From: Massilia antarctica
GTDB taxonomy: Bacteria > Pseudomonadota > Gammaproteobacteria > Burkholderiales > Burkholderiaceae_D
Length of the DNA stretch: 64,000 nucleotides
Assembly (NCBI RefSeq): GCF_015689335.1
Contig: NZ_CP065053.1
Location: forward strand, 7,254,001 to 7,318,000
Direction of reading: 5' to 3'
Shown here: in pieces, positions 1 through 64,000 of the stretch
How the letters are laid out: each line of letters begins with the position of its first letter
How positions within the stretch are numbered: the stretch's first letter is position 1
The notes under the pieces: model-generated
The model's input: the letters and a program-made list of their open reading frames with translations, nothing else
Databases searched by the model: none
Told to the model about the DNA's origin: nothing
Program-made: the position numbers and the translations under genes

Positions 1-2601
1 GCTGGCAGTCAGGAACGCCGTCTGCGTGTAAAACGGCGTGGATGCGGAGCCGGTCTGCTGCCTGGTCTGGATGCCGATCGCGGCGGCCCGCGCCGGCGCC
101 GTGCTGCTGTTACCGACGCTCGCAGCGTTCAGCAGCAAGGCGCCCGGCGTGGTGATCGGATTGAGCAGGTTGATGGCGCCGTCGCCAGCCTTGATCACCA
201 GCTTGCTGCCCGGCGCCATGCTGGCCGACAGGTCGAGCGCCCCGTTGATGTCGACCGCGCCGGTTTGCGCCAGTTCGCCGCCGATGATCAACTGGCGCGT
301 GAAAATCCTGGTCAGTTCACTCGTGTTCAGCCCCAGCCGCCCGGTGGCATCGAGCGCGTTGTCGCCTAGGTGAATCATGGTCGTGGGATTGCCGGGGCTG
401 AGCACCACCACGCCGCCGTTGCTGCCGCTGCCGGTGATCGTCGCGCCGATGTTGATGTTGTCCGATGCGAGCAGCACCAAGTCGGCGCTCAGGGTGGCGC
501 TGGAACTGGTATTGATCAGCCCCGCCCCGCCGCCGAAGCGCTCCAGCGACAGCTTGGTGCCGGCGCCGGCCAGCAGCTCGATGGGCGCGTTGACATCGAT
601 GTTGCCCGTGGTATGCAGGCGCAGCAAGCTCATTTCGGCCGGGGTGGACTGGCCGCCGAGGGGCGCGTAGACGCCGATCTTGCCGCCGTACCCGGGGCCG
701 CCGAGGCTCAGTTCCTGCGCGTGGATCGGGTTCAGGTCGAACGGCGACAGTTGCAGCACCCCGACCATGGGCGCGCCGCTGGCGACCACGATGTCGCGGT
801 TGCTGGTGTACGGCGCAATGCTGACGATCGGGCGCTGCGACAGCGCCGGTCCGATCATGCCGCCCGGCATGGTGATATTGTCGGCCACGATATCGATGGC
901 GCCGCCGCTCTGCAAGGTCGCGTTGGCGGCAAGCTGGAAGGTATCGACCGCGCTGATCGCCGTGTAGCCGTTGCCGACGTTGACCGGGGCGCTGCCGGTG
1001 TTGCCGATCCTGACATTCTGGCCGCTGAGCGAGAGGTTGCCGCCGCCGGTATCGAGCGCGCCATTGATGGCCACGGTGCCGGTGCCGCTCGCGTACGGGG
1101 CCACATTGGCGCTCAAGGTCAGCGCCCCGCCCGAGGTCGTGATGGGGGCATCGATGGAAATATTATTGCCCGCCTCGACAGACAGTTTGCCGGTGCTGAC
1201 GGCCGGGCGCGTAATGGCGCCGTTGACCAGCACGTCGTGGCGGGCCTGGATCACGATATCGGCCGCGGGCGCTGCCGAGTTGAGCATGGCCGAATCGATC
1301 AAGCTCATCGTGTTGGCCGGGGTATCGACAAATTCATCGACCGTGTCGAGCAGGTCGGTGCTGCCATTGGCGCCGATGGTCACGTCGTACGGGTCGAGCA
1401 GCCAGGTGCCGCGCGCGCCGGTGTTGACGCGGATGCCGTTCACGTCGAGGTAATGGCCCGAGGTTTCCACCCGTCCGCCCTTGCCGCCGGTGGCCGAAAT
1501 GCTGCCGAAAGCGCGCGTGGCCCCATCCGACCACAGCACCACGGTGCCGCCGTCGCCGCTGGCGGTCGAATCGGCCCGGATCGAGGCCGCCTTGCCCATC
1601 ACCGTCTGTTGCGCATTGCGCAGCAGTGCGTTCTTGCCCTGGTAGCCGCCGCCGACCAGCACGGTGCCGCCGCCGGCTGCGCCGCTGGCATCGATGCGGC
1701 TGTCGCCGGTCAGGCCGACCCGTTCGCCCTGCACCGTGATCTCGCCGCCCTTGCCGGCCCCGGTGGCGCTGGTGACGCTGCCCGCTTCCAGCAGCGCATC
1801 GGCGCTCGCCTTGAACACGATCTTGCCGTTGGCGCCGACCTGGGCGCTGTTGGCGCTGACCAGCCCGCGCTGCCGGACGAGGGCGCCGTAGATGCCGATC
1901 TTGCCGCCCTGGGCAATCACCTGCCCCAGGTTGAGCGCGGCGCTGGCCGGGGCCGACACAACGACGTGCAGGTCGGGATTGCCGGAATCGACCAGTTGTA
2001 CGCTGTGGCCGGCCGCCAGCACCACCTCGCCCTGCGGCGAGGTGATGATGCCGCTGTTCTCGACATTGGGCGCGATCAGGAACACCTTGCCGCCGCCTGG
2101 GGTGGTGATCGCGCCCTGATTGACGATGGCGCCGGCCGTGGCCGAACCGTTGAAGTTGCGCTTGCCCGCCAGGAAGTCGGCATTCGAAAGGTTCAGGGTC
2201 GAGGCGGCCAGGCCGCCCACGTCGATGCGCGCATCGCGCCCGAACAGGATGCCGTTCGGATTGATCAGGAATACCTGGCCGTTCGATTGCAGCGCGCCGA
2301 GGATGCGGCTCGGATCCTGCCCGGTGATGCGGTTGAGCACGGCGCTATTGGCATCTTGCTGGATGAAGCGCGTGATGTCGCCGGCCGCCACCGAAAAGCT
2401 TTGCCAGTTGATGATCGTGTTGGGCGTATTGGTAATCGAAAACACATTCCCCTGCTGCCCGAAGGTGGCCTGGCCGGCGACCACCTGCGGCGAGCCCGGC
2501 GCGGCCGCGGATGCGGGAACGCCGAAGGCCAGCAGCAGCGGGAGCGCCAGGGACAAACAAGGACGCTTCAACAAGCGTGGAAACTGGTTCTGGATCGTCA
2601 T
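1..2601 (-). CDS. Two-partner secretion exoprotein, filamentous haemagglutinin family (partial, 3' end outside window)
   Basis: The reading frame stays open from the ATG at 2601 to the left edge (867 codons), so only the N-terminal part is present. The N-terminus has a basic start and a hydrophobic stretch (about residues 14-32) ending in ASA, a Sec signal. The TPS secretion domain follows, with NSAVLNRITG (85-94) and INPNGILFG (113-121), the hallmark motifs recognised by FhaC-type transporters. The rest is a long Gly/Ala/Asn-rich repetitive region typical of a right-handed beta-helix. The protein should cross the inner membrane by Sec and the outer membrane through the partner encoded just upstream, 11 bases away on the same strand. 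The family includes adhesins, haemolysins and contact-dependent toxins. Which one this is cannot be told because the C-terminus is missing. Confidence 0.9.
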   Translation of the reverse strand, partial: MTIQNQFPRLLKRPCLSLALPLLLAFGVPASAAAPGSPQVVAGQATFGQQGNVFSITNTPNTIINWQSFSVAAGDITRFIQQDANSAVLNRITGQDPSRILGALQSNGQVFLINPNGILFGRDARIDVGGLAASTLNLSNADFLAGKRNFNGSATAGAIVNQGAITTPGGGKVFLIAPNVENSGIITSPQGEVVLAAGHSVQLVDSGNPDLHVVVSAPASAALNLGQVIAQGGKIGIYGALVRQRGLVSANSAQVGANGKIVFKASADALLEAGSVTSATGAGKGGEITVQGERVGLTGDSRIDASGAAGGGTVLVGGGYQGKNALLRNAQQTVMGKAASIRADSTASGDGGTVVLWSDGATRAFGSISATGGKGGRVETSGHYLDVNGIRVNTGARGTWLLDPYDVTIGANGSTDLLDTVDEFVDTPANTMSLIDSAMLNSAAPAADIVIQARHDVLVNGAITRPAVSTGKLSVEAGNNISIDAPITTSGGALTLSANVAPYASGTGTVAINGALDTGGGNLSLSGQNVRIGNTGSAPVNVGNGYTAISAVDTFQLAANATLQSGGAIDIVADNITMPGGMIGPALSQRPIVSIAPYTSNRDIVVASGAPMVGVLQLSPFDLNPIHAQELSLGGPGYGGKIGVYAPLGGQSTPAEMSLLRLHTTGNIDVNAPIELLAGAGTKLSLERFGGGAGLINTSSSATLSADLVLLASDNINIGATITGSGSNGGVVVLSPGNPTTMIHLGDNALDATGRLGLNTSELTRIFTRQLIIGGELAQTGAVDINGALDLSASMAPGSKLVIKAGDGAINLLNPITTPGALLLNAASVGNSSTAPARAAAIGIQTRQQTGSASTPFYTQTAFLTAS

Positions 2602-2612
2602 TTGGTTCACCT

Positions 2613-4196
2613 TTAATAGGCCAGGCCTACGCGCACATGCACTTTATTGTTGTCGCCCACGCCGGCATCGCGGCGCAGCACATGGCCGTAATCGATCTGC
2701 ATGTTGAGCGAACTGCCCATCGAAAAACGCCAGCCCAGGCCCACGCTCGATACGGTGGCGCGCGCCGCTTCGCCCGGCAGCGCCTCGTTGCGGCGGCCGT
2801 GGGCGGCGTCGACAAAGCCCAGCACGCGGCACTGCCATTGCTGGCGCGCGGCGCACACATTGGGGCTGTAGACTTCCAGGTTGGCCAGCAAGCCCGAATC
2901 GGTGGAGACGGCGCGCTCGTCGAACCCGCGCACCGAGGACGCCCCGCCAGCGCCGAACTGCTCGCCCGGCACCAGCGCGTCGCCCGTGATCTGGCCATTG
3001 AGCAGCGCGCGCAGTTGCCAGTCGGCGCCAAAGGCCCGGTTCAAGCCGGCCGCAAAGCGCGCCATCGTGTAGCCAGCCTTGGCGCCGGCGCGGGTGCGCG
3101 CGAAATCGGCGCTGCCGCCACGGCTGCCGCCGGGCAGGTTCTGCACCAGTCCGACCGAGAAATTGACTTCGCCGCCCATCAGCGGCGTGCTGGCCAGATA
3201 CGTCACGCTGAGCGGATGGACCGTGATGTCATTGCCGAAATTCTGCCCCGCCAGCAGCACGCTGTTCTTGTAGGCCTTGTGGTCGAAGCCGTACACCAGG
3301 CGCGGATCGAGGCCGCCGCGCCGCGCCAGGGTCTGGTTGTAGCGCGCGCCCACCACCGTCCCCTTGCCGCTGACGGCCAGGTTGAAGATGCCGGCCGTGA
3401 CCGCGCCCGAATCGATGTCCGAATAGCTGGCGTACAGGTCGAGCGAATCGCCCAGCTCGTAAAACGGAATGTGGTAGCCCGCGCCGTACACGCTGACCTT
3501 GCCCGGCTCCTCGACCGTGGTGGTGTATTGCAGGCTGCCCACGTGGTCACGTCCCCACAGGTTGGCGTGCTGCAAAACCACGCCGGCATGGGTCTTGCCG
3601 GTTTGCCCGGTGCCGGTATTGTCGACGTTGAGCATGGCGGTCCACGGCTTGTCATCGACGACCGCCAGGCGGGCATCGAGTTCGTCGTCGGCGGCGCCGT
3701 TCTGCAGGTTCAGGCTGATCTTGCGGGCCGGGTTATCGTTGGCCATGCGCAGGTTGGCCGAAACCCGGTCCAGGTTGGGCGTGCGGCCCGGCTGCAAGGC
3801 CGGCAGTGCGCGCCGCACATTGGCTTCGTCGACCACCTTGTTGCCGCTGACCAGAATGCGGCCGATCTTGGTTTGGACCACGTCCAGGCGCACCACCCCA
3901 CGGTTGAGTTCCTGCTCGGGCAGGCGCACCGTGACCACCTGGTAGCCGCGCGCGTGGTACAGCGCTTCGAGCGCTTCGAGCGCGCGCTGGACGTCGCCGA
4001 AATCGCGTCCGCTGCCGGCGAACGGTTGCAGCGCGGCATCGATCTCCGAGGGGGCGAGCAAGGTATTGCCGTTCACGTCGAAGCGGCTGATATCGAAGCG
4101 GATGGGATCGGTCGCGGCGGGCTCGATCGCCCAAGCCGCGCCCACGGCGGCGGCCAGCAAGGCGCCGGCGGCGAGGCGCGCAAAAGGTCGTTTCAT
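2613..4196 (-). CDS. ShlB/FhaC-type two-partner secretion outer-membrane transporter
   Basis: 527 residues, normal for TpsB proteins. A signal peptide (residues 1-23, ending AWA) is followed by two POTRA domains (about 33-185, beginning RFDISRFDVNGNTLL) and a 16-strand-type beta-barrel with alternating hydrophobic residues, ending in the C-terminal aromatic GLAY expected of an outer-membrane protein. SSVRGFDE at about residue 423 matches the VRGF/Y motif of the conserved loop 6 that is needed for secretion. It exports the exoprotein encoded immediately downstream in the same operon. No classical N-terminal helix H1 plug can be assigned with certainty. The ATG at 4196 directly precedes the signal peptide. 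Confidence 0.93.
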   Translation of the reverse strand: MKRPFARLAAGALLAAAVGAAWAIEPAATDPIRFDISRFDVNGNTLLAPSEIDAALQPFAGSGRDFGDVQRALEALEALYHARGYQVVTVRLPEQELNRGVVRLDVVQTKIGRILVSGNKVVDEANVRRALPALQPGRTPNLDRVSANLRMANDNPARKISLNLQNGAADDELDARLAVVDDKPWTAMLNVDNTGTGQTGKTHAGVVLQHANLWGRDHVGSLQYTTTVEEPGKVSVYGAGYHIPFYELGDSLDLYASYSDIDSGAVTAGIFNLAVSGKGTVVGARYNQTLARRGGLDPRLVYGFDHKAYKNSVLLAGQNFGNDITVHPLSVTYLASTPLMGGEVNFSVGLVQNLPGGSRGGSADFARTRAGAKAGYTMARFAAGLNRAFGADWQLRALLNGQITGDALVPGEQFGAGGASSVRGFDERAVSTDSGLLANLEVYSPNVCAARQQWQCRVLGFVDAAHGRRNEALPGEAARATVSSVGLGWRFSMGSSLNMQIDYGHVLRRDAGVGDNNKVHVRVGLAY

Positions 4197-4416
4197 GGAT
4201 GAGCTCTACGGTGTGTTTTTATCGTTGGCATTGATCAACCCCGGAGGAAAGCGGTGGCAACAAAACTTGCACTTGTCTGCCGAGTGTAATCGCGCTGCTC
4301 CGCGCGAGTGAGAAATTCCTGCCCGATCCGGCGGTTTTCTGCGAAGCGTTGTATGGCGGAGTCAGGCGGCGTTAAGAGAATGACAAATGCAGGCCAAAAC
4401 GATCACACCCGGCGCG

Positions 4417-6681
4417 CTATTTCGTGTCGAAAGTGGTAACGCCATCCCAGCCTGGGGCCGGCGGGTCGGCGCGGTAAATCGCGATGCGGTCGAGGTAGAG
4501 CCGGTACAGGGCGCAGCCGGGCTCGTCATCTGACAGCTGGCCGAGGATCACCTCGGCCGGATCCCACTGCTGGGCGCGCACCAGCGCCAGGGCGGCGTGC
4601 CAGCTGACCAGGCGCGCCGCGCCTGCCTCGTCCAGCGAATCCGCCGGCCCGAGCGGCTCGAAGATGGCGACCGGTTCGTGCTTGCCCTTGACCCGCACCA
4701 GGTCCAGTTCGCGCCATGCGAAGTCGGGCGCCGCGTGGCGCGTTGCCTCCCCGGCCGCGATACCCACGCCGTACACCTTGGTGATGCCTTCCAGGCGCGC
4801 GCCGAGGTTGACGGCGTCGCCCATGACCGTGTACGCGCGGCGGATTTTCGACCCCATGTCGCCCACGTGCATCAAGCCGCTGTTGATGCCGATGCCGACC
4901 TTCAGGGGCGGCCAGCCGCGCGCCTGGAATTCAAGATCGAGGCGGGCGGCGCCGGCCTGCATCAGGAGCGCCGTGGCGACCGCGCGCCGGGCATGGTCGG
5001 CAAAGGCCACCGGCGCGCCCCAGAAGGCCATGACGGCGTCGCCGATGTACTTGTCGAGGGTGCCGCAGTGGCTGTCGCGGATATCTTCCGACATGGCCGT
5101 CAGGTACAGATTGATGTACTCGCGCAGCGCCTTGGGCGTGAGCTGCTCCGAGATGGTGGTAAAGCCGCGCACGTCGATGAACAGCACGGTCAGTTCGCGG
5201 CTCTCGCCATCCATGGTGTACTGCTCGGGATTGTCGGCCATTTCGGCCACCAGTTCGGGCGCGACGTACTCGCGAAAGCGCGACACCAGCGCCTGGCTCT
5301 TGCGCACTTCGACAAAGTAGCCGAAGCCCAGATTGAGCACGAACAGCGCCCCGATCAGCAACACCGGCACGGCGGCGTTGAGCACCATGTCGGACTCATA
5401 ATACAGGTAGAAATTGATGCCGATGGCCGCCGCCAGCGCCGCCATCGTCAGCAGCACGGCGCGCACGGGCGTGAGCAGCGCCGGGACCAGGGCCAGCACC
5501 AGGCCCAGGACCAGCACTTGCAGGCACTCGAACAGATAGGCCTCGGCCGGACGCGCCTTGAAGTCGTTGTCGAGGATCGACTTGAGCAGGTTGGCGTGCA
5601 CCTCCACCCCCGGATACTCGGGATTGACCGGGGTGACGCGCAAGTCGTTGATGCCGGGCGCGGTGGAGCCGACCAGCACCAGCGCACCTTTCAACTGCGC
5701 GGCCGGCACCGCGCCGGTGAGCACGTCGACCGCCGACACGTAGCGGAATGCGCCGCCGCCCGGCCCGCCCCGGCCACGAAACTGGATGTAGGTGGTCAAG
5801 CCCTCGCCCACCGGAATGCGCAGCTGGCCGCGCGGCAGGAACAGTGAGATGAAGGCGGCGCCGCCGCTGTCTTTTTCGGCGTCCGACAGTTGCTCCACGG
5901 TGGTGTCGAAATACGGCGCGATGGCGCGCGCCTTGAGATACACGGCGGCCGTGGCCAGCGACAGCGAGGGGTAATAGGCGTCGCCGATGCGCTGCAACAT
6001 GATCGAGGAGCGGATCACGCCATCGGCATCGGTCGACGCGGTAAAGATGCCGGCGCCGGCGGCGGCCTGCTGCAGGCGCGCGATATTGGCCTCGTAGCCG
6101 CTGGAGGTGTAGGCCAGCAGTTCGCGTCCGTTCAGGCTCTCCACGGTGAACGCGGGGGGCGGCAGCACGCCCTTGCGCAGCTTGTCCGACACGTTATAAC
6201 CGAGCACCACGTTCTGGCCGCGCAGCGCGTCGGCCAGCAAGCCGTCGTAATCCATGCCCGCTTTCAGGCCCGCCAGCTGCTCCTTCAGGCCCGCCACCCC
6301 GGCCAGTTCATCGTTAGCCAAGCGTTCGAGCACGGCGTAGCCGGACGAGGTATCCGGCTCGGGAAAGGAAATGTCGAAGCCGACCGCGCCGGCCCCGTAA
6401 TGGCGCGTGAGCTGGGTCACCAGCCTGGCCTGGGTATCGCGGCTCCACGGAAAGCGCCCGATCGCCGCCAGGCTCTTTTCATCGATATCGACGATCACCA
6501 CGCGCGCATCCATCACGGGCGCCTCGATGCGCATGCGCAGGCCGGCCACGAAACCGTCCATGCGCTCGATCGAATCGCTGTGAAAAAAGCCGAGCGTGGA
6601 CAGCGCCGCCGCCACGGTCAGGGCCAGCCCGAGCACCCAGCGCGGGCCGTATTTACGCAGCATGCGCGTGCGCTTTGTCAT
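4417..6681 (-). CDS. CHASE2-domain class III adenylate/guanylate cyclase
   Basis: 754 residues. An N-terminal membrane segment (about 13-34) leads into a periplasmic CHASE2 sensor domain (about 38-370, with DARVVIVDIDEKSLAAIGR-type start and FPWSRD). Three hydrophobic segments follow at about 385-460. The cytoplasmic class III cyclase domain (about 495-690) has ELTVLFIDVRGFTTISEQL with the first metal-binding Asp and TLDKYIGDAVMAFWGAP with the second Asp and the substrate-recognition Lys. It should make cAMP from ATP in response to a periplasmic signal; which ligand is unknown. Lys in the DKYIGD motif favours ATP over GTP. It stands alone, divergent from the metallo-hydrolase gene at 6910. 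Confidence 0.93.
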   Translation of the reverse strand: MTKRTRMLRKYGPRWVLGLALTVAAALSTLGFFHSDSIERMDGFVAGLRMRIEAPVMDARVVIVDIDEKSLAAIGRFPWSRDTQARLVTQLTRHYGAGAVGFDISFPEPDTSSGYAVLERLANDELAGVAGLKEQLAGLKAGMDYDGLLADALRGQNVVLGYNVSDKLRKGVLPPPAFTVESLNGRELLAYTSSGYEANIARLQQAAAGAGIFTASTDADGVIRSSIMLQRIGDAYYPSLSLATAAVYLKARAIAPYFDTTVEQLSDAEKDSGGAAFISLFLPRGQLRIPVGEGLTTYIQFRGRGGPGGGAFRYVSAVDVLTGAVPAAQLKGALVLVGSTAPGINDLRVTPVNPEYPGVEVHANLLKSILDNDFKARPAEAYLFECLQVLVLGLVLALVPALLTPVRAVLLTMAALAAAIGINFYLYYESDMVLNAAVPVLLIGALFVLNLGFGYFVEVRKSQALVSRFREYVAPELVAEMADNPEQYTMDGESRELTVLFIDVRGFTTISEQLTPKALREYINLYLTAMSEDIRDSHCGTLDKYIGDAVMAFWGAPVAFADHARRAVATALLMQAGAARLDLEFQARGWPPLKVGIGINSGLMHVGDMGSKIRRAYTVMGDAVNLGARLEGITKVYGVGIAAGEATRHAAPDFAWRELDLVRVKGKHEPVAIFEPLGPADSLDEAGAARLVSWHAALALVRAQQWDPAEVILGQLSDDEPGCALYRLYLDRIAIYRADPPAPGWDGVTTFDTK

Positions 6682-6909
6682 CGGTCGGAAGCGTGCATGG
6701 CGATCTACCCGTCCATTACTTCATGGTAATTCGGTCGAGTGTAGCGCCGCGCGCCCGCCCTGTACACGGGCACGCGAAAAGCGTGGGCAAAACGGCACGA
6801 AAGCGGGCGCGGCCGACTCCACGGATAAATTGTGCAGCCACGCGCAGGCAAAACCGCTATGATCGACCGTAATTGCAACATCGACGATTTCGGCCATGAG
6901 AGTGACGAC

Positions 6910-7800
6910 ATGAAATTGCGGTTCTGGGGCGTGCGCGGCTCGATTCCTTCGCCGGGAGCGCGCACCGCCCGTTATGGCGGCAACACCACCTGCATCGAAG
7001 TGGGCACCGACGACGGCACCCTGATCATCCTCGACGGCGGCACCGGCATTTTCGCGCTGGCCCAGGACCTGCTCACGCGCCTGCCGGTCAACGCGAACAT
7101 TTTCATCACCCACAGCCACTGGGACCACATCCACGGCCTGCCCTTCTTCACGCCGCTGTTCATCCCCACCAGCCGGGTGCGCCTGCACGGCGCGCGCGAC
7201 GAAGCGACCGGCCAGGGCATCGAACACATCATGGGCGTGCAGCTGCAGAACAGTTATTTTCCCGTTGGCGAAGCGCAGATGGCGGCCACCATCGAATACC
7301 ACACCCTCGACGTCGGCGTGGCCGTCGCGGTGGGCGACGCGGTGGTCGACAACGTGGTCATGAACCACCCGGTGACCAACCTGGGCTACCGCATCAGCTG
7401 CAACGGCAAGTCCCTGTTTTTCACTGGCGACCATGAACCCTTCTACAACCTGTATGCGCAGAACGACACGCGCCATGCGCCCTGGCAGCTGGAGATGGAA
7501 CGGCGCCAGCGCGACATCGACCGCGCCATGCAGGGCGTCGATGCGCTCATCTACGACTGCTCGTACACGCAGGGCGAATACCCGTCCAAGCGCGGCTGGG
7601 GGCACGGCACCTTCGACGCGGCCATCGCCAGCGCGGTGCGGGTGGGTGCGCGCACCCTGTACTGCACTCATCACGAACCGACCCGCGGCGACGACGAACT
7701 CGAAGCCGTCTTTGCCGATGCGCTCTTGCGCCACGGACCGCTGCCCACCGGCCTGAACGTGGTACTGGCCTACGAAGGCCTGGAAGTCGCATTGAACTGA
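6910..7800 (+). CDS. Metallo-beta-lactamase-fold hydrolase
   Basis: 296 residues from the ATG at 6910. I chose this start over an in-frame upstream ATG at 6859 because the family begins MKLRFWGVRGSIPSPG, exactly as here. The zinc-binding motif THSHWDH lies at residues 67-73 (H68, H70, D72, H73), with later ligands likely in MNHPVTNLGYR, TGDHEPF and the C-terminal CTHHEP. It belongs to the Lactamase_B_2 type of MBL hydrolases, whose members include phosphodiesterases and ribonuclease-Z-like enzymes, but the substrate cannot be named. It is divergent from the cyclase gene and 32 bases upstream of the GAF-ATPase gene, so it could share a transcript with the latter. Confidence 0.88.
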   Translation: MKLRFWGVRGSIPSPGARTARYGGNTTCIEVGTDDGTLIILDGGTGIFALAQDLLTRLPVNANIFITHSHWDHIHGLPFFTPLFIPTSRVRLHGARDEATGQGIEHIMGVQLQNSYFPVGEAQMAATIEYHTLDVGVAVAVGDAVVDNVVMNHPVTNLGYRISCNGKSLFFTGDHEPFYNLYAQNDTRHAPWQLEMERRQRDIDRAMQGVDALIYDCSYTQGEYPSKRGWGHGTFDAAIASAVRVGARTLYCTHHEPTRGDDELEAVFADALLRHGPLPTGLNVVLAYEGLEVALN

Positions 7801-7832
7801 ACCTGGCTCACCTGTCGAAAGCGAAAACATCC

Positions 7833-10202
7833 ATGAACGAAGCGGCAAGCGGCAAGCAAGGTGGTCACGACGAAGACACGGGCGCGCGCCTGGACTTTTC
7901 CCGGCGGCTGCAGGCGGTCACGAACAAGATTCACGCGACCGCCAATCTCGATGAAATCATGCTCGACCTGGGCATGGATTTTTGCGACTTGTTCGACTGC
8001 GACCGCTTCACCCTGTACGCGGTCACGCCCGAAAAAGACCATATCGTCTCCAAGGTCAAGACCGGGCTGACCACCTTCCGCGAGCTGCGCCTGTCGATTT
8101 CGCCGAGCTCCATCGCCGGCTTCGTTGCCATGAGCCGCAAGCCCCTGAACATCCGCGACGCCTACGACGAGGAAGAACTGCAGCGCCTCGCTCCGGGCCT
8201 GCACTTCCAGAGCGGGGTCGACCAGCGCACCGGCTACCGCACGCGCGAGATGCTGGTGGCGCCGCTGCTGACGGTGCAGTCGCACGAACTGCTCGGGGTG
8301 ATCCAGTTCATCAACAACCGCAAGGGCGGGCCGTTCTCGCGCGTGTGCGAGGAAGGCGTGCGCGATCTGTGCGAAACCTTGTCGGTGGCCTTCAGCCAGC
8401 GCCTCAAGCCGCCGCAAACGGTGCTCACCAAGTACGCGGGGCTGGTACACGAGGCGGTGCTGTCGGCGCCCGAGCTGGAACTGGCCACGCGCTCGGCGCG
8501 CAAGAAGAACCTCGATATCGAAGAAGTGCTGATCAGGGAGTTCCAGGTGCGCGCGCAGGCGATCGGCGAATCGCTGGCGAAGTTCTTCGGCACGCCGTAC
8601 GAGCCGTACAAGCCGGACCGGCTCAAGCCGGGCGAGCTGCTGCGCAACCTCAAGGCACAGTATGTCGAAGAAAACCAGTGGCTGCCGCTCGAAGAAAACG
8701 CCGACGGCCTGGTGGTGATGGCGCTCGACCCGGAGCGCATCCATACCAGCAAGATCGTCAACCAGATCTTCCCCAAAGCGAAAGTGGTGTACCGCGTGAC
8801 CACGCGCGAGGAATTCCGGCGCACCGCCGAACAGTTCTTCGGCGCCGCCATCGATGCCGAGGGCGGCTCGGTGGGCGAACTGCTGTCCGGGATGGACCAG
8901 GACGACATCGATGGCGAAGGCACGCTCGACGTCTCGGCCGCCGTCGAGAATGAACTGGTCAAGCTGCTCAACAAGGTGATCACGGATGCCTACCGCCAGG
9001 GCGTGTCGGACATCCACATCGAGCCACTGCCGGGCAAGGGCAAGACCGGCATCCGCTTTCGCAAGGATGGCTCGCTGGTGCCCTACATCGAAATCCCGGC
9101 CAGCTACCGCAATGCGCTGGTGGCCCGCGTGAAGATCATGTGCGACCTCGATATTTCGGAGCGGCGCAAACCGCAGGATGGCAAGATCAAGTTCAAGAAA
9201 TACGGCCCGCTCGACATCGAGCTGCGGGTGGCGACCATTCCCTCGTCGGGCGGGGTGGAAGACATCGTGATGCGCATCCTGGCCGCCGGCGAGCCGATCC
9301 CGCTCGACAAGCTGGGCGTGCTGCCGTTTAACCTGGAGCGCCTGCGCGCAGCCATCGAAAAGCCGTACGGCCTGTTTTTCGTATGCGGGCCGACCGGTTC
9401 GGGCAAGACCACCACCCTGCACTCGGTGCTCAGCCACCTCAATACGCCGGACACCAAGATCTGGACCGCCGAGGACCCGGTCGAAATCACGCAAAAGGGG
9501 CTGCGCCAGGTGCAGGTGAACCGCAAGGCGGGGCTCGACTTTGCGACCGTGATGCGGGCCTTCCTGCGGGCCGACCCGGACGTGATCATGGTCGGCGAAA
9601 TGCGCGACAAGGAAACCGTCAGCATGGGCATCGAAGCCTCGCTCACCGGCCACCTGGTGCTGGCGACCCTGCACACCAACAGCGCGCCGGAATCGATCGT
9701 GCGCCTGCTCGACATGGGCATGGACCCGTTCAACTTTGCCGACGCGCTGCTCGGCATCCTGGCGCAGCGCCTGGCCAAGCGCCTGTGCTCAACGTGCAAG
9801 GTGGCTTACCATCCGGATGCGGCCGAGGTGGAGCTGATGCTCACCGAGTTTTGCACCGAGCTGCTCACGACCGAGGCCTTCATCGCCGACCCGGACGCGG
9901 GCCGCGCGCAAGTGCTGGCCGGCTGGCGCCAGCGTTATGCCAACGCCGACGGCCAATTCACCTTGTACCGCGCGGTCGGCTGCGCCGAGTGCAACAAGGG
10001 CTATCGCGGGCGGGTTGGCCTGCATGAATTGATGATCGGCACCGACAAGGTCAAAAAACTCTTGCAGGAGCACAGCCGCGTGGCCGCCCTGCTCGCGGCG
10101 GCCCTGGAAGACGGCATGATGACCCTGAAAATGGACGGCATCGAAAAGGTGCTGTCCGGGATCACCGATATCAAGATGGTGCGCCAGGTGTGCATCAAGT
10201 AA
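7833..10202 (+). CDS. GspE/PilB-type secretion ATPase with N-terminal GAF domain
   Basis: 789 residues. Residues about 15-190 form a GAF sensor domain (contains LFDCDRFTLYAVTPEK). Residues about 205-350 are a T2SSE N-terminal (MshEN-like) domain. The rest is a type II secretion/type IV pilus assembly ATPase: Walker A GPTGSGKTTT at about 519, Asp-box AEDPVEITQKG, Walker B DVIMVGEMRD and His-box GHLVLATLHTNSAP. A C-terminal four-cysteine zinc site is formed by LCSTCK and GCAECNKGYRG. The GAF fusion is unusual for this family and suggests control by a small ligand. No pilin, GspF/PilC or secretin gene is nearby. A paralogue without GAF lies at 12152. Confidence 0.9.
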   Translation: MNEAASGKQGGHDEDTGARLDFSRRLQAVTNKIHATANLDEIMLDLGMDFCDLFDCDRFTLYAVTPEKDHIVSKVKTGLTTFRELRLSISPSSIAGFVAMSRKPLNIRDAYDEEELQRLAPGLHFQSGVDQRTGYRTREMLVAPLLTVQSHELLGVIQFINNRKGGPFSRVCEEGVRDLCETLSVAFSQRLKPPQTVLTKYAGLVHEAVLSAPELELATRSARKKNLDIEEVLIREFQVRAQAIGESLAKFFGTPYEPYKPDRLKPGELLRNLKAQYVEENQWLPLEENADGLVVMALDPERIHTSKIVNQIFPKAKVVYRVTTREEFRRTAEQFFGAAIDAEGGSVGELLSGMDQDDIDGEGTLDVSAAVENELVKLLNKVITDAYRQGVSDIHIEPLPGKGKTGIRFRKDGSLVPYIEIPASYRNALVARVKIMCDLDISERRKPQDGKIKFKKYGPLDIELRVATIPSSGGVEDIVMRILAAGEPIPLDKLGVLPFNLERLRAAIEKPYGLFFVCGPTGSGKTTTLHSVLSHLNTPDTKIWTAEDPVEITQKGLRQVQVNRKAGLDFATVMRAFLRADPDVIMVGEMRDKETVSMGIEASLTGHLVLATLHTNSAPESIVRLLDMGMDPFNFADALLGILAQRLAKRLCSTCKVAYHPDAAEVELMLTEFCTELLTTEAFIADPDAGRAQVLAGWRQRYANADGQFTLYRAVGCAECNKGYRGRVGLHELMIGTDKVKKLLQEHSRVAALLAAALEDGMMTLKMDGIEKVLSGITDIKMVRQVCIK

Positions 10203-10211
10203 GACAGCGCC

Positions 10212-11132
10212 TTACTGCATGATGCGCACCACCTTGCCGACCACCTGGTCGGCGCGCACAAAGCCCCAATAGCGGCTGTCGTAACTGTTATCGCGGTTGT
10301 CGCCCATGACGAAGTAGTGGCCGGGCGGGACCTCGCATTGCATCGCCATGGCGTCATGGACGCACTTCTCCTTGAACGCGAAATCGTCTGGCTCGTGGGT
10401 GCCGCGCGTATCGCCAGTGCGCAGTTGGGTTTGAAAGCGCAGCGTGCCGATTTGCTCTTCAACGCGCTGGTAGGCCACCGACTGTTCGGGGTCCAGATAC
10501 GCATCGAGCTCGCGCACCCGCGTGGTGGCGCCGTTGATGAAGAGCTGGCGGTCGCGGTAGGCCACCTTGTCGCCCGGCAGACCTATCAGGCGCTTGATGA
10601 ATTGCTGGCTCGGATCACGCGGAAAATCGAACACGATCAGATCACCCCGCGTCATCGGCGCGGAAATCGGATTCGATGCGATGGGAACTCCGAAAGTGCT
10701 GACATGCCCGTAGCCCCATTTCTGCACGAGCAGATTGGCGCCCAGTTGAATGGTCGGCGCCATCGACGTGGCCGGCACGCGGAAGGTCTCGTAAAAGAAG
10801 GCGCGCAAGCCGACGACGACCGCGACATATGCCAACGCGATCGCCAGCAGGACGTACCAGCGCGTGGACGCGGGCCTCGCCGCACGCAGCGGCGCGCGTG
10901 CGGCAATCCGGTAGGCGGCGGTCATGCACACCGCCGCCAGCGCCACCTGGAAAACCAGCATGACGGTAGCGGCGCGCGGTCCGGGCAGCAGGAAGAACAT
11001 GGCGCACAAAAGCAGCACGGCACCGCCGAACACCAGCGCGCCCATGCGCGGCGCGCCAGCGTAGACAAAACCGAGCGGGGAGAAAAAGATGTTCAGCGCA
11101 GCGGCGATCCATTTGTTCGGCTTCCAGTTCAC
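10212..11132 (-). CDS. lepB: Signal peptidase I (S26 family)
   Basis: 306 residues. The N-terminal part is very hydrophobic, with three or four membrane segments within residues 8-112. The catalytic domain has the nucleophile Ser122 in PATSMAPTI and the general base Lys179 in IKRLIGLPGDK, plus the conserved GDNRDNSYDSRYWGFV. It removes signal peptides from exported preproteins on the periplasmic side of the inner membrane. It is not in the usual lepA-lepB-rnc setting, and its multi-segment N-terminus differs from a canonical LepB, so it may be an additional paralogue. It converges with the GAF-ATPase gene, whose stop is 9 bases away. Confidence 0.9.
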   Translation of the reverse strand: MNWKPNKWIAAALNIFFSPLGFVYAGAPRMGALVFGGAVLLLCAMFFLLPGPRAATVMLVFQVALAAVCMTAAYRIAARAPLRAARPASTRWYVLLAIALAYVAVVVGLRAFFYETFRVPATSMAPTIQLGANLLVQKWGYGHVSTFGVPIASNPISAPMTRGDLIVFDFPRDPSQQFIKRLIGLPGDKVAYRDRQLFINGATTRVRELDAYLDPEQSVAYQRVEEQIGTLRFQTQLRTGDTRGTHEPDDFAFKEKCVHDAMAMQCEVPPGHYFVMGDNRDNSYDSRYWGFVRADQVVGKVVRIMQ

Positions 11133-11241
11133 GGCAATTCCTTCACGATAATGCGCGGCATTCTCTCATGCAATTATGATCTGCCAGCAATATCGTTGCC
11201 AACGTGGCACAATCGCGATTCACTCATCCACCATCAAGGCC

Positions 11242-11574
11242 ATGTACTCCTCTACTTTCATTTTCGGCACCAAGCATCTCGACGAAGAATTTCATCAGCT
11301 CGATAAACTGATCGCCGACGCCGCCAAGGCGCTGCCCGGTTATCTGGGTGAAGAGGCCTGGGAAAATCGCGCGACCGGTTTGTTCTCCAACGTGTATTAC
11401 TGGGAGAGCCTGGAAGCGCTGCAGGCGCTGATGCAGCACCCGGCGCATCTGCAAGCCAAGGCGGCCCAGGCCAGATGGCTCGATGGCTATCACGTGGTCA
11501 TTTCGGAGGTGGTGCGCACCTACGGGAATGCGGAGCTCGGACACCGCATGAACGTACCGGCCGTCAATCCTTGA
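11242..11574 (+). CDS. Small ABM-like (antibiotic biosynthesis monooxygenase superfamily) protein
   Basis: 110 residues from the ATG at 11242, preferred over an upstream in-frame ATG at 11176 because the fold starts with the strand YSSTFIFGTK. Residues such as LPGYLGEEAWENRATGLF and YYWESLEALQALMQHPAH resemble the dimeric alpha/beta ABM fold, in which a Trp/Tyr followed by a helix and an HP..H motif are typical. Members are heme-degrading or quinone-oxidising enzymes, or simple stress proteins; the substrate is not evident. It is divergent from lepB and transcribed toward the hypothetical gene at 11668. Confidence 0.7.
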   Translation: MYSSTFIFGTKHLDEEFHQLDKLIADAAKALPGYLGEEAWENRATGLFSNVYYWESLEALQALMQHPAHLQAKAAQARWLDGYHVVISEVVRTYGNAELGHRMNVPAVNP

Positions 11575-11667
11575 ACCCATCCAATGAAGGAGGGTTGCAG
11601 CGATTGACAGCGCCACCGCTGCGGCGCTACCCTGTGATTCCGCCCTGCCCCACCGCTGCCGCGATTG

Positions 11668-12081
11668 ATGACGATGCTCCAGGCATTTCCCTTTCCGATC
11701 CGAACAGAATGTCCGCCAGGCGCCTGCGTGTGCCAGCGCGACACGCTGCTGGCCGACGCTGACAGCGACACGCGCATCCTGCGCCTGACGCGCGAAGAAG
11801 AAAAGAAGCTGCTCGCCCACATCGACAACATCGCCAGCTACGAGGATCTGAACAAACTGGCCGAACGCCTCAACAGCCAGCTCGGCGTGGTGCTGCGCAT
11901 CACCCCCAGCAACAATGAAGTGCGCAGCGCGCGCGGCCTGAGCATCGTGCTGGCCGACCGGCCTGGCCTGTGCCGCAAGACCCGCCAGGCGGTCCCGACT
12001 GCCATCCGGCGCTGCCTCGAGCGCCATCCGGAAATCATCTACGCCATCCTCGACGCGCACGACTTGCTCGGGCCCAACTGA
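11668..12081 (+). CDS. Conserved-looking hypothetical protein with N-terminal CxxxxCxC motif
   Basis: 137 residues if started at the ATG at 11668; ATG 11674 and TTG 11665 are also possible and none has a clear Shine-Dalgarno sequence. I do not recognise the family with confidence. The N-terminus has PFPIRTECPPGACVCQRDTLL, with three cysteines in CPPGACVC that could bind a metal or form a redox site. A charged helix (LTREEEKKLLAHIDNI) follows, then a mixed region ending in AILDAHDLLGPN. There is no signal peptide or membrane segment. It lies between the ABM-like gene and the second GspE-type ATPase on the same strand, and codon usage matches its neighbours. Confidence 0.6.
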   Translation: MTMLQAFPFPIRTECPPGACVCQRDTLLADADSDTRILRLTREEEKKLLAHIDNIASYEDLNKLAERLNSQLGVVLRITPSNNEVRSARGLSIVLADRPGLCRKTRQAVPTAIRRCLERHPEIIYAILDAHDLLGPN

Positions 12082-12151
12082 CACGGCAGCGCCGCGCCGG
12101 TTCGGTCCGCACGCGTGAGCGGGATCAAGCCCGCATTGTCAAAAAATCTAC

Positions 12152-13957
12152 ATGCTGATGGTTTTCGCCGACCGCGATGACGGGAACCCCATGCACTTGC
12201 CTACCAAGTACGACGCGCTGGTCACGGACGGCCTGCTGTCCGCCGCCGAGCTCGAACGCGCGCGCCATTCGGCGCACGCCCGGCTGCTCGACATCGAAGA
12301 GGTGCTGGTCAACGATTGCCAGGTGCCGCCCGAGGCCATCGGCCAGGCGCTGGCGCGCTTCTTCAAGGTCCCGTACGAGCCGTTCCTGCCCGGCCGCACG
12401 AAGCCCGCGTATTTGCTCAGGAACCTCAAGGCCCAGTATGTCGAGGAAAACCAGTGGCTGCCGCTCGACGAAGACAAGGATGGCTTGCTGGTACTGGCGC
12501 TCGATCCGGAGCGGGTGCGCGCCAGCCGCATCGTCAACCAGGTCTTCCCCAAGTCGACGCTGACGTGGTGCGTGACCACGCGCACCGAATTCCTGCACAC
12601 CTTGGACCAGTTCTTCGGCACCACCGCGCGCAGCGACGGCAGCTCCCTGCGCGAGGTCCTGTCCGGCATGGCGCACGACGACAGCGATGGCGACAGCGTG
12701 CAGCCGGTCTCGCAAGCGGTGGAAAATGAACTGGTCAAGCTGGTCAACAAGGTGATCATGGATGCCAGCCGCCAGGGCGTGTCCGACATCCATATCGAGC
12801 CGCTGCCCGGCAATGGACGCACCGCGATCCGCTTTCGCAAGGACGGCGCGCTGCTGCCCTACATCGACATCCCGGCCAGCTACCGCAACGCCCTGGTCGC
12901 GCGCGTAAAAATCATGTGCGACCTCGATACCTCGGAGCGGCGCAAACCGCAGGACGGCAAGATCATGTTCCGCAAATACGGGCCGCTCGACATCGAACTG
13001 CGCGTGGCCACCATTCCCTCGGCCGGCGGCGTGGAGGACATCGTGATGCGCATCCTCCCGCGCGGCGACGCCATGGCACTCGATCAGTTGGGCATCCTGC
13101 CGCACAACCTGGCGCGCCTGCGCGCGGCGGTCGACAAGCCGCACGGCCTGTTCTTCGTATGCGGGCCCACCGGCTCGGGCAAGACCACCACCCTGCACTC
13201 CCTGCTGGCCCACCTGAACACGCCCGACACCAAGATCTGGACCGCCGAGGACCCGGTCGAAATCACGCAGAAAGGGCTGCGCCAGGTGCAGGTCAACCAC
13301 AAGTCGGGGCTCGACTTCGCCACCGTGATGCGGGCCTTCCTGCGGGCCGACCCGGATGTGATCATGGTCGGCGAAATGCGCGACCGCGAGACCGTCGGCA
13401 TCGGCATCGAAGCCTCGCTGACCGGGCATCTGGTGCTGGCAACCCTGCATACCAACAGCGCGCCCGAATCGATCGTGCGCCTGCTCGACATGGGCATGGA
13501 CCCGTTCAACTTCGCCGACGCGCTGCTCGGGGTACTGGCGCAACGCCTGGCACGGCGCTTGTGCAACGCGTGCAAGGAGCCCTACCGCGCTGACGACGGC
13601 GCGATGGCGCAACTGCTCGCCGAATACTGCGCCGAGATGCCCCATGCCAGTGCCGCCGGCAGTGGTGTGCTGGACGACTGGCGCGCGCGCCATGCCGACA
13701 GCGGCGGCCGATTCACCTTGTTCCGCGCGCGCGGCTGCGCCGAGTGCAACCGCGGCTACCGGGGCCGGGTCGGCCTGCACGAGCTGATGATCGGCACCGA
13801 TAACATCAAGCGCCTGCTGCAGGAGCGTGCGCGGGTCGCCAGTGTGCTCGCCGCCGCCCTGGACGACGGCATGCTGACCCTGAAAATGGATGGCATCGAG
13901 AAGGTCCTGATGGGCATCACCGACCTGCGTACGGTGCGCCAGGTGTGCATCCGCTAG
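12152..13957 (+). CDS. GspE/PilB-type secretion ATPase, paralogue without GAF domain
   Basis: 601 residues from ATG 12152; an alternative start at 12191 (MHLPTKYD) aligns well with the paralogue, and neither has a strong ribosome site. It closely matches residues about 190-789 of the GAF-ATPase at 7833, so the pair arose by duplication with gain or loss of GAF. Motifs: T2SSE N-terminal domain, Walker A GPTGSGKTTT at about residue 338, AEDPVEITQKG, DVIMVGEMRD, GHLVLATLHTNSAP, and the zinc cysteines LCNACK and GCAECNRGYRG. It should power a type II secretion or type IV pilus-like machine. None of the other machine parts is in the window. Confidence 0.9.
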   Translation: MLMVFADRDDGNPMHLPTKYDALVTDGLLSAAELERARHSAHARLLDIEEVLVNDCQVPPEAIGQALARFFKVPYEPFLPGRTKPAYLLRNLKAQYVEENQWLPLDEDKDGLLVLALDPERVRASRIVNQVFPKSTLTWCVTTRTEFLHTLDQFFGTTARSDGSSLREVLSGMAHDDSDGDSVQPVSQAVENELVKLVNKVIMDASRQGVSDIHIEPLPGNGRTAIRFRKDGALLPYIDIPASYRNALVARVKIMCDLDTSERRKPQDGKIMFRKYGPLDIELRVATIPSAGGVEDIVMRILPRGDAMALDQLGILPHNLARLRAAVDKPHGLFFVCGPTGSGKTTTLHSLLAHLNTPDTKIWTAEDPVEITQKGLRQVQVNHKSGLDFATVMRAFLRADPDVIMVGEMRDRETVGIGIEASLTGHLVLATLHTNSAPESIVRLLDMGMDPFNFADALLGVLAQRLARRLCNACKEPYRADDGAMAQLLAEYCAEMPHASAAGSGVLDDWRARHADSGGRFTLFRARGCAECNRGYRGRVGLHELMIGTDNIKRLLQERARVASVLAAALDDGMLTLKMDGIEKVLMGITDLRTVRQVCIR

Positions 13958-13980
13958 CGATGCCGCCATCGGCCCGACGA

Positions 13981-14014
13981 AAAAAAACCGCGGGTCGCAA
14001 CCGGCGGTTTTTTT
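13981..14014. terminator. Bidirectional rho-independent terminator
   Basis: An 11-bp inverted repeat (13981-13991 with 14004-14014) has an A-run on one side and a T-run on the other, with a 12-base loop. It lies between the convergent ATPase gene (stop 13957) and phosphate transporter gene (stop 14033), and can serve both. Confidence 0.88.
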
Positions 14015-14032
14015 GTCAGGCGCGTGCCAGGC

Positions 14033-15043
14033 TTACATGATGTGGGTACCGACCCACCATGCCACCGCCGCCATGAAGGCCGACGCCGGAATCGTGAAAA
14101 TCCAGGCCCACACGATATTGCCGGCCACGCCCCAGCGCACCGCCGACATCTTTTGCGCCGAACCCACGCCGACGATGGCGCCGGTGATGGTGTGCGTGGT
14201 CGAGACGGGAATGCCGAAGTAGCTCGACACGATCAAGGTGATCGCGCCGCCGGTTTCGGCGCAGAAGCCGCCCACCGGTTTGAGCTTGGTGATCTTCTGG
14301 CCCATGGTCTTGACGATGCGCCAGCCGCCGAACAAGGTGCCGAAGCTGATCGCCGCGTAGCACGAAATGATCACCCAGCTTGGCGGCGTGGTCTCGGCCG
14401 CGCTGGAGTAGCCGCTGGCGATGAGCAGCATCCAGATGATGCCCATGGTTTTCTGCGCATCGTTGCCGCCGTGGCCAAGGCTGTACGCCGCCGCCGACAG
14501 CAGCTGCAGGCGGCGGAACCAGGTGTCGACCTTGCGCGGCGTCGACTTGACGAAGACCCAGGCCACGATCAGCATGATGATCGAACCGAGCGCAAACCCG
14601 AGCAGCGGCGCCACCACGATGAAGATGACGGTCTTGAGCAAGCCGCTGCCGATCAGGGCGCCGGTGCCGGACTTGGCCACCGCCGCGCCAACCAGGCCGC
14701 CGATCAGCGCGTGCGAGGACGACGAAGGAATGCCGTAGTACCAGGTGATCAGGTTCCAGATGATGGCTCCGACCAGGGCCCCGAAGATGATGTACTGGTC
14801 CACCACCTTGGGATCGATGGTGCCCTTGCTCAGGGTCGCGGCGACGTGCACGCCGACCACGCCGATGGCGATGAAGTTAAAGACGGCCGCCATGGCCACC
14901 GCGGTCTGCGGTTTGAGCACGCCCGTCGAGACGACGGTCGCAATCGCGTTGGCCGCATCGTGGAAGCCGTTCATGAAGTCGAACAGCAGCGCCAGGGCGA
15001 TCAACATGCCGAGCACGTAAATGCTGATTTGGATATGTTCCAT
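14033..15043 (-). CDS. pit: Inorganic phosphate transporter, PiT family
   Basis: 336 residues, almost entirely hydrophobic, with about ten membrane segments. The duplicated PiT signatures are visible: DFMNGFHDAANAIAT near residue 22 and SLGHGGNDAQKTMG near residue 192, plus GIPSSSSHALIGG and GIPVSTTHTITGA, the paired substrate-path motifs. It is a low-affinity metal-phosphate symporter in the inner membrane. The DUF47 gene ends 11 bases upstream on the same strand, the standard pit-DUF47 pairing in which the DUF47 protein modulates the transporter. Confidence 0.95.
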   Translation of the reverse strand: MEHIQISIYVLGMLIALALLFDFMNGFHDAANAIATVVSTGVLKPQTAVAMAAVFNFIAIGVVGVHVAATLSKGTIDPKVVDQYIIFGALVGAIIWNLITWYYGIPSSSSHALIGGLVGAAVAKSGTGALIGSGLLKTVIFIVVAPLLGFALGSIIMLIVAWVFVKSTPRKVDTWFRRLQLLSAAAYSLGHGGNDAQKTMGIIWMLLIASGYSSAAETTPPSWVIISCYAAISFGTLFGGWRIVKTMGQKITKLKPVGGFCAETGGAITLIVSSYFGIPVSTTHTITGAIVGVGSAQKMSAVRWGVAGNIVWAWIFTIPASAFMAAVAWWVGTHIM

Positions 15044-15054
15044 GCTCGTCCCGC

Positions 15055-15681
15055 TTACGCGTTTTCGACGATGATGCCTTCGATGATGTTGGCAACATCT
15101 TCGCAGCGGTCGGTGACGGTTTCCAGGATCTCGTAGATCGCTTTGAGCTTGATGAGGTTACGCACGTCCGGTTCGTCGCGGAACAGCTTCGACATGGCGG
15201 CGCGCATGACATGGTCGGCGTCCGATTCGAGGCGGTCGATCTCTTCGCAGATGGCGACGATCTTTTGCGAGTTGTCCATGTTGTGCAGCAGGCCGACGGC
15301 TTGCTCGACTTTCTGGCAGCAGGCCAGGCACAGTTCGGCCAGGCGTTTCGCTTCCGGCGTGACCGCTTTCAGGTCGTACAGCGAGACCGTCTGCGCCGCG
15401 TCTTCCATCAGGTCGAGGATGTCGTCCATGCGCGTGATCAGCTTGTGGATGTCGTCGCGGTCGATCGGGGTGATGAAGGTCTTGTGCAGCATGTCGACCG
15501 TGGCGTAGGTGATCTTGTCGGCTTGCTTTTCGATGCTTTCGATCGCGTGGACGCGGTTTTCGAGGTCGTCGAAGTTGGTCATCAGGCCAACCATTTCATG
15601 CGCGCCCTTCACGCATAGTGCGGCGTGCTGGTTGAAGAGCTCAAAAAATTTGCCCTCGGTGGGCATCAGGCGTCCAAACAT
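15055..15681 (-). CDS. DUF47 (PhoU-like) phosphate transport accessory protein
   Basis: 208 residues from the ATG at 15681, which follows a good ribosome site (GGAGAAA); a longer in-frame extension upstream to 15798 lacks family similarity. The protein is all-helical, starting MFGRLMPTEGKFFELFNQHA, with the DUF47 segments THKLITRMDDILDLMED-like (here IHKLITRMDDILDLMEDAA) and ESDADHVMRAAMSKLF. DUF47 proteins resemble PhoU and are co-encoded with PiT transporters, which they are thought to regulate. It sits directly upstream of pit in one operon. Confidence 0.92.
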   Translation of the reverse strand: MFGRLMPTEGKFFELFNQHAALCVKGAHEMVGLMTNFDDLENRVHAIESIEKQADKITYATVDMLHKTFITPIDRDDIHKLITRMDDILDLMEDAAQTVSLYDLKAVTPEAKRLAELCLACCQKVEQAVGLLHNMDNSQKIVAICEEIDRLESDADHVMRAAMSKLFRDEPDVRNLIKLKAIYEILETVTDRCEDVANIIEGIIVENA

Positions 15682-15754
15682 GGTTTCTCCGTTAAAGCGT
15701 AAAAGCGTCATTGATACTGCGGAAGGCCGCCGCTCGTGGCGGCGGCATCGTGAT

Positions 15755-17140
15755 TTAGTCGCCCTGGTAGACGGCCAAGTTACCGCTGTAGTTACCAAAC
15801 TTGGTGTACTGGCCGATCCAGGTCAGTCGTATCGAGCCGATCGGACCGTTACGCTGCTTGCCGATGATGATCTCCGCGGTGCCCTTGTCGGGCGAATCCG
15901 GGTTGTAGACCTCATCGCGATACAGGAAGATGATGACGTCGGCATCCTGCTCGATAGCGCCAGATTCGCGCAAGTCGGACATGATGGGGCGTTTGTTGGG
16001 GCGTTGCTCCAGCGAGCGGTTCAACTGCGACAGGGCGATCACGGGACAGTGCAGCTCTTTCGCCAGGCCCTTGAGGCTACGCGAAATCTCGGAAATTTCC
16101 GAGGCGCGGTTGTCGCCCGGCTGGCTGCCCGTCATGAGCTGGATGTAGTCGATGATGATCAGGCCAAGCTTGCCGCACTGGCGCGACAGGCGGCGCGAGC
16201 GCGCGCGCAGCTCGATCGGATTCAAGGCCGGGGTCTCGTCGATGTACAACTGGGCGTCGTTCATTTTCTGGATCGCGTGCGTCAGGCGCGGCCAGTCTTC
16301 GTCGTTCAGGCGGCCGGTGCGCAGGCGGTGCTGGTCGAGCTGGCCGACGGAACCGAGCATACGCATGGCCAGCTGGGTGCCGCCCATCTCCATCGAGAAG
16401 ATCGCGACCGGCAGGCCCGCTTCGATCGCCACGTTCTCGCCGATGTTGACCGAGAACGCGGTCTTGCCCATCGATGGACGGCCGGCCACGATCACCAGGT
16501 CGCCCGGCTGCAGGCCGGATGTCATGCGGTCCAGGTCGATGAAGCCGGTCGGCACGCCCGTGATTTCGCTCTGGTTGTCGCGGCTGTACAGTTCATCGAT
16601 GCGCTCGACCACCTGGGTGAGCAGCGGCTGCACCGCGATCCAGCCTTGCGAGCCGCGCGCGCCCTGTTCGGCGATGGCAAAGATCTTGGACTCGGCTTCG
16701 TCGAGCATCTGCTTGACTTCCTTGCCCTGCGGGTTGAACGCATTGCCGGAAATTTCGTCGGCCACGGTAATGAGTTTGCGCAGCACGCCGCGGTCGCGCA
16801 CGATCTCGGCGTAGCGCCGGATGTTGGCCGCCGACGGTGTGTTCTGCGCCATCGCGTTCAGGTACTGCAGGCCGCCCACATCCTCGGCCTTGGCGATGTT
16901 GGTCAGCGCTTCGAACACGGTGATCACGTCGGCCGGTTTCGACTGGTTGATCAGCTTGACGATCTGCTCGAAGATGATGCGGTGATCGTAGCGATAGAAG
17001 TCGTCCGCATGCATCATGTCCGCAATGCGGTCGAACGCGGCGTTATCGCGCAGCAAACCACCGATCACAGATTGTTCTGCTTCGATGGAATGGGGCGGGA
17101 TGCGGAGGGCGTCTAGCTGCGGATCGGATGGTGCGTTCAT
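15755..17140 (-). CDS. dnaB: Replicative DNA helicase DnaB
   Basis: 461 residues, normal length. The N-terminal helical domain (about 16-120, PPHSIEAEQSVIGGLL) binds primase partners. The RecA-like motor has Walker A GRPSMGKTAFS at about residue 220, Walker B GLIIIDYIQLM and the DnaB motif with QLNRSLEQR and SDLRESGAIEQDADV. It is the ring helicase that unwinds DNA at the replication fork. It follows the rpsF-priB-rpsR-rplI operon, a conserved arrangement. A TATAAT box lies only 7 bases before the ATG and there is no Shine-Dalgarno sequence, so the transcript may be leaderless. Confidence 0.97.
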   Translation of the reverse strand: MNAPSDPQLDALRIPPHSIEAEQSVIGGLLRDNAAFDRIADMMHADDFYRYDHRIIFEQIVKLINQSKPADVITVFEALTNIAKAEDVGGLQYLNAMAQNTPSAANIRRYAEIVRDRGVLRKLITVADEISGNAFNPQGKEVKQMLDEAESKIFAIAEQGARGSQGWIAVQPLLTQVVERIDELYSRDNQSEITGVPTGFIDLDRMTSGLQPGDLVIVAGRPSMGKTAFSVNIGENVAIEAGLPVAIFSMEMGGTQLAMRMLGSVGQLDQHRLRTGRLNDEDWPRLTHAIQKMNDAQLYIDETPALNPIELRARSRRLSRQCGKLGLIIIDYIQLMTGSQPGDNRASEISEISRSLKGLAKELHCPVIALSQLNRSLEQRPNKRPIMSDLRESGAIEQDADVIIFLYRDEVYNPDSPDKGTAEIIIGKQRNGPIGSIRLTWIGQYTKFGNYSGNLAVYQGD

Positions 17141-17147
17141 GGCGCGA

Positions 17148-17153
17148 ATTATA
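17148..17153 (-). promoter_or_regulatory. Putative -10 box of a leaderless dnaB promoter
   Basis: A perfect TATAAT on the minus strand ends 7 bases before the dnaB ATG at 17140, so transcription would start at or next to the start codon. No good -35 hexamer lies 16-18 bases upstream, which keeps confidence moderate. The rplI terminator lies just upstream, so dnaB does need a promoter here. Confidence 0.5.
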
Positions 17154-17200
17154 CCTGCTTCGGGTCAACTGGCTGACATAATTGGGGAGATTCGGGCGTA

Positions 17201-17228
17201 AAAAAAGCCGGGAAGACCCGGCTTTTTT
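17201..17228 (-). terminator. Rho-independent terminator of the rpsF-priB-rpsR-rplI operon
   Basis: A 12-bp perfect inverted repeat (17201-17212 with 17217-17228) has a 4-base AAGA loop and A/T runs on the outer flanks. It lies 54 bases after the rplI stop codon and before dnaB. Confidence 0.92.
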
Positions 17229-17282
17229 GTAGTTGTCATGCAAGCATGATGCTTGCAAGGCAACTATATGAGGCAGTATGAC

Positions 17283-17735
17283 TTAGGCAGCTTCGCCGAC
17301 AACGGCGATGGTGATCTCGACAACGACGTCGGTGTGCAGGGCGACTGCAACAGCGTGGTCGCCAGTCGTTTTCAGCGGGCCGGTAGGCATGCGTACTTGC
17401 GCTTTTTCTACAGCGAAACCAGCTTTCGTCAGCGCTTCAGCGATGTCGAAGTTGGTCACGGAACCGAACAGACGGCCATCGACACCCGCTTTTTGAGCGA
17501 TCGAGATGGTCATGCCGCCCAGCTTGTCGCCTTGAGCCTGGGAAGCGGCCAGCTTGGCAGCTGCTGCTTTTTCCAGTTCGGCGCGCTTGACTTCGAATTC
17601 AGCGACGGCCGATGCGGTAGCACGGCGAGCCATGCGTTGCGGGATCAGGAAGTTACGTGCGTAACCGTCTTTGACTTTAACAACATCGCCCAGGTTGCCG
17701 ACGTTAACAACTTTTTCCAACAGAATGATTTGCAT
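17283..17735 (-). CDS. rplI: 50S ribosomal protein L9
   Basis: 150 residues, standard length. The N-terminal domain starts [30 protein letters not shown], the L9 signature (shown here in part: [13 protein letters not shown]), followed by the long connecting helix ([18 protein letters not shown]) and the C-terminal domain. It binds 23S rRNA domain V near the L1 stalk. Last gene of the rpsF-priB-rpsR-rplI operon, with a strong ribosome site (GGAGAAA) before the ATG. Confidence 0.97.
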
Positions 17736-17762
17736 AGAGTTTCTCCAGTTTATCCGCAGCGA

Positions 17763-18053
17763 TTAAGCGTGGTGCAGATCGGTGTATGGCAGCAGCGCGA
17801 GGTAGCGGGCGCGCTTGATTGCGGTGTCAACCTGGCGCTGGTAGTGCGCCTTGGTACCGGTCAGGCGTGCTGGCATGATCTTGCCGTTTTCCTGGACGAA
17901 GTCTTTCAGGGTGTCTACGTCTTTGTAGTCGACCTGTTCAACGTTTGCTGCGGTGAAGCGGCAGAATTTCTTACGCTTGAACAGTGGGTTCTGTTGTTTG
18001 CGCTTTTCTTTAAGCTTGAGCTTGTTCTTGTCGAATTTTTTACCGAATGCCAT
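17763..18053 (-). CDS. rpsR: 30S ribosomal protein S18
   Basis: 96 residues. The core [19 protein letters not shown], with the S18 Cys-Arg-Phe element, and the C-terminal [20 protein letters not shown] are diagnostic. A lysine-rich N-terminal extension ([17 protein letters not shown]) is longer than in E. coli S18 and is common in this family of bacteria. It binds beside S6 on the 30S platform. Third gene of the operon. Confidence 0.97.
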
Positions 18054-18087
18054 TTGAGGCTCCTGTATCTAAAAATGTGCTGACGCG

Positions 18088-18381
18088 TCAGGCGGCGGCA
18101 CAGAAATCAATGATGTGAAACACCAGGCTTTTGCTGCTGCGGTTCTTTTTGGCCAAAAATCCCGTGAACTGATGGACGGCGCCCAATTCGGCCTGGCTGA
18201 ATCGTCCCGAAATCTCGCCCGCGGCAAGCGCGGTGATGTCGAATTCGACCAACCTGGCTACCCCTGCTTCCATCTGCTGCGAACTGTGCATCAGGGTGGC
18301 GGTCACGATGGGCACGCCGGCCGGGGTATAGCGCAATACGTCGCGCTCGCAAATCAGGGCTACGAACTGGAGTTGATTCAC
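18088..18381 (-). CDS. priB: Primosomal replication protein N (PriB)
   Basis: 97 residues, single OB-fold: MNQLQFVALICERDVLRYTPAG at the start (first 20 residues are typical), followed by GVPIVTATLMHSSQQ and a C-terminal VHQFTGFLAKKNRSSKSLVFH. PriB is a dimeric single-strand DNA-binding protein that stimulates PriA in replication restart. Its place between rpsF and rpsR is the conserved one in beta- and gammaproteobacteria. Confidence 0.94.
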   Translation of the reverse strand: MNQLQFVALICERDVLRYTPAGVPIVTATLMHSSQQMEAGVARLVEFDITALAAGEISGRFSQAELGAVHQFTGFLAKKNRSSKSLVFHIIDFCAAA

Positions 18382-18422
18382 CGAGGTGAGGTCAAGTCAG
18401 GTTCAGGGATCCCGGTCAACAA

Positions 18423-18827
18423 TTACGCTGCTGCGGCTGGAGCTGGCGCTGGAGCGGCTGCAGGAGCAGGGGCTTCAGTGCGGTGGCTCTTGGCTGCGTC
18501 TTCACGTTGTACCGATTTCATCATCGGCGACGGCGCGGTTTCAGCCTTCTTCATCTTAACGGTGAGGTGACGCAGCACGGCATCATTGAATTTGAACGCG
18601 GTTTCGAGTTCCACGAGGGTCTCGTTGTCGCATTCGATGTTCAGGCAGATGTAGTGCGCTTTTGGCAGCTTCTGGATCGAGTAAGCCATCTGACGACGGC
18701 CCCAGTCTTCAACACGGTGAACCGAACCGCCGCGCGTGGTTACGCTGGCTTTGTAGCGTTCGATCATCGCCGGGACTTGCTCGCTTTGGTCCGGGTGGAC
18801 GATAAAAACGATTTCATAATGACGCAT
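18423..18827 (-). CDS. rpsF: 30S ribosomal protein S6
   Basis: 134 residues from the ATG at 18827, which follows a strong ribosome site (TAAGGAG); upstream in-frame codons to 18902 are not used. The S6 fold is clear: [20 protein letters not shown] at the start, then [17 protein letters not shown] and [15 protein letters not shown]. The C-terminal 20 residues are a low-complexity Ala/Pro tail ([17 protein letters not shown]), where E. coli S6 instead has a polyglutamate-modified tail. First gene of the operon, driven by the promoter at 18902-18930. Confidence 0.96.
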
Positions 18828-18901
18828 GCATAACTCCTTAGGGACGTTTAAACAAATGCCCACCTCGGCGTCAAGACGAGTGTGGGAAGGGAAAGCCGGC
18901 A

Positions 18902-18930
18902 ATTATAGCGTGTAATGCAGCAACAATCAA
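18902..18930 (-). promoter_or_regulatory. Sigma-70 promoter of the rpsF operon
   Basis: On the minus strand, TTGATT (18925-18930) and TATAAT (18902-18907) are separated by 17 bases. The predicted start lies about 68 bases before the rpsF ATG. Spacing and hexamers are near consensus. Confidence 0.8.
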
Positions 18931-18965
18931 GGTCGCTGTGAGGGGCTTGTGCGATTGGGTGCCGC

Positions 18966-19412
18966 TCATGGCACGAAATTGTCGTCCAGCAGTTGGGCTG
19001 CGCTGTAGGGCAGCTCGGATGGGAATGCCTTCGGAGGCAAGCGGGTTTCTCGCGCCGCAGCCAGTACAGCTTGCCGATAGCGGCGCCTGGCAAGCGCGGG
19101 AATGTCATGAACAAGACTGGGACTGTCTTGCAACAACTGCGCGATTTCGTCACGCTGGTGGGCAAGCGTATTGAGCCAGCTGCTTGACTTGCGCTTGGGC
19201 TGATATTGGCACTTAAGCAGGTGAATCGTCACCACCTTCAGGCGGCTGCTTAGCTCCCTGCGATCACGGCCGGTCATGCCCTCAAGCTCCCCTACGAGAT
19301 TGTCGATATCAAGCCGCTCGAACTGCCGCGCGCGCAACAAACTCACTTGCTGCTCGATCCAAAGCGCAAAATCGTCGTCATGTACAACAAGTGGAGTAAT
19401 GAACCGGTCCAT
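18966..19412 (-). CDS. DUF29 family protein (copy 1)
   Basis: 148 residues, helical. The DUF29 pattern is visible: [33 protein letters not shown], then RRELSSRLKVVTIHLLKCQY, QPKRKSSSWLNTL and LLQDSPSL. DUF29 is widespread and uncharacterised; some members occur near mobile or toxin genes. It is a tandem paralogue of the next gene, both ending in a similar LLD(D/N)xFVP tail. The two are 26 bases apart on the same strand, probably co-transcribed, and divergent from lexA. No signal peptide or membrane segment is seen. Confidence 0.85.
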   Translation of the reverse strand: MDRFITPLVVHDDDFALWIEQQVSLLRARQFERLDIDNLVGELEGMTGRDRRELSSRLKVVTIHLLKCQYQPKRKSSSWLNTLAHQRDEIAQLLQDSPSLVHDIPALARRRYRQAVLAAARETRLPPKAFPSELPYSAAQLLDDNFVP

Positions 19413-19438
19413 GACATATCTCCGCTATCGCTGTCGTG

Positions 19439-19885
19439 TTATGGCACGAAGCCATTGTCGAGCAATTGCTGCTCCGTATATGGCAACCCATCTGGAAAGG
19501 TAGGCAGCGGCAGGCCGGTCTGCTCATGGGCGGCCTCCATGGCCGGGCGATAGGCCTGTTGCGCCAACGGTAATACCTGATTGCGCAGACTGGGACTGTC
19601 GCGAATCAGACGCTTGATTCGTGTACGCTGGGTACGAAGCGTACTGGTCCAACTGCGCGACTTGCGCTGCGGCTGGAACTGGCACTTGAGCAGATGCGTC
19701 ATCAACACTTCAAGCCGGTTTTCAAGCTCCCTGCGCTCGCTACGCATCGTTCCCTCAAGCTCTTCAGTGATGTTGTCAACATCGAGTTGTTCGAACCGGC
19801 CGACACGCAGCAAACTCACCTGCTGCTCAAGCCACAGCAAAAAATCGTCTTCGTACCTCACCCCTGGAACCTCAAGCCGATCCAT
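19439..19885 (-). CDS. DUF29 family protein (copy 2)
   Basis: 148 residues, the same length as its neighbour, from which it has diverged substantially while keeping the DUF29 pattern: [65 protein letters not shown] and LIRDSPSL. It is the promoter-proximal gene of the pair and starts 88 bases from the first of the two LexA boxes of the divergent lexA gene. Those boxes could therefore influence it, though their placement favours lexA. Function unknown. Confidence 0.87.
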
Positions 19886-19930
19886 GACGCACCTCCTCTA
19901 CTGTTTGTTGGACAGCGCCCATCGCAAATA

Positions 19931-19949
19931 ATTCGCCTGTTCGGCGAAT
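19931..19949. repeat. 7-bp inverted repeat between DUF29 and lexA
   Basis: ATTCGCC and GGCGAAT flank a 5-base spacer. It sits upstream of the LexA boxes in the divergent promoter region. It may be an operator for the DUF29 genes or a chance hairpin; there is no T-run. Confidence 0.4.
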
Positions 19950-19972
19950 TAACCCTTGCATTAGGCGAAATA

Positions 19973-20005
19973 CTGTACAAAAATACAGTCTGTCCATATA
20001 CACAG
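19973..20005. promoter_or_regulatory. Two adjacent perfect LexA boxes
   Basis: Both sites match CTGT-N8-ACAG exactly: 19973-19988 (spacer ACAAAAAT) and 19990-20005 (spacer CCATATAC), one base apart. They end 12 bases before the lexA start codon, so LexA bound here would block its own transcription. Tandem operators of this kind are the usual autoregulation of lexA. Confidence 0.93.
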
Positions 20006-20017
20006 TCCCGCATACCG

Positions 20018-20653
20018 ATGATCAAGCTCACACCACGGCAAGAACAAATCCTCAACCTGATCAAGGATGCGATCGAGAACACGGGCTTTCCTCCCACCCG
20101 TGCCGAGATCGCCAATGAACTGGGCTTCAAGTCGGCCAACGCGGCCGAAGAGCATTTGCAGGCGCTCGCGCGCAAGGGCGCCATCGAAATTTCGCCGGGC
20201 ACCTCGCGCGGCATCCGCCTGATCGGCGCCAGCGTCGATACAATGCCCGTGCCGCCGCCGAACCTGATGATGTCCTTGCCGCTGGTCGGGCGCGTGGCCG
20301 CCGGTTCGCCCATCCTCGCGCAGGAGCATGTGGAAGCGACCTACAGCGTGGACCCGGCGATGTTCTCGTCGCGTCCCGATTTCCTGCTCAAGGTGCGTGG
20401 ATGGTCGATGCGCGACGCCGGCATCATGGATGGCGACCTGCTGGCCGTCAAAAAGGTCGACAGCGCCAAGAATGGCCAGATCGTGGTGGCCCGGATCGGT
20501 GACGACGTCACCGTCAAGCGCTACAAGAAAACCGGTTCGCTGATCGAACTGCTGCCGGAAAATCCGGACTTCAAGGTGATCCACGTCGATCCCGCGACCG
20601 ACGAATTCGCGCTGGAAGGTCTGGCGGTCGGGTTGATGCGCAGCTGGAACTGA
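20018..20653 (+). CDS. lexA: LexA repressor, SOS regulator and autoprotease
   Basis: 211 residues from the ATG at 20018 (the frame is open further upstream, but the LexA boxes lie there). The N-terminal winged helix is [19 protein letters not shown] and [13 protein letters not shown]. The cleavage site is Ala95-Gly96 in VGRVAAGSP, the catalytic Ser130 is in VRGWSMRD and the Lys167 in DVTVKRYK. LexA represses DNA-damage genes and cleaves itself when stimulated by RecA filaments. It is monocistronic and divergent from the DUF29 pair. Confidence 0.97.
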
Positions 20654-20917
20654 GCATGCGGGCGCGCTTCCACCGCGCCCGTGCTGCCTGCTAGGCTCAC
20701 GGCTGGCAGTCTCAAGACTGAACCGCCCGCCGACGCCATGGTCAATCCCGCATCGTCGTCGGCAAGAACGGTCAACAACCCCGCGCCGCTCGAACAGCGA
20801 TCGGCGCGTATCACGGCGCTGGTGGCAGGCAAAATGCCAGCCCGCCGGCAGGATCGGTACCGCGCTGGAACGCTGCGATCTATAATGATCGACCCGAATC
20901 CAACGGACGATCAACTC

Positions 20918-21895
20918 ATGATAAAGATACGCGCACTGGCCGCTCTGCTTGCACTCTTCATTCCATTTCTTGCTTGTAAAGCTCAAGGTATCCAGGACGC
21001 GGCGCAAAGAAATGCGCCTGTTGCAATCGGCAAACTCCTGGCGCCGGAAATTGGTGGAATAAAGCAGCTTGTACAAATCACGACGGATGATTCGAGCAAG
21101 CCAGTCCTTCTATTCCTGTCCGGTGGGCCAGGCAGCTCGATGATGAACAATGCGGATGCTTTTACGGGCATCCTGAAGAGCAGATTCACCATTGTTCAGT
21201 GGGATCAAAGAGATGCCGGTAAGACCTTGAAACTGAATCCTTCACCGGACCAACCCTCCGTGACGCAAATGACGAAGGACACGCATCAAGTCATCACGTT
21301 TTTGACAAAAGAGCTGGGTCAGGAAAAAATCTATCTTCTGGGTAGCTCGTGGGGGAACGTCCTGGGCTTCCAGATCGTTAGAACTCATCCAGAGCTATTG
21401 CATGCCTACTTCGCCGTCAATCCGGTTGTTAGTCAGGCGGCAAGTGAGCAAGAATTGCTTCAGATTTTGATAAAACATTTCCAGGCCAATCCCCTTGCTA
21501 GCAAAGAACTGGCCAGCGTCAGCATCCCGCTCAAAGTCGACGAGGACATGTTTTACCTACGGAAATGGCTTTTTTATAAGGATGGCAAGGAGTTCGCGCT
21601 AAGTGACGGTTTCAAGAATGGTTTTCTTCAATGGTCGAAAACCTGGTCGCCAGTATGGAACGAGGTCATGCGTATCGATTTGCCGAAGACGCTGAAGAAG
21701 GTTGATCTTCCTATTTACTTCTTCGTCGGCAAAAATGATATTCAAACATCCACCAGAATCACCAAAAAATACTTTGAGGATTTGAAGGCACCGAAGAAGT
21801 CCCTATTTTTGTTCGAGAATTCCGGGCATCAGATTCATCAAGATGAGCCAGAGAAATTTCAAAATGCAATAATCAACGCGCTGGATACGAAGTAA
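20918..21895 (+). CDS. Exported alpha/beta hydrolase, proline-iminopeptidase-like (S33 type)
   Basis: 325 residues from ATG 20918. An upstream ATG (20885) overlaps a TATAAT box at 20881-20886 and is rejected. The N-terminus is a signal peptide (ALAALLALFIPFLACKAQG); the Cys could be lipidated, but the lipobox is weak. Catalytic features are the oxyanion-loop LSGGPGSS, QWDQRDAGKT, the nucleophile elbow GSSWGN and the His in ENSGHQIHQ. This matches the S33 peptidase/alpha-beta hydrolase group; the substrate is unknown. The gene is visibly AT-richer than all its neighbours and lies next to a transposase remnant, consistent with recent horizontal acquisition. A strong terminator follows it. Confidence 0.87.
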   Translation: MIKIRALAALLALFIPFLACKAQGIQDAAQRNAPVAIGKLLAPEIGGIKQLVQITTDDSSKPVLLFLSGGPGSSMMNNADAFTGILKSRFTIVQWDQRDAGKTLKLNPSPDQPSVTQMTKDTHQVITFLTKELGQEKIYLLGSSWGNVLGFQIVRTHPELLHAYFAVNPVVSQAASEQELLQILIKHFQANPLASKELASVSIPLKVDEDMFYLRKWLFYKDGKEFALSDGFKNGFLQWSKTWSPVWNEVMRIDLPKTLKKVDLPIYFFVGKNDIQTSTRITKKYFEDLKAPKKSLFLFENSGHQIHQDEPEKFQNAIINALDTK

Positions 21896-21921
21896 AGCCA
21901 GCCTAACTTGGGATATTTACA

Positions 21922-21957
21922 AAAAAGGCCCTTCGCGTAAATGCGACGGGCCTTTTT
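21922..21957 (+). terminator. Rho-independent terminator after the alpha/beta hydrolase
   Basis: A 10-bp stem (21922-21931 with 21948-21957) has A and T runs at its outer ends and a further short TCGC/GCGA pairing in its loop. It lies 26 bases after the hydrolase stop. Confidence 0.88.
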
Positions 21958-22085
21958 ACTTTTTTGGAAGGAGCTTGTTACCGCTGCGCGATCCAGCAAC
22001 GTGGCATCCGGTGCGTGTGCCCTGAGCGTCTTGCCCCACAAAAAATCGACCACGCTGATGGCGCCGGGGCGGTTCGCCACCACGG

Positions 22086-22238
22086 TTCGATATCGACGCC
22101 TACAAAGGCCGCCATGTCATCGGCCGCGCGGTCAACAGACTAATGGATTTCCGTACCGTCGCAACACGATACGATAAGCGCGGCCATCATTTCTTGACGG
22201 CCGTGCTTATGGCAACAATGATGGTCATGCTCCTATGA
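22086..22238 (+). pseudogene. C-terminal remnant of an IS5-family transposase
   Basis: Reading from 22086, 50 codons plus TGA encode FDIDAYKGRHVIGRAVNRL, then MDFRTVATRYDKRGHHFLT and a hydrophobic end. This is the C-terminus of an IS5-type DDE transposase, whose conserved signature is Y..R..VER.F..LK..R.iATRYDK. The catalytic Glu of the VER motif is replaced by Gly (VIGR). There is no start codon or N-terminal part, and no inverted repeats are identified. The upstream 130 bases hold a coding-like minus-strand frame (22083 down to about 21959, beginning VANRPGAISVVDFLWGK) that looks like the end of another, unrecognised broken gene. Confidence 0.82.
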
Positions 22239-22255
22239 CGTCAGCCAGATACACC

Positions 22256-22981
22256 CTAGTCGCCCTTGCGCGGCGCTGTCGTTGCCGCTTCGGTGACGAT
22301 ACGGTTGTGTTCCTTGATATAGGCGTCGGTGGCGTTGCGCCAGACGCCGAAATCGGCCAGCACCAGCTTGGCCGAGACCTTGGCGTTTTCGGCGATGCCC
22401 GCATACACGTCTTCCAGATGCAGGCGCGACTGCTCGGCTTCATCCTTGGTCAGCAGGTCGGCCACCTCCTTGGGAATGCGCTTGGTCAGCGGACTGGCCT
22501 CGTTCAGGTTGCGCACGAAGTCGTTGTAGCAATCCTGCCAGGCCGCGACCTTGGCCGACACGCTCTCGATTTCATCGTTCTGCTTCGACATGGCCGGAAT
22601 GCGCGGCACCGGGCAGCGGAACTGGCCGGTAGTCAGGTCGGCGCCATCGTATTTGCTGATCCAGTAGTCCAGGTCGGCGCGGCGCGCCTCGCGCTTCTTG
22701 ATCATCTCAAGCGAGCCGGCCGCCGTTTTATTGCCCTTGGCGGCGGACTTCCGGAACCAGGCTTCGGCCTTGGCCTGGTCCACCGTGCCGGCCTCGCCGT
22801 AAAAATACATCTCGCCCATGTGCAGCTGGGCTTCGGCGTTGCCGGCATTGGCCAGCTTGGTGTACAGCTGCAGCGCTTGCGGATACGCCTTTTTCGCGAA
22901 CAGGGCGTTGGCGTCGGCCAGTTCGTCGGCGTGCGCCACGCCGGCAAGCATCAGGCCCAGGCAAAACAGGTATTTCTTCAT
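22256..22981 (-). CDS. Secreted Sel1/TPR-like repeat protein of unknown function
   Basis: 241 residues from ATG 22981 (MKKYLFCLGLMLAGVAHA gives a signal peptide cleaved after AHA). Residues about 20-90 contain Sel1-type repeats: ANALFAKKAYPQALQLYTKL, then GNAEAQLHMGEMYFYGEAG and AEAWFRKSAAKGNKTA. The remaining 150 residues (with CPVPRIPAMSKQNDEIES and YNDFVRNLNE) match nothing I recognise; two cysteines there could form a disulfide. The protein is expected in the periplasm. It converges on the transposase remnant. Confidence 0.82.
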   Translation of the reverse strand: MKKYLFCLGLMLAGVAHADELADANALFAKKAYPQALQLYTKLANAGNAEAQLHMGEMYFYGEAGTVDQAKAEAWFRKSAAKGNKTAAGSLEMIKKREARRADLDYWISKYDGADLTTGQFRCPVPRIPAMSKQNDEIESVSAKVAAWQDCYNDFVRNLNEASPLTKRIPKEVADLLTKDEAEQSRLHLEDVYAGIAENAKVSAKLVLADFGVWRNATDAYIKEHNRIVTEAATTAPRKGD

Positions 22982-23047
22982 CGCGTGTATGACCTTGTAT
23001 GTGTACGAACCATGTGGACGCATCCCGCATCGTCACCGGATCGCGAC

Positions 23048-23073
23048 GACAGGCCGGCGCGCGCCGGCCTGTC
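23048..23073 (-). terminator. Strong GC hairpin after the sulfur amino acid gene
   Basis: A perfect 11-bp inverted repeat (23048-23058 with 23063-23073) with a GCGC loop lies 5 bases after the stop of the gene at 23078. It lacks a T-run, so it may act as a processing or pause site rather than a classical terminator. Confidence 0.45.
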
Positions 23074-23077
23074 CCGT

Positions 23078-24316
23078 TCAACCGAGCGCGGAGCGGAAGT
23101 CGTCGAGCAGGTCGGCGGTGTCTTCGATGCCGACCGACACGCGGATCAGCGATTCGGCGATGCCCATGCTGGCGCGCCGCTCGGCGCCCATCTCGTAGAA
23201 GATGGTGTGCGACACCGGAATCACCAGGGTGCGCGTATCGCCCAGGTTACTGGCCGAGATACCGAGCTTGAGGCGATTAAGGTAATCGAAGCAATCGATA
23301 CCGTCTTCCAGTTCAAAGCTGAACAGCGAGCCGTAGGCCTTGAACAGATCGCTCGACAGCGCATGCTGTGGATGCGATGCCAGGCCCGGGTAATGCACCG
23401 CCGCCACGCGCTCGTCGGCTTCGAGCATGCTTGCTACCGCCAGCGCATTGGCCGATGCGCGCTCCATGCGCAGCGCCAGGGTTTCCGCCCCCACCGCGAT
23501 GTGGTGGGCCGCTTCCGGCGCCAGCGAGGCACCGAAATCGCGCAGCGCCTTGGCGCGCAACTGCGCCATGCCCCACTGCGCCGGCGGATTGCGCTTATAG
23601 TTGGCCGCGATATTCGGAAACGCGCTCCAGTCGTACGCGCCGGTGTCGGTCAGGCTGCCGCCGAGCGCATTGCCGTGGCCTCCGATCGACTTGGTCAGCG
23701 CATTGACCACCAGCCCCGCGCCGACCGTCTTGGGCCGGAACAGGTAGGGCGAGGTCATGGTGTTATCGACCACGAACAGAATCCCGCGCTCCTTGCACAA
23801 CTGGCCGATGCGCGCCAGGTCCGCCACTTGCGTGCGCGGGTTGGCGATGGTTTCGACGAACACCAAACGCGTCGCTGGCGTCAGCGCCGCTTCCACGTTG
23901 GCCACGTCGGTCGCATCGGCGAACGCCACCTCCACGCCCTGCCCGGCCGCCGTTTGCCACAGGCTGTTGGTATTCCCGAACAAGAACGACGACGACACAA
24001 TCTGGTCGCCGGCGCGCAGCAGCGCCTGGAACACGGCGCCAATGGCCCCCATCCCGGTGGCGAAGCACAAGGTCGACACGCCGTCTTCCATCTTCGTGAT
24101 CTTGTCTTCGAGCGCGGAGATGGTCGGATTGCCCTGGCGGCCGTAGCGAAAGCCCGGCTCCTTCCCCTGGAACACCGACGCCAGCTGGCGCGCGTCGTTG
24201 TAGCCGAAGGTGACCGAGGTGTGAATCGGCTTGTGCAGCGACCCATGCTCGATCGGCTTTTGCCGGTCGTTGTGCAGGATGGTCGTGGTGAAGCCGTAGC
24301 TTTTCTTCTCGCTCAT
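23078..24316 (-). CDS. PLP-dependent Cys/Met metabolism enzyme (cystathionine gamma-synthase / O-succinylhomoserine sulfhydrylase type)
   Basis: 412 residues. The fold-type I PLP family is clear: YGRQGNPTISALEDKI, CFATGMGAIGAVFQALL, VFVETIANPRTQVADL, VVDNTMTSPYLFRP, and the likely PLP-lysine in NALTKSIGGHGNALGG. It follows purF by 3 bases, a position held by metZ in many beta- and gammaproteobacteria. However, its sequence differs from the classical MetZ (for example YGRQGNPT instead of YSRFTNPT), so I leave the symbol open. It should form homocysteine or cystathionine from an activated homoserine. Co-transcribed with cvpA-purF. Confidence 0.85.
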   Translation of the reverse strand: MSEKKSYGFTTTILHNDRQKPIEHGSLHKPIHTSVTFGYNDARQLASVFQGKEPGFRYGRQGNPTISALEDKITKMEDGVSTLCFATGMGAIGAVFQALLRAGDQIVSSSFLFGNTNSLWQTAAGQGVEVAFADATDVANVEAALTPATRLVFVETIANPRTQVADLARIGQLCKERGILFVVDNTMTSPYLFRPKTVGAGLVVNALTKSIGGHGNALGGSLTDTGAYDWSAFPNIAANYKRNPPAQWGMAQLRAKALRDFGASLAPEAAHHIAVGAETLALRMERASANALAVASMLEADERVAAVHYPGLASHPQHALSSDLFKAYGSLFSFELEDGIDCFDYLNRLKLGISASNLGDTRTLVIPVSHTIFYEMGAERRASMGIAESLIRVSVGIEDTADLLDDFRSALG

Positions 24317-24319
24317 CGC

Positions 24320-25840
24320 TTACTCGGTGGTCGCCAGGTTCAGGTTCAGCTGGGTGCGCGCCGCATCTTCGGCCGGTGCGGCTTTTGGATTGTGGCGCGC
24401 GAATTCCAGCCGGTCCAGATACGCTGGCGTGACGTCGCCGGTCACGTACACGCCGTCGAAGCAGGAAGCCTCGAAGCTGGTCAGCGCCGGGTTCACGTCC
24501 GAGATCGCGCGCTTGAGCGCATCGACGTCCTGGTACACCAGGGCGTCGGCCGTGATCTCGCGACAGACTTCCTCGGTGCTGCGGCCGTAGGCGATCAGTT
24601 CATCGCGGGTCGGCATGTCGATGCCGTACACGTTCGGGAACAGTACCGGCGGCGCAGCCGACGCGAAGAACACATTGCGGGCGCCCGCTTCACGCGCCAT
24701 CTGCACGATTTCCTGGCTGGTGGTGCCGCGCACGATCGAGTCGTCGACCAGCAGCACGTTCTTGCCCTTGAATTCGGAGCCGATCGCGTTGAGCTTCTGG
24801 CGCACCGACTTGCGGCGGATCGCCTGGCCCGGCATCAGGAAGGTACGGCCGATGTAGCGGTTCTTGATAAAACCTTCGCGGTACTCGACACCCAGCTTCA
24901 AGGCCAGCTGGATGGCGGCGGGACGCGAGGAATCGGGAATCGGCATGACCACGTCGATCTCGCCCGACTTGAACTGCTGGCGCACCTTGTCGGCCAGGTA
25001 CTCGCCCATTTTCAGGCGGGTGGCGTAGACCGAGGCGCCGTCGAGGATCGAATCCGGGCGCGCCAGGTACACGTATTCGAACGCGCACGGGTTGAGCGAC
25101 GGATTGTCCGCGCACTGGCGTTCGTGCAGCTTCATGTCCATGTCGATGAATACCGCTTCGCCCGGCGCGATATCGCGCAGGAAGCGGAAGCCCATGCCTT
25201 CGAGCGCCACCGATTCGCTGGCCACCAGGTACTCGGTGCCGTTGTCGGTTTCGTTGGTGCCGATGCACAGCGGGCGGATGCCGAACGGATCGCGGAAGGC
25301 CAGCAAGCCGTGGCCGGCGATCTGGGCGACGACGGCGTAGGCGCCGCGCACGCGCCGATGCACCGCGGCCACCGCCTTGAAGATCGAATCGGGATCGAGT
25401 GTGAAGCCGGTGGTCGATTCCTGGATTTCATGCGCCAGCACGTTGAGCAGCACTTCCGAGTCGGAATCGGTGTTGATGTGACGGCGGTCGTTGCGGAACA
25501 TCTCGGACTTGAGCTGTTCCTGGTTGGTCAGGTTGCCGTTGTGCGCAAGCGTGATGCCGAACGGCGCATTCACGTAGAACGGCTGCGCTTCCTCCTCGCT
25601 GGACGAACCAGCGGTCGGATAGCGGCAATGGCCGATGCCCGAATTGCCCTGCAGCGAACGCATGTTACGCGTGCGGAAAACGTCGCGCACGAGGCCATTG
25701 GCCTTGTGCATGGAAAACATATTGGAATGACTGGTTGCGATGCCCGCCGCATCCTGACCGCGGTGCTGCAACAGCAGCAATGCGTCATACAGCACTTGAT
25801 TGACGGGGTTATTCGAGACGACGCCGACGATGCCACACAT
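24320..25840 (-). CDS. purF: Amidophosphoribosyltransferase
   Basis: 506 residues. The Ntn glutaminase domain starts [10 protein letters not shown] with Cys2 as nucleophile after Met removal, followed by GIGHCRYPT and LAHNGNLTN. The phosphoribosyltransferase domain has the PRPP loop [14 protein letters not shown]. It makes 5-phosphoribosylamine from PRPP and glutamine, the first step of purine synthesis. It lies between cvpA and the PLP enzyme gene, the usual order. Length and motifs are complete. Confidence 0.97.
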
Positions 25841-25881
25841 GGTGCGCTCCTAGAGACTGGACCTACTGATTTTAAAAAATG

Positions 25882-26367
25882 TCAAAACTGAACATGCCGC
25901 GCAAAATCCGCGGGCAACAATGTCTTTACCATCCGCGCGCCCTCTTCCGCCATGGGGCTCGATACCGCCCCGGTCCAAAAGGCCTGCTTGGGCAGCTCGG
26001 TCATGCCGCACAAGATAACGGCGGCCAGCACGATCACAACCCCGCGCGCGAACCCGAACGCAGCTCCCAGCAGGCGGTTCGCCGGGCTTAATCCCGTGGC
26101 CTTGACCATCAGGTCGACCGCCATCATGACCAATCCCATCAGGATGCGGGCGCCGAGGAACAGCGCCACGAAGGCGACCATCAGGCGCACCGTTTCGCCG
26201 GGGATCACCGACAACATGGGCGCGAGCTTGGCGCCGTAGGCGTTGGCGACGACGAAGGCCACCACCCAGCTGATCACCGACAGGATTTCCTTGACCAGGC
26301 CGCGCAAGGTGCCGATGATGACCGACGAAATGAGGATCACCAGCACCACATAATCGAACTCGGTCAC
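25882..26367 (-). CDS. cvpA: CvpA family membrane protein
   Basis: 161 residues from the GTG at 26367, giving the typical start VTEFDYVVLVILI (read as Met). An in-frame TTG at 26382 would add five residues and is less likely. Four membrane segments are visible (about 5-25, 30-48, 66-88, 103-125). CvpA is an inner-membrane protein needed for colicin V production and cell-envelope stress survival in enterobacteria; its biochemical role is not settled. It sits upstream of purF, as in most proteobacteria. Confidence 0.93.
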   Translation of the reverse strand: MTEFDYVVLVILISSVIIGTLRGLVKEILSVISWVVAFVVANAYGAKLAPMLSVIPGETVRLMVAFVALFLGARILMGLVMMAVDLMVKATGLSPANRLLGAAFGFARGVVIVLAAVILCGMTELPKQAFWTGAVSSPMAEEGARMVKTLLPADFARHVQF

Positions 26368-26392
26368 CGCGCATCCGCCCAAACGTGTGTCA

Positions 26393-27448
26393 TCAGCCCG
26401 GGACCATGATGCCCGACAGTCCCATCTTGCTTAACTTGGCGCGCACTTTTTCGGCTTCATCCTTGCTGAACGGGCCCACCTGCACGCGAATCCGGTCGCC
26501 CGACTGGGTCGGGACCTTGTGCGTGAACGAGTGGATGCCGGCGCCGCTCAGTTTGGCCTGCAATTCGTTGACTTTTTCCTGGGTGGCGAGCGCGGCGACC
26601 TGCACCACGAAACGCTGGTTCTCGTCGGCGGCCTTCTCGGGCGCCTTGCCTTCGAGGATGGACATGGCGCGCTGGGCGTCCTGCACCGGCGGCTTGGCGG
26701 CCGGCTTTTCCTTTTCCTCGACCTTGGGCGGGGCCTTGACGACGACGGGTTTTTCAACCGGCTTGTCGACTGGCTTTTCAAGCACCTTCTCGACGCGCTT
26801 TTCCGGCGCCTTCTCGAGGTGCTTGACCTCGGCGACTTTCGGCTCGGGTTTCGGTTCCGGCTTCGGTTTTTCGGGCTTGACGTCGGGCTTGGGTTCGGAC
26901 CTGACCGCGACTTTCGGCTCGGGCTTGACGACCGGTTTCGGTTCCGGCTTGACGACCGGTTTTAGCGCGGGCCTGGCAACCGGCTTGACTTCGGTCCTGA
27001 CCTCGTCCCGCGGCGCCGGCTTTTCCTTCGGCAGGGTCACCATCGGTGGCACATCGACGATTTCCTCGCGCTTGTCGAGCGCATCGGCGGCGGCCACGGC
27101 GCGCGGCTGGGCCTGCGGCGCGACCTTGTCCTTGGACGGAATCCGGATATCGATGTCGCCGGCCAGCGGCTTGGGTTCGGAATCGAGCACCATCGGCAAG
27201 CCGACCGCCACGCCGAGCGCCAGCGCGACAGCGCCTACCAGGCGGCGGCGCGCGCGTTTTTTCTCGGGCAGCACGGGATCGGCGGCGGCGCGCGCATCCT
27301 TGCCGCGGCGGGCGGCAGGCTCGCCTGCGGAAGATGCGCGTTTGGAACGGGCACGGGCGGCGACGCTGTCGTCATCCGACTTGGAATAATAGCCACTATC
27401 TTCCGTGGATTCTTGCTTGTTTTTATTGAGGAACGAGAACAAGCCCAT
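26393..27448 (-). CDS. SPOR-domain cell-division-type protein (DedD-like)
   Basis: 351 residues. A cytoplasmic N-terminus (MGLFSFLNKNKQ), a basic stretch and one membrane segment (about 68-87) are followed by a long Lys/Pro/Glu-rich linker with repeats of the type KPEPKPVV (about 150-265). A C-terminal SPOR domain (about 280-350) has RFVVQVAALATQEKVNEL and DRIRVQVGPFSKDEAE. SPOR domains bind denuded septal peptidoglycan. Gene order folC-dedD-cvpA-purF is conserved, which supports DedD identity. The linker's repeat makes it a hotspot for length variation. Confidence 0.9.
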   Translation of the reverse strand: MGLFSFLNKNKQESTEDSGYYSKSDDDSVAARARSKRASSAGEPAARRGKDARAAADPVLPEKKRARRRLVGAVALALGVAVGLPMVLDSEPKPLAGDIDIRIPSKDKVAPQAQPRAVAAADALDKREEIVDVPPMVTLPKEKPAPRDEVRTEVKPVARPALKPVVKPEPKPVVKPEPKVAVRSEPKPDVKPEKPKPEPKPEPKVAEVKHLEKAPEKRVEKVLEKPVDKPVEKPVVVKAPPKVEEKEKPAAKPPVQDAQRAMSILEGKAPEKAADENQRFVVQVAALATQEKVNELQAKLSGAGIHSFTHKVPTQSGDRIRVQVGPFSKDEAEKVRAKLSKMGLSGIMVPG

Positions 27449-27458
27449 GCGTTTTTCT

Positions 27459-28757
27459 TCAGTGATGTGAGGATTTTCGGGCAGCCATCACACCGGCGAC
27501 GGTGTAGAAGGAGCCAAAGACCACAATTCTATCATTCTCCCCGGCTCGACTCATTGCATTTGCAAAAGCCAGGGCCGGATCGGCGAAGGTAGTGACGCTG
27601 CGTTCGCCCGGTTTGGCGTCGCCCGGCGCCAGCGCGGCCAGGGTCGCGGCCAGCGCTTCCGGGGCGGCCGCACGCGGCGATGGCAGGTTGGCCACGCACC
27701 AGTGGTCGACATATTGCGCCATCGGGGCGATCACGCCTTCGATATCCTTGTCCTGCATGATGCCGAAAACGGCATAGGTGTAGGGATGGAAGCCCATGTT
27801 GCCCAGGTTCTGGGCCAGGGCCGACGCCGCGTGCGGGTTGTGGGCGACGTCGAGGATGACGGTCGGGCGTCCCGGCAGCACCTGGAAGCGCCCCGGCAGC
27901 TCGACCACCACCAGCCCGGTGCGCACTTCCTGCGCGCCCACCGGCAGTTCCAGGCGCAGCACTTCGAGCGCGGCCAGTGCGGCCGAGGCATTGAGCAGCT
28001 GGTTGGCCCCGCGCAGGCTCGGGTAGGCCAGCGAATTGCGGCGCTGTTCGCGCCCGCCGTAGTTCCACTGCTGCTTGTCGCCCGAATAATTGAAGTCGCG
28101 CCCCAGCAGCCACAGGTCGGCACCAATGGCTTCGGCGTGCGCGATCAGGGATGGCGGCGGCACCGGGTCGCTGCAGATGGCTGCTTTGCCCGGCCGGAAA
28201 ATGCCGGCCTTTTCGAAGCCGATCTCCTCACGCGTGGTGCCGAGGAAGTCGGTGTGGTCGATATCGATCGAGGTGACGATGGACACGTCGGCATCGATCA
28301 CGTTGACCGCGTCCAGGCGCCCGCCCAGGCCCACTTCCAGGATCGCCACGTCCAGCGCTGATCCGGCCAGCAGGTGCATGATGGCCAGGGTGGTGAATTC
28401 GAAATACGTCAGGTCGGTCTCGCCGCGCTGCGCTTCGACCGCGTTGAAGCTGGCGATGAGGGCCGCGTCGGACGCCATCTCGCCATTGATGCGGGCGCGC
28501 TCGTTAAAGTCGAGGAAGTGCGGCTTGACGTACAGGCCCACCTTGTAGCCGGCGCGCAGCAGGATCGCCTCTAACATCGAGCAGGTCGAGCCCTTGCCGT
28601 TGGTGCCGGCCACCATGATGACCGGGCAGTTGAACGCGAGACCCAAGCGTTCCTTGACTTGGCGCACGCGGTCCAGACCCATGTTGATGTGGACTTCGGC
28701 GTGGCGCGATTCGAGCAGGGCCAGCCAGTCGGGCAAGGTGGTGGGGAGAGTGGACAT
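27459..28757 (-). CDS. folC: Bifunctional folylpolyglutamate synthase / dihydrofolate synthase
   Basis: 432 residues from ATG 28757 (MSTLPTTLPDWLALLESRH); an in-frame extension to 28802 is unlikely. The Mur-ligase-like P-loop VAGTNGKGSTCSML, EVGLGGRLDAVN and IDHTDFLGTTREEIGFEKAGI are diagnostic, and DVAHNPHAA marks the C-terminal domain. It adds glutamate to dihydropteroate and to folates. It lies between accD and the SPOR gene in the conserved order. Confidence 0.96.
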   Translation of the reverse strand: MSTLPTTLPDWLALLESRHAEVHINMGLDRVRQVKERLGLAFNCPVIMVAGTNGKGSTCSMLEAILLRAGYKVGLYVKPHFLDFNERARINGEMASDAALIASFNAVEAQRGETDLTYFEFTTLAIMHLLAGSALDVAILEVGLGGRLDAVNVIDADVSIVTSIDIDHTDFLGTTREEIGFEKAGIFRPGKAAICSDPVPPPSLIAHAEAIGADLWLLGRDFNYSGDKQQWNYGGREQRRNSLAYPSLRGANQLLNASAALAALEVLRLELPVGAQEVRTGLVVVELPGRFQVLPGRPTVILDVAHNPHAASALAQNLGNMGFHPYTYAVFGIMQDKDIEGVIAPMAQYVDHWCVANLPSPRAAAPEALAATLAALAPGDAKPGERSVTTFADPALAFANAMSRAGENDRIVVFGSFYTVAGVMAARKSSHH

Positions 28758-28868
28758 GAAAAGACCCTGTAAAAACAACGGCGGCTCATGGAAGCCGGGC
28801 ACGCATGCCCGTCCGCCATGAACCGCGATAAATCGAGACGACTAGCGCGAGCTAATCAGAATAGACGA

Positions 28869-29741
28869 TCAGGCCAGGACTTCAAGCGCCTGGTCCTGCA
28901 GCAGCGCGAGCAGGCGCGCGATTTCTTCGCGCATCTTGCGGCGGTCGACGATCATGTCGACGGCGCCCTTGGTGACCAGGAATTCGGCGCGCTGGAAGCC
29001 TTCAGGCAGCTTTTCGCGCACGGTGTTCTCGATCACGCGCGGGCCGGCAAAGCCGATCAACGCTTTCGGCTCGGCGATGACCACGTCGCCCATGAAGGCG
29101 AACGAAGCCGACACGCCGCCCATGGTCGGGTCGGTCAGCACGCTGATGAAGGGCAGCTTTTTCTCGGACAGCTTGGTCAGCATGGCCGTGGTTTTCGCCA
29201 TTTGCATCAGCGACAGCAAGCCTTCCTGCATGCGCGCGCCGCCGGTGGCGGTGATGCAGATGAACGGCACTTTCTGTTCGAGCGCGATCTGGGCGCCACG
29301 CACGAAGCGCTCGCCGACCACGGAACCCATGGAGCCGCCCATGAATTCGAATTCGAAACAGGCCACCACCACCGGCAAGCTCATGATGGCGCCGCCCATG
29401 ACGATCAGCGCATCGGTCTCGCCGGTCGCTTCCATCGCCGCTTTCAGGCGGTCGGGGTATTTTTTGCTGTCTTTGAACTTGAGCGTATCGACCGGCAGGG
29501 TTTCCTGGCCGATTTCATAGCGGCCGCCTTCGTCGAGCAGGCCATCGAGGCGCTCGCGGGCGCGGATGCGCATGTGGTGGCTGCATTTCGGGCAGACGTG
29601 GAGATTCGATTCGAGGTCGGTACGGTACAGGACGGCTTCGCAGGAGGGGCACTTGACCCACAGGCCTTCGGGCATGGTCTTGCGCGCGGCAGCGTCGGAA
29701 CGCTGGATTCGTGGGGGCAGTAGTTTCTCTAACCAACTCAT
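28869..29741 (-). CDS. accD: Acetyl-CoA carboxylase carboxyltransferase subunit beta
   Basis: 290 residues. An N-terminal zinc ribbon uses Cys31, Cys34, Cys50 and Cys53 (KCPSCEAV and VCPKCSHH). The crotonase-like carboxyltransferase core has [20 protein letters not shown] and [18 protein letters not shown]. With AccA it transfers CO2 from biotin to acetyl-CoA to make malonyl-CoA for fatty acids. A strong ribosome site (AAGGAGA) precedes the ATG. Normally trpA lies directly upstream; here two foreign genes intervene. Confidence 0.97.
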
Positions 29742-29926
29742 ACATTCTCCTTCTGCGGCATCTTAGTGGTCGGTAGTTTAGCCGGTAAGACACTGCTTGT
29801 CGAACACAACGGAATGAAAATTGCTTTTTAAACATTCTTTTCGGTCGCGGCATGGGTGTTGGATAGTCAACTCTTCGAAGGGTTCCCCGTGCGGCGCGAC
29901 GGCGTGCGATGCGCTATGCTCCAGGC

Positions 29927-30148
29927 ATGAATCCCTTGCATCCTAAAAAATTACTGCTTTCGAAATGGACTGCGCTTGCTCCCGTGAACAAGGAAAAGCA
30001 TTTCATTGTCATCAAGGTGATCGAGCCCGAACAGCCCGGCGAGGCTGTGGAATGGGTCGATCTCGATGCCGTGCACAGCCGGCAGACGCGGCGGATCGCC
30101 TGGAAAACCTTGCGCGACGAAACGCAGTGGCGCCAGGGTTGGTTATAG
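29927..30148 (+). CDS. TIGR02450 (Trp-rich) small protein
   Basis: 73 residues from ATG 29927. It matches the pattern of this small conserved family: MNPLHPKKLLLSKWTALAP, NKEKHFIVIKV, then WKTLRDETQWRQGW. The family is of unknown function and common in gamma- and betaproteobacteria. It is divergent from accD and converges with the GH74 gene. There is no membrane segment. It and the GH74 gene separate accD from trpA. Confidence 0.8.
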   Translation: MNPLHPKKLLLSKWTALAPVNKEKHFIVIKVIEPEQPGEAVEWVDLDAVHSRQTRRIAWKTLRDETQWRQGWL

Positions 30149-30232
30149 GAAAAGCGCAACCGGATCAAGGACCCGGCTGCGTTCGGCGCTAGTGACTGCT
30201 CACTTGGCGCCTGGCTGGTGCGGAGTGAATAC

Positions 30233-32767
30233 TTACCTGGCGGCCTTGGCGCAGGCGCTGCCGCCCAGGACCGGTACCTGGGAACCGGCGCTGCCGCTGC
30301 TGCCCTGGAAGCCGAATTCGACAGTCTGACCCGGCTGGATGACCGCGTTCCAGCCCACGTTGGTCGCCGTGTAAGGGTTGCTGCCGCTCAGGACCGCGTT
30401 CCACATGCTGGCCACTTTCGAGCCATCGGAGTAGGTCCAGCTCACGCTCCAGCCGTTCATGGCGCTGGTGCCGCGGTTGGTGATCTGCACCGCACCGTTG
30501 AATCCACCCGGCCACTGGCTGCGCACCTGATAGACGCACTGGTTGACTGGCGTCGGCGTTGGCGGTTCCACCGGTGGCGGCGGATCGATCGGCGGAGGCG
30601 TGGTTCCGCCCGGCAGGCCCATGGCGATGCCGCGTCCGGCGGTGCTCATGTACACGACGCCATAACGGTTCATGTCGCCGATGACGAACTGGCCGTTGCC
30701 CGGTCCGCCGTATTGGTGGGCATCGTCGTTGACGCGCACCCAGGTGGCGCCGGTATCGACCGAGCGGTGCACGCCCTTGACACCATTGACCGTCCCCCAG
30801 ATATACACCGTCGGGAAAGTCGCGCCCGGTGCGGCGGCGCCAAAACCCACCGCGGCGGCATAGCTCACGCTGCCGATGCTGCCGAAGGTCGCGCCGGAAT
30901 CGGTCGAGCGCGCCAGACCGGCGCTCAACAAAGGCACCCACAGCTCGCCTTCGCGGTTCGGCACCGCGCGGATCACCTTGGAGCCGCCCGACTGCAAGGT
31001 CGCTTTCGGGGCGAACGAGACGCCGCCATCGGTACTGACGAACACGCGGCCGTTGTCATACGCGTAAAACTTGCGCGGGTTGACGGCATCGGCCACCGGA
31101 CGGGCGGCGGTCACGCTCAAGCCATTCACGGCGGTCCAGCTCGATCCGAAGTCGGTCGAGCGGTAGCTGGTGGCCGAATTTTCCGGACTGTGCAGCAGGA
31201 CGGTGCCGTCGGACGAGAGCGCGACCTGGCCGTTCTTGCCGTTCATGGCCGCCGTCTTTTTCCAGGTGAGGCCGGTGTCGGTCGAGTAATACATGCCCGG
31301 ATTGTCATTGCCGCCGGCGCGCGCCAGCACCGAGGTCTTGCGCGCAGCGAAATCGAGGCCGGTGGTGCTGCCGATCGATGGGGTGTGGATCGGCGCGTAG
31401 CGGGTCGGATCGGTGTGGCGGAAGCCATCGTAGTCGCCGATGGCCGACACCAGCGGTCCGCCCGGGATGCTGACCAGGTTGAGCGGCACGGTTTCTTCCA
31501 GCCCGGCCACGTTGAAGGTCCAGGTGGCCGGGGTCGCGTTGATATTGGCAGTCTTGAAAATGCCGTTACCCGACGACACCCACGCGGCCTTGGTATCGAA
31601 AGGATCGAGCTCGACCGTGCCAGCCCAGTGGATCGCCTTGTCGCCGACCCAGGACACGCCAGCGCTATCCTTGGCGAAGCCGCGGGCAATCACGTCAGTC
31701 CAGCTGGCGCCGCCGTTGGCCGAGGTGTAGATGCGGTCGCCCCAGGCGTTGCCCTGCTGCTGGTAGGTGTTGATGGTCGAGGCCACCAGATTGTTCGGAT
31801 TGTCGGGCGCCACGCTGATGCCGCTGAACGCCGAGCTGATGCCCGATGGCGTGACATTGGTCCAGGCGCCGCTGCCGACGTTGTACTTCCAGATCTGGCC
31901 GCGGTCCATCGGTTCCGGCTGGGCCCAGTGGCCGTGCGGACCGGCGCCGTTGGCGTAGGTGACGTACAGGTTGCCGTCGCTGGCGCGCGCCACGCGCTGC
32001 GGCATCAGGTCGGTCGGCGCGCCGGTGACGGGCGCGAAGGTCTTGCCGCCATCGTTGCTGCGGTACAGATTGGGAGCCACGTAGCCGAAGCGCGACACGC
32101 CGACCACGATGCGCTGGGCCGCGCCACCCACCACGCTGGCGGGATCAAGTGCGACGAAGCTGATGCCGTTTTCGTTGGGGGTGGTGGTCACATCCAGGCC
32201 ACTCACGCGGGCCCAGGTGGCGCCGCTGTCGCTACTCTTGAACAGGCCGTTGGCGCGGGTACCCACGTACAGGATGTTGCTCGAACCGGGATCGACTTGC
32301 AGGCGCTCGCCGGTCTGGCGGCCCATGCCGTTGCCGTGCGCCTTGAACAGGGCCGTCACATCGGTCTTGATAAAGGTTTTGCCGTAATCCGAGGAACGCA
32401 GGATCATGGTCTTGCCATTGCTGAAGTAGCTGATGCCGGCCAGCATGTACACCTTGGCGGGATTTTTCGGGTCGAGGGCAATCGATTCGACGCCGAGCAG
32501 GCCCGTTTCATCTTCCGACGCCCAGTCGATCAGCGGCACCCAGCGCGCGGCGGTATTGTCCCAGCGGTAAGCGCCGCCGACATCGGTGCGGGCATACGCC
32601 AGGCCTTTTTGGGTCTTGCTCGGAATCACGGCCGAGACGAAGCCACCGCCGCCCATGGCGACGCTGTTCCATTGGTAAGTTTCGGACGCGGCGGAGGCCG
32701 GTGCGGAGGCGGCGGCGCACAGGGCGCAAGCCGCTGCAATCGTCGAGAGTCGATGCATGAGAGTCAT
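30233..32767 (-). CDS. Secreted xyloglucanase: GH74 beta-propeller with C-terminal CBM2
   Basis: 844 residues from ATG 32767; ATG 32758 is an alternative, and an in-frame ATG at 32812 overlaps the operator and is unlikely. A signal peptide ends at ASAAS (about residue 27). The GH74 tandem seven-bladed propeller (about 30-735) shows repeated sialidase-like SxDxGxTW/F motifs and both expected catalytic acids: Asp62 in ARTDVGGAYR and the Asp in GDYDGFRHTD. A Pro-rich linker follows, then a CBM2 cellulose-binding module (about 750-840, CVYQVRSQWPGGFNG) with aromatic residues. It should cut xyloglucan outside the cell. It is inserted between trpA and accD. Confidence 0.93.
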   Translation of the reverse strand: MTLMHRLSTIAAACALCAAASAPASAASETYQWNSVAMGGGGFVSAVIPSKTQKGLAYARTDVGGAYRWDNTAARWVPLIDWASEDETGLLGVESIALDPKNPAKVYMLAGISYFSNGKTMILRSSDYGKTFIKTDVTALFKAHGNGMGRQTGERLQVDPGSSNILYVGTRANGLFKSSDSGATWARVSGLDVTTTPNENGISFVALDPASVVGGAAQRIVVGVSRFGYVAPNLYRSNDGGKTFAPVTGAPTDLMPQRVARASDGNLYVTYANGAGPHGHWAQPEPMDRGQIWKYNVGSGAWTNVTPSGISSAFSGISVAPDNPNNLVASTINTYQQQGNAWGDRIYTSANGGASWTDVIARGFAKDSAGVSWVGDKAIHWAGTVELDPFDTKAAWVSSGNGIFKTANINATPATWTFNVAGLEETVPLNLVSIPGGPLVSAIGDYDGFRHTDPTRYAPIHTPSIGSTTGLDFAARKTSVLARAGGNDNPGMYYSTDTGLTWKKTAAMNGKNGQVALSSDGTVLLHSPENSATSYRSTDFGSSWTAVNGLSVTAARPVADAVNPRKFYAYDNGRVFVSTDGGVSFAPKATLQSGGSKVIRAVPNREGELWVPLLSAGLARSTDSGATFGSIGSVSYAAAVGFGAAAPGATFPTVYIWGTVNGVKGVHRSVDTGATWVRVNDDAHQYGGPGNGQFVIGDMNRYGVVYMSTAGRGIAMGLPGGTTPPPIDPPPPVEPPTPTPVNQCVYQVRSQWPGGFNGAVQITNRGTSAMNGWSVSWTYSDGSKVASMWNAVLSGSNPYTATNVGWNAVIQPGQTVEFGFQGSSGSAGSQVPVLGGSACAKAAR

Positions 32768-32797
32768 GAGTTTCGCTTTTCTTGGTGGCGTTGAAAA

Positions 32798-32811
32798 TGA
32801 TAACGTTTTCA
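32798..32811. promoter_or_regulatory. LacI/GalR-type operator upstream of the xyloglucanase gene
   Basis: TGATAACGTTTTCA is a 14-bp palindrome centred on CG with one mismatched pair, the typical form of LacI-family operators. It starts 30 bases upstream of the ATG at 32767, so a bound regulator would overlap the promoter. No LacI gene is in the window. A second palindrome, CCCGTATGTACGGG, lies at 32836-32849. Confidence 0.6.
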
Positions 32812-33206
32812 CACGTTAGCGAAAGCATGCTATGCCCCGTATGTACGGGTGTCTAATCTTTATTTTGTGACAAAACCATCAAAAAGTAGATGAATTGGCA
32901 TGGTTTGCGGGCAAATTTTGCAGGCCGTAAGCAAGAGCTGATGAAGGGAGTGAAAGAAGGGCTACTGCACGAAACATGCCCTTCGATGCCACCACCTGAG
33001 ACGCGGTGGCAAAGCGCTGCGATCACCGCGCCATGCGTCATGCGTTATTGTCGGGCAGCGCGCCGGTGACGTCGGCCTCATCCGGCCTGTTTCGCGTAAC
33101 CGCAGGGTGCTCTCGGAGAATGAACATTTTAGTGCATTCGATCGATTACACCATGTCAAAGGGATGCGCGAACCATCCTTTGTCACGGGTCAAGGGGGAG
33201 AAATCC
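32812..33206. other. Long intergenic region between xyloglucanase and trpA
   Basis: About 400 bases hold the GH74 promoter region (LacI-type site and palindrome at 32836-32849) and a run without convincing coding potential. A possible small ORF with a strong ribosome site begins at its end (33207). I see no RNA gene here. Confidence 0.6.
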
Positions 33207-33353
33207 ATGACCCATTCTACCGACAGCAACTGCGCGCACGAGTCGACCTGCATCAAGCTTCTCAGCGGTCGAGCGCGCTACGAATTCCCGCGACGAAGCG
33301 CTGCACGGCCTCGACCGCCTGGTCCTTGGGCGTCGCCTCGATCTCCTGGATGA
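33207..33353 (+). CDS. Possible small ORF with strong ribosome site, overlapping the trpA 3' end
   Basis: 48 codons starting [19 protein letters not shown] after a very good Shine-Dalgarno (AAGGGGGAG, 7 bases before ATG). The last 30 codons are antisense to trpA, and their Arg/Pro-rich content looks like a reverse-strand shadow. It could be a real gene truncated by rearrangement at the trpA junction, or a chance frame. Two cysteines lie in the first 15 residues. No family is recognised. Confidence 0.3.
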
Positions 33354-34059
33354 TGCGGCTGCCGATCACCACGGCGTCGGCCACCTGCGCCACCGCCCTG
33401 GCGGTTTCGCCATCGCGAATCCCGAAGCCCACGCCGATGGGCAGCTTGACGTGCTCGCGGATCGGCGCCAGGCGGCGCGCCACATCGTCCACATCGATAT
33501 TGCCCGCTCCCGTGACGCCCTTGAGCGACACGTAATAGCTAAAACCGCTACCGAATTTGGCCACCTGGGCGATGCGCTCCGGGGTCGACGTGGGCGCCAG
33601 CAGGAAGATCAGATCGAGCCCGTTTGCACGCATCGCCGTGGCGAATTGCTCGCACTCCTCGGGTGGATAATCGACCACGATGGCGCCATCCGCGCCCACT
33701 TCTTTCGCCCGCGTGATGAAGGCATCGGTGCCAATGCGCTCGATCGGGTTGGCATACCCCATCAGCACCACCGGCGTGCTCTGATCCGTTTTGCGGAACT
33801 CGCGCACGAAGCCAAACACGTCGCCGATGCCGACATTGAACTTGAGCGCGCGCTCGCAGGCGCGCTGGATGACCGGCCCTTCGGCCATCGGATCGGAAAA
33901 CGGCACCCCCAGTTCGAGGACGTCGGCGCCGCCGGCAACGAGGGCGTGCATCAGCGGCACGGTCATTTCCGGACCCGGGTCGCCCGCCGTGATAAAGGTA
34001 ACGAGCGCGGTTTTTTTACTGGCCGCCAAAGCGGCAAAGGTTGGTGCGATTCTGGACAT
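33262..34059 (-). CDS. trpA: Tryptophan synthase alpha subunit
   Basis: 265 residues. The TIM-barrel active site has Glu in [17 protein letters not shown] and the Asp that follows, with GVGFGIRDG and VVIGSRII at the phosphate site. It cleaves indole-3-glycerol phosphate to indole, which passes to TrpB. It lies 63 bases after trpB in the same operon. In related genomes accD follows directly; here the xyloglucanase gene does. Confidence 0.97.
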
Positions 34060-34122
34060 GGCGATTCTTTCTTGGTGTGTGGTCGAAAAGGTCGGACTTC
34101 AGAAAACAACTGAATTGAAAAA

Positions 34123-35370
34123 TCAGCTGAAATCGAGTCCCATCCGCTCCGCCACCGTGTGCATGTCCTTGTCGCCGCGGCCCGACAGGTTCACCAGGAT
34201 CAGCTGGTCCTTGGGCAAGGTGGCCGCCAGCTTGGCCGCATAGGCCAGCGCGTGCGACGATTCCAGCGCCGGGATGATGCCTTCGATATGGCAGCAGTCA
34301 TGGAACGCCTGCAGCGCTTCATCGTCGGTCACCGACACGTACTGCGCCCGCCCCAGGTCCTTCAACCACGCGTGCTCCGGCCCCACGCCAGGATAATCGA
34401 GGCCCGCAGACACCGAATGCGTCTCGATGATCTGGCCGTTCTCGTCCTGCAGCAGATAGGTGCGGTTACCGTGCAACACGCCCGGAATGCCGGCCGTGAG
34501 CGACGCCGAATGCTTGCCCGAATCGAGCCCTTCGCCGGCCGCTTCCACCCCGATCAGCTTGACGTTCTTGTCGTCGATGTAAGGATAAAAAATCCCCATC
34601 GCGTTCGAGCCGCCACCGATACAGGCCAGCACGTAGTCGGGCTGGCGTCCGGTCAGTTCCGGCATCTGCACCAGGCACTCCTCGCCGATGACCGACTGGA
34701 AGTCGCGCACCATCATCGGATACGGGTGCGGACCGGCCACCGTGCCGATGATGTAGAAGGTGTTTTCGATGTTGGTGACCCAGTCGCGCATCGCTTCATT
34801 AAGCGCGTCCTTGAGCGTCTTGGAGCCCGATTCCACCGGCACCACGGTCGCACCCAGGAGCTTCATGCGGTACACATTCTGGGCTTGGCGCTTGACGTCC
34901 TCGCTGCCCATGTAGACCACACATTCGAGCCCGAAACGGGCGCAGATGGTGGCCGTAGCCACGCCGTGCTGGCCGGCGCCGGTTTCGGCGATGATGCGCG
35001 GCTTGCCCATGCGCTTGGCCAGCAGCGCCTGGCCGATCACGTTATTGATCTTGTGCGCGCCGGTGTGGTTCAAGTCTTCGCGCTTGAAGAAAATCTGCGC
35101 CCCGCCCTGCTGCTCGGACCAGCGCTTGGCGTGATAAATCGGCGAGGGACGGCCGACGAAGTGCTTGAGTTCATAGCGGAATTCGTCGAGGAACTCGGGG
35201 TCGTGGCTGTATTTGGCGTACGCCTCTTTCAGCTCGGCCAGCGCATGGCTCAGGGTTTCGGCGACAAACGAGCCGCCGTAGGGGCCAAAGTGGCCGCGCG
35301 CATCGGGCAGCTGGTAGTCGGTGGTATGGAAAATCGGGGCGGCAGGGCCGCGCGCAGGTGCGTTTTTCAT
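34123..35370 (-). CDS. trpB: Tryptophan synthase beta subunit
   Basis: 415 residues from ATG 35370; the in-frame extension up to 35472 is not family-like. The PLP lysine is in [12 protein letters not shown], with the phosphate-binding GGGSNAMG and the C-terminal SGRGDKD. It joins indole and serine to give tryptophan. The 5' region before this gene is about 310 bases and contains a candidate promoter and a Trp-Trp leader ORF, so trpBA may be regulated separately from trpF. Confidence 0.97.
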
Positions 35371-35448
35371 GGGTATGCTCGCTTTCGAAGGTGATATCGG
35401 CAGGCCGGCCGCGGCCGAGAAGGCAGCGGTCCATGGCTGGCAAAACAG

Positions 35449-35465
35449 GGGGCGTGACCAGCCCC
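35449..35465 (-). terminator. Possible attenuator hairpin upstream of trpB
   Basis: GGGGC (35465-35461 on the minus strand) pairs with GCCCC (35453-35449) around a 7-base loop, and TTTT follows 3 bases on. The stem is short, so it is weak as a terminator. Its 3' arm can alternatively pair with GGGCGT at 35489-35484, just after the Trp codons. Confidence 0.35.
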
Positions 35466-35468
35466 GCG

Positions 35469-35576
35469 TCAATCGCGTTTAGTACGCCCGAGCCACCACA
35501 CAAAACGACCCGAGGCGCGCGTTCTTTTGGAATGAGAAACCAATCGCAGCCTTTCCTGCACCACCGTGGATGTCAT
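35469..35576 (-). CDS. Candidate trp leader peptide with tandem Trp codons
   Basis: An in-frame minus-strand ORF runs from ATG 35576 to TGA at 35471-35469 (35 codons); a TTG at 35543 preceded by AGGAAAGG with 6-base spacing would give 24 codons. Near the end it reads [14 protein letters not shown], with two adjacent TGG codons at 35498-35493. It is followed by a GC hairpin and T residues before trpB. This is the layout of a Trp-responsive attenuator, but there is no comparative support in this window and the pairings are inferred. Confidence 0.4.
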
Positions 35577-35632
35577 CTGCGCGAGGGCGGAACCCCGCTG
35601 CGGGCAACTGGTAGTGCGGTATTGTTGAACGT

Positions 35633-35641
35633 ATTCTAGCA
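35633..35641 (-). promoter_or_regulatory. Extended -10 promoter element for trpBA
   Basis: TGCTAGAAT on the minus strand is a good extended -10 (TGn plus TAGAAT). Transcription would start near 35626, about 50 bases before the leader ATG and about 255 bases before trpB. No -35 hexamer is evident. Confidence 0.45.
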
Positions 35642-35643
35642 AA

Positions 35644-35668
35644 TCGGCGCCGCTTGTGGTGGCGCCGA
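35644..35668 (-). terminator. GC hairpin after trpF
   Basis: An 8-bp perfect inverted repeat (35644-35651 with 35661-35668) lies 13 bases after the trpF stop and is followed on the minus strand by ATTTG. It may end the truA-trpF transcript, although the T-run is poor. Confidence 0.5.
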
Positions 35669-35681
35669 CGCATCAGGCGAT

Positions 35682-36344
35682 TCAGGCCTGGTGATCGGCC
35701 ATCCGTACGGCAGCGCTGAAAGCGTCGATTTTGGCGGCATCCTTGATGCCCTTGGCCTGTTCGACGCCGCTGCTGATGTCGACCGCGTACGGATGCACCT
35801 GGCGCACCGCGCCGGCCACCGTGTCGACGGTCAGGCCGCCGCTCAATACCACGCGCGGGGCCAGTTCGGACGGAATCACGCTCCAGTCGAACACCTTGCC
35901 GGCGCCGCCGTAGGCGTCCACGAAGGTGTCGAGCAGCAGGCTTGAAAACAGCGGGCTGGCGGCGCGGCACAGCGCTTCTTCGGCCAGCAGGTCGGCACCC
36001 GTGGTCTCGGGACGCACGCGGAACACGCGCATGAACGGACGGCCGACGGCGGCGGCGATGGCGGCACACTGCTCCACCGTTTCATCGCCATGGAACTGCA
36101 GCTGCGCAAACGGCGCCACGGCGGCAACCGCCCTCACCTCGTCGATGCTGGCGTTGACGAACAGCGCCACCGTGGAGACGAACGGCGGCAGCGCCGACAT
36201 CAAGGCGCCGGCCTGCGCGGCCGTCACGTAGCGCGGACTTTTCGGGTAGAACACGAAGCCGAGGGCATCGGCGCCCGCGGCCACCGCCGCCTGGACGTCC
36301 TGGGGGCGGGTCAGCCCGCAAATCTTGATGCGTGTGCGTTGCAT
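35682..36344 (-). CDS. trpF: Phosphoribosylanthranilate isomerase
   Basis: 220 residues from ATG 36344 (MQRTRIKICGLTRPQDVQ); the catalytic Cys is in KICGLT and the catalytic Asp in LLLDTFVD. GFVFYPKSPRYV and LSGGLTVDTV are further TrpF signatures. It converts phosphoribosylanthranilate to the carboxyphenylamino-deoxyribulose phosphate in tryptophan synthesis. It follows truA by 10 bases and is probably co-transcribed with it, a conserved pairing. Confidence 0.96.
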   Translation of the reverse strand: MQRTRIKICGLTRPQDVQAAVAAGADALGFVFYPKSPRYVTAAQAGALMSALPPFVSTVALFVNASIDEVRAVAAVAPFAQLQFHGDETVEQCAAIAAAVGRPFMRVFRVRPETTGADLLAEEALCRAASPLFSSLLLDTFVDAYGGAGKVFDWSVIPSELAPRVVLSGGLTVDTVAGAVRQVHPYAVDISSGVEQAKGIKDAAKIDAFSAAVRMADHQA

Positions 36345-36354
36345 GAGGAAGCCT

Positions 36355-37152
36355 TCAGAACCAGGGCAAGGGACGGGCCGCCTCGTGCGGCAAGCCCCAT
36401 TTCGGATCGTAGTCAATCTTGGCCAGGTACAGGCCATCGGGCATGAAGGTGGGCGCGGCATCGTTGCGGTCGCGCCCTTCGAGCACGTCGCGCAGCCATG
36501 CGGGCGTATGACGCCCCTGGCCGACATAGATCAGCGATCCGATCAGGTTGCGCACCATGTGATGCAGGAAGGCGCTGGCGCGCAAGGTGAACACGATCAC
36601 TTCACCATGCCGCTCGATGTTCACCGCGTGCATCTGCTTGACCGGCGACTTGGCCTGGCATTGCGAGGAACGGAAGGCGGAAAAATCATGGGTGCCGACC
36701 AGGCATTGGGCGGCGGCGCGCATCAGGTCCACGTCGAGCGGGCGGAATACCCAGCCGGCGCGGCCCACCAGCAGCGGCGAGCGGATCGGATTGTTGTACA
36801 GGACGTAGTGATAGGTGCGCGCAAAGGCGGCGAAGCGGGCGTGGAATTCCTGCCCCGGATGCTCGGGCACGTCGGTGGCCCAGCGCACGGCGATCGAATC
36901 GGGCAGAAAGGCATTCACGCCGCGCACCCAGGATTGCATGCTGCGCGAGAGCTCGGTGTCGAAGTGGACCACCTGTTCGAGCGCGTGAACGCCGGTATCG
37001 GTACGGCCGGCGCAGGTGGTAGCCAGCTCGATCCGCGCGAATTTTTCGAGCGCGATTTCGAGCCGGTCCTGCACCGTGTTGCGGTCTGGCTGCTTCTGGT
37101 AGCCGTTGAAGGCGGTACCGTCGTACTGGACTCCCAGTGCTATTCGCTTCAA
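36355..37152 (-). CDS. truA: tRNA pseudouridine(38-40) synthase
   Basis: 265 residues. The catalytic Asp is in [25 protein letters not shown] context (shown: GRTDTGVHA). [19 protein letters not shown] at the start and [19 protein letters not shown] near the C-terminus are characteristic. It isomerises uridines in the tRNA anticodon arm. It lies between fimV and trpF as in Burkholderiales. Confidence 0.96.
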
Positions 37153-37179
37153 TCTAGATCCAGTAACAGCCGTCGCTCA

Positions 37180-40041
37180 TCAAGCCAGCTTGACGCGCAT
37201 GTCGTTCGCCTTGGCCACCTGGGAAGCGCTGCCGCCCTTGATGACTTCGTCGAGCAGTTCGCGCGCACCTTCCTTGTCGCCGATTTCCTGATAGGCGATG
37301 GCCAGGTCAAGCTTGGTTTCCATCTCCATCTGGACCGGCGTCAGTTCACCGGCCGGCACGTCAGCGGCGCTGCCGATGTCGTTGAAGTCCGGCAGTGCGG
37401 TGTGGTCGGCTTTGCTGCCTGCCGGCAGGTCGAGGTCGAGCGAGTGCATGTCGAACTCCGGCGCGGCGTCAGCCTTGGCGGTCTTGGTATCGACGGCAAA
37501 CGGATCGTCGTTCGCCAGGCTAGGCACGGCGCCCGGCGTGGTCGATTGCGGCAGGTCGAAGTTCATGCCGTCGAGGTTGAAATCGTCGTCCGCCGGCGCC
37601 TTCGACAGGCTCACCGTGCTGGTGGCCGCCGGTGCGTTGAAGTCCATGTCGAAGTCCATGTCCGGCGTCTCCGCCTTCACCGGCTCGACGTGGACCGGCG
37701 CTGCCGCTGGCGTGTCGAACGACAGGTGATGCTCGTCCATGACTTCCGCCGCCGGCGTGACCACCGGTTCGGCATGGGTCACTGGCTCGAAGCTCAGGCC
37801 GCCCAGGTCGAAGTCGAGGGTGTGCTCTTCGGCTGCCTTGGCCACTGGTGCGACCGGTGCAGGTGCCGGTGCGACTGGCGTGGCGGTGGCATCCTTGCTC
37901 AGGTCGAGGTCGAGATCCATCAGCGCGCTGTGCGGACCGTTATCGATTGCCGAAGCGTCGAACTGGTCGGCCGGATCGGCCGGCAGGCTGGTCGCGGCCG
38001 GCGCACTGCTGCCGGCGCTGGCGTACAGCGGGTTCATCGCATCGATCGACAGGCCCAGTGCGGCCGCTTGTGCCCACTCGTCGCCCTGGCCCTTGGTCAT
38101 GCCATACAGCTCGCTGGCCTGGCTCTCGAACGCGCGCTGGTCCTTGCGGGCAGCGTAGATTTCCAGCAGTTTCAGGCGGACCGGGTAGCGGTCTGGATGG
38201 GTACGCAGCGCTTCCTTCAGAATCTCTTCAGCCTGGGCGTCGCGGCCGTAGGCGATGTAGACGTCGGCTTCGGCGACCGGATCGACTTCATTGGTGTCGA
38301 GCTGGCTGGCCGATGGGGCGAAGCTGGAGTTGAACACGCTGTTGTTGGTGTCCACGCTCTGGCCGCCGGTTTCGGCGAACAGGGAGTGCGCCTGGTCGGT
38401 CGGCGCGCCGAGGATCGACGGCTCCGACGGATTGCGCTCGACCTGCTTGCGCTCGCGCCATTTCGACAGGCCGAACAGGCCGGCCAGCAAGGCGACGATG
38501 GCAGCGATCACGAGCACGATGTTATCCATCAGCATGTCGAAGAAGCTTGGCGCTGGCGCTGGCGCAGCCGGCTTGATCACCGGTTTCGGCGCAGGCACGG
38601 CGGCCGGCGCTGGCACATCGGCCGCCACTGGCGCTGGCGTCACGGCCGGCGCGGAGACAGCCGGCGTGGCGGCGGCAGGTGGCGGCACCGGCACGGCCGC
38701 TGGCGGCGGCGGCGTGACCACCGCTGGCGTGGTGGCCGGCGGAGTCACCGGCGGCTTGGCGCCGACCACTTCCGTGATCGGTGTCTTCGGCGCTACTGCA
38801 CCGGCGGCGGTCTTGCTCTTGACCGTCATGATCTTTTCGAGATCGCCAACGTTCTTTTCCAGTTCCTTGACGCGCTTGGTGGCGTCGGCCATGGCTTTTT
38901 CTTTGGCGATCTTGTCTTCCGGCGTCAGCGCGCCGGTCTTGCCGGCGACGTCGGTCGCGCCGGTCGCTTTCGACAATTTGAGCTGGTCTTTCGATTCATT
39001 GGCGGCGGTTGGACGCTCGGCCACCTTGGCGGTGATCTTGCCGGCGGCGCTCTGGGTTTTTTCAGGCTCCTTGTCGGCCGAGCCGCTGGCGACCTGGCCG
39101 GCCAGCTTGTTGCGGTACGCGTTGAAGTCGGTGGCATGGGCCACCACGACGCCGCGCGCTTCGCTTTCGGAACCCTTGATCGCTGCCGCTTCGGGCACCG
39201 ACAGGATCTGGCCCGATTTCAGGCGGTTCATGTTGTTGCCTGCGAAGGCATCCGGATTGGCGCGGTACAGCGCGACCAGCATCATGTCGAGCGAAATATC
39301 GGCCGGCTTGATATGGGCCGCGATCTTGCCCAAGGTATCGCCACGCTTGACCTTGTACTCGCTGTCGCCTTCGCCCTTGCCGGCGGCGCGCTGCGGCTCT
39401 TGCGAGGCAGCTGCCTTTGGCTCGGCCTTGTCGGCTTTCGGTTCCGCAGGCGCATCGGCAGGCGGCTTGGCGGCATTTGCCGCACCCGTCTTGCCGCCGG
39501 CCTTGGCGCCGGCTTTCGCATCCGCCTTGGCACCGTTGCGGCTACCCTGCGACAGCACGTCGACCGGCGCGGATACTTGCGCGGTCTGGGTCGAACGCAT
39601 TTCGACAGGGTCAAGCAGGAAGGTGTATTCGCGCACCAGTCGGCCCGACGAACCCCAGTTCAATTCGAGCAACATATCGACGAACGGTTCGTTGACAGGC
39701 TGCGCAGAAGTGATTTTGATGAACTGGCGGCCACCGCGCTGCTCGACGTTGAAACGCAGCGACAGCAGGGCAGGATTGAAATCGATATTGGCTTGACGGA
39801 AGGCTTCAGCCGGGGCCAGCTTGGCGACCAGGCCGCTCGCTTCGTCATTGGCAACCGAGGTCAGTTCGATCTCTGCGTTCAGGGGCTGGCCGAGCGCGGA
39901 CAGAACGGTCAGTTTACCGAGACCTGCCGCGTATGCTGAGGTGGACAGAAACACCGCACTGGCGACCGCGCCTGTGACGGTTTTCAACGCGAACGAAGTG
40001 AGCTTGGAGCGAGTGTTTAAATGCATAGTTGGCGGCATCAT
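37180..40041 (-). CDS. fimV: FimV/HubP-type polar landmark protein
   Basis: 953 residues from the first ATG; MHLNTRSKLT at 40026 is an alternative, and neither has a clear ribosome site. A signal peptide ends at AYAAG, and a FimV N-terminal beta-rich domain (about 40-150) follows. A LysM peptidoglycan-binding domain is at about 230 (YKVKRGDTLGKIAAHIKP). One membrane segment lies at about 505 (MDNIVLVIAAIVALLAGLFG). A long acidic, low-complexity cytoplasmic part then ends with the TPR-like FimV C-terminal domain (DLAIAYQEIGDKEGARELLD). It organises pili and chemotaxis at the pole in relatives. Confidence 0.94.
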   Translation of the reverse strand: MMPPTMHLNTRSKLTSFALKTVTGAVASAVFLSTSAYAAGLGKLTVLSALGQPLNAEIELTSVANDEASGLVAKLAPAEAFRQANIDFNPALLSLRFNVEQRGGRQFIKITSAQPVNEPFVDMLLELNWGSSGRLVREYTFLLDPVEMRSTQTAQVSAPVDVLSQGSRNGAKADAKAGAKAGGKTGAANAAKPPADAPAEPKADKAEPKAAASQEPQRAAGKGEGDSEYKVKRGDTLGKIAAHIKPADISLDMMLVALYRANPDAFAGNNMNRLKSGQILSVPEAAAIKGSESEARGVVVAHATDFNAYRNKLAGQVASGSADKEPEKTQSAAGKITAKVAERPTAANESKDQLKLSKATGATDVAGKTGALTPEDKIAKEKAMADATKRVKELEKNVGDLEKIMTVKSKTAAGAVAPKTPITEVVGAKPPVTPPATTPAVVTPPPPAAVPVPPPAAATPAVSAPAVTPAPVAADVPAPAAVPAPKPVIKPAAPAPAPSFFDMLMDNIVLVIAAIVALLAGLFGLSKWRERKQVERNPSEPSILGAPTDQAHSLFAETGGQSVDTNNSVFNSSFAPSASQLDTNEVDPVAEADVYIAYGRDAQAEEILKEALRTHPDRYPVRLKLLEIYAARKDQRAFESQASELYGMTKGQGDEWAQAAALGLSIDAMNPLYASAGSSAPAATSLPADPADQFDASAIDNGPHSALMDLDLDLSKDATATPVAPAPAPVAPVAKAAEEHTLDFDLGGLSFEPVTHAEPVVTPAAEVMDEHHLSFDTPAAAPVHVEPVKAETPDMDFDMDFNAPAATSTVSLSKAPADDDFNLDGMNFDLPQSTTPGAVPSLANDDPFAVDTKTAKADAAPEFDMHSLDLDLPAGSKADHTALPDFNDIGSAADVPAGELTPVQMEMETKLDLAIAYQEIGDKEGARELLDEVIKGGSASQVAKANDMRVKLA

Positions 40042-40349
40042 GAGTTGACGGGGGAGAAGGCTGGTTTCCCGGAGGTCTCAACATATCATCATGCACTAGA
40101 GCATGCAAGTTTTTGGAGCAACTATGTCGGGCAGTTGCTCACTAAATACGCAATTTCGCGCTTTCTGTAACAGCTCGGTCAGAACCGCATTCATGCCGCT
40201 ATGTCAAGTACCTTGCAAGATATAACAACTGAATTATCAAGAAGTATACGAAAAACCATGGTAACGGTGGCTAAAAACGCAAGTTGCGCCGGCCGCCGCT
40301 GCCGCGTGTTGTGCACGACTGCATGCACAACACGCCATTCTACACGTGT
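40042..40349. other. Intergenic region between asd and fimV
   Basis: About 308 bases upstream of fimV, clearly AT-richer near its middle. It holds a long hairpin (listed separately) but no small gene that I can support. Confidence 0.6.
40304..40335 (-). terminator. Long hairpin after asd
   Basis: A 12-bp perfect inverted repeat (40304-40315 with 40324-40335) with an 8-base loop lies 14 bases after the asd stop. There is no T-run on the minus strand, so its role as a rho-independent terminator is doubtful. Confidence 0.45.
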
Positions 40350-41477
40350 TTACTTATCCAGAATAATTCTCAGCATGCGGCGCAGCGGTTCGGCCGCGCC
40401 CCATAGCAGCTGGTCGCCCACGGTGAAGGCGGACAGGTACTCGCCGCCCATCGACATCTTGCGCAGGCGTCCAACCGGAATGGTCAGGCTGCCCGTGACG
40501 GCGGCCGGCGACAGGTCGCGCATCGACGCTTCGCGCGTGTTCGGCACCACCTTCACCCACTGGTTATTGGCGGCGATGATGTCGTTGATCTCGTCGAGCG
40601 GCACATCTTTTTTCAGCTTGATGGTCAGCGCCTGCGAGTGGCAGCGCATCGCGCCCACGCGCACGCACAGGCCATCGACCGGGATTTCGCTGCTGCCGAA
40701 AGCCGCGCCCAGTCCCAGGATCTTGTTGGTCTCGGCGCCGGCCTTCCATTCTTCCTTCGACTGGCCGTTGCCCAGGTCCTTGTCGATCCAGGGAATCAGG
40801 TTGCCGGCCAGCGGCACGCCGAACTGGCGGGTCTCGTCAAGCGACATGCCATGCTGGGTCGCCAGCACGGTGCGGTCGATGTCGAGGATGGCGGCGGCCG
40901 GGTTGTCCAGCAGCGCTTTCACCGATTGATTGATGGTGCCGAACTGCGTCAGCAGCTCGCGCATGTGCTGGGCGCCGCCGCCGGACGCAGCCTGGTAGGT
41001 CATGGAACTCATCCAGTCGACCAGATTATGCTGGAACAGGCCGCCAAGGCCCATCAGCATGCACGATACGGTGCAATTGCCGCCGATGTAGTTCTTCACG
41101 CCGCGCGTCATCGCGTTCTTGATGACGTCGAGGTTGACCGGGTCGAGCACGATGACGGCATCGTCGTTCATGCGCAGGGTCGAGGCGGCGTCGATCCAGT
41201 AGCCGTTCCAGCCGGATTCGCGCAGCTTGGGGAACATCTCGCTGGTGTAGTCGCCGCCCTGGCAGGAAATGATGATCTCGCATTTCGACAGCTCGGTAAT
41301 GTCGGTTGCGTCTTTCAGGGTAGTCTCGTTCTTCGCCATCGCAGGCGCTTTGCCGCCCGCGTTCGACGTTGTGAAGAACACCGGTTCGATGTGGGCGAAA
41401 TCGCCCTCGTCCTGCATGCGCTGCATCAGGACCGAACCTACCATACCGCGCCAACCTACCAAGCCAACTAATTTCAT
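40350..41477 (-). CDS. asd: Aspartate-semialdehyde dehydrogenase
   Basis: 375 residues. The NADP-binding [25 protein letters not shown] start and the catalytic Cys in [15 protein letters not shown] are present. It reduces aspartyl phosphate to the semialdehyde, the branch point to lysine/diaminopimelate, methionine and threonine. Its position downstream of leuB is conserved in Burkholderiales. Confidence 0.96.
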
Positions 41478-41521
41478 CTTCTTTCCTCGATGCTTTCTTC
41501 GTCTGATTTGAAAAAACTGCT

Positions 41522-42592
41522 TTACCCAAGCGCCTTGACCACGGCATTGCCCATTTCCTCGGTACCGACCCTGGTGGTACCGGCTTCAAAAATATCCCCG
41601 GTGCGCAAGCCCTGCGCCAGCACCTTCTTGACCGCGTTCTCGATGCGGTCGGCCTGCTCGGTCTTGCCGAACGAGAAGCGCAGCATCATCGCGGCCGACA
41701 GGATCGTCGCCAGCGGATTGGCGATGCCCTTGCCGGCGATGTCGGGCGCGGAACCGTGCGAGGGCTCGTACAAGCCCTTGTTGCTGGCGTCGAGCGAGGC
41801 CGATGGCAGCATGCCGATCGAACCGGTGAGCATGGCGGCGCAGTCGGACAGGATGTCGCCGAACAGATTCCCGGTGACCATGACGTCGAATTTTTTCGGC
41901 GCGCGCACCAGCTGCATGGCGGCGTTATCGACGTACATGTGATCGAGTTCGATGTCGGGATATTCCTTGTGCACGTCGGTGACGATGTCGCGCCAGAACT
42001 GGAACGTCTCGAGCACATTGGCCTTGTCCACGCTGGTGACGCGCTTGCCGCGCTTTTGGGCGGCCTGGAAGGCCACGTGCGCGATGCGGCGGATTTCCGG
42101 TTCGGCGTAGCGCATGGTGTCGAAGCCTTCGCGCTCGCCCTTGAACGGGCCATCCGGGCATTCGCGCACGCCGCGCGGCTTGCCGAAATAGACGTCGCCG
42201 GTCAGTTCGCGGATGATCAGGATGTCCAGGCCCGACACCACTTCGGGCTTCAGGGTCGACGCGCCGGCCAGTTCCGGGTACAGGATGGCCGGACGCAGGT
42301 TGGCGAACAAACCCAATTCCTTGCGCAAGCCGAGGATGGCCTGTTCCGGGCGCAGCGAGCGCTCCAGGGAATCGTATTTGAAGTCGCCGACTGCGCCGAA
42401 CAGCACCGCGTCGGCGCTCTTGGCCAGCGCCAGGGTGGCCGGCGGCAGCGGGTGGCCGTGGGCGGCGTAGCCGGCGCCGCCGACGTCGGCGGTTTCCATG
42501 TCAAATTGTTCGCCAAGGACGTTCAGTACCTTGACCGCTTGCGCCATGATTTCAGGGCCGATGCCGTCGCCCGGCAGGATTGCAATTTTCAT
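41522..42592 (-). CDS. leuB: 3-isopropylmalate dehydrogenase
   Basis: 356 residues. The isocitrate/isopropylmalate dehydrogenase signature [16 protein letters not shown] (with the metal-binding Asp residues) and [15 protein letters not shown] at the start are diagnostic. It oxidatively decarboxylates 3-isopropylmalate in leucine synthesis using NAD. Part of the leuC-ecn-leuD-leuB operon; asd follows 44 bases later. Confidence 0.97.
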
Positions 42593-42626
42593 GTGATCTC
42601 TTTAGTCGTCGGATTATGCGTGCGGT

Positions 42627-43274
42627 TCAGATGACGTTGGCCAGCCAGGGCTGGGCCGCCAGATGGCGTTCTTCAAAGGCGCGGATCTCGTCCGCGTGGC
42701 GCAGGGTCAGGCCGATGTCGTCCAGGCCATTCAACAGGCAGTATTTGCGGAACGGGTCGATCTGGAATTCATAACTCAAGGAGCCGTTGCTCGTCGAGAT
42801 GCGCTGCTGCTCCAGGTCCACCACCAGGCGGAAACCCGGGAAGGCCTTCACTTCGTTGAACAGGTGCTCGACCTGCGACTCGGAGAGGACGATCGGCAGC
42901 AGGCCGCTCTTGTAACAGTTGTTGAAGAAGATGTCGGCGAAGCTCGGCGCGATGATGGCGCGAAAACCGTACTGGTCGAGCGCCCACGGCGCGTGTTCGC
43001 GCGAGGAGCCGCAGCCGAAGTTTTTGCGCGTGAGCAGAATCGATGCGCCCTGGTAGCGTGCCTCGTTCAGTACGAAATCGGGATTGAGCGGACGGCTGGC
43101 GTTATCCTTGCCCGGCTCGCCGTGGTCGAGATAGCGCCATTCGTCGAACAGATTGGGACCGAAGCCGGTGCGCAGGATCGACTTGAGGAACTGCTTGGGG
43201 ATGATGGCATCGGTGTCGACGTTGGCGCGGTCGAGCGGGGCCACCAGGCCTTCGTATATCGTAAATTTATCCAT
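42627..43274 (-). CDS. leuD: 3-isopropylmalate dehydratase small subunit
   Basis: 215 residues. [15 protein letters not shown] near the start and [13 protein letters not shown] are the conserved small-subunit motifs. With LeuC it isomerises 2-isopropylmalate to 3-isopropylmalate. It lies between the entericidin gene and leuB; the ATG follows AGAGACC. Confidence 0.96.
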
Positions 43275-43341
43275 GGTCTCTTGCAGTGTGGGCGCGCCCC
43301 CGCCTGGGCGGGGGCGACGCGGCGGTCCGCGGATCCGCCTG

Positions 43342-43464
43342 TTATTTTTTGCCGGCGCCGTCTATCTTCTGGCCGACTTTTTGAATGTCCTTGCCAAAGC
43401 CCGATACGGTATTGCAAGCGGCGAGCAGCAGTGCGATGGCGAACAGGGCCAACAGCTTTTTCAT
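43342..43464 (-). CDS. Entericidin A/B family lipoprotein
   Basis: 40 residues. [17 protein letters not shown] is a lipoprotein signal with lipobox LLAAC, followed by [21 protein letters not shown], an amphipathic helix typical of entericidins. Such proteins are small envelope lipoproteins whose expression is linked to stress or cell lysis in E. coli. A copy between leuC and leuD is a conserved feature of betaproteobacteria. Only one copy is present, with no antidote partner. Confidence 0.9.
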
Positions 43465-43487
43465 TACAAACTCACAGACGATGGATG

Positions 43488-44891
43488 TTAGCGCAGTGCG
43501 CGCACGTCGACGAAATGGCCGGTGATGCCGGCCGCCGCCGCCATGGCGGGCGATACCAGGTGGGTACGCCCGCCCTGCCCCTGGCGACCTTCGAAATTGC
43601 GGTTCGAGGTCGAGGCGCAGCGCTCGCCCGGCTCGAGCCGGTCGGCATTCATGGCAAGGCACATCGAGCAGCCTGGCTCGCGCCATTCGAAGCCCGCGTC
43701 CTTGAAAATCTTGTCCAGCCCTTCGCGCTCGGCCTGGTCTTTCACCAGCCCGGAGCCCGGCACCACCAGCGCCAGGCGCACGTTCGACGCCCGGTGCTTG
43801 CCGCGCACCACGGCCGCGGCCGCGCGCAAATCTTCGATGCGCGAATTGGTGCACGAACCGATGAACACCTTGTCGATGCGGATGTCGGCGATCGGGGTGT
43901 TGGGCTTGAGGTTCATGTAGACCAGCGCTTTTTCCATGGCGTCGCGCCGCACGGGGTCTTTTTCCTGGTCGGGATCGGGCACGCGGCCATCGATCGAGGT
44001 GACCATTTCGGGCGAGGTGCCCCAGGTGACCTGCGGCTTGATTTCGGCGGCATTGAGCAGCACCACCATGTCGAACTGGGCGCCCTGGTCCGAATGCAAG
44101 GTGCGCCAGTAATCGACCGCGCGGTCCCAGTGCGGACCGGCCGGGGCGTACGGGCGGCCCTTGACGTAGTTGATGGTGGTGTCGTCCACCCCGATCATGC
44201 CGGCGCGCGCACCCGCTTCGATCGCCATGTTACAGACCGTCATGCGCCCTTCCATCGACAGCGCGCGGATCGCGGCGCCGCCGAATTCAATGGCGTAGCC
44301 GGTACCGCCGGCGGTGCCGATCTTGCCGATCACGGCCAGCACGATATCCTTGGCGGTCACGCCCGCCGGCAGCGCGCCGTCGACCTGCACCAGCATGGAT
44401 TTGGATTTCTTGGCCAGCAAGGTTTGCGTCGCCAGCACGTGTTCGACCTCGGAGGTGCCGATGCCGTGCGCCAGGCAGCCGAAGGCGCCGTGGGTGGACG
44501 TGTGCGAGTCGCCGCACACCACCGTCATGCCGGGCAAGGTGGCGCCCTGCTCCGGACCGATCACGTGCACGATGCCCTGGCGCTTGTCGTTCATGTTGAA
44601 GTAGGTCAGGCCGTAACTCTTGGAGTTGGCGTCCAGGGTTTCGACCTGCAGGCGCGAGGTGGGGTCGGCGATGCCATCCTTGCGGTCGGTGGTCGGCACG
44701 TTATGGTCGGCTACCGCGAGGTTGGCCGAATTGCGCCATAGCTTGCGGTTGGCGGCGCGCAGGCCATCGAAGGCCTGTGGGCTGGTCACTTCATGCAGCA
44801 GGTGGCGGTCGATGTAAAGCACCGTCGTACCGTCGTCGTCGGAACGCACGATGTGCGATTCCCAGAGTTTGTCGTAGAGCGTTTTTATCAT
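43488..44891 (-). CDS. leuC: 3-isopropylmalate dehydratase large subunit
   Basis: 467 residues. An aconitase-type [4Fe-4S] site is given by [11 protein letters not shown] and [10 protein letters not shown] cysteines, with [12 protein letters not shown] nearby. It catalyses the leucine-pathway isomerisation together with LeuD. First gene of the leuC-ecn-leuD-leuB series; a candidate extended -10 box lies about 45 bases upstream. Confidence 0.97.
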
Positions 44892-44935
44892 GATGGAAGG
44901 TAGTAGGCGACTGCATGAATCAAGTACCGCATTTG

Positions 44936-44944
44936 ATTATGCCA
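44936..44944 (-). promoter_or_regulatory. Extended -10 promoter element of leuC
   Basis: TGGCATAAT on the minus strand matches the extended -10 form TGn plus TATAAT with one mismatch and lies 44 bases before the leuC ATG. A clear -35 box is not seen. Confidence 0.45.
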
Positions 44945-45005
44945 TATTTGTGCAGCGCAGTAGTCCTTGCACCATTTTGATACTTTCGCAGTTTTTGATA
45001 CGCCT

Positions 45006-46664
45006 TTACTGAAGTTTATTCACCGAATGTATCGTGTTAGCGAACGAACCCATCGTAGCGGACGTCACGTCCGGCGCCTTGCGCGTATTCATGTTGCGCA
45101 TCTTCGACTGCCCCACCAGCGAAAAGACCTGGAGGGCGACGAACACGCCCGCGCCGACCTTGATCAGGGTGGAATTCGGACCCGGGGCCTCGCCGAACTC
45201 GTTCTCGCCGTCGGTGCCAGGAATGAAGCAGTAGATGATCATCAAGCCGAGCCAGAAAATGATCGTGGCGATGGTGGAGAAATTCCGGCCGCCCAAGGCG
45301 CCGCCCACGCACACGACGAGAAAGAACCCAAAAATCCACTTCCCGCTCAGGTTCACGTCGTGCATGCGCAGCACCAGCAGCCGCAGGCAGAACAACATCG
45401 AGACAATGACACCGATGCCAATCGCGCCCATCACGCCCGTCGCGCCGGAACCGCCTTTCGGCGACAGCAATCCCAACGCGACGGCCAGCACGATCAAGGG
45501 CATGAACACCACCAGCGAATACGCCAGCGCGCGCACGCGGCCGATGCGGCCTTCCATCGAAAAGCTAAACGCGCCCGGCTCGTCGCGCGGCAGGTCCTGG
45601 TCGGCGTAGGCGTGCCCCGATGCGGGCGGGCGGTAAGGATCGGCCGCGACGCGGTCGGCGTAGCCGGGCCCCGATGCGGGCGCGCGGTGAGGCTCGGCCG
45701 CGACGGTCTCATCGAATTCGACGCGGGTCAGGAGCCACTTGTACAGGGAGCGGTTTTGCTCGAAATCGTCCGCCGGCGCGCGGATCGTGATCGCCACCAC
45801 GATGCCGTCGATGCGCATGAGGGCGACCAGGCAGCGGCTCTCGAACGCGTCGCCGGGAACGGTCCCGGTAAATTCGATGGCCTTGCCGGTGACCCGGTCG
45901 CCCCACTCGAAGCCGTCGATGGCGTAAGCTTCGCCGGCTTGCTTGAGGTAGCGCATTTCGTGCTTGACCACGGCCAGGCGCGTTTCCACCCACTTGTTGA
46001 GCGAGACTCGGGGACGCACATAACCGACCGCTTCGATCACCGTGCCGGTGCTGTCGTCATGAAAGCGCAAGCCGTCCGCCATGGTGGACTTGCGCCATGC
46101 GGCCGGCACAAAAAATTGCAAGCCGATCTGGGCGATGTTGACATAGCGCGGCTTGAGCGCGGCGACATCGAGCGGACCGCTGGCGGCACGCCGCACCGGG
46201 GCAGGCTTGTCGAGAACGGCCGCTGCGGGCGCCGGAGCCGGCGCGGCTGCGGGCACGGTCGCGGCGGCGCCGGCCTTGGCGGCGGCGGCCTTGGCCAGCG
46301 ACGCTTCGATGCTATTCCTGAGCCAGGCCACGCGGTCGTGGGCGATGTCGAAGCTGCGGTCGCTCAGCGCCACCACGATGGCGACGTCGGCCTGCAGCAA
46401 GCGCACCACATCGGCGCCCGAGAGCGCGGCCAGCAGGCTGCCTTGCCCGTCTTCGGCCCGTTCGCGCACTTCCGAAATCACGATCGAACGCAAGCCGTCG
46501 CCCTTGCCGTCGCGCGTGCGCAGCTTGACGCCGCCGGTCTCACTGGCGCCAGGCTGGACGACGGGAACGAAAAACTTCGTATTCACGAATTTTTTCCACG
46601 CTGGGTTGATCGACCCATTCGCCTGCGCAGCGGTGAGCACTTGCTCAAAAGTTTCCGACGCCAT
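45006..46664 (-). CDS. Multidomain DUF805 membrane protein (copy 1)
   Basis: 552 residues from ATG 46664 (MASETFEQVLTAAQANGS). Residues 1-150 form an unrecognised domain (PAWKKFVNTKFFVPV, VLLQADVAIVVAL-like) shared with the next gene. After an Ala/Pro linker, residues about 190-350 form a second domain (QIGLQFFVPAAWRKS, AVVKHEMRYLKQAGEAYAID). Residues about 375-530 are DUF805, with four membrane segments and the motifs RMHDVNLSGKW and PGTDGENEFGEAPGP. DUF805 function is unknown. It is the downstream member of a tandem duplicate pair. Confidence 0.82.
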   Translation of the reverse strand: MASETFEQVLTAAQANGSINPAWKKFVNTKFFVPVVQPGASETGGVKLRTRDGKGDGLRSIVISEVRERAEDGQGSLLAALSGADVVRLLQADVAIVVALSDRSFDIAHDRVAWLRNSIEASLAKAAAAKAGAAATVPAAAPAPAPAAAVLDKPAPVRRAASGPLDVAALKPRYVNIAQIGLQFFVPAAWRKSTMADGLRFHDDSTGTVIEAVGYVRPRVSLNKWVETRLAVVKHEMRYLKQAGEAYAIDGFEWGDRVTGKAIEFTGTVPGDAFESRCLVALMRIDGIVVAITIRAPADDFEQNRSLYKWLLTRVEFDETVAAEPHRAPASGPGYADRVAADPYRPPASGHAYADQDLPRDEPGAFSFSMEGRIGRVRALAYSLVVFMPLIVLAVALGLLSPKGGSGATGVMGAIGIGVIVSMLFCLRLLVLRMHDVNLSGKWIFGFFLVVCVGGALGGRNFSTIATIIFWLGLMIIYCFIPGTDGENEFGEAPGPNSTLIKVGAGVFVALQVFSLVGQSKMRNMNTRKAPDVTSATMGSFANTIHSVNKLQ

Positions 46665-46858
46665 TTTATTTGCCAGCCTTAATATTAGTTTTCTTCTTGC
46701 AAGAATATGGGCGCCATCGTGCCATGTATTGATTGGCAAGACAACTTGACTGTTGTAAATAAGGGAAGGAAACGCGGGAAACTGCGCACCGCCCCGGAGC
46801 TGGTCCGAGGCTGACGTTTATTCACTGAATGCGCCGCATCGATGAACGATCGCTTGGC

Positions 46859-48856
46859 TTAGCGGGTCAGGGTGAATGATTCAAGGAACTCGTCGACCCT
46901 TGCCGTCGACGCCGGGTCGCTCTTGGAGACGGCCAGCGCCATGTACGTTTTGGAGCCGGCCACGGCAAACCGGGCCGAGCGCATGACCCCGCCCGGGAGC
47001 CGTACCTTGACCTCGCCTCCCGGATGGCCCATGAAAAACAGACTCATCTTTTCACTCACCAGTTCGCCCTCGGCCCCGATCACCGACGCCCGCATCGCGA
47101 GCACAACGAGCTTGGCGTCGAGCGGCGTGTGTCCATAGTCGACCACTTGCACCAGGTAGATCCGTCCTTCCGCCGTGGTGCTCAATTGCCGCGTGACGCC
47201 GCTGCCGGGGCGCGCCTGCAGCGCTTCCGGCGTGGCCACTTCCTGCGGCTTGCCGGGAAAATCGACCGTCATGTTCTTGTCGGGCGAGACCCAGAACCAG
47301 ACATTCGGGTCGACCGGCTTGCTGCGATCGAGATAATGTACCGGGTTGGGAACCTGGCCGTCGCCGAAGCCGTTCCTCTGCAAATGCAGCCCGATCGAGG
47401 CAGTCTGCAGGAAGATGAGCATGCCCGCGCCGAGCTTGACGAGGTTGGAATCGGGGCCGGGCGCCTCGCCGAAATCGTTGTCGCCGTCGCTGCCTCGCAC
47501 GAAGCAATACATGAGCATCGATCCGGTCCAGAACATCAGCGACGCGACGATGACGAAATTTTCCTTGCCCAGCGCGCCTCCGAGGCCGATGGCCAGCATG
47601 AACCCGAGCAGCCACTTGCCGCTCACGTTCACGTCGTGCAGGCGCAGCACCATCAGGCGCACGCAGAAAAACATCAACACGGCGATGGCCGCCAGGATCG
47701 CGGCACTCCCGCCGCGCGACATTTTCGGCGCGATGGCGGCGCTCCCGATAGCCAGCACGACCAGCGGCAAGTACACCGGCAGCGAATACGCCAGCGCGCG
47801 CATGCGGCCGATGCGGCCTCGCATCGAGAAGCCGAACACGCCCGGCGCGTCACCCGCTTCGATCGCCCCGGCGCTGCCGGCGCCTGACGCTGGCGCGCCG
47901 TACACCCCGGCCGGCGCAGCGGTGATGTCGACCCGGCTCAGGAACCACTTGTACAGGGCCCGGTTTTGCTCGAAGGCGTCGGACGGAGCGCGTATCGTCA
48001 TGGCGCACACGGTGCCGTCGATGCGGATGCAGGCGACCAGATAGCGGCTTTCGCATTCGTCGCCGGGAAAGGTGCCGGTAAATTCCATGGCCTTGCCCTT
48101 GACCCGGTCGCCCCAGTCGTCGCCATCGATGTCGTACGGTTCGCCATCCTGCTTCAGGTAGCGCATTTCGTGCTGCACGATCGCCAGGCGCATGCCGACC
48201 CACTGGCGCAGCGAGACGTTGGGACGATGAAGACCGGTCGCTTCGAGCACGCTGCTGCTGTCGTCGCGAAAGCGCAAACCCCTCGGCGTGCGGCTCTGGT
48301 GCCAGCCGGCCGGCACGAAGAAGGCGAGGCCGATGTCGGCGATGGTGACGTTGCGCGGCTTGAGGGCGGCGATGTCGAGCGGTACGCCAGCCTGTTGCCG
48401 TACCGGGGCGGGCGGCGCCTGCGCGGGGACGACCGGTGCCGGCGCAGGCGCCCCCGCCGCGTCGCGCGCCGTGGCGGCGGCCTTGGCCAGCGACGCTTCA
48501 ATGCCCATCCTGAGCCACTCGACCCGCTCGCTGGCGATCTCGAAGACGCGATCGCTCAGGGCGATCCGGATGCCGGCGCCGGGCTGCAGCATGCGCACCA
48601 GATCAAGCCCTTGCAGCGAGATCAGCACGCTGCCTTGCTGTTGGTCGACCCGCTCGCGCACTTGCGCCACCAGGACCGTGCGCTTGCCGTCGCCCGCGGC
48701 ATCGGTCAGATACAACTCGGCGCTGCTCGCGGCGCTGCCGGAAGCGGCTCTGACGGGAACGAAGAAATGCGTGTGCACCAATTTCTTCCAGGCCGGATGC
48801 AAAGATCCATCCGCCTGCGCTGCACTCAGCATCTGCTCAAAAGTTTCCGACGCCAT
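46859..48856 (-). CDS. Multidomain DUF805 membrane protein with extra C-terminal domain (copy 2)
   Basis: 665 residues from ATG 48856 (MASETFEQMLSAAQADGS). It has the same two N-terminal domains as copy 1 (PAWKKLVHTHFFVPV; IGLAFFVPAGWHQSR; AIVQHEMRYLKQDGEPYDID) and a DUF805 region (about 346-480, RLHDVNVSGKW, GSDGDNDFGEAPGPD). Copy 2 adds about 150 C-terminal residues (VWFWVSPDKNMTVDFPGK to EFLESFTLT) that look like an extracytoplasmic alpha/beta domain and are absent from copy 1. The two genes probably arose by duplication. The domain order, soluble-soluble-membrane-soluble, suggests an envelope-associated sensor or scaffold, but this is inference. Confidence 0.82.
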   Translation of the reverse strand: MASETFEQMLSAAQADGSLHPAWKKLVHTHFFVPVRAASGSAASSAELYLTDAAGDGKRTVLVAQVRERVDQQQGSVLISLQGLDLVRMLQPGAGIRIALSDRVFEIASERVEWLRMGIEASLAKAAATARDAAGAPAPAPVVPAQAPPAPVRQQAGVPLDIAALKPRNVTIADIGLAFFVPAGWHQSRTPRGLRFRDDSSSVLEATGLHRPNVSLRQWVGMRLAIVQHEMRYLKQDGEPYDIDGDDWGDRVKGKAMEFTGTFPGDECESRYLVACIRIDGTVCAMTIRAPSDAFEQNRALYKWFLSRVDITAAPAGVYGAPASGAGSAGAIEAGDAPGVFGFSMRGRIGRMRALAYSLPVYLPLVVLAIGSAAIAPKMSRGGSAAILAAIAVLMFFCVRLMVLRLHDVNVSGKWLLGFMLAIGLGGALGKENFVIVASLMFWTGSMLMYCFVRGSDGDNDFGEAPGPDSNLVKLGAGMLIFLQTASIGLHLQRNGFGDGQVPNPVHYLDRSKPVDPNVWFWVSPDKNMTVDFPGKPQEVATPEALQARPGSGVTRQLSTTAEGRIYLVQVVDYGHTPLDAKLVVLAMRASVIGAEGELVSEKMSLFFMGHPGGEVKVRLPGGVMRSARFAVAGSKTYMALAVSKSDPASTARVDEFLESFTLTR

Positions 48857-48955
48857 CGCAACGCGACTTCCAGTAAAAGTTTTCAAAAATAAATAAACGA
48901 TGCCATGTTGCCATGCATTAGCAGGCAAGACAATGGGAATCTTGTCACTACGGGA

Positions 48956-48999
48956 GAAAAACGGAAGCGCTGCCGCGGAACGGGTCCGGCGGCAGCGCT
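48956..48999 (-). terminator. Rho-independent terminator after cheA
   Basis: A 10-bp perfect inverted repeat (48966-48975 with 48990-48999) is followed on the minus strand by TTTTT at 48961-48957. It lies 9 bases after the cheA stop and ends the cheZ-cheA transcript. Confidence 0.85.
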
Positions 49000-49008
49000 G
49001 GGGGACAA

Positions 49009-50913
49009 TCAGGCGGCGACTTTGAGGGTGCCGCGGCAGCCATCCATGAGGAACGACAGGCCGACCACCAGTACCAGCTCGCCTTCGGCCGAGCGCGCGG
49101 TGCCGGTGATGCCGTCGACGCTGATGGCGGTCATCGGCTTGATCACCAGGTCGGCGGTGCCGTCTACCGCTTCCACCGCGAGGATGTACGGCTGCGGCGC
49201 GGCGATGACGATGCCGACTTTTTCGGAACAGGCTTCGTAACCGAGCGAGCTTGCCAGCGAACGCACCGGCAGCGGACGTCCCTGGTCCTTAAGCACCGGC
49301 GCGCCGCCGACGTTCATGAAGTTATCGGGCAGTTCGACCACGCGCTGGACCACCGCCATCGGCAGCGCCAGGGCGGCGCCGGAAGTCGACACCAGCATGG
49401 TCGGCACGATCGACAGTTCGATCGGCAGGCGGATCGCGAACTTGGTGCCGTGGCCGAGCGAGGAATCGATGTGGATCGCGCCACGGTTCTTTTCCACGGC
49501 GGTCTTGACCACGTCCATGCCGACCCCGCGGCCGGACACCGACGACGCTACTTCCTTGGTCGAAAAGCCCGGCAGGAACACCAGCTGGTAGGCTTCTTCG
49601 TCGCTCGGGGCGCCGTTTTCGTTGATCAGGCCTTTTTGCACGGCCTTGCGGCGCAGGGCGTTCGGGTCCATGCCCTTGCCGTCGTCCTGCAGCACGATCA
49701 TGACGCTGTTCGCTTCCTGCCAGGCCTTGAGCGAGATGAATGCCTTGGACGGCTTGCCGGCCGCGAGCCGGTCTTCGGGCGACTCGACCCCGTGGTCGAG
49801 CGCATTTCTCAGCATGTGCACCAGCGGGTCGTACAGGCTGTCGACCACCACGCGGTCGACTTCCGTCTCGGCGCCTTCGATGGTCAGCTCGACGTCCTTG
49901 CCCAGGTCCTTGGCCAGTTCGCGCACCAGGCGCGGGAATTTCTGGAACAGGCGTCCGACCGGCTGCATGCGCGTCGCCAGGGTCGCGCGCTGCAGTTCGG
50001 CCGAATAGCGCGAGGCGCGTTCCAGGGTTTCGGTCAGGGTCGCCATGAGGGTGGCGGCCGGGCCTTCGAATTTGAATTGCAGCAGGCGTTCGAGCAGTAC
50101 GGCGGCCTGGTTGGCGGCCTGCACCGACTCGCCGGCCACTTCGAGCAGGGCGTCGAGCTTGACGGCATCGACGCGGATGCTGTCTTCCTTGGCGGGCGCG
50201 GAGGCGGCGCGGAATTCCTGCACCTTTTCTTCGCGCCGGTCGGCGCCGGCATCAAGGGCCGGCTTGGCGGCGGGTGCGTGTGCGGCGGCGGCAGCCACGG
50301 GAGCGGCCGCGGCTTCAGGAACGGCGGCAGCGGCGGCAGGCTTCTCGGCCGGCGTGTAGGTGCCGGCCGGCGTGACCGAGACGAACATGGCTTCCCAGTC
50401 GAGTCCATCGGCGCCAGGGGCGCTGCCGGATGCGGCGGCGCCAGCCGGGGCGGCGGCGGCCGGCGCGGCGGCGACCGCTGCGGGTGCTGCCGGCGCGGCG
50501 GCGGGGGCCGGCTTGGGCGGCGCATCGCCCTTGCCTTCGATGGCATTGACCAGGATGCGTTCGAGCGAATCGGGCATCGAGGCCAGTTGTTCGGGCCGGG
50601 CGCCGTTCGACAGGTCGGTCAGCTGGTCGGCCACGAAGCCGGATGCCTGCAGCGCCGCTTCGATGGCGATCGGCGTGACCGGCGCGGCGCCGGTGCGCAG
50701 CGCGTCGAACAGGTTCTCGGTCAGGTGGCAGGCCGCCACCAGGGCCGGCAGGTTCATGAAGCCCGCCCCGCCCTTGATCGTGTGGAACGAGCGAAACACC
50801 GCGTTGAGCGTTTCCTTATTGTTCGGGTCGCGCTCGAGGGCGAGCAAGTGTTCTTCTACGTTGACTGCCAGATCCATCGCCTCGACGACGAAATCCTTGA
50901 GCATATCGTCCAT
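49009..50913 (-). CDS. cheA: Chemotaxis histidine kinase CheA, without a visible P2 domain
   Basis: 634 residues. The HPt domain has the phosphoacceptor His44 in RSFHTIKGGAGF. After an Ala/Pro-rich linker (about 130-235) come the dimerisation domain (KEDSIRVDAVKLDALLEVAGE), the HATPase domain (LRNALDHGVESPEDR, DDGKGMD, SGRGVGMDVV) and a CheW-like P5 domain. I see no CheY/CheB-binding P2 domain; the linker replaces it. Its ATG overlaps the cheZ stop (TAATG), so the two are translationally coupled. No cheW, cheY, receptor or flagellar gene is nearby, so its partners lie elsewhere. Confidence 0.93.
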   Translation of the reverse strand: MDDMLKDFVVEAMDLAVNVEEHLLALERDPNNKETLNAVFRSFHTIKGGAGFMNLPALVAACHLTENLFDALRTGAAPVTPIAIEAALQASGFVADQLTDLSNGARPEQLASMPDSLERILVNAIEGKGDAPPKPAPAAAPAAPAAVAAAPAAAAPAGAAASGSAPGADGLDWEAMFVSVTPAGTYTPAEKPAAAAAVPEAAAAPVAAAAAHAPAAKPALDAGADRREEKVQEFRAASAPAKEDSIRVDAVKLDALLEVAGESVQAANQAAVLLERLLQFKFEGPAATLMATLTETLERASRYSAELQRATLATRMQPVGRLFQKFPRLVRELAKDLGKDVELTIEGAETEVDRVVVDSLYDPLVHMLRNALDHGVESPEDRLAAGKPSKAFISLKAWQEANSVMIVLQDDGKGMDPNALRRKAVQKGLINENGAPSDEEAYQLVFLPGFSTKEVASSVSGRGVGMDVVKTAVEKNRGAIHIDSSLGHGTKFAIRLPIELSIVPTMLVSTSGAALALPMAVVQRVVELPDNFMNVGGAPVLKDQGRPLPVRSLASSLGYEACSEKVGIVIAAPQPYILAVEAVDGTADLVIKPMTAISVDGITGTARSAEGELVLVVGLSFLMDGCRGTLKVAA

Positions 50914-51761
50914 TAGAATCCCAGATCGGCAAGTAAGTCATCAACATTGTCTTGATCGAGTGCGATGGACGGGAACGACGGACCCGACATCAGCGCTGGC
51001 TTGTGCAACAGTTTTTCGCGGACAGCCGGCGGCGCATTGTCGCGCAGCAGCTCGGCCAGTTCGTGTTCCACCGTCTTGGTGATGATCACCACTTTCTTGA
51101 TCAGCTGGCCCGTGATGTCCTGGAAGTCCTGGGCCATCATGATGTCGAGCAGGCGCGCTTTTTCGGCTTCGGTGGCGTCGGTGACGGTCTGGGCAAAGGC
51201 GCGCGAGTCGCCGGCCAGGGTCTTGAACTCGTCGATGCTGAGCTTGCCGGCGAACAGGTCGGCCCAGCGCGTGTCCATGACCTTGGCCTTCTTCGACAGC
51301 ACGTCCTGCGCCGGCATGCCTTCGTCGAGCGTGTTGAGGACCTTGTTGGCGGCCTGCTCGGTCAGGCTGGCGACGTATTCGAGGCGGTCCTGGGCATCGA
51401 CGATCTGGGTCGACGCTTCCGACAGGGCCTTGTCGTAGCCCAGTTCGCGCAGCGAGTCGTGCAGCAGGCGCACGATACCGCCGAGGCGCTCGAACATGGG
51501 CTTGCCGTGTTCGTCGGTTTCGACGGCGCCGCCTTCCGCGTCCGGGGCGGCGGCTGCGACGGCAGGAGCGGCAATGGCGGCGGCGGCGGCCGCGGGCGCG
51601 GGCTCGGCGGGACGGGTTGAAGCGACCTGGTCGAACAATGCTTCCATATCGTCTTCGGCAGCGGCGGCGGGCGCCGGCGCAACTGCGGGCGCCGGTTCGC
51701 TGCTGCGCTGCGCGGACACTTCCTCGAATAATGCGTCGAAATCATCAGCGGCGTCGGTCAT
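50913..51761 (-). CDS. cheZ: Chemotaxis phosphatase CheZ
   Basis: 282 residues from ATG 51761. The N-terminal 80 residues are an Ala/Pro-rich tail with two related motifs (DDFDALFEEVSAQR and DDMEALFDQVASTR). The CheZ helical core has the catalytic Gln and Asp in MAQDFQDITGQLIKKV, and the C-terminus QDNVDDLLADLGF is the CheY-binding peptide. It dephosphorylates CheY-P. The extended N-terminus with DLF-type repeats is unusual and resembles its own C-terminal peptide in spirit. It shares one base with cheA. Confidence 0.93.
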   Translation of the reverse strand: MTDAADDFDALFEEVSAQRSSEPAPAVAPAPAAAAEDDMEALFDQVASTRPAEPAPAAAAAAIAAPAVAAAAPDAEGGAVETDEHGKPMFERLGGIVRLLHDSLRELGYDKALSEASTQIVDAQDRLEYVASLTEQAANKVLNTLDEGMPAQDVLSKKAKVMDTRWADLFAGKLSIDEFKTLAGDSRAFAQTVTDATEAEKARLLDIMMAQDFQDITGQLIKKVVIITKTVEHELAELLRDNAPPAVREKLLHKPALMSGPSFPSIALDQDNVDDLLADLGF

Positions 51762-52083
51762 AGTCCCTGCTTCTCCATGTTTGTAAGGTGTTCGCAATCA
51801 ATCTGCTGGTGTCTGGTGGTGCCGTGCAAGGTCGGGGCAGAGCATGATGCGCGGCAACATCGCCGGGTTTACGCGAGTTTAGCAGCGTGAAGTGCCCTTG
51901 GTAAATCACTGTGCATGGGTCGCGGCAAAATGGCACGCGAAACTTGTGCCATCGCTAATGAAAACGTGTCTTTGATGTGCAATTGACACTGCGGAGTGTT
52001 GTATTTCGAAGGTGCGGGCTGTGAAATCCCTTACTCCAGGTAAAAACGGGACGACACGATTCTAGTCGAGCTCGCTTGTCAAT
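51762..52083. other. Divergent promoter region between cheZ and the stress protein gene
   Basis: The region upstream of both genes is AT-richer than coding DNA and has no supported small gene. An FNR-type box lies at its right end (next entry). Confidence 0.6.
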
Positions 52084-52097
52084 TTGATCAAGATCAA
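52084..52097. promoter_or_regulatory. Perfect FNR/ANR-type box
   Basis: TTGATCAAGATCAA matches TTGAT-N4-ATCAA exactly. Its centre is about 79 bases before the stress protein ATG at 52170. A TACAAT box at 52132-52137 could be the -10. This implies control by an FNR-type regulator; a Crp/Fnr gene lies at 53834. Confidence 0.8.
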
Positions 52098-52169
52098 AGG
52101 TTTGCGTTCTATCAATCGTCAGATCGCGCACTACAATACAGAATACGACCTGCTGCGGGAGAACTCATC

Positions 52170-52634
52170 ATGTATCGGAAAATTCTGATTACGACCGATG
52201 GCTCGGCGGTATCGAAACACACCGCCTGTGCCGGCGTCAATTTCGCAAAACAGATGGGGGCTGACGTGCTGGCCCTCTACGTGGCGCCCGAGTACCAGTA
52301 CCCGGTGTACGTGGAAATCATCCCGCCTTCCTATCCCAGCGAAGAGGACTATCTGGCGCAGATGCGGCGCGTCGGCCAGGAGCACCTGGGTTCGGTCCTG
52401 CGGGCGGCGCAGGATGCGGGGCTGCGCTGCGAGGGCTTGACGGCCTTTGCCGATGCCGCCGCGCTGAAAATCGTCGAGGTGGCGGAGCAGCACCAGTGCG
52501 ACCTGATCTTCATGGGTTCGCACGGGCGCAGCGGCTGGGGCCAGTTGTTGCTGGGCAGCGTGACGAACAAGGTGCTCTCGCACACCAGCAAGCCGGTGCT
52601 GGTGCACCGGCTGATCAAGGAGCCGGGAACCTAG
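52170..52634 (+). CDS. Universal stress protein (UspA family)
   Basis: 154 residues. MYRKILITTDGSAVSKHTA at the start and the ATP-binding signature MGSHGRSGWGQLLLGSVTNKV near the C-terminus mark an ATP-binding UspA domain. Such proteins respond to starvation or low oxygen. A good ribosome site (GGGAGA) precedes the ATG. With a perfect FNR-type box upstream it is likely induced by oxygen limitation. Confidence 0.92.
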   Translation: MYRKILITTDGSAVSKHTACAGVNFAKQMGADVLALYVAPEYQYPVYVEIIPPSYPSEEDYLAQMRRVGQEHLGSVLRAAQDAGLRCEGLTAFADAAALKIVEVAEQHQCDLIFMGSHGRSGWGQLLLGSVTNKVLSHTSKPVLVHRLIKEPGT

Positions 52635-52794
52635 CAGCCACCTAGCAGGTCTGAGTATGGCGCAAGCGGCAATTTTGCCGTACCCTGTCCCGGACTGCGG
52701 CGGCTCCGCTGGCGCGGGCGCCATCTTGCCGTTCAGTCGACTTTTTTCAGCGGCGTGTTTGCCGTCCCATGCTCACTTATCTGATTGCAATTTT

Positions 52795-53439
52795 ATGATA
52801 CGCATTGTTGTTGCCGATGACCACACGATCATGCGCGAGGGCCTCAAGCGCATCCTCGACGGCGCCCTCGACATCGATATTGTCGGGGAAGCCATCAACG
52901 GCTTTGAAGTGCTGTCGCATGTGCGCCAGGGCGGCTTCGACCTGCTGTTGCTCGATTTATCGATGCCCGGGCGCAGCGGCGTCGACCTGATCCGCCAGAT
53001 CCGCAGCGAAGCGCCCAAGCTGGCCATCCTGATCCTCACCATGCACGAGGAAGAGCAGTACGCCGTGCGCGCCATCCGCGCCGGCGCCCAGGGCTACCTG
53101 ACCAAGGAAAGCGCCGGTACCCAGCTGGTGGGGGCGATCCGCAAGGTGGCCTCGGGGCGGCCCTACATCAGCACCGAAGTGGCCGAACAGCTGGCGCTGA
53201 ACATCATGACACCCAACGAACAGTTGCTGCACAAGCAGTTGTCGGACCGCGAATTCGAAGTCTTTTCATTGTTGGTGGGCGGCAAGTCGATTACCGAGAT
53301 CGCCAACAGCCTGCACCTGAGCGTGAAGACGGTCAGCACCCATAAAACGCGCATCATGCAAAAGATGGGCATGACGTCCTTGTCGGAAATGGTGCAGTAC
53401 GCCGTGGCCCATCGCCTGCTATCGCCATTCAAGACCTGA
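52795..53439 (+). CDS. LuxR/NarL-type response regulator, orphan
   Basis: 214 residues. Receiver domain with Asp54 as the phosphorylation site (LLLDLSMPGRSG) and the acidic pair Asp8-Asp9; the active-site Lys is in GYLTKES. A C-terminal LuxR-type helix-turn-helix (about 148-205) contains LSDREFEVFSLLVGGKSITE and LSVKTVSTHKTRIMQKM. No sensor kinase gene is adjacent, so its kinase is elsewhere. The full-length form resembles RcsB/UvrY-type regulators. TAGGA/TCCTA-type inverted repeats just downstream (53580-53593) could be its binding sites. Confidence 0.92.
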   Translation: MIRIVVADDHTIMREGLKRILDGALDIDIVGEAINGFEVLSHVRQGGFDLLLLDLSMPGRSGVDLIRQIRSEAPKLAILILTMHEEEQYAVRAIRAGAQGYLTKESAGTQLVGAIRKVASGRPYISTEVAEQLALNIMTPNEQLLHKQLSDREFEVFSLLVGGKSITEIANSLHLSVKTVSTHKTRIMQKMGMTSLSEMVQYAVAHRLLSPFKT

Positions 53440-53833
53440 CAGAGGCGAAAAGTTTTAGACACCGGCGCGGTAGTTTCGTGCCGAGAAACCTCAAGTAGAT
53501 CTATTCTGCACCCATCAGTAACACGCGCTCCACATCTCCCCCGCAGCCATGTTTTCACTCTGTGGATCACCACCTCCGCTAGGAATAGTCCTACAATGGC
53601 GCGCCCTGTCCTACTCCCAGATTCAGCGTTCGCTGATATCAATGCCGGACTCGTGTTGGCATACTTAAATCCAGCGATTCGGCTTTCCTGCGGTTTATAA
53701 ATTGTTCTTACGCAAGCTAGCCAGCCGTGCTGTACATCACTTTTGAAGCTCCGGTCGCAGGTCGTTCAGATCGTTGTTCAAGCCTGATACCCGCAGCCTG
53801 AAACTTCGAATTTTCCTTACCCTGGAGATGAGC
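53440..53833. other. Intergenic region upstream of the Crp/Fnr gene
   Basis: About 390 bases with no supported gene. It contains an inverted repeat TAGGAATAGTCCTA (53580-53593) and a further TCCTAC (53609-53614), listed as findings, and the likely Crp/Fnr promoter. I see no terminator after the response regulator. Confidence 0.6.
53580..53593. promoter_or_regulatory. TAGGA-N4-TCCTA inverted repeat
   Basis: TAGGAATAGTCCTA is a palindrome with 5-bp arms and a 4-base spacer, followed 20 bases later by another TCCTAC half-site. LuxR-type response regulators such as RcsB favour sites of this form. A similar element (TAGGACGTCGCCTA at 63575-63588) lies upstream of recQ. Confidence 0.45.
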
Positions 53834-54706
53834 ATGCTGACCACGCCACCGCAAGACACCCGCACCACCACTACGTCGACCATGCATTCCTCTCCGATGG
53901 AAGCAGGCCGGCAGCGTCAGGGCCGCCTCTGGTCCAATCTCAAGGAAGTGTGCGACTTGCTGCACATCAGCGCGGCGGTGTCGATCAACAGCGAAGAACT
54001 GCTGTTCCAGCACGTGCAATTCAAGACCGGCCAGCGCGTCCACACCATCGGCCAGGCCTTCGATACCCTCTACATCGTCAATTCCGGCTTTCTCAAGACC
54101 GTGCTCATCGACGAATTCGGCAACGAACAGGTACTCAGCTTCCCCATGAAGGGCGACATGCTCGGCGTCGACGGCATCCACACCCGCCACTACGCTTCCG
54201 AAGCGGTGGCCCTGTCCGATTGCGACCTGATCTTGCTGCCATTCAAAAAGCTCACGGCCCTCGGCAGGGTGCACCTGGAACTGGAAAATGTCATGTACGG
54301 CGTGATGAGCCGCGAACTGGTGCGCGAACAAGCCATGATCGGCATGCTCGGCGCGCTCAGCGCCGAAGCCCGCGTGGCGCGCTTCCTGGTGTCCCTGGCC
54401 GACCGCTTTGCCGCCATGGGTTATTCCAGCAAGCTGTTCAACCTGCGCATGACGCGCCATGAAATCGGCAGCTACCTGGGCCTGACCCTGGAAACCGTCA
54501 GCCGCACCTTGTCGGCTTTCAATGAAATCGGCCTGATCACGGTCGACCAGCGCACCATCGGCATCAAGGACGCCGATGCGCTCAAAACCCTGCGCCGCCT
54601 GCCGCCATCGCGCTCGCGCGCCAAGCAGAACAGCGCCGCCAAGGCCAAGGCCGAAGCCGAACAACAGGCGGGCGACGGCAAGGTGCTGGCCACCACCACG
54701 GTCTGA
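53834..54706 (+). CDS. Crp/Fnr family regulator with FNR-type recognition helix, lacking iron-sulfur cysteines
   Basis: 290 residues from ATG 53834, chosen because GGAG lies 6 bases upstream; the ATG at 53828 would have no spacing. A cyclic-nucleotide-binding-type fold (about 55-165) is followed by a helix-turn-helix (MTRHEIGSYLGLTLETVSRT). The ETVSR element is the FNR-type Glu..Ser-Arg recognition motif that reads TTGAT. Only two cysteines are visible (KEVCDLL and SDCDLI), so the N-terminal cluster of oxygen-sensing FNR is absent. It ends with a long Ala/Lys/Gln-rich tail. The terminator at 54721 follows. Confidence 0.9.
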   Translation: MLTTPPQDTRTTTTSTMHSSPMEAGRQRQGRLWSNLKEVCDLLHISAAVSINSEELLFQHVQFKTGQRVHTIGQAFDTLYIVNSGFLKTVLIDEFGNEQVLSFPMKGDMLGVDGIHTRHYASEAVALSDCDLILLPFKKLTALGRVHLELENVMYGVMSRELVREQAMIGMLGALSAEARVARFLVSLADRFAAMGYSSKLFNLRMTRHEIGSYLGLTLETVSRTLSAFNEIGLITVDQRTIGIKDADALKTLRRLPPSRSRAKQNSAAKAKAEAEQQAGDGKVLATTTV

Positions 54707-54720
54707 GCAGCTTCCCCATG

Positions 54721-54748
54721 AAAAAGGCGCCCCGCGGGGCGCCTTTTT
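54721..54748. terminator. Bidirectional rho-independent terminator
   Basis: A 13-bp inverted repeat (54721-54733 with 54736-54748) has A-run and T-run flanks and a two-base centre. It lies between the convergent Crp/Fnr gene and the gene at 54767. Confidence 0.9.
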
Positions 54749-54766
54749 TCATTGCATCACATTAGC

Positions 54767-55873
54767 TTATTGATCGCGCGACAGCACGCCATCCGTGATC
54801 CGGACCTTTTCGCCCACACGCAGGCCTGGATCGTTTTCATACGTCACGGTCTGGGTGCCGCCGTTGGCAAAGCGGATCACCACTTCGTAATGCTGGGTTT
54901 TACGGGCATTGCGCTCGATATTGCGGCCCACATAAGCGCCACCGAGCGCGCCGGCGATCTGCGCCGCGGTGCGGCCGTTGCCCTTGCCGACCTGGCTGCC
55001 CAGCACGGCGCCAACCACGCCGCCGCCGATGGTGCCGAGATAATTGCCGTCGCCATTGACTTCGACCACGTTGACTGCGTCCACCGTGGCGCAATTGGTG
55101 CAGTAACGCACCACACGTGGTGTTGGCGTTGGCGTTGCCGTCGCGACACGCAGCGGCTTGCCGAGAACAGCGGTCGACACGCGGCCGCCCACGCGCATGG
55201 TGGCGGTCACGGCGCTGTTCGGCGCAATCCGGTCGGCGCGGCGGATCGTATAGCCGCCGCTGTATTCGCCGGGGTTCACTTCCGGCAGGAAGAATACGCC
55301 ACGGGTGCCGGCGATGGTCATGTCAACCTTGGCGCCGGGGGTGCCGTACACCGAAAACACCAGCTCATTGCCCGGCGTCAAATCCTCGTTGCCCTGCACT
55401 TCGAAGCGCGCGATACGCGGCACATCGGCGGCGCGTTCGCGGCCCTGGTTGTCGCGCGGATGGCGGCCGACATCGCGCAGCAGCGATTCGCTGAGCACGC
55501 CGCTGGCCACTTGGTTGCCCACGCGCAAATTGGCAGTCACCGCGCTGTCGCCGGAAATGCGGTCGCGCTCGCCCAAGGTGTACGTGCCTTCATACTGGCC
55601 CGGTTCGGTTTCGGTCAGGTTCAGGTTGCGGTTGGCTCCCGCGATACTGAGGGTGGCGCGCCCGCCCGGGGTACCGTACAGATTGAAGTTCAGTTCCACG
55701 CCAGGCCTCAGGCGGCGTACTTCTTCCACGTCGAAACCGCGGATCACCGGGGCGTAGGCGGCGGCATTGTTGTTGTATTGCTGCGCCTGAGCGGGCGCGG
55801 CCAGGGTCATGGAAAAGAGTGGCATCGCGGCCAGGACCGCGGCGCGCGATGCGGCGCGCAATGCGGTGCGCAA
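54767..55873 (-). CDS. Secreted protein: two internal repeats and a glycine-zipper 2TM domain
   Basis: 368 residues. A signal peptide ends at AQAQ (about residue 31). Two homologous domains of about 95 residues follow (about 42-135 and 150-245); both contain a LNFNLYGTPGGRATLSIAG / LVFSVYGTPGAKVDMTIAG segment and end in VTA(N/T)(L/M)RVG. After a Pro/Thr linker and a CTNCATVD motif comes a glycine-zipper (GTIGGGVVGAVLGSQVGKG and AGALGGAYVGRNIERNA), as in outer-membrane 17-kDa antigen-like lipoproteins. A C-terminal segment then resembles that family's beta part. I do not know the function. Confidence 0.75.
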   Translation of the reverse strand: MRTALRAASRAAVLAAMPLFSMTLAAPAQAQQYNNNAAAYAPVIRGFDVEEVRRLRPGVELNFNLYGTPGGRATLSIAGANRNLNLTETEPGQYEGTYTLGERDRISGDSAVTANLRVGNQVASGVLSESLLRDVGRHPRDNQGRERAADVPRIARFEVQGNEDLTPGNELVFSVYGTPGAKVDMTIAGTRGVFFLPEVNPGEYSGGYTIRRADRIAPNSAVTATMRVGGRVSTAVLGKPLRVATATPTPTPRVVRYCTNCATVDAVNVVEVNGDGNYLGTIGGGVVGAVLGSQVGKGNGRTAAQIAGALGGAYVGRNIERNARKTQHYEVVIRFANGGTQTVTYENDPGLRVGEKVRITDGVLSRDQ

Positions 55874-55977
55874 TATTGTTGTCGTTTTGATGATGATCTC
55901 CTCGGGGTTGTACAGCGAAGCCGGATATTTCCAGCAGTCATGTCAAGTTACGCCCTACGCATGCAGACGTCGGTGCG

Positions 55978-56628
55978 CTAGCGTACGCAATGCACAGCCT
56001 CGCCCGAGCTGACACACACGTGCTCCCCCGCGCCCGGCGCGACCACGAAACCACCCGTGAACGCGCCGAAGGATGGCAGCACCATGCGCGCCGGTCCGAT
56101 CAGAAAACACGGCAGGCGCAGCGAATCGAGGCGGGTCGAGAGCCGGTACACCGGATGCACGTGCCCCGCCAGCACGTAGCCCGGCGCGGCAATGTCGGGA
56201 TGGTGGCAAAACGAGAACGGCGCCACCGTGTGCGGCTCGTCGACCATGCCGATGGCCAGCGCCGCCGCCGGGTCGCCCGCGTGCTGGTCGTGGTTCCCGC
56301 GCACCAGGGTCAGGATCAGGTCCGGGTGGCGCGCGCGCCACACAAGCATCGCGCTCAAGGTGGCCGACGCATGGGCGGCGCGCGCGTGCAGGAAGTCGCC
56401 CAGGAAGACGATCTCGCGGGTTTCATGCGCGGCCATCAGCGCATCGAGGGCGCCGAGGTTCTCGCTGGTGGTCCCGCGCGGCACCGGCACGCCCTGGGCG
56501 CGGAATGAGGCCGCTTTGCCGAAGTGGATGTCGGCGACGACCAGCATCTGGCGCGCCGGCCAGTACAGCGCCTTTTCAGGCAGCAGCAAGACCGTTTCGC
56601 CAGCCAGCTGCATCTCGCGATACGTCAT
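55978..56628 (-). CDS. pdeM: Metallophosphoesterase of the Lhr-ligase repair cluster (PdeM/Mpe type)
   Basis: 216 residues. Binuclear metallophosphoesterase motifs are [26 protein letters not shown] and LAGHVHPVY. In the homologous four-gene bacterial cluster this protein is a manganese-dependent endonuclease acting on damaged DNA. Its ATG overlaps the helicase stop by 4 bases (ATGA), so it is the last gene of the operon. Confidence 0.93.
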
Positions 56629-59099
56629 GGCAGGGCCGCTTTCTCCAGCTCGCGCAGCATGCGCGCCACGCGGTCCGACAGTTTTTCGGTGCTGAGTTTT
56701 TCGCGGAAGCGTTCGACCATCAGCGCAAAGCCGAACGGCGTGGCGCGTTTGACTTCGCGAAAAGCCACGCCGCGCGCATGCAGCTCGATCAAGGTGTCGC
56801 GCAGGCGGGTCAGCTCCAGTTCCTGCTCCATCACCTCGCGCTGCGCCTGCGTGAGCAGCAGGTTGCCGGCATCGTGTTTGCGGAACACCTCGAAAAACAG
56901 CGACGACGACGCCTGGATCTGGCGCGTGCTTTTCGGCTGGCCCGGATAGCCCTGGAACACCAGCCCGGCGATGCGCGCCACTTCGCGGAAGCGCTGCTGC
57001 GACAGCTGGGTCGCGTTCAAGCTCGCCAGCACGTCTTCGAGCAGCAGTTCGGTGGAAAACAGGGGCACATCAAGCCCCGTCACCTTCCTTGATGCCGCCA
57101 GGAAGGCACGCGCCCAGTCCACCGGTTCGGCCGCCAGCAGCTCGAAGCCATAATCGTTGATCGCGATCGAAAACGTAATCGGCTGCACGCGCGCGATGCG
57201 GTAGGCGAACAGCGAGGCCAATCCCATGTGCACCGAGCGTCCCGCGAACGGATACATGAACAGGTGATAGCCCTCGCGGCTGGTCATGGCCTCCACCACC
57301 AGGGTGTCGATGGTGGGCAGCGCGGACCAGCGCTGCTGGATTTCCAGCAGCGGGCGGATCGCCTCCATTTCCGGGCCACGGAACTCGCCGCGCGCGGCAT
57401 GGCGCAATTCCTCCAGCGCGGCATGCGCCAGTTCCGACGACATCGGCATCTTGGCGCCCTGCCAGCGCGTTACCGCCCCGCGCGCACCGGTGGCGCGCTT
57501 GACGAAAGCGGTCATCTCGTGAACCCGCACGAATTCCAGGATCCGCCCGCCGAACAGGAAATGGTCGCCCGCCTTCAGGCGCGAGATGAACGATTCCTCG
57601 ACGCTGCCGATGCGTCCTCCGCTCATGTACTTCACCTGCATCGTCGAATCGGAGACGATGGTGCCGATGCCCATGCGGTGGCGCCGCCCCAGCGCCACGC
57701 TCGGCACGCGGTACACGCCCTCGTCGTCGGCGATCACGCGCTGGTATTCGGGATACGCGATCAGGCTTTGCCCGCCGCGCGCGACAAAATCGAGCGCCCA
57801 TTGCCACTCTTGCGGCGAGAGCGCGCGGTACGACCAGGCGCCGCGCACTTCCTCGTACAGCTGTTCGGAGCGAAAGCCGCCGCCCAGCGCCACCGTCACC
57901 ATGTGCTGCACCAGCACATCGAACGGCTTGTTGGGCACCAGCCGACCTTCGATGCGGCGCGCCGCGACGGCGTGCCTGGCGCCGGCCGCTTCCAGCAATT
58001 CCAGGCTGTTGGTCGGCACCAGGGTCACGCGCGAGACGCGCCCCGGCGCGTGGCCGCTGCGCCCGGCGCGCTGAAGCAAGCGTGCGATGCCCTTGGCGCT
58101 GCCGATCTGCAGTACGCGTTCGACCGGCAGAAAGTCCACGCCAAGATCGAGGCTGGCGGTGCAGATCACGGCTTTGAGATCGCCCTTTTTCAAGCCATTT
58201 TCGACCCACTCGCGCACCTCGCGGTCGAGCGAGCCGTGATGCAGCGCGATCACGCCGGCCCAGTCGGGACGCGCCTCCAGGATGTTCTGGTACCACAGTT
58301 CCGACTGCGAACGGGTATTGGTGAACACCAAAGTCGCGTTGTATTCCTCGATCTCGTCGATCACCGGCTGCAGCATGGCGATGCCCAGATGCCCGCCCCA
58401 CGGAAAGCGCGACACCTTGGCGGGAATCAGGGTATCGACCCGGATTTCCTTTTTCAGGTCGCCCTCGACCAGGGTGCCCTTGCCAACGCCCAGCAGCACG
58501 TCCTGCGCCTGCGCCAGGTTGCCCATCGTGGCCGACAAGCCCCACACCACCAGTTGCGCTTTCCAGTGACGCAGGCGGGCCAGCGCCAGCTGCACCTGCA
58601 CCCCGCGCTTGCTGCCCATCAGCTCATGCCACTCGTCGATGATAATCATGTCCAGGCTGGCGAACTGGGTCTGCGCCGCCGCGTGGCTAAGCAGCAGCGA
58701 CAGGCTCTCGGGCGTGGTGATGAGGGCCGAGGGCATGGAACGCGACTGGCGCGCACGCTCGCTTGAGCTGGTGTCGCCGGTGCGCGCGCCGATCGTCCAG
58801 CCGGGTGCCAGCACCGCGGCGGACTCCTCCAGCGCGCGCTGGGTATCGGCGGCCAGCGCGCGCATCGGCGTAATCCACAGCACGCGCAGGCCCGAAGCCT
58901 TGCGCTTGCCGGCCAGCGCGCCGCGCAGCAGCGCCGCCAGCCACACCGCATAGGTCTTGCCGGCGCCCGTGTTCGCGTGCAGCAGGCCCGATTCGCCGGC
59001 CAGCGCGGCGCGCCACACCGCGCGCTGGAACGGAAACACCTTCCATTTGCGCTGGGCGAACCAGTCGTCGATGGCGCGCGCCATCTGGCTCTTGCTCAT
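56625..59099 (-). CDS. Lhr-like DEXH-box DNA helicase of the ligase-associated repair cluster
   Basis: 824 residues. SF2 motor with Walker [13 protein letters not shown] (about 41-52), the DEWH box in [12 protein letters not shown] (about 150) and helicase motifs LQRAGRSGH. The rest of the Lhr core (WH and beta-barrel-type C-terminal domains) is of expected length. Such Lhr-core proteins unwind DNA:RNA and DNA hybrids 3'-5' and are linked with an exonuclease, ATP-dependent ligase and phosphoesterase for DNA-damage response. Coupled to pdeM by a 4-base overlap and 10 bases after the ligase. Confidence 0.92.
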
Positions 59100-59109
59100 T
59101 GGCTTTTAC

Positions 59110-60747
59110 TCATGCGCCGGCTGCGGCCAGCAGGCCCTTGAGGGTATCGAGCGAATCGGCGTCGTCGATGCTCTTGTCGTCGCGCTTGCGCAAGATGCGT
59201 GGAAAGCGCACCGCGATGCCGGCCTTGTGGCGGCTCGACAGCGCGATGCCCTCGAAACCGATCTCGAACACCATGGTCGGGCGCACCGAACGCACCGGCC
59301 CGAATTTTTCGATGGTGGTCTTGCGAATGGCATTGTCGACCACCGCGATTTCGGCATCGGTCAGGCCGGAGTACGCCTTTGCGAATGGCACCAGCTTGCG
59401 CTCGCCGCCCTCGCCGTCCGCGTCCCACACCGCGAAGGTGTAGTCGGTGTAGAGCGAGGCACGCCGGCCATGGCCCGCCTGCGCGTAGATCAGCACCGCG
59501 TCGATGGTGTATGGATCGACCTTCCACTTCCACCACGTGCCCACGTTCTTGGTGCGGCCCACGCCGTACTGGGCGTCGCGCGCCTTGACCATCATGCCCT
59601 CGACGCCGCGCGCACGCGATTCGGTGCGCACGCGCGCCAGTTCGTGCCAGCTCGCAGCGTGGATCAGCGGCGACAATTTCAGTTGCGGTTTGGCGGTCTC
59701 GCGCACCAGCACCTCCAGCAGGGCGCGCCGCTCGTGCTGGGGCAGCGCGCGCAGGTCCACGCCATCCTGCTCCAGCAGGTCGTAGGCCACCAGCACCGCC
59801 GGCAGTTCGGCCAGCAGCTTGGCGGACAAGGTCTTGCGGCCGATGCGTTTTTGCAGGTCCGCGAACGCGGCCGGCGTGTCTTCCCCGGTCCAGATCAGCA
59901 CTTCGCCATCGACGACGGTGCCTTCCGGCAGATGCAGCGCCGCCAGCTCGGGAAAGCGCTCGGTGATCAGGTCTTCGCCGCGCGACCACAGATAGTTTTG
60001 CGCGCCGCGCCGCACCAACTGGGCACGGATGCCGTCGTACTTCCATTCCACCTGCCAGTCGCCCACCTCCCCCAGCCCTTCCGGCTCGCCCTGCAACTGG
60101 TGCGCGAGAAAGAAGGGATAGGGCTGGCCGCCGCGCAGCTTGTGCTCTTCGTCGGACTGGGCGGCGATCAGTTGCAGGAAGCCGGCGGCGGTGGGACGCA
60201 CGCTGCCGTCGGTCCAGCCCATCAGGCGCTGGGCAATCAGCTTGCTGTCGACCGCCGCCAGCGACGACAGCGCGCGCGTGACCAGCAGTTTCGACACACC
60301 TACCCGAAAGCCGCCGCCGATCAATTTGGTCAGCAGGAAGCGTTCGCGCCAATCGAGCTCGTTCCAGAACCCGAACAAGGCGGTGCGGATGGCGGTGGGA
60401 TCGGCGCCGCGCAAGGGGCCGATGCGCTCCTGCATCCATTCGGCCAGGCCAATGTCGCTTTGCCGCTCGGGCGGCGGCAGGATGTGGGCGATGGTTTCGG
60501 CCATGTCGCCGACGGCGTTGTACGACTCGTCGAACAGCCATTCGTCGAGCTGCGCGTATTCGATGGCGTACTGGCGCAGCAGCTTGCTCGGCACCGCCTG
60601 GCGCGGCTTGCCGCCGGCCAGGAAGTAGACCGCCCAGGCGGCGTTGTCCGGCGCGGCGCTGCCGAAGTAGGCTTGCAGGGCCTCGAGCTTGCGGTTGGTG
60701 GCGGTCGTCTCATCGAGCTCGGTGTACAGGCGGGCAAACTCACGCAT
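59110..60747 (-). CDS. ATP-dependent DNA ligase
   Basis: 545 residues. An N-terminal DNA-binding domain precedes the nucleotidyltransferase core with the adenylated Lys in VEWKYDGIRAQLV (about residue 236), motif III-type LPEGTVVDGEVLIW and the C-terminal OB-fold. This is the ATP-dependent ligase of the Lhr-Exo-Lig-Mpe repair set and not the NAD-dependent replicative ligase. It overlaps the exonuclease gene by 8 bases. Confidence 0.94.
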   Translation of the reverse strand: MREFARLYTELDETTATNRKLEALQAYFGSAAPDNAAWAVYFLAGGKPRQAVPSKLLRQYAIEYAQLDEWLFDESYNAVGDMAETIAHILPPPERQSDIGLAEWMQERIGPLRGADPTAIRTALFGFWNELDWRERFLLTKLIGGGFRVGVSKLLVTRALSSLAAVDSKLIAQRLMGWTDGSVRPTAAGFLQLIAAQSDEEHKLRGGQPYPFFLAHQLQGEPEGLGEVGDWQVEWKYDGIRAQLVRRGAQNYLWSRGEDLITERFPELAALHLPEGTVVDGEVLIWTGEDTPAAFADLQKRIGRKTLSAKLLAELPAVLVAYDLLEQDGVDLRALPQHERRALLEVLVRETAKPQLKLSPLIHAASWHELARVRTESRARGVEGMMVKARDAQYGVGRTKNVGTWWKWKVDPYTIDAVLIYAQAGHGRRASLYTDYTFAVWDADGEGGERKLVPFAKAYSGLTDAEIAVVDNAIRKTTIEKFGPVRSVRPTMVFEIGFEGIALSSRHKAGIAVRFPRILRKRDDKSIDDADSLDTLKGLLAAAGA

Positions 60748-61777
60748 CCGTCACCTCGGGCGTCGGCTCCGCGCTGGCCGCAGCTTCCACGGCTTCGTCC
60801 TCGTCGCCGTATTCGGTATCGAAGCCGGCGGCATCCAGCCCCACCTGGCGCAGCCAGCGCACCATGACGGGAATCGAGCCGTGGGTGACGATCACGCGCG
60901 GCGCTTCGGTGGCGCGAATCGCCGTCATCAAGCCGGGCCAGTCGGCATGGTCGGACAGTACGAAGCCGCGATCGACGCCGCGCCGGCGGCGCGCGCCGCG
61001 CAGCTGCATCCAGCCGCTGGCAAACGCATCGCTGTAGTCGCCGAAGCGCTTCATCCACGTGGATCCGGCGGCCGATGGCGGCGCGATCACGATGGCGCGC
61101 CTGATGGCCGCCTTGTCGACCTGGGTCACCATCACCGTGGGCGGAAGCGCCACGCCGCCTTCGCGGTAGACGCGGTTGATCGGTTCTGCCGCGCCGTGGC
61201 AGATGATGGTGCCGATCGATGGATCGAGGCCGGACAGGATGCGCTGCGCCTTGCCGAACGAGTAGGCGAACACCACGCTGGCGCGGCCCTCGTCGGCATT
61301 CTTGCGCCACCAGCGATTGACGTCATCGAAAATCTCCTGCTCCGGCTGCCAACGGTAGATCGGCAGCCCGAATGTCGATTCGGTGATGAAGGTGTCGCAG
61401 CGCACCGGCTCGAACGGCGCGCAGGTGCGGTCCGGCTCCACCTTGTAGTCGCCGGAAGCGACCCACACCTCGCCGCGGTGCTCCATGCGCACCTGGGCCG
61501 AGCCGAGCACGTGGCCGGCCGGATGCAGCGACACCGTCACGCCGTTATGCACGATGCGCTCGCCGTATTCGAGGCCGTCGATATGGATCTCGCCCAGGCG
61601 CGAGCGCAGCACATTCACGCCGCTGGCGGCCGACAGATAGTGGCCGTGGCCGACGCGCGCGTGGTCGCCATGCGCGTGAGTGATCACGGCGCGGTCCACA
61701 GGCCGCCAGGGGTCGATGTAGAACTGTCCGGGGACGCAGAACAGTCCCTCCTTGCGTACCACTACCATGTCCGACAT
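60740..61777 (-). CDS. Ligase-associated DNA exonuclease (MBL fold)
   Basis: 345 residues. The metallo-beta-lactamase motif THAHGDHARVGHGHY and LHPAGHVLGSAQV, SGDYKVEPDRT and VLSDHADWPGLM are the beta-CASP/SNM1-type exonuclease signature. In the homologous cluster it is a DNA exonuclease of the DNA damage response. It overlaps the ligase gene by 8 bases and follows recQ by 61 bases, in one apparent operon. Confidence 0.93.
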   Translation of the reverse strand: MSDMVVVRKEGLFCVPGQFYIDPWRPVDRAVITHAHGDHARVGHGHYLSAASGVNVLRSRLGEIHIDGLEYGERIVHNGVTVSLHPAGHVLGSAQVRMEHRGEVWVASGDYKVEPDRTCAPFEPVRCDTFITESTFGLPIYRWQPEQEIFDDVNRWWRKNADEGRASVVFAYSFGKAQRILSGLDPSIGTIICHGAAEPINRVYREGGVALPPTVMVTQVDKAAIRRAIVIAPPSAAGSTWMKRFGDYSDAFASGWMQLRGARRRRGVDRGFVLSDHADWPGLMTAIRATEAPRVIVTHGSIPVMVRWLRQVGLDAAGFDTEYGDEDEAVEAAASAEPTPEVTDA

Positions 61778-61838
61778 GTGTGCTCTCCCATGTTCTTTTC
61801 CTCGCGCCGCTGGACGGCGCTGACAATCACACTGCTGG

Positions 61839-63539
61839 TCAAGCGGGTTCCACGTAATCGGCCAGGAAGGTCTTTTCGCCGTGTTCGGGGAAGTCGATGG
61901 TCACCTGGTCGCCCGCCATGGCGACCACGGTGCCGACGTCAAACCTGGCCACGCGTACCTGGGTGCCCGGCTCGAAATGCGGCGCGGCCGGCCCGGGTTC
62001 CGGAGCGCGTTCGAATTCGTCGTCGCGAATTTCAATCTCGGCCACCGCCGGAGGATTGAGGCAGTTATCGCAGCGGCAGCATTTGTCGAAGCCCTCCACC
62101 TCATCCTTGAAGTAATCGAGCAGCACCTTCCAGCGGCAAAAGCCGCTTACCGCGTACGATACCATCTGTTCCAGCGATTCGCGGTCGCGCTCCTGCTTGC
62201 GTGCGTAGATGGCGGAGAGCTCCTCGAACAGGCCGGCGCTGGCCTCTTTCGGCGTCACGATGTATTCGAGCTTGCGGTTCTGGCGCAGCAGCTTGCCGTC
62301 CTTGAGCAGCTTGAGGCAGATTTTCAGCTTGCCCGCGGCCAGTTCGTCCAGTTCATCGTTCACGCGCTCGAAACCGACCTTGCCTTCCTGCGCCATCGCG
62401 CATACCGCATCGTAGACCGCCTTCAGGTCGTTCGCGCTCGGGTAGTGCTTCACGAGGAAGAACTGCTGCAGGCGCTTGTCGTCCTGGAAGTACAACAGGG
62501 TGCATTCAGCGTCCAGGCCATCGCGCCCGGCGCGGCCGGACTCCTGGTAATAGGCTTCGAGATTGGCGGGCAGTTGCAGGTGCAGCACGAAACGGGTGTC
62601 GGGCTTGTCGATGCCCATGCCGAAGGCGTTGGTGGCGACCATCACGCGCTTGTCGCCCGACATGAACTCGTCCTGGTTGCGCTTGCGTTCCGCGGCGGGC
62701 AGCTTGCCGTGATAGAGCGTCGCGCTTTCGCCGGCGCCCACCAGGATCGCCAGCATTTCCTCGGCCGCCTTGACGGTGGCCGCGTAGACGATCCCCACGC
62801 CACTCGACGCCTGCACATATTCCAGCGCGCGCGCATAGCGCTCGTCGTTATTGGTGACCTGGACGACGCGGTAGTGCAGGTTCGGACGGTAGATACCCGT
62901 ATTGACGACATTCATGCGCGTACGGCCAAGCTGGCGGGCGATATCGGCCACCACGTCGTCGGTCGCGGTGGCGGTCAGCGCCAGCACGGGCGGACGCCCC
63001 AGCGCATCGATGGCGGCCGCCATTTCCAGGTAGGCGGGACGGAAATCGTGGCCCCAGTGCGAAATGCAGTGCGCTTCATCGATCACCACCAGCGCGACCT
63101 CGATTTCCTTGAGCGCTTCCAGGAAGGATGGCGTCGACAGGCGCTCCGGCGTGCAGAACACGATTTCGTGAAAGCTGGCGCGGATGCCTTCCATGGCGGC
63201 GTCTTCTTCCTCGCGCGTGAGGCTGCTGTTGACCTGCACGGCGCGCACGCCGAGCGCATCGAGCTTTTCGAGCTGGTCTTTCATGAGCGAAATCAAAGGC
63301 GAGACCACAATCGTGGTCCCGTCGAGAATGCGCGCGGGAATCTGGTAGCACAGCGATTTACCGCTGCCGGTGGGCATGATCGCAAGCGTATCCTTGCCGT
63401 CGAGGACGCTGTCGATCACTTGTTGCTGGCCATCCCGCAAACGCTCCACGCCGAAAATCGAGCGCAGCAGTTTGTTGATGGTATGGCGGCGGGCGGCGCG
63501 GGCGCCGTTGTGGAGGAGTTGTCGGTTATGAGTAGTCAT
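61839..63539 (-). CDS. recQ: RecQ-family DNA helicase with C-terminal SH3-like (DUF3553-type) domain
   Basis: 566 residues. SF2 motor: Walker A MPTGSGKSLCYQ (about 55-66), DEAH in LVVIDEAHCISHWGHDFRP (about 153) and the SGRAGRDG motif. The zinc-binding RQC domain has CRWKVLLDYF and KCCRCDNC. In place of an HRDC domain there is a short C-terminal domain (FEPGTQVRVARFDVGTVV, VTIDFPEHGEKTF) resembling the DUF3553/SH3-like tail of some helicases. It unwinds recombination and fork intermediates. First gene of the repair operon with the exonuclease, ligase, Lhr-like helicase and pdeM. Confidence 0.9.
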   Translation of the reverse strand: MTTHNRQLLHNGARAARRHTINKLLRSIFGVERLRDGQQQVIDSVLDGKDTLAIMPTGSGKSLCYQIPARILDGTTIVVSPLISLMKDQLEKLDALGVRAVQVNSSLTREEEDAAMEGIRASFHEIVFCTPERLSTPSFLEALKEIEVALVVIDEAHCISHWGHDFRPAYLEMAAAIDALGRPPVLALTATATDDVVADIARQLGRTRMNVVNTGIYRPNLHYRVVQVTNNDERYARALEYVQASSGVGIVYAATVKAAEEMLAILVGAGESATLYHGKLPAAERKRNQDEFMSGDKRVMVATNAFGMGIDKPDTRFVLHLQLPANLEAYYQESGRAGRDGLDAECTLLYFQDDKRLQQFFLVKHYPSANDLKAVYDAVCAMAQEGKVGFERVNDELDELAAGKLKICLKLLKDGKLLRQNRKLEYIVTPKEASAGLFEELSAIYARKQERDRESLEQMVSYAVSGFCRWKVLLDYFKDEVEGFDKCCRCDNCLNPPAVAEIEIRDDEFERAPEPGPAAPHFEPGTQVRVARFDVGTVVAMAGDQVTIDFPEHGEKTFLADYVEPA

Positions 63540-63737
63540 GTCACAACTTTATGGCGCACACAAACGGTGCACCATAGGACGTCGCCTACATTTTTCGTAG
63601 GAGAATGGCAACAGCAAAGGTGGCGAGCCAACGTCCTACATGTTGTCGGACGTTTTGCCGATAGTTTCTATCGAGAACATTGACTAAGATGATCACATAC
63701 CGAAAGCCATTCTTTCAACGCACGACCGGAGGACATC
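63540..63737. promoter_or_regulatory. Divergent promoter region of recQ and a small ORF
   Basis: About 200 bases contain several related half-sites: TAGGACGTCGCCTA (63575-63588, a TAGGA-N4-TCCTA-like repeat with one mismatch), GTAGGA (63597-63602) and TCCTAC (63634-63639). There are also inverted repeats AACGTCC/GGACGTT (63630-63636 with 63648-63654) and GATAG/CTATC (63660-63672). No LexA box is seen. Confidence 0.5.
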
Positions 63738-63860
63738 ATGATGCGCTTATTTCCACTGACTTGGGCTGCCCTGCACGTCGCCCTTGCTAGCGCCGCAACC
63801 TATCTGTTGTGCTCCACCGACGTGTTAAGCGGTACTGCGGCAGCATTGTTCTTTCATTAA
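63738..63860 (+). CDS. Small single-span membrane peptide
   Basis: 40 codons, MMRLFPLTWAALHVALASAA at the start and LLCSTDVLSGTAAALFFH at the end. The ATG follows a perfect GGAGGA ribosome site by 4 bases. Almost the whole peptide is hydrophobic with one Cys, so it would be a small inner-membrane peptide. No family is recognised. It is divergent from recQ, downstream of the repeat-rich promoter. The first Met could be the second ATG. Confidence 0.5.
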   Translation: MMRLFPLTWAALHVALASAATYLLCSTDVLSGTAAALFFH

Positions 63861-64000
63861 GTCCGTGAACGCTCCATGCGGTGCCCCCTTGCCGGGCCGC
63901 CTCGAGCCCTTGTCCCCGTCACACTGACGCTCCCTCGCTTTCGCCTTCCGCCTGTGTTTCCAGGCATGCATCAGCTTTTCACCGCCAGGAATTTACTGAG

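Follow-up and report, generated by a model that had tools for sequence, protein, structure and literature searches.

The interval between trpF and trpB of Massilia antarctica quite likely holds a short tryptophan-sensing leader gene for trpBA, which in related bacteria is overprinted on trpF; the sensor role and the internal promoter are predictions and the best explanation of the comparisons described here. The first-pass annotation of this interval had proposed a Trp-Trp leader peptide and attenuator, and it had missed what the alignments indicate: the interval and the 3′ part of trpF are homologous, and the leader is written over that gene. The element is probably a tryptophan sensor, and it is real, conserved, and wider in scope than first described. 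Transcription from the promoter box, translation, the response to tryptophan, and the output step are put forward conditionally.

The leader region of the window

In the window, by which I mean the whole stretch of 64,000 nucleotides analysed, the gene order is truA-trpF-interval-trpB-trpA on the minus strand; the genome is 7.4 Mb in size. The features are as follows.

35682 to 36338, minus strand: intact trpF (PF00697) with its start codon not assigned, the copy without the embedded promoter and leader; Pfam and codon comparison
35371 to 35650, minus strand: relic, the 3′ part of an older trpF copy from the promoter box to trpB, with the TrpF frame no longer open; comparison with the genus
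35633 to 35641, minus strand: extended −10 TGCTAGAAT, the presumed trpBA promoter, with a predicted start near 35626; read in the sequence
35550 to 35557, minus strand: Shine-Dalgarno-like box AGGAAAGG, 6 nt ahead of the start codon; read in the sequence, conserved codons in relatives
35469 to 35543, minus strand: leader ORF of 24 amino acids, from TTG (35543-35541) to TGA (35471-35469); sequence, frame conserved in relatives' trpF
35493 to 35498, minus strand: tandem Trp codons TGG TGG; read in the sequence, conserved in family trpF
35449 to 35465, minus strand: GGGGC/GCCCC hairpin followed by CTGTTTT, clade-specific and of uncertain role; sequence and clade alignment
34123 to 35370, minus strand: trpB, the presumed target; ORF and domain annotation
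33262 to 34059, minus strand: trpA, the presumed co-transcribed target; ORF and domain annotation

All the pieces that had been named before (the upstream hairpin, the extended −10, the Shine-Dalgarno-like box, the TTG, the TGGTGG, the TGA, and the GGGGC/GCCCC with its T run) were found in the sequence. The two Trp codons (WW) sit about 130 nt ahead of trpB, and an upstream ATG at 35576 opens a frame of 35 amino acids. A perfect inverted repeat, TCGGCGCC..GGCGCCGA followed by TTTG, lies directly before the −10 (35644-35668, minus strand). It could be an end point for trpF transcripts; its 5′ arm is missing in three close relatives (L085-L087). No Rfam family matched at the gathering score anywhere in the window, and the leader peptide had no NCBIfam match.

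The leader is nested in trpF of relatives

In relatives, the promoter, start, WW frame, and stop seen here recur within intact trpF, out of its reading frame. The leader is the +2 frame over the TrpF motif APRVVLSGGL, and WW is a shifted reading of its SGG. The genus sample comprised 17 genomes, of which 15 were used (G011 gave no match and G013 pieces only), and in eight of these (L088-L095) the DNA of the interval is the 3′ part of an intact trpF. The family draw comprised 195 genomes, 188 with a match, and 111 loci were examined outside the genus, 18 among the matches listed and 93 picked by hand for genus spread. At 110 of the 111 loci trpF was found beside trpB, and TGGTGG is present in the second frame in all 110 (L111-L221), so that the conservation asked of the Trp codons was borne out. 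The expectation by chance, from the codon use of trpF outside the conserved islands described below, is 0.069 per genome, which is no simple probability because the genomes are related; the relatives are not independent samples. At the remaining locus (L187, genome G028) neither trpF nor a WW leader was found upstream of trpB, and a stretch resembling SRP RNA was seen there by eye.

The trait extends beyond the family. Eighty named loci (L001-L080) were taken as the best matches to the TrpB of the window, and hence lean towards relatives; trpF adjoins trpB in 75 of them and was not found to do so in the other five, as in L187. The WW frame is present in 50 of the 75, Burkholderia, Caballeronia, Trinickia, Ralstonia, Polynucleobacter, Ramlibacter, Polaromonas, Variovorax, and Limnohabitans included, and absent in 25. 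Among these named loci it was not seen in Zoogloea, Gallionella, Limnobacter, and Rhodocyclales, while Aquabacterium has it in one of two loci. A pattern search for the WW frame matched 42 of 300 genomes of the order, compared with 14 for the reversed pattern; 34 of the 42 fall in five families (10/11, 8/9, 9/9, 5/9, and 2/3 of their genomes). The same search in a draw from the class matched 3 of 184 genomes, with 8 for the control. A match in G028 was inspected and is not trpF; otherwise the counts are of pattern matches, in trpF or elsewhere, several of them at trpB loci already examined. The pattern misses the genome of the window because its Leu codon differs from the pattern.

A promoter-like box, TA[GCA]AAT, recurs at the same part of trpF: 130 of 131 sequences from the family have it, and so do 32 of 37 others, as compared with 10 of 393 and 2 of 107 control windows. 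It is also found at this place in 21 of the 25 relatives without WW (betaproteobacteria among L001-L080), which suggests that the intragenic trpBA promoter may be older and more widespread than the leader.

Selection on the nested frame

The 131 WW sequences of the family were reduced to 118 distinct trpF sequences for a codon alignment. Synonymous variation drops in two islands, at codons 115-118 (GAT TTG CTA GAA, the −10) and over most of codons 148-178, where the Shine-Dalgarno box, start, peptide, and stop lie. Within the second island codons 151, 152, 157, and 160 vary freely, and outside the islands only scattered single codons are equally low (e.g. 41, 121, 190, and 194). The trpF codons that make up the Shine-Dalgarno box are fixed in the family, GGA in 118 of 118 and AAG in 117 of 118.

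The changes counted on the tree point to selection in the phase of the WW frame. Over the rest of trpF there are 11.4, 9.3, and 30.7 changes per codon at positions 1, 2, and 3. At codons 161-172 (RASGRFxWWLE), position 2, which is the wobble position of the WW frame, has 33 changes, and position 3 has 28, of which 18 are at a single K/E codon; at codons 162-166 the counts are 16 at position 2 and 3 at position 3. Both ranges were picked after the table had been seen. Against this signal, when all 24 codons of the ORF are taken together, position 3 remains the one that changes most (means of 2.2, 3.5, and 7.9), and several of the variable sites alter the peptide (S/P, T/A/S, K/E, T/A, and K/Q). 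Around RASGRF the changes are silent in the WW frame and not silent in TrpF. In 168 of 168 WW sequences the Ser that precedes GRF is coded by TCN, and each of the four third bases occurs, while the TrpF residue at this place is R, H, Q, P, or L; these 168 sequences were selected for WW, 156 of them are distinct over this stretch, and some genomes occur twice, as named and unnamed loci. The residues R-A-S-G-R-F before WW are 95-100% conserved in the family, with the wobble bases of A, S, and G varying.

The ends of the frame are kept as well. The base before the TrpF Trp codon yields a start codon in 167 of the 168 WW sequences (165 have T, 2 have A, and 1 has C); the one with C appears to be L062, where another Trp codon gives GTG. 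In contrast, 21 of 25 such codons are preceded by C in the 25 WW-less relatives. In Polynucleobacter and Ralstonia an ATG is present at a different distance. The distance from the first Trp to the stop is nine codons in 96 of 118 sequences. Codon-phase selection of its own inside an intact gene, which is what marks an overprinted gene, was found in the core, at the start, and at the stop, but not at every codon. As judged by comparison, the promoter box, start, peptide, Trp codons, and stop are under selection; the claim of a Trp-Trp leader ORF ahead of trpBA thus gains a promoter-like box of its own and a conservation that reaches beyond the family.

Separation of trpF and the leader in the clade of the window

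Seven genomes (L081-L087), the clade of the window, have the leader piece standing alone behind a second trpF. Since there are a second trpF and a lone trpF 3′ end, a partial duplication probably separated trpF from the trpF end next to trpB, and the order of events is a reconstruction. The piece that was kept starts shortly before the −10. In L085-L087 a further gene of about 305 amino acids (about 1 kb) lies between trpF and the leader, while the leader stays with trpB; the L086 copy of this gene begins MTHADPGFGYIFCAAL and had no Pfam match at E 0.01. In the other four members trpF and trpB are 311 to 468 nt apart.

In the leader copy of the clade only 4 of 74 ungapped ORF sites are variable, two of them silent and two Ser/Thr exchanges. 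The stretch from the Shine-Dalgarno box to the start has 3 variable sites of 26 and that around the −10 has 5 of 27, whereas the spacer between the −10 and the Shine-Dalgarno box has 36 of 58, the upstream flank 23 of 32, and the sequence after the stop 16 of 20; the stretch before trpB is intermediate (19 of 65). At four-fold degenerate sites, 1 of 13 is variable in the leader and 76 of 204 in trpB (P = 0.036). It had been left open whether the TTG or an upstream ATG is the start. The downstream start is kept in all seven members, as TTG in three and as ATG in four (L083, L085, L086, and L087) through the loss of one T at the same place, while an in-frame upstream ATG exists only in L081 and L082.

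The upstream trpF copies show the complementary behaviour. In six clade members their third bases match the family consensus of the islands at 6, 5, 6, and 5 of 21 codons and, in two loci where the gene is cut by the end of the fetched stretch, at 5 and 5 of 18, though the island amino acids are kept at 17 of 21 or 15 of 18. The trpF of the window itself agrees with the consensus at 6 of 21 third bases and in the amino acid at 17 of 21. Among family members the agreement is 98.95%, a figure that is high by construction because only codons with at least 90% conservation across the family were selected. L087 was left out of this comparison, and only 3 codons outside the islands reached 90%, of which the clade matches 2-3. 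By these counts the upstream trpF has lost the special codons, and the leader copy has kept the ORF.

Two members have a rearranged GGGGC/GCCCC hairpin. L083 carries an insertion of about 155 nt with inverted ends (CTAAGTAAGTG..CACTTACTTAG) in the loop, and L087 has the GCGGGGC..GCCCC hairpin twice in tandem after the leader stop, with no T run behind either copy.

Possible mechanisms

The favoured model is as follows. A promoter lying within the 3′ part of trpF would give a transcript for trpBA, and the first frame to be read on it would be a leader some 24 codons long that includes the Trp pair. A shortage of charged tRNA-Trp would make ribosomes stall at WW and would thereby raise the expression of trpBA. 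Because no conserved terminator is present, the output is most likely something other than an intrinsic terminator; the step that I favour is Rho-dependent termination, which stalled or queued ribosomes would prevent. This output step is a guess, since neither a conserved terminator nor an RNA switch was found in relatives. A readout through Rho fits the spacing of 76-387 nt (median 153.5) between the leader stop and trpB in relatives, where the trpB starts are approximate, being taken from the positions of search matches; this RNA would go untranslated if transcription began at the internal promoter. As for base composition, the first 80 nt or so past the leader stop have more G than C in most relatives, and C exceeds G only from about +120 on, in 63-91% of relatives and in windows reaching into trpB. 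At the trpB start of the M. antarctica stretch the value is 0.22 against a 95th percentile of 0.244 for 35 likely genes of the window, which is high yet within the spread. Some points count against the model: TTG is a weak start codon, on transcripts initiated upstream, ribosomes translating trpF would run through the leader, and RASGRF is conserved more than a plain codon-stall sensor would seem to need. The amino-acid conservation of R-A-S-G-R-F before WW leaves room for an effect of the nascent chain. The fuller reading, that the second frame of trpF is a leader which several Burkholderiales families share and which senses tryptophan on behalf of trpBA by a nascent-chain stall or one coupled to Rho, and not by a hairpin switch, is put forward tentatively, at a little less than an even chance. 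If so, LSGGL in the enzyme and RFxWWL in the sensor would be motifs that constrain each other.

A classical attenuator, as first proposed, in which stalling at WW would decide between an antiterminator and an intrinsic terminator ahead of trpB, seems quite unlikely. It draws on the clade of the window, where GGGGC/GCCCC is followed by TTTT in four of seven members, an alternative GGGCGT/ACGCCC helix can form, and the hairpin arms are nearly invariant with a variable loop. However, the T run is absent in L083 and L087 and short in L085, and the two alternative hairpins turned out to belong to this clade, since both helices are complete in none of 111 relatives with an intact trpF. Terminator-like sites occur in 3 of 118 relatives, where 6.4 would be expected from shuffles keeping base composition only; 701 bases of the window, both strands counted, have four such sites (0.5 in shuffles), GGGGC/GCCCC among them. 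The geometry also appears to be reversed. With a ribosome footprint of about 15 nt, a ribosome stalled on WW would sit over GGGCGT and let the terminator form in starvation, which is the wrong direction. On the counts of 0/111 and 3/118 the intrinsic-terminator switch was rejected. The arms have been kept despite the loop insertion in L083 and the tandem copy in L087, and hence the hairpin may have a local role. Two other folds were tried and dropped. A hairpin around the Trp codons, CGTTTT/AAAACG, has all its pairs in 79 of 111 relatives (95% of cells), with one pair broken by C in 45 of 168 sequences. A downstream RNAalifold hairpin over GTCGACATC..GGTGTCGA was set aside because a GGC codon breaks one pair in about half of the family (GGT 60, GGC 58) and the leader copy of the clade lacks it.

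That the peptide itself matters, as a nascent-chain arrest peptide or as a small basic protein acting in trans, is unlikely but deserves more weight than the terminator switch. The near-invariant R-A-S-G-R-F with its free wobble bases speaks for it, and there is a precedent in Sinorhizobium, for which a trans-acting tryptophan leader peptide is described in the excerpted text of PMC7298713. On the other side, the location ahead of trpBA, the tandem Trp codons, and the promoter box fit control in cis with no role for the peptide. I regard it as very improbable that the conserved stretch is a protein-binding site or an RNA fold which is open in the WW frame by accident: the long invariant stretch of the clade does include wobble bases (12 of 13 four-fold sites unchanged), but no conserved fold was found among the relatives, and the codon-phase signal and the conservation of start and stop codons speak against it. 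It is hardly credible that the interval is a decaying trpF fragment with a WW frame arising by chance. It is a trpF relic, and WW is a shifted reading of a TrpF motif; nevertheless, the ORF is under selection both in the relic and in intact trpF, and the rate contrast within the clade (4/74 versus 36/58) contradicts decay.

Comparison with known systems

Searches for attenuators usually look between genes, and this element sits inside a coding sequence. It presents a case of two overlapping bacterial frames that are both strongly selected in many genera, and the separation in seven genomes lets each function be seen alone. It also proposes a route for the separate tuning of tryptophan synthase in bacteria that, like this one, have trpE and trpBA at separate places. 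No leader inside trpF is described among the open-access matches listed, nor in the excerpted texts of PMC10110911, PMC5688073, and PMC2965389; the excerpt of PMC10110911 does list a "Tryptophan leader peptide", with a locus tag that is remote from trpB.

The comparison is made here with four kinds of system. Ribosome-mediated attenuators of the trpL type have a short leader ORF with tandem Trp codons, a Shine-Dalgarno sequence, and a promoter of their own ahead of the trp structural genes. The present element likewise has a short ORF with tandem Trp codons, a Shine-Dalgarno box, and a start ahead of trp structural genes. However, it precedes trpB and not trpE, it is nested out of frame in the trpF of relatives, and it has no conserved terminator or antiterminator and no Rfam match in the window. 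It is not classed as a trpL-type attenuator, since two defining features of that type were looked for in relatives and were lacking. The same genome has a Trp-rich leader, MFFIKKHNVTQTGSIEAWLWRRWQSWAK, upstream of trpE (L222; G000:C1 near 2698600, minus strand), followed by CTGTCGGC..GCCGGCAG-GTTTTTT, as seen by eye. This looks like a conventional attenuator with a terminator-like hairpin and a T run. Both are Trp-rich leaders ahead of trp genes, but the trpE leader is free-standing, and no sequence resemblance between the two was noticed.

TnaC is a leader peptide that works with Rho-dependent termination and responds to excess tryptophan in a catabolic operon. The likeness lies in a short Trp-containing leader, where the position of the ribosome could control Rho without an intrinsic terminator; the logic must, however, be the opposite here, and the role of Rho is hypothetical. 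Overprinted bacterial genes, in which a new frame is written over an older gene, are described in the excerpted texts of PMC4683798 and PMC2268670, and the trpF leader resembles them in this respect. It differs in that the new frame resembles a leader that regulates the genes behind it, is conserved in several families, and has been naturally separated from the older gene in seven genomes.
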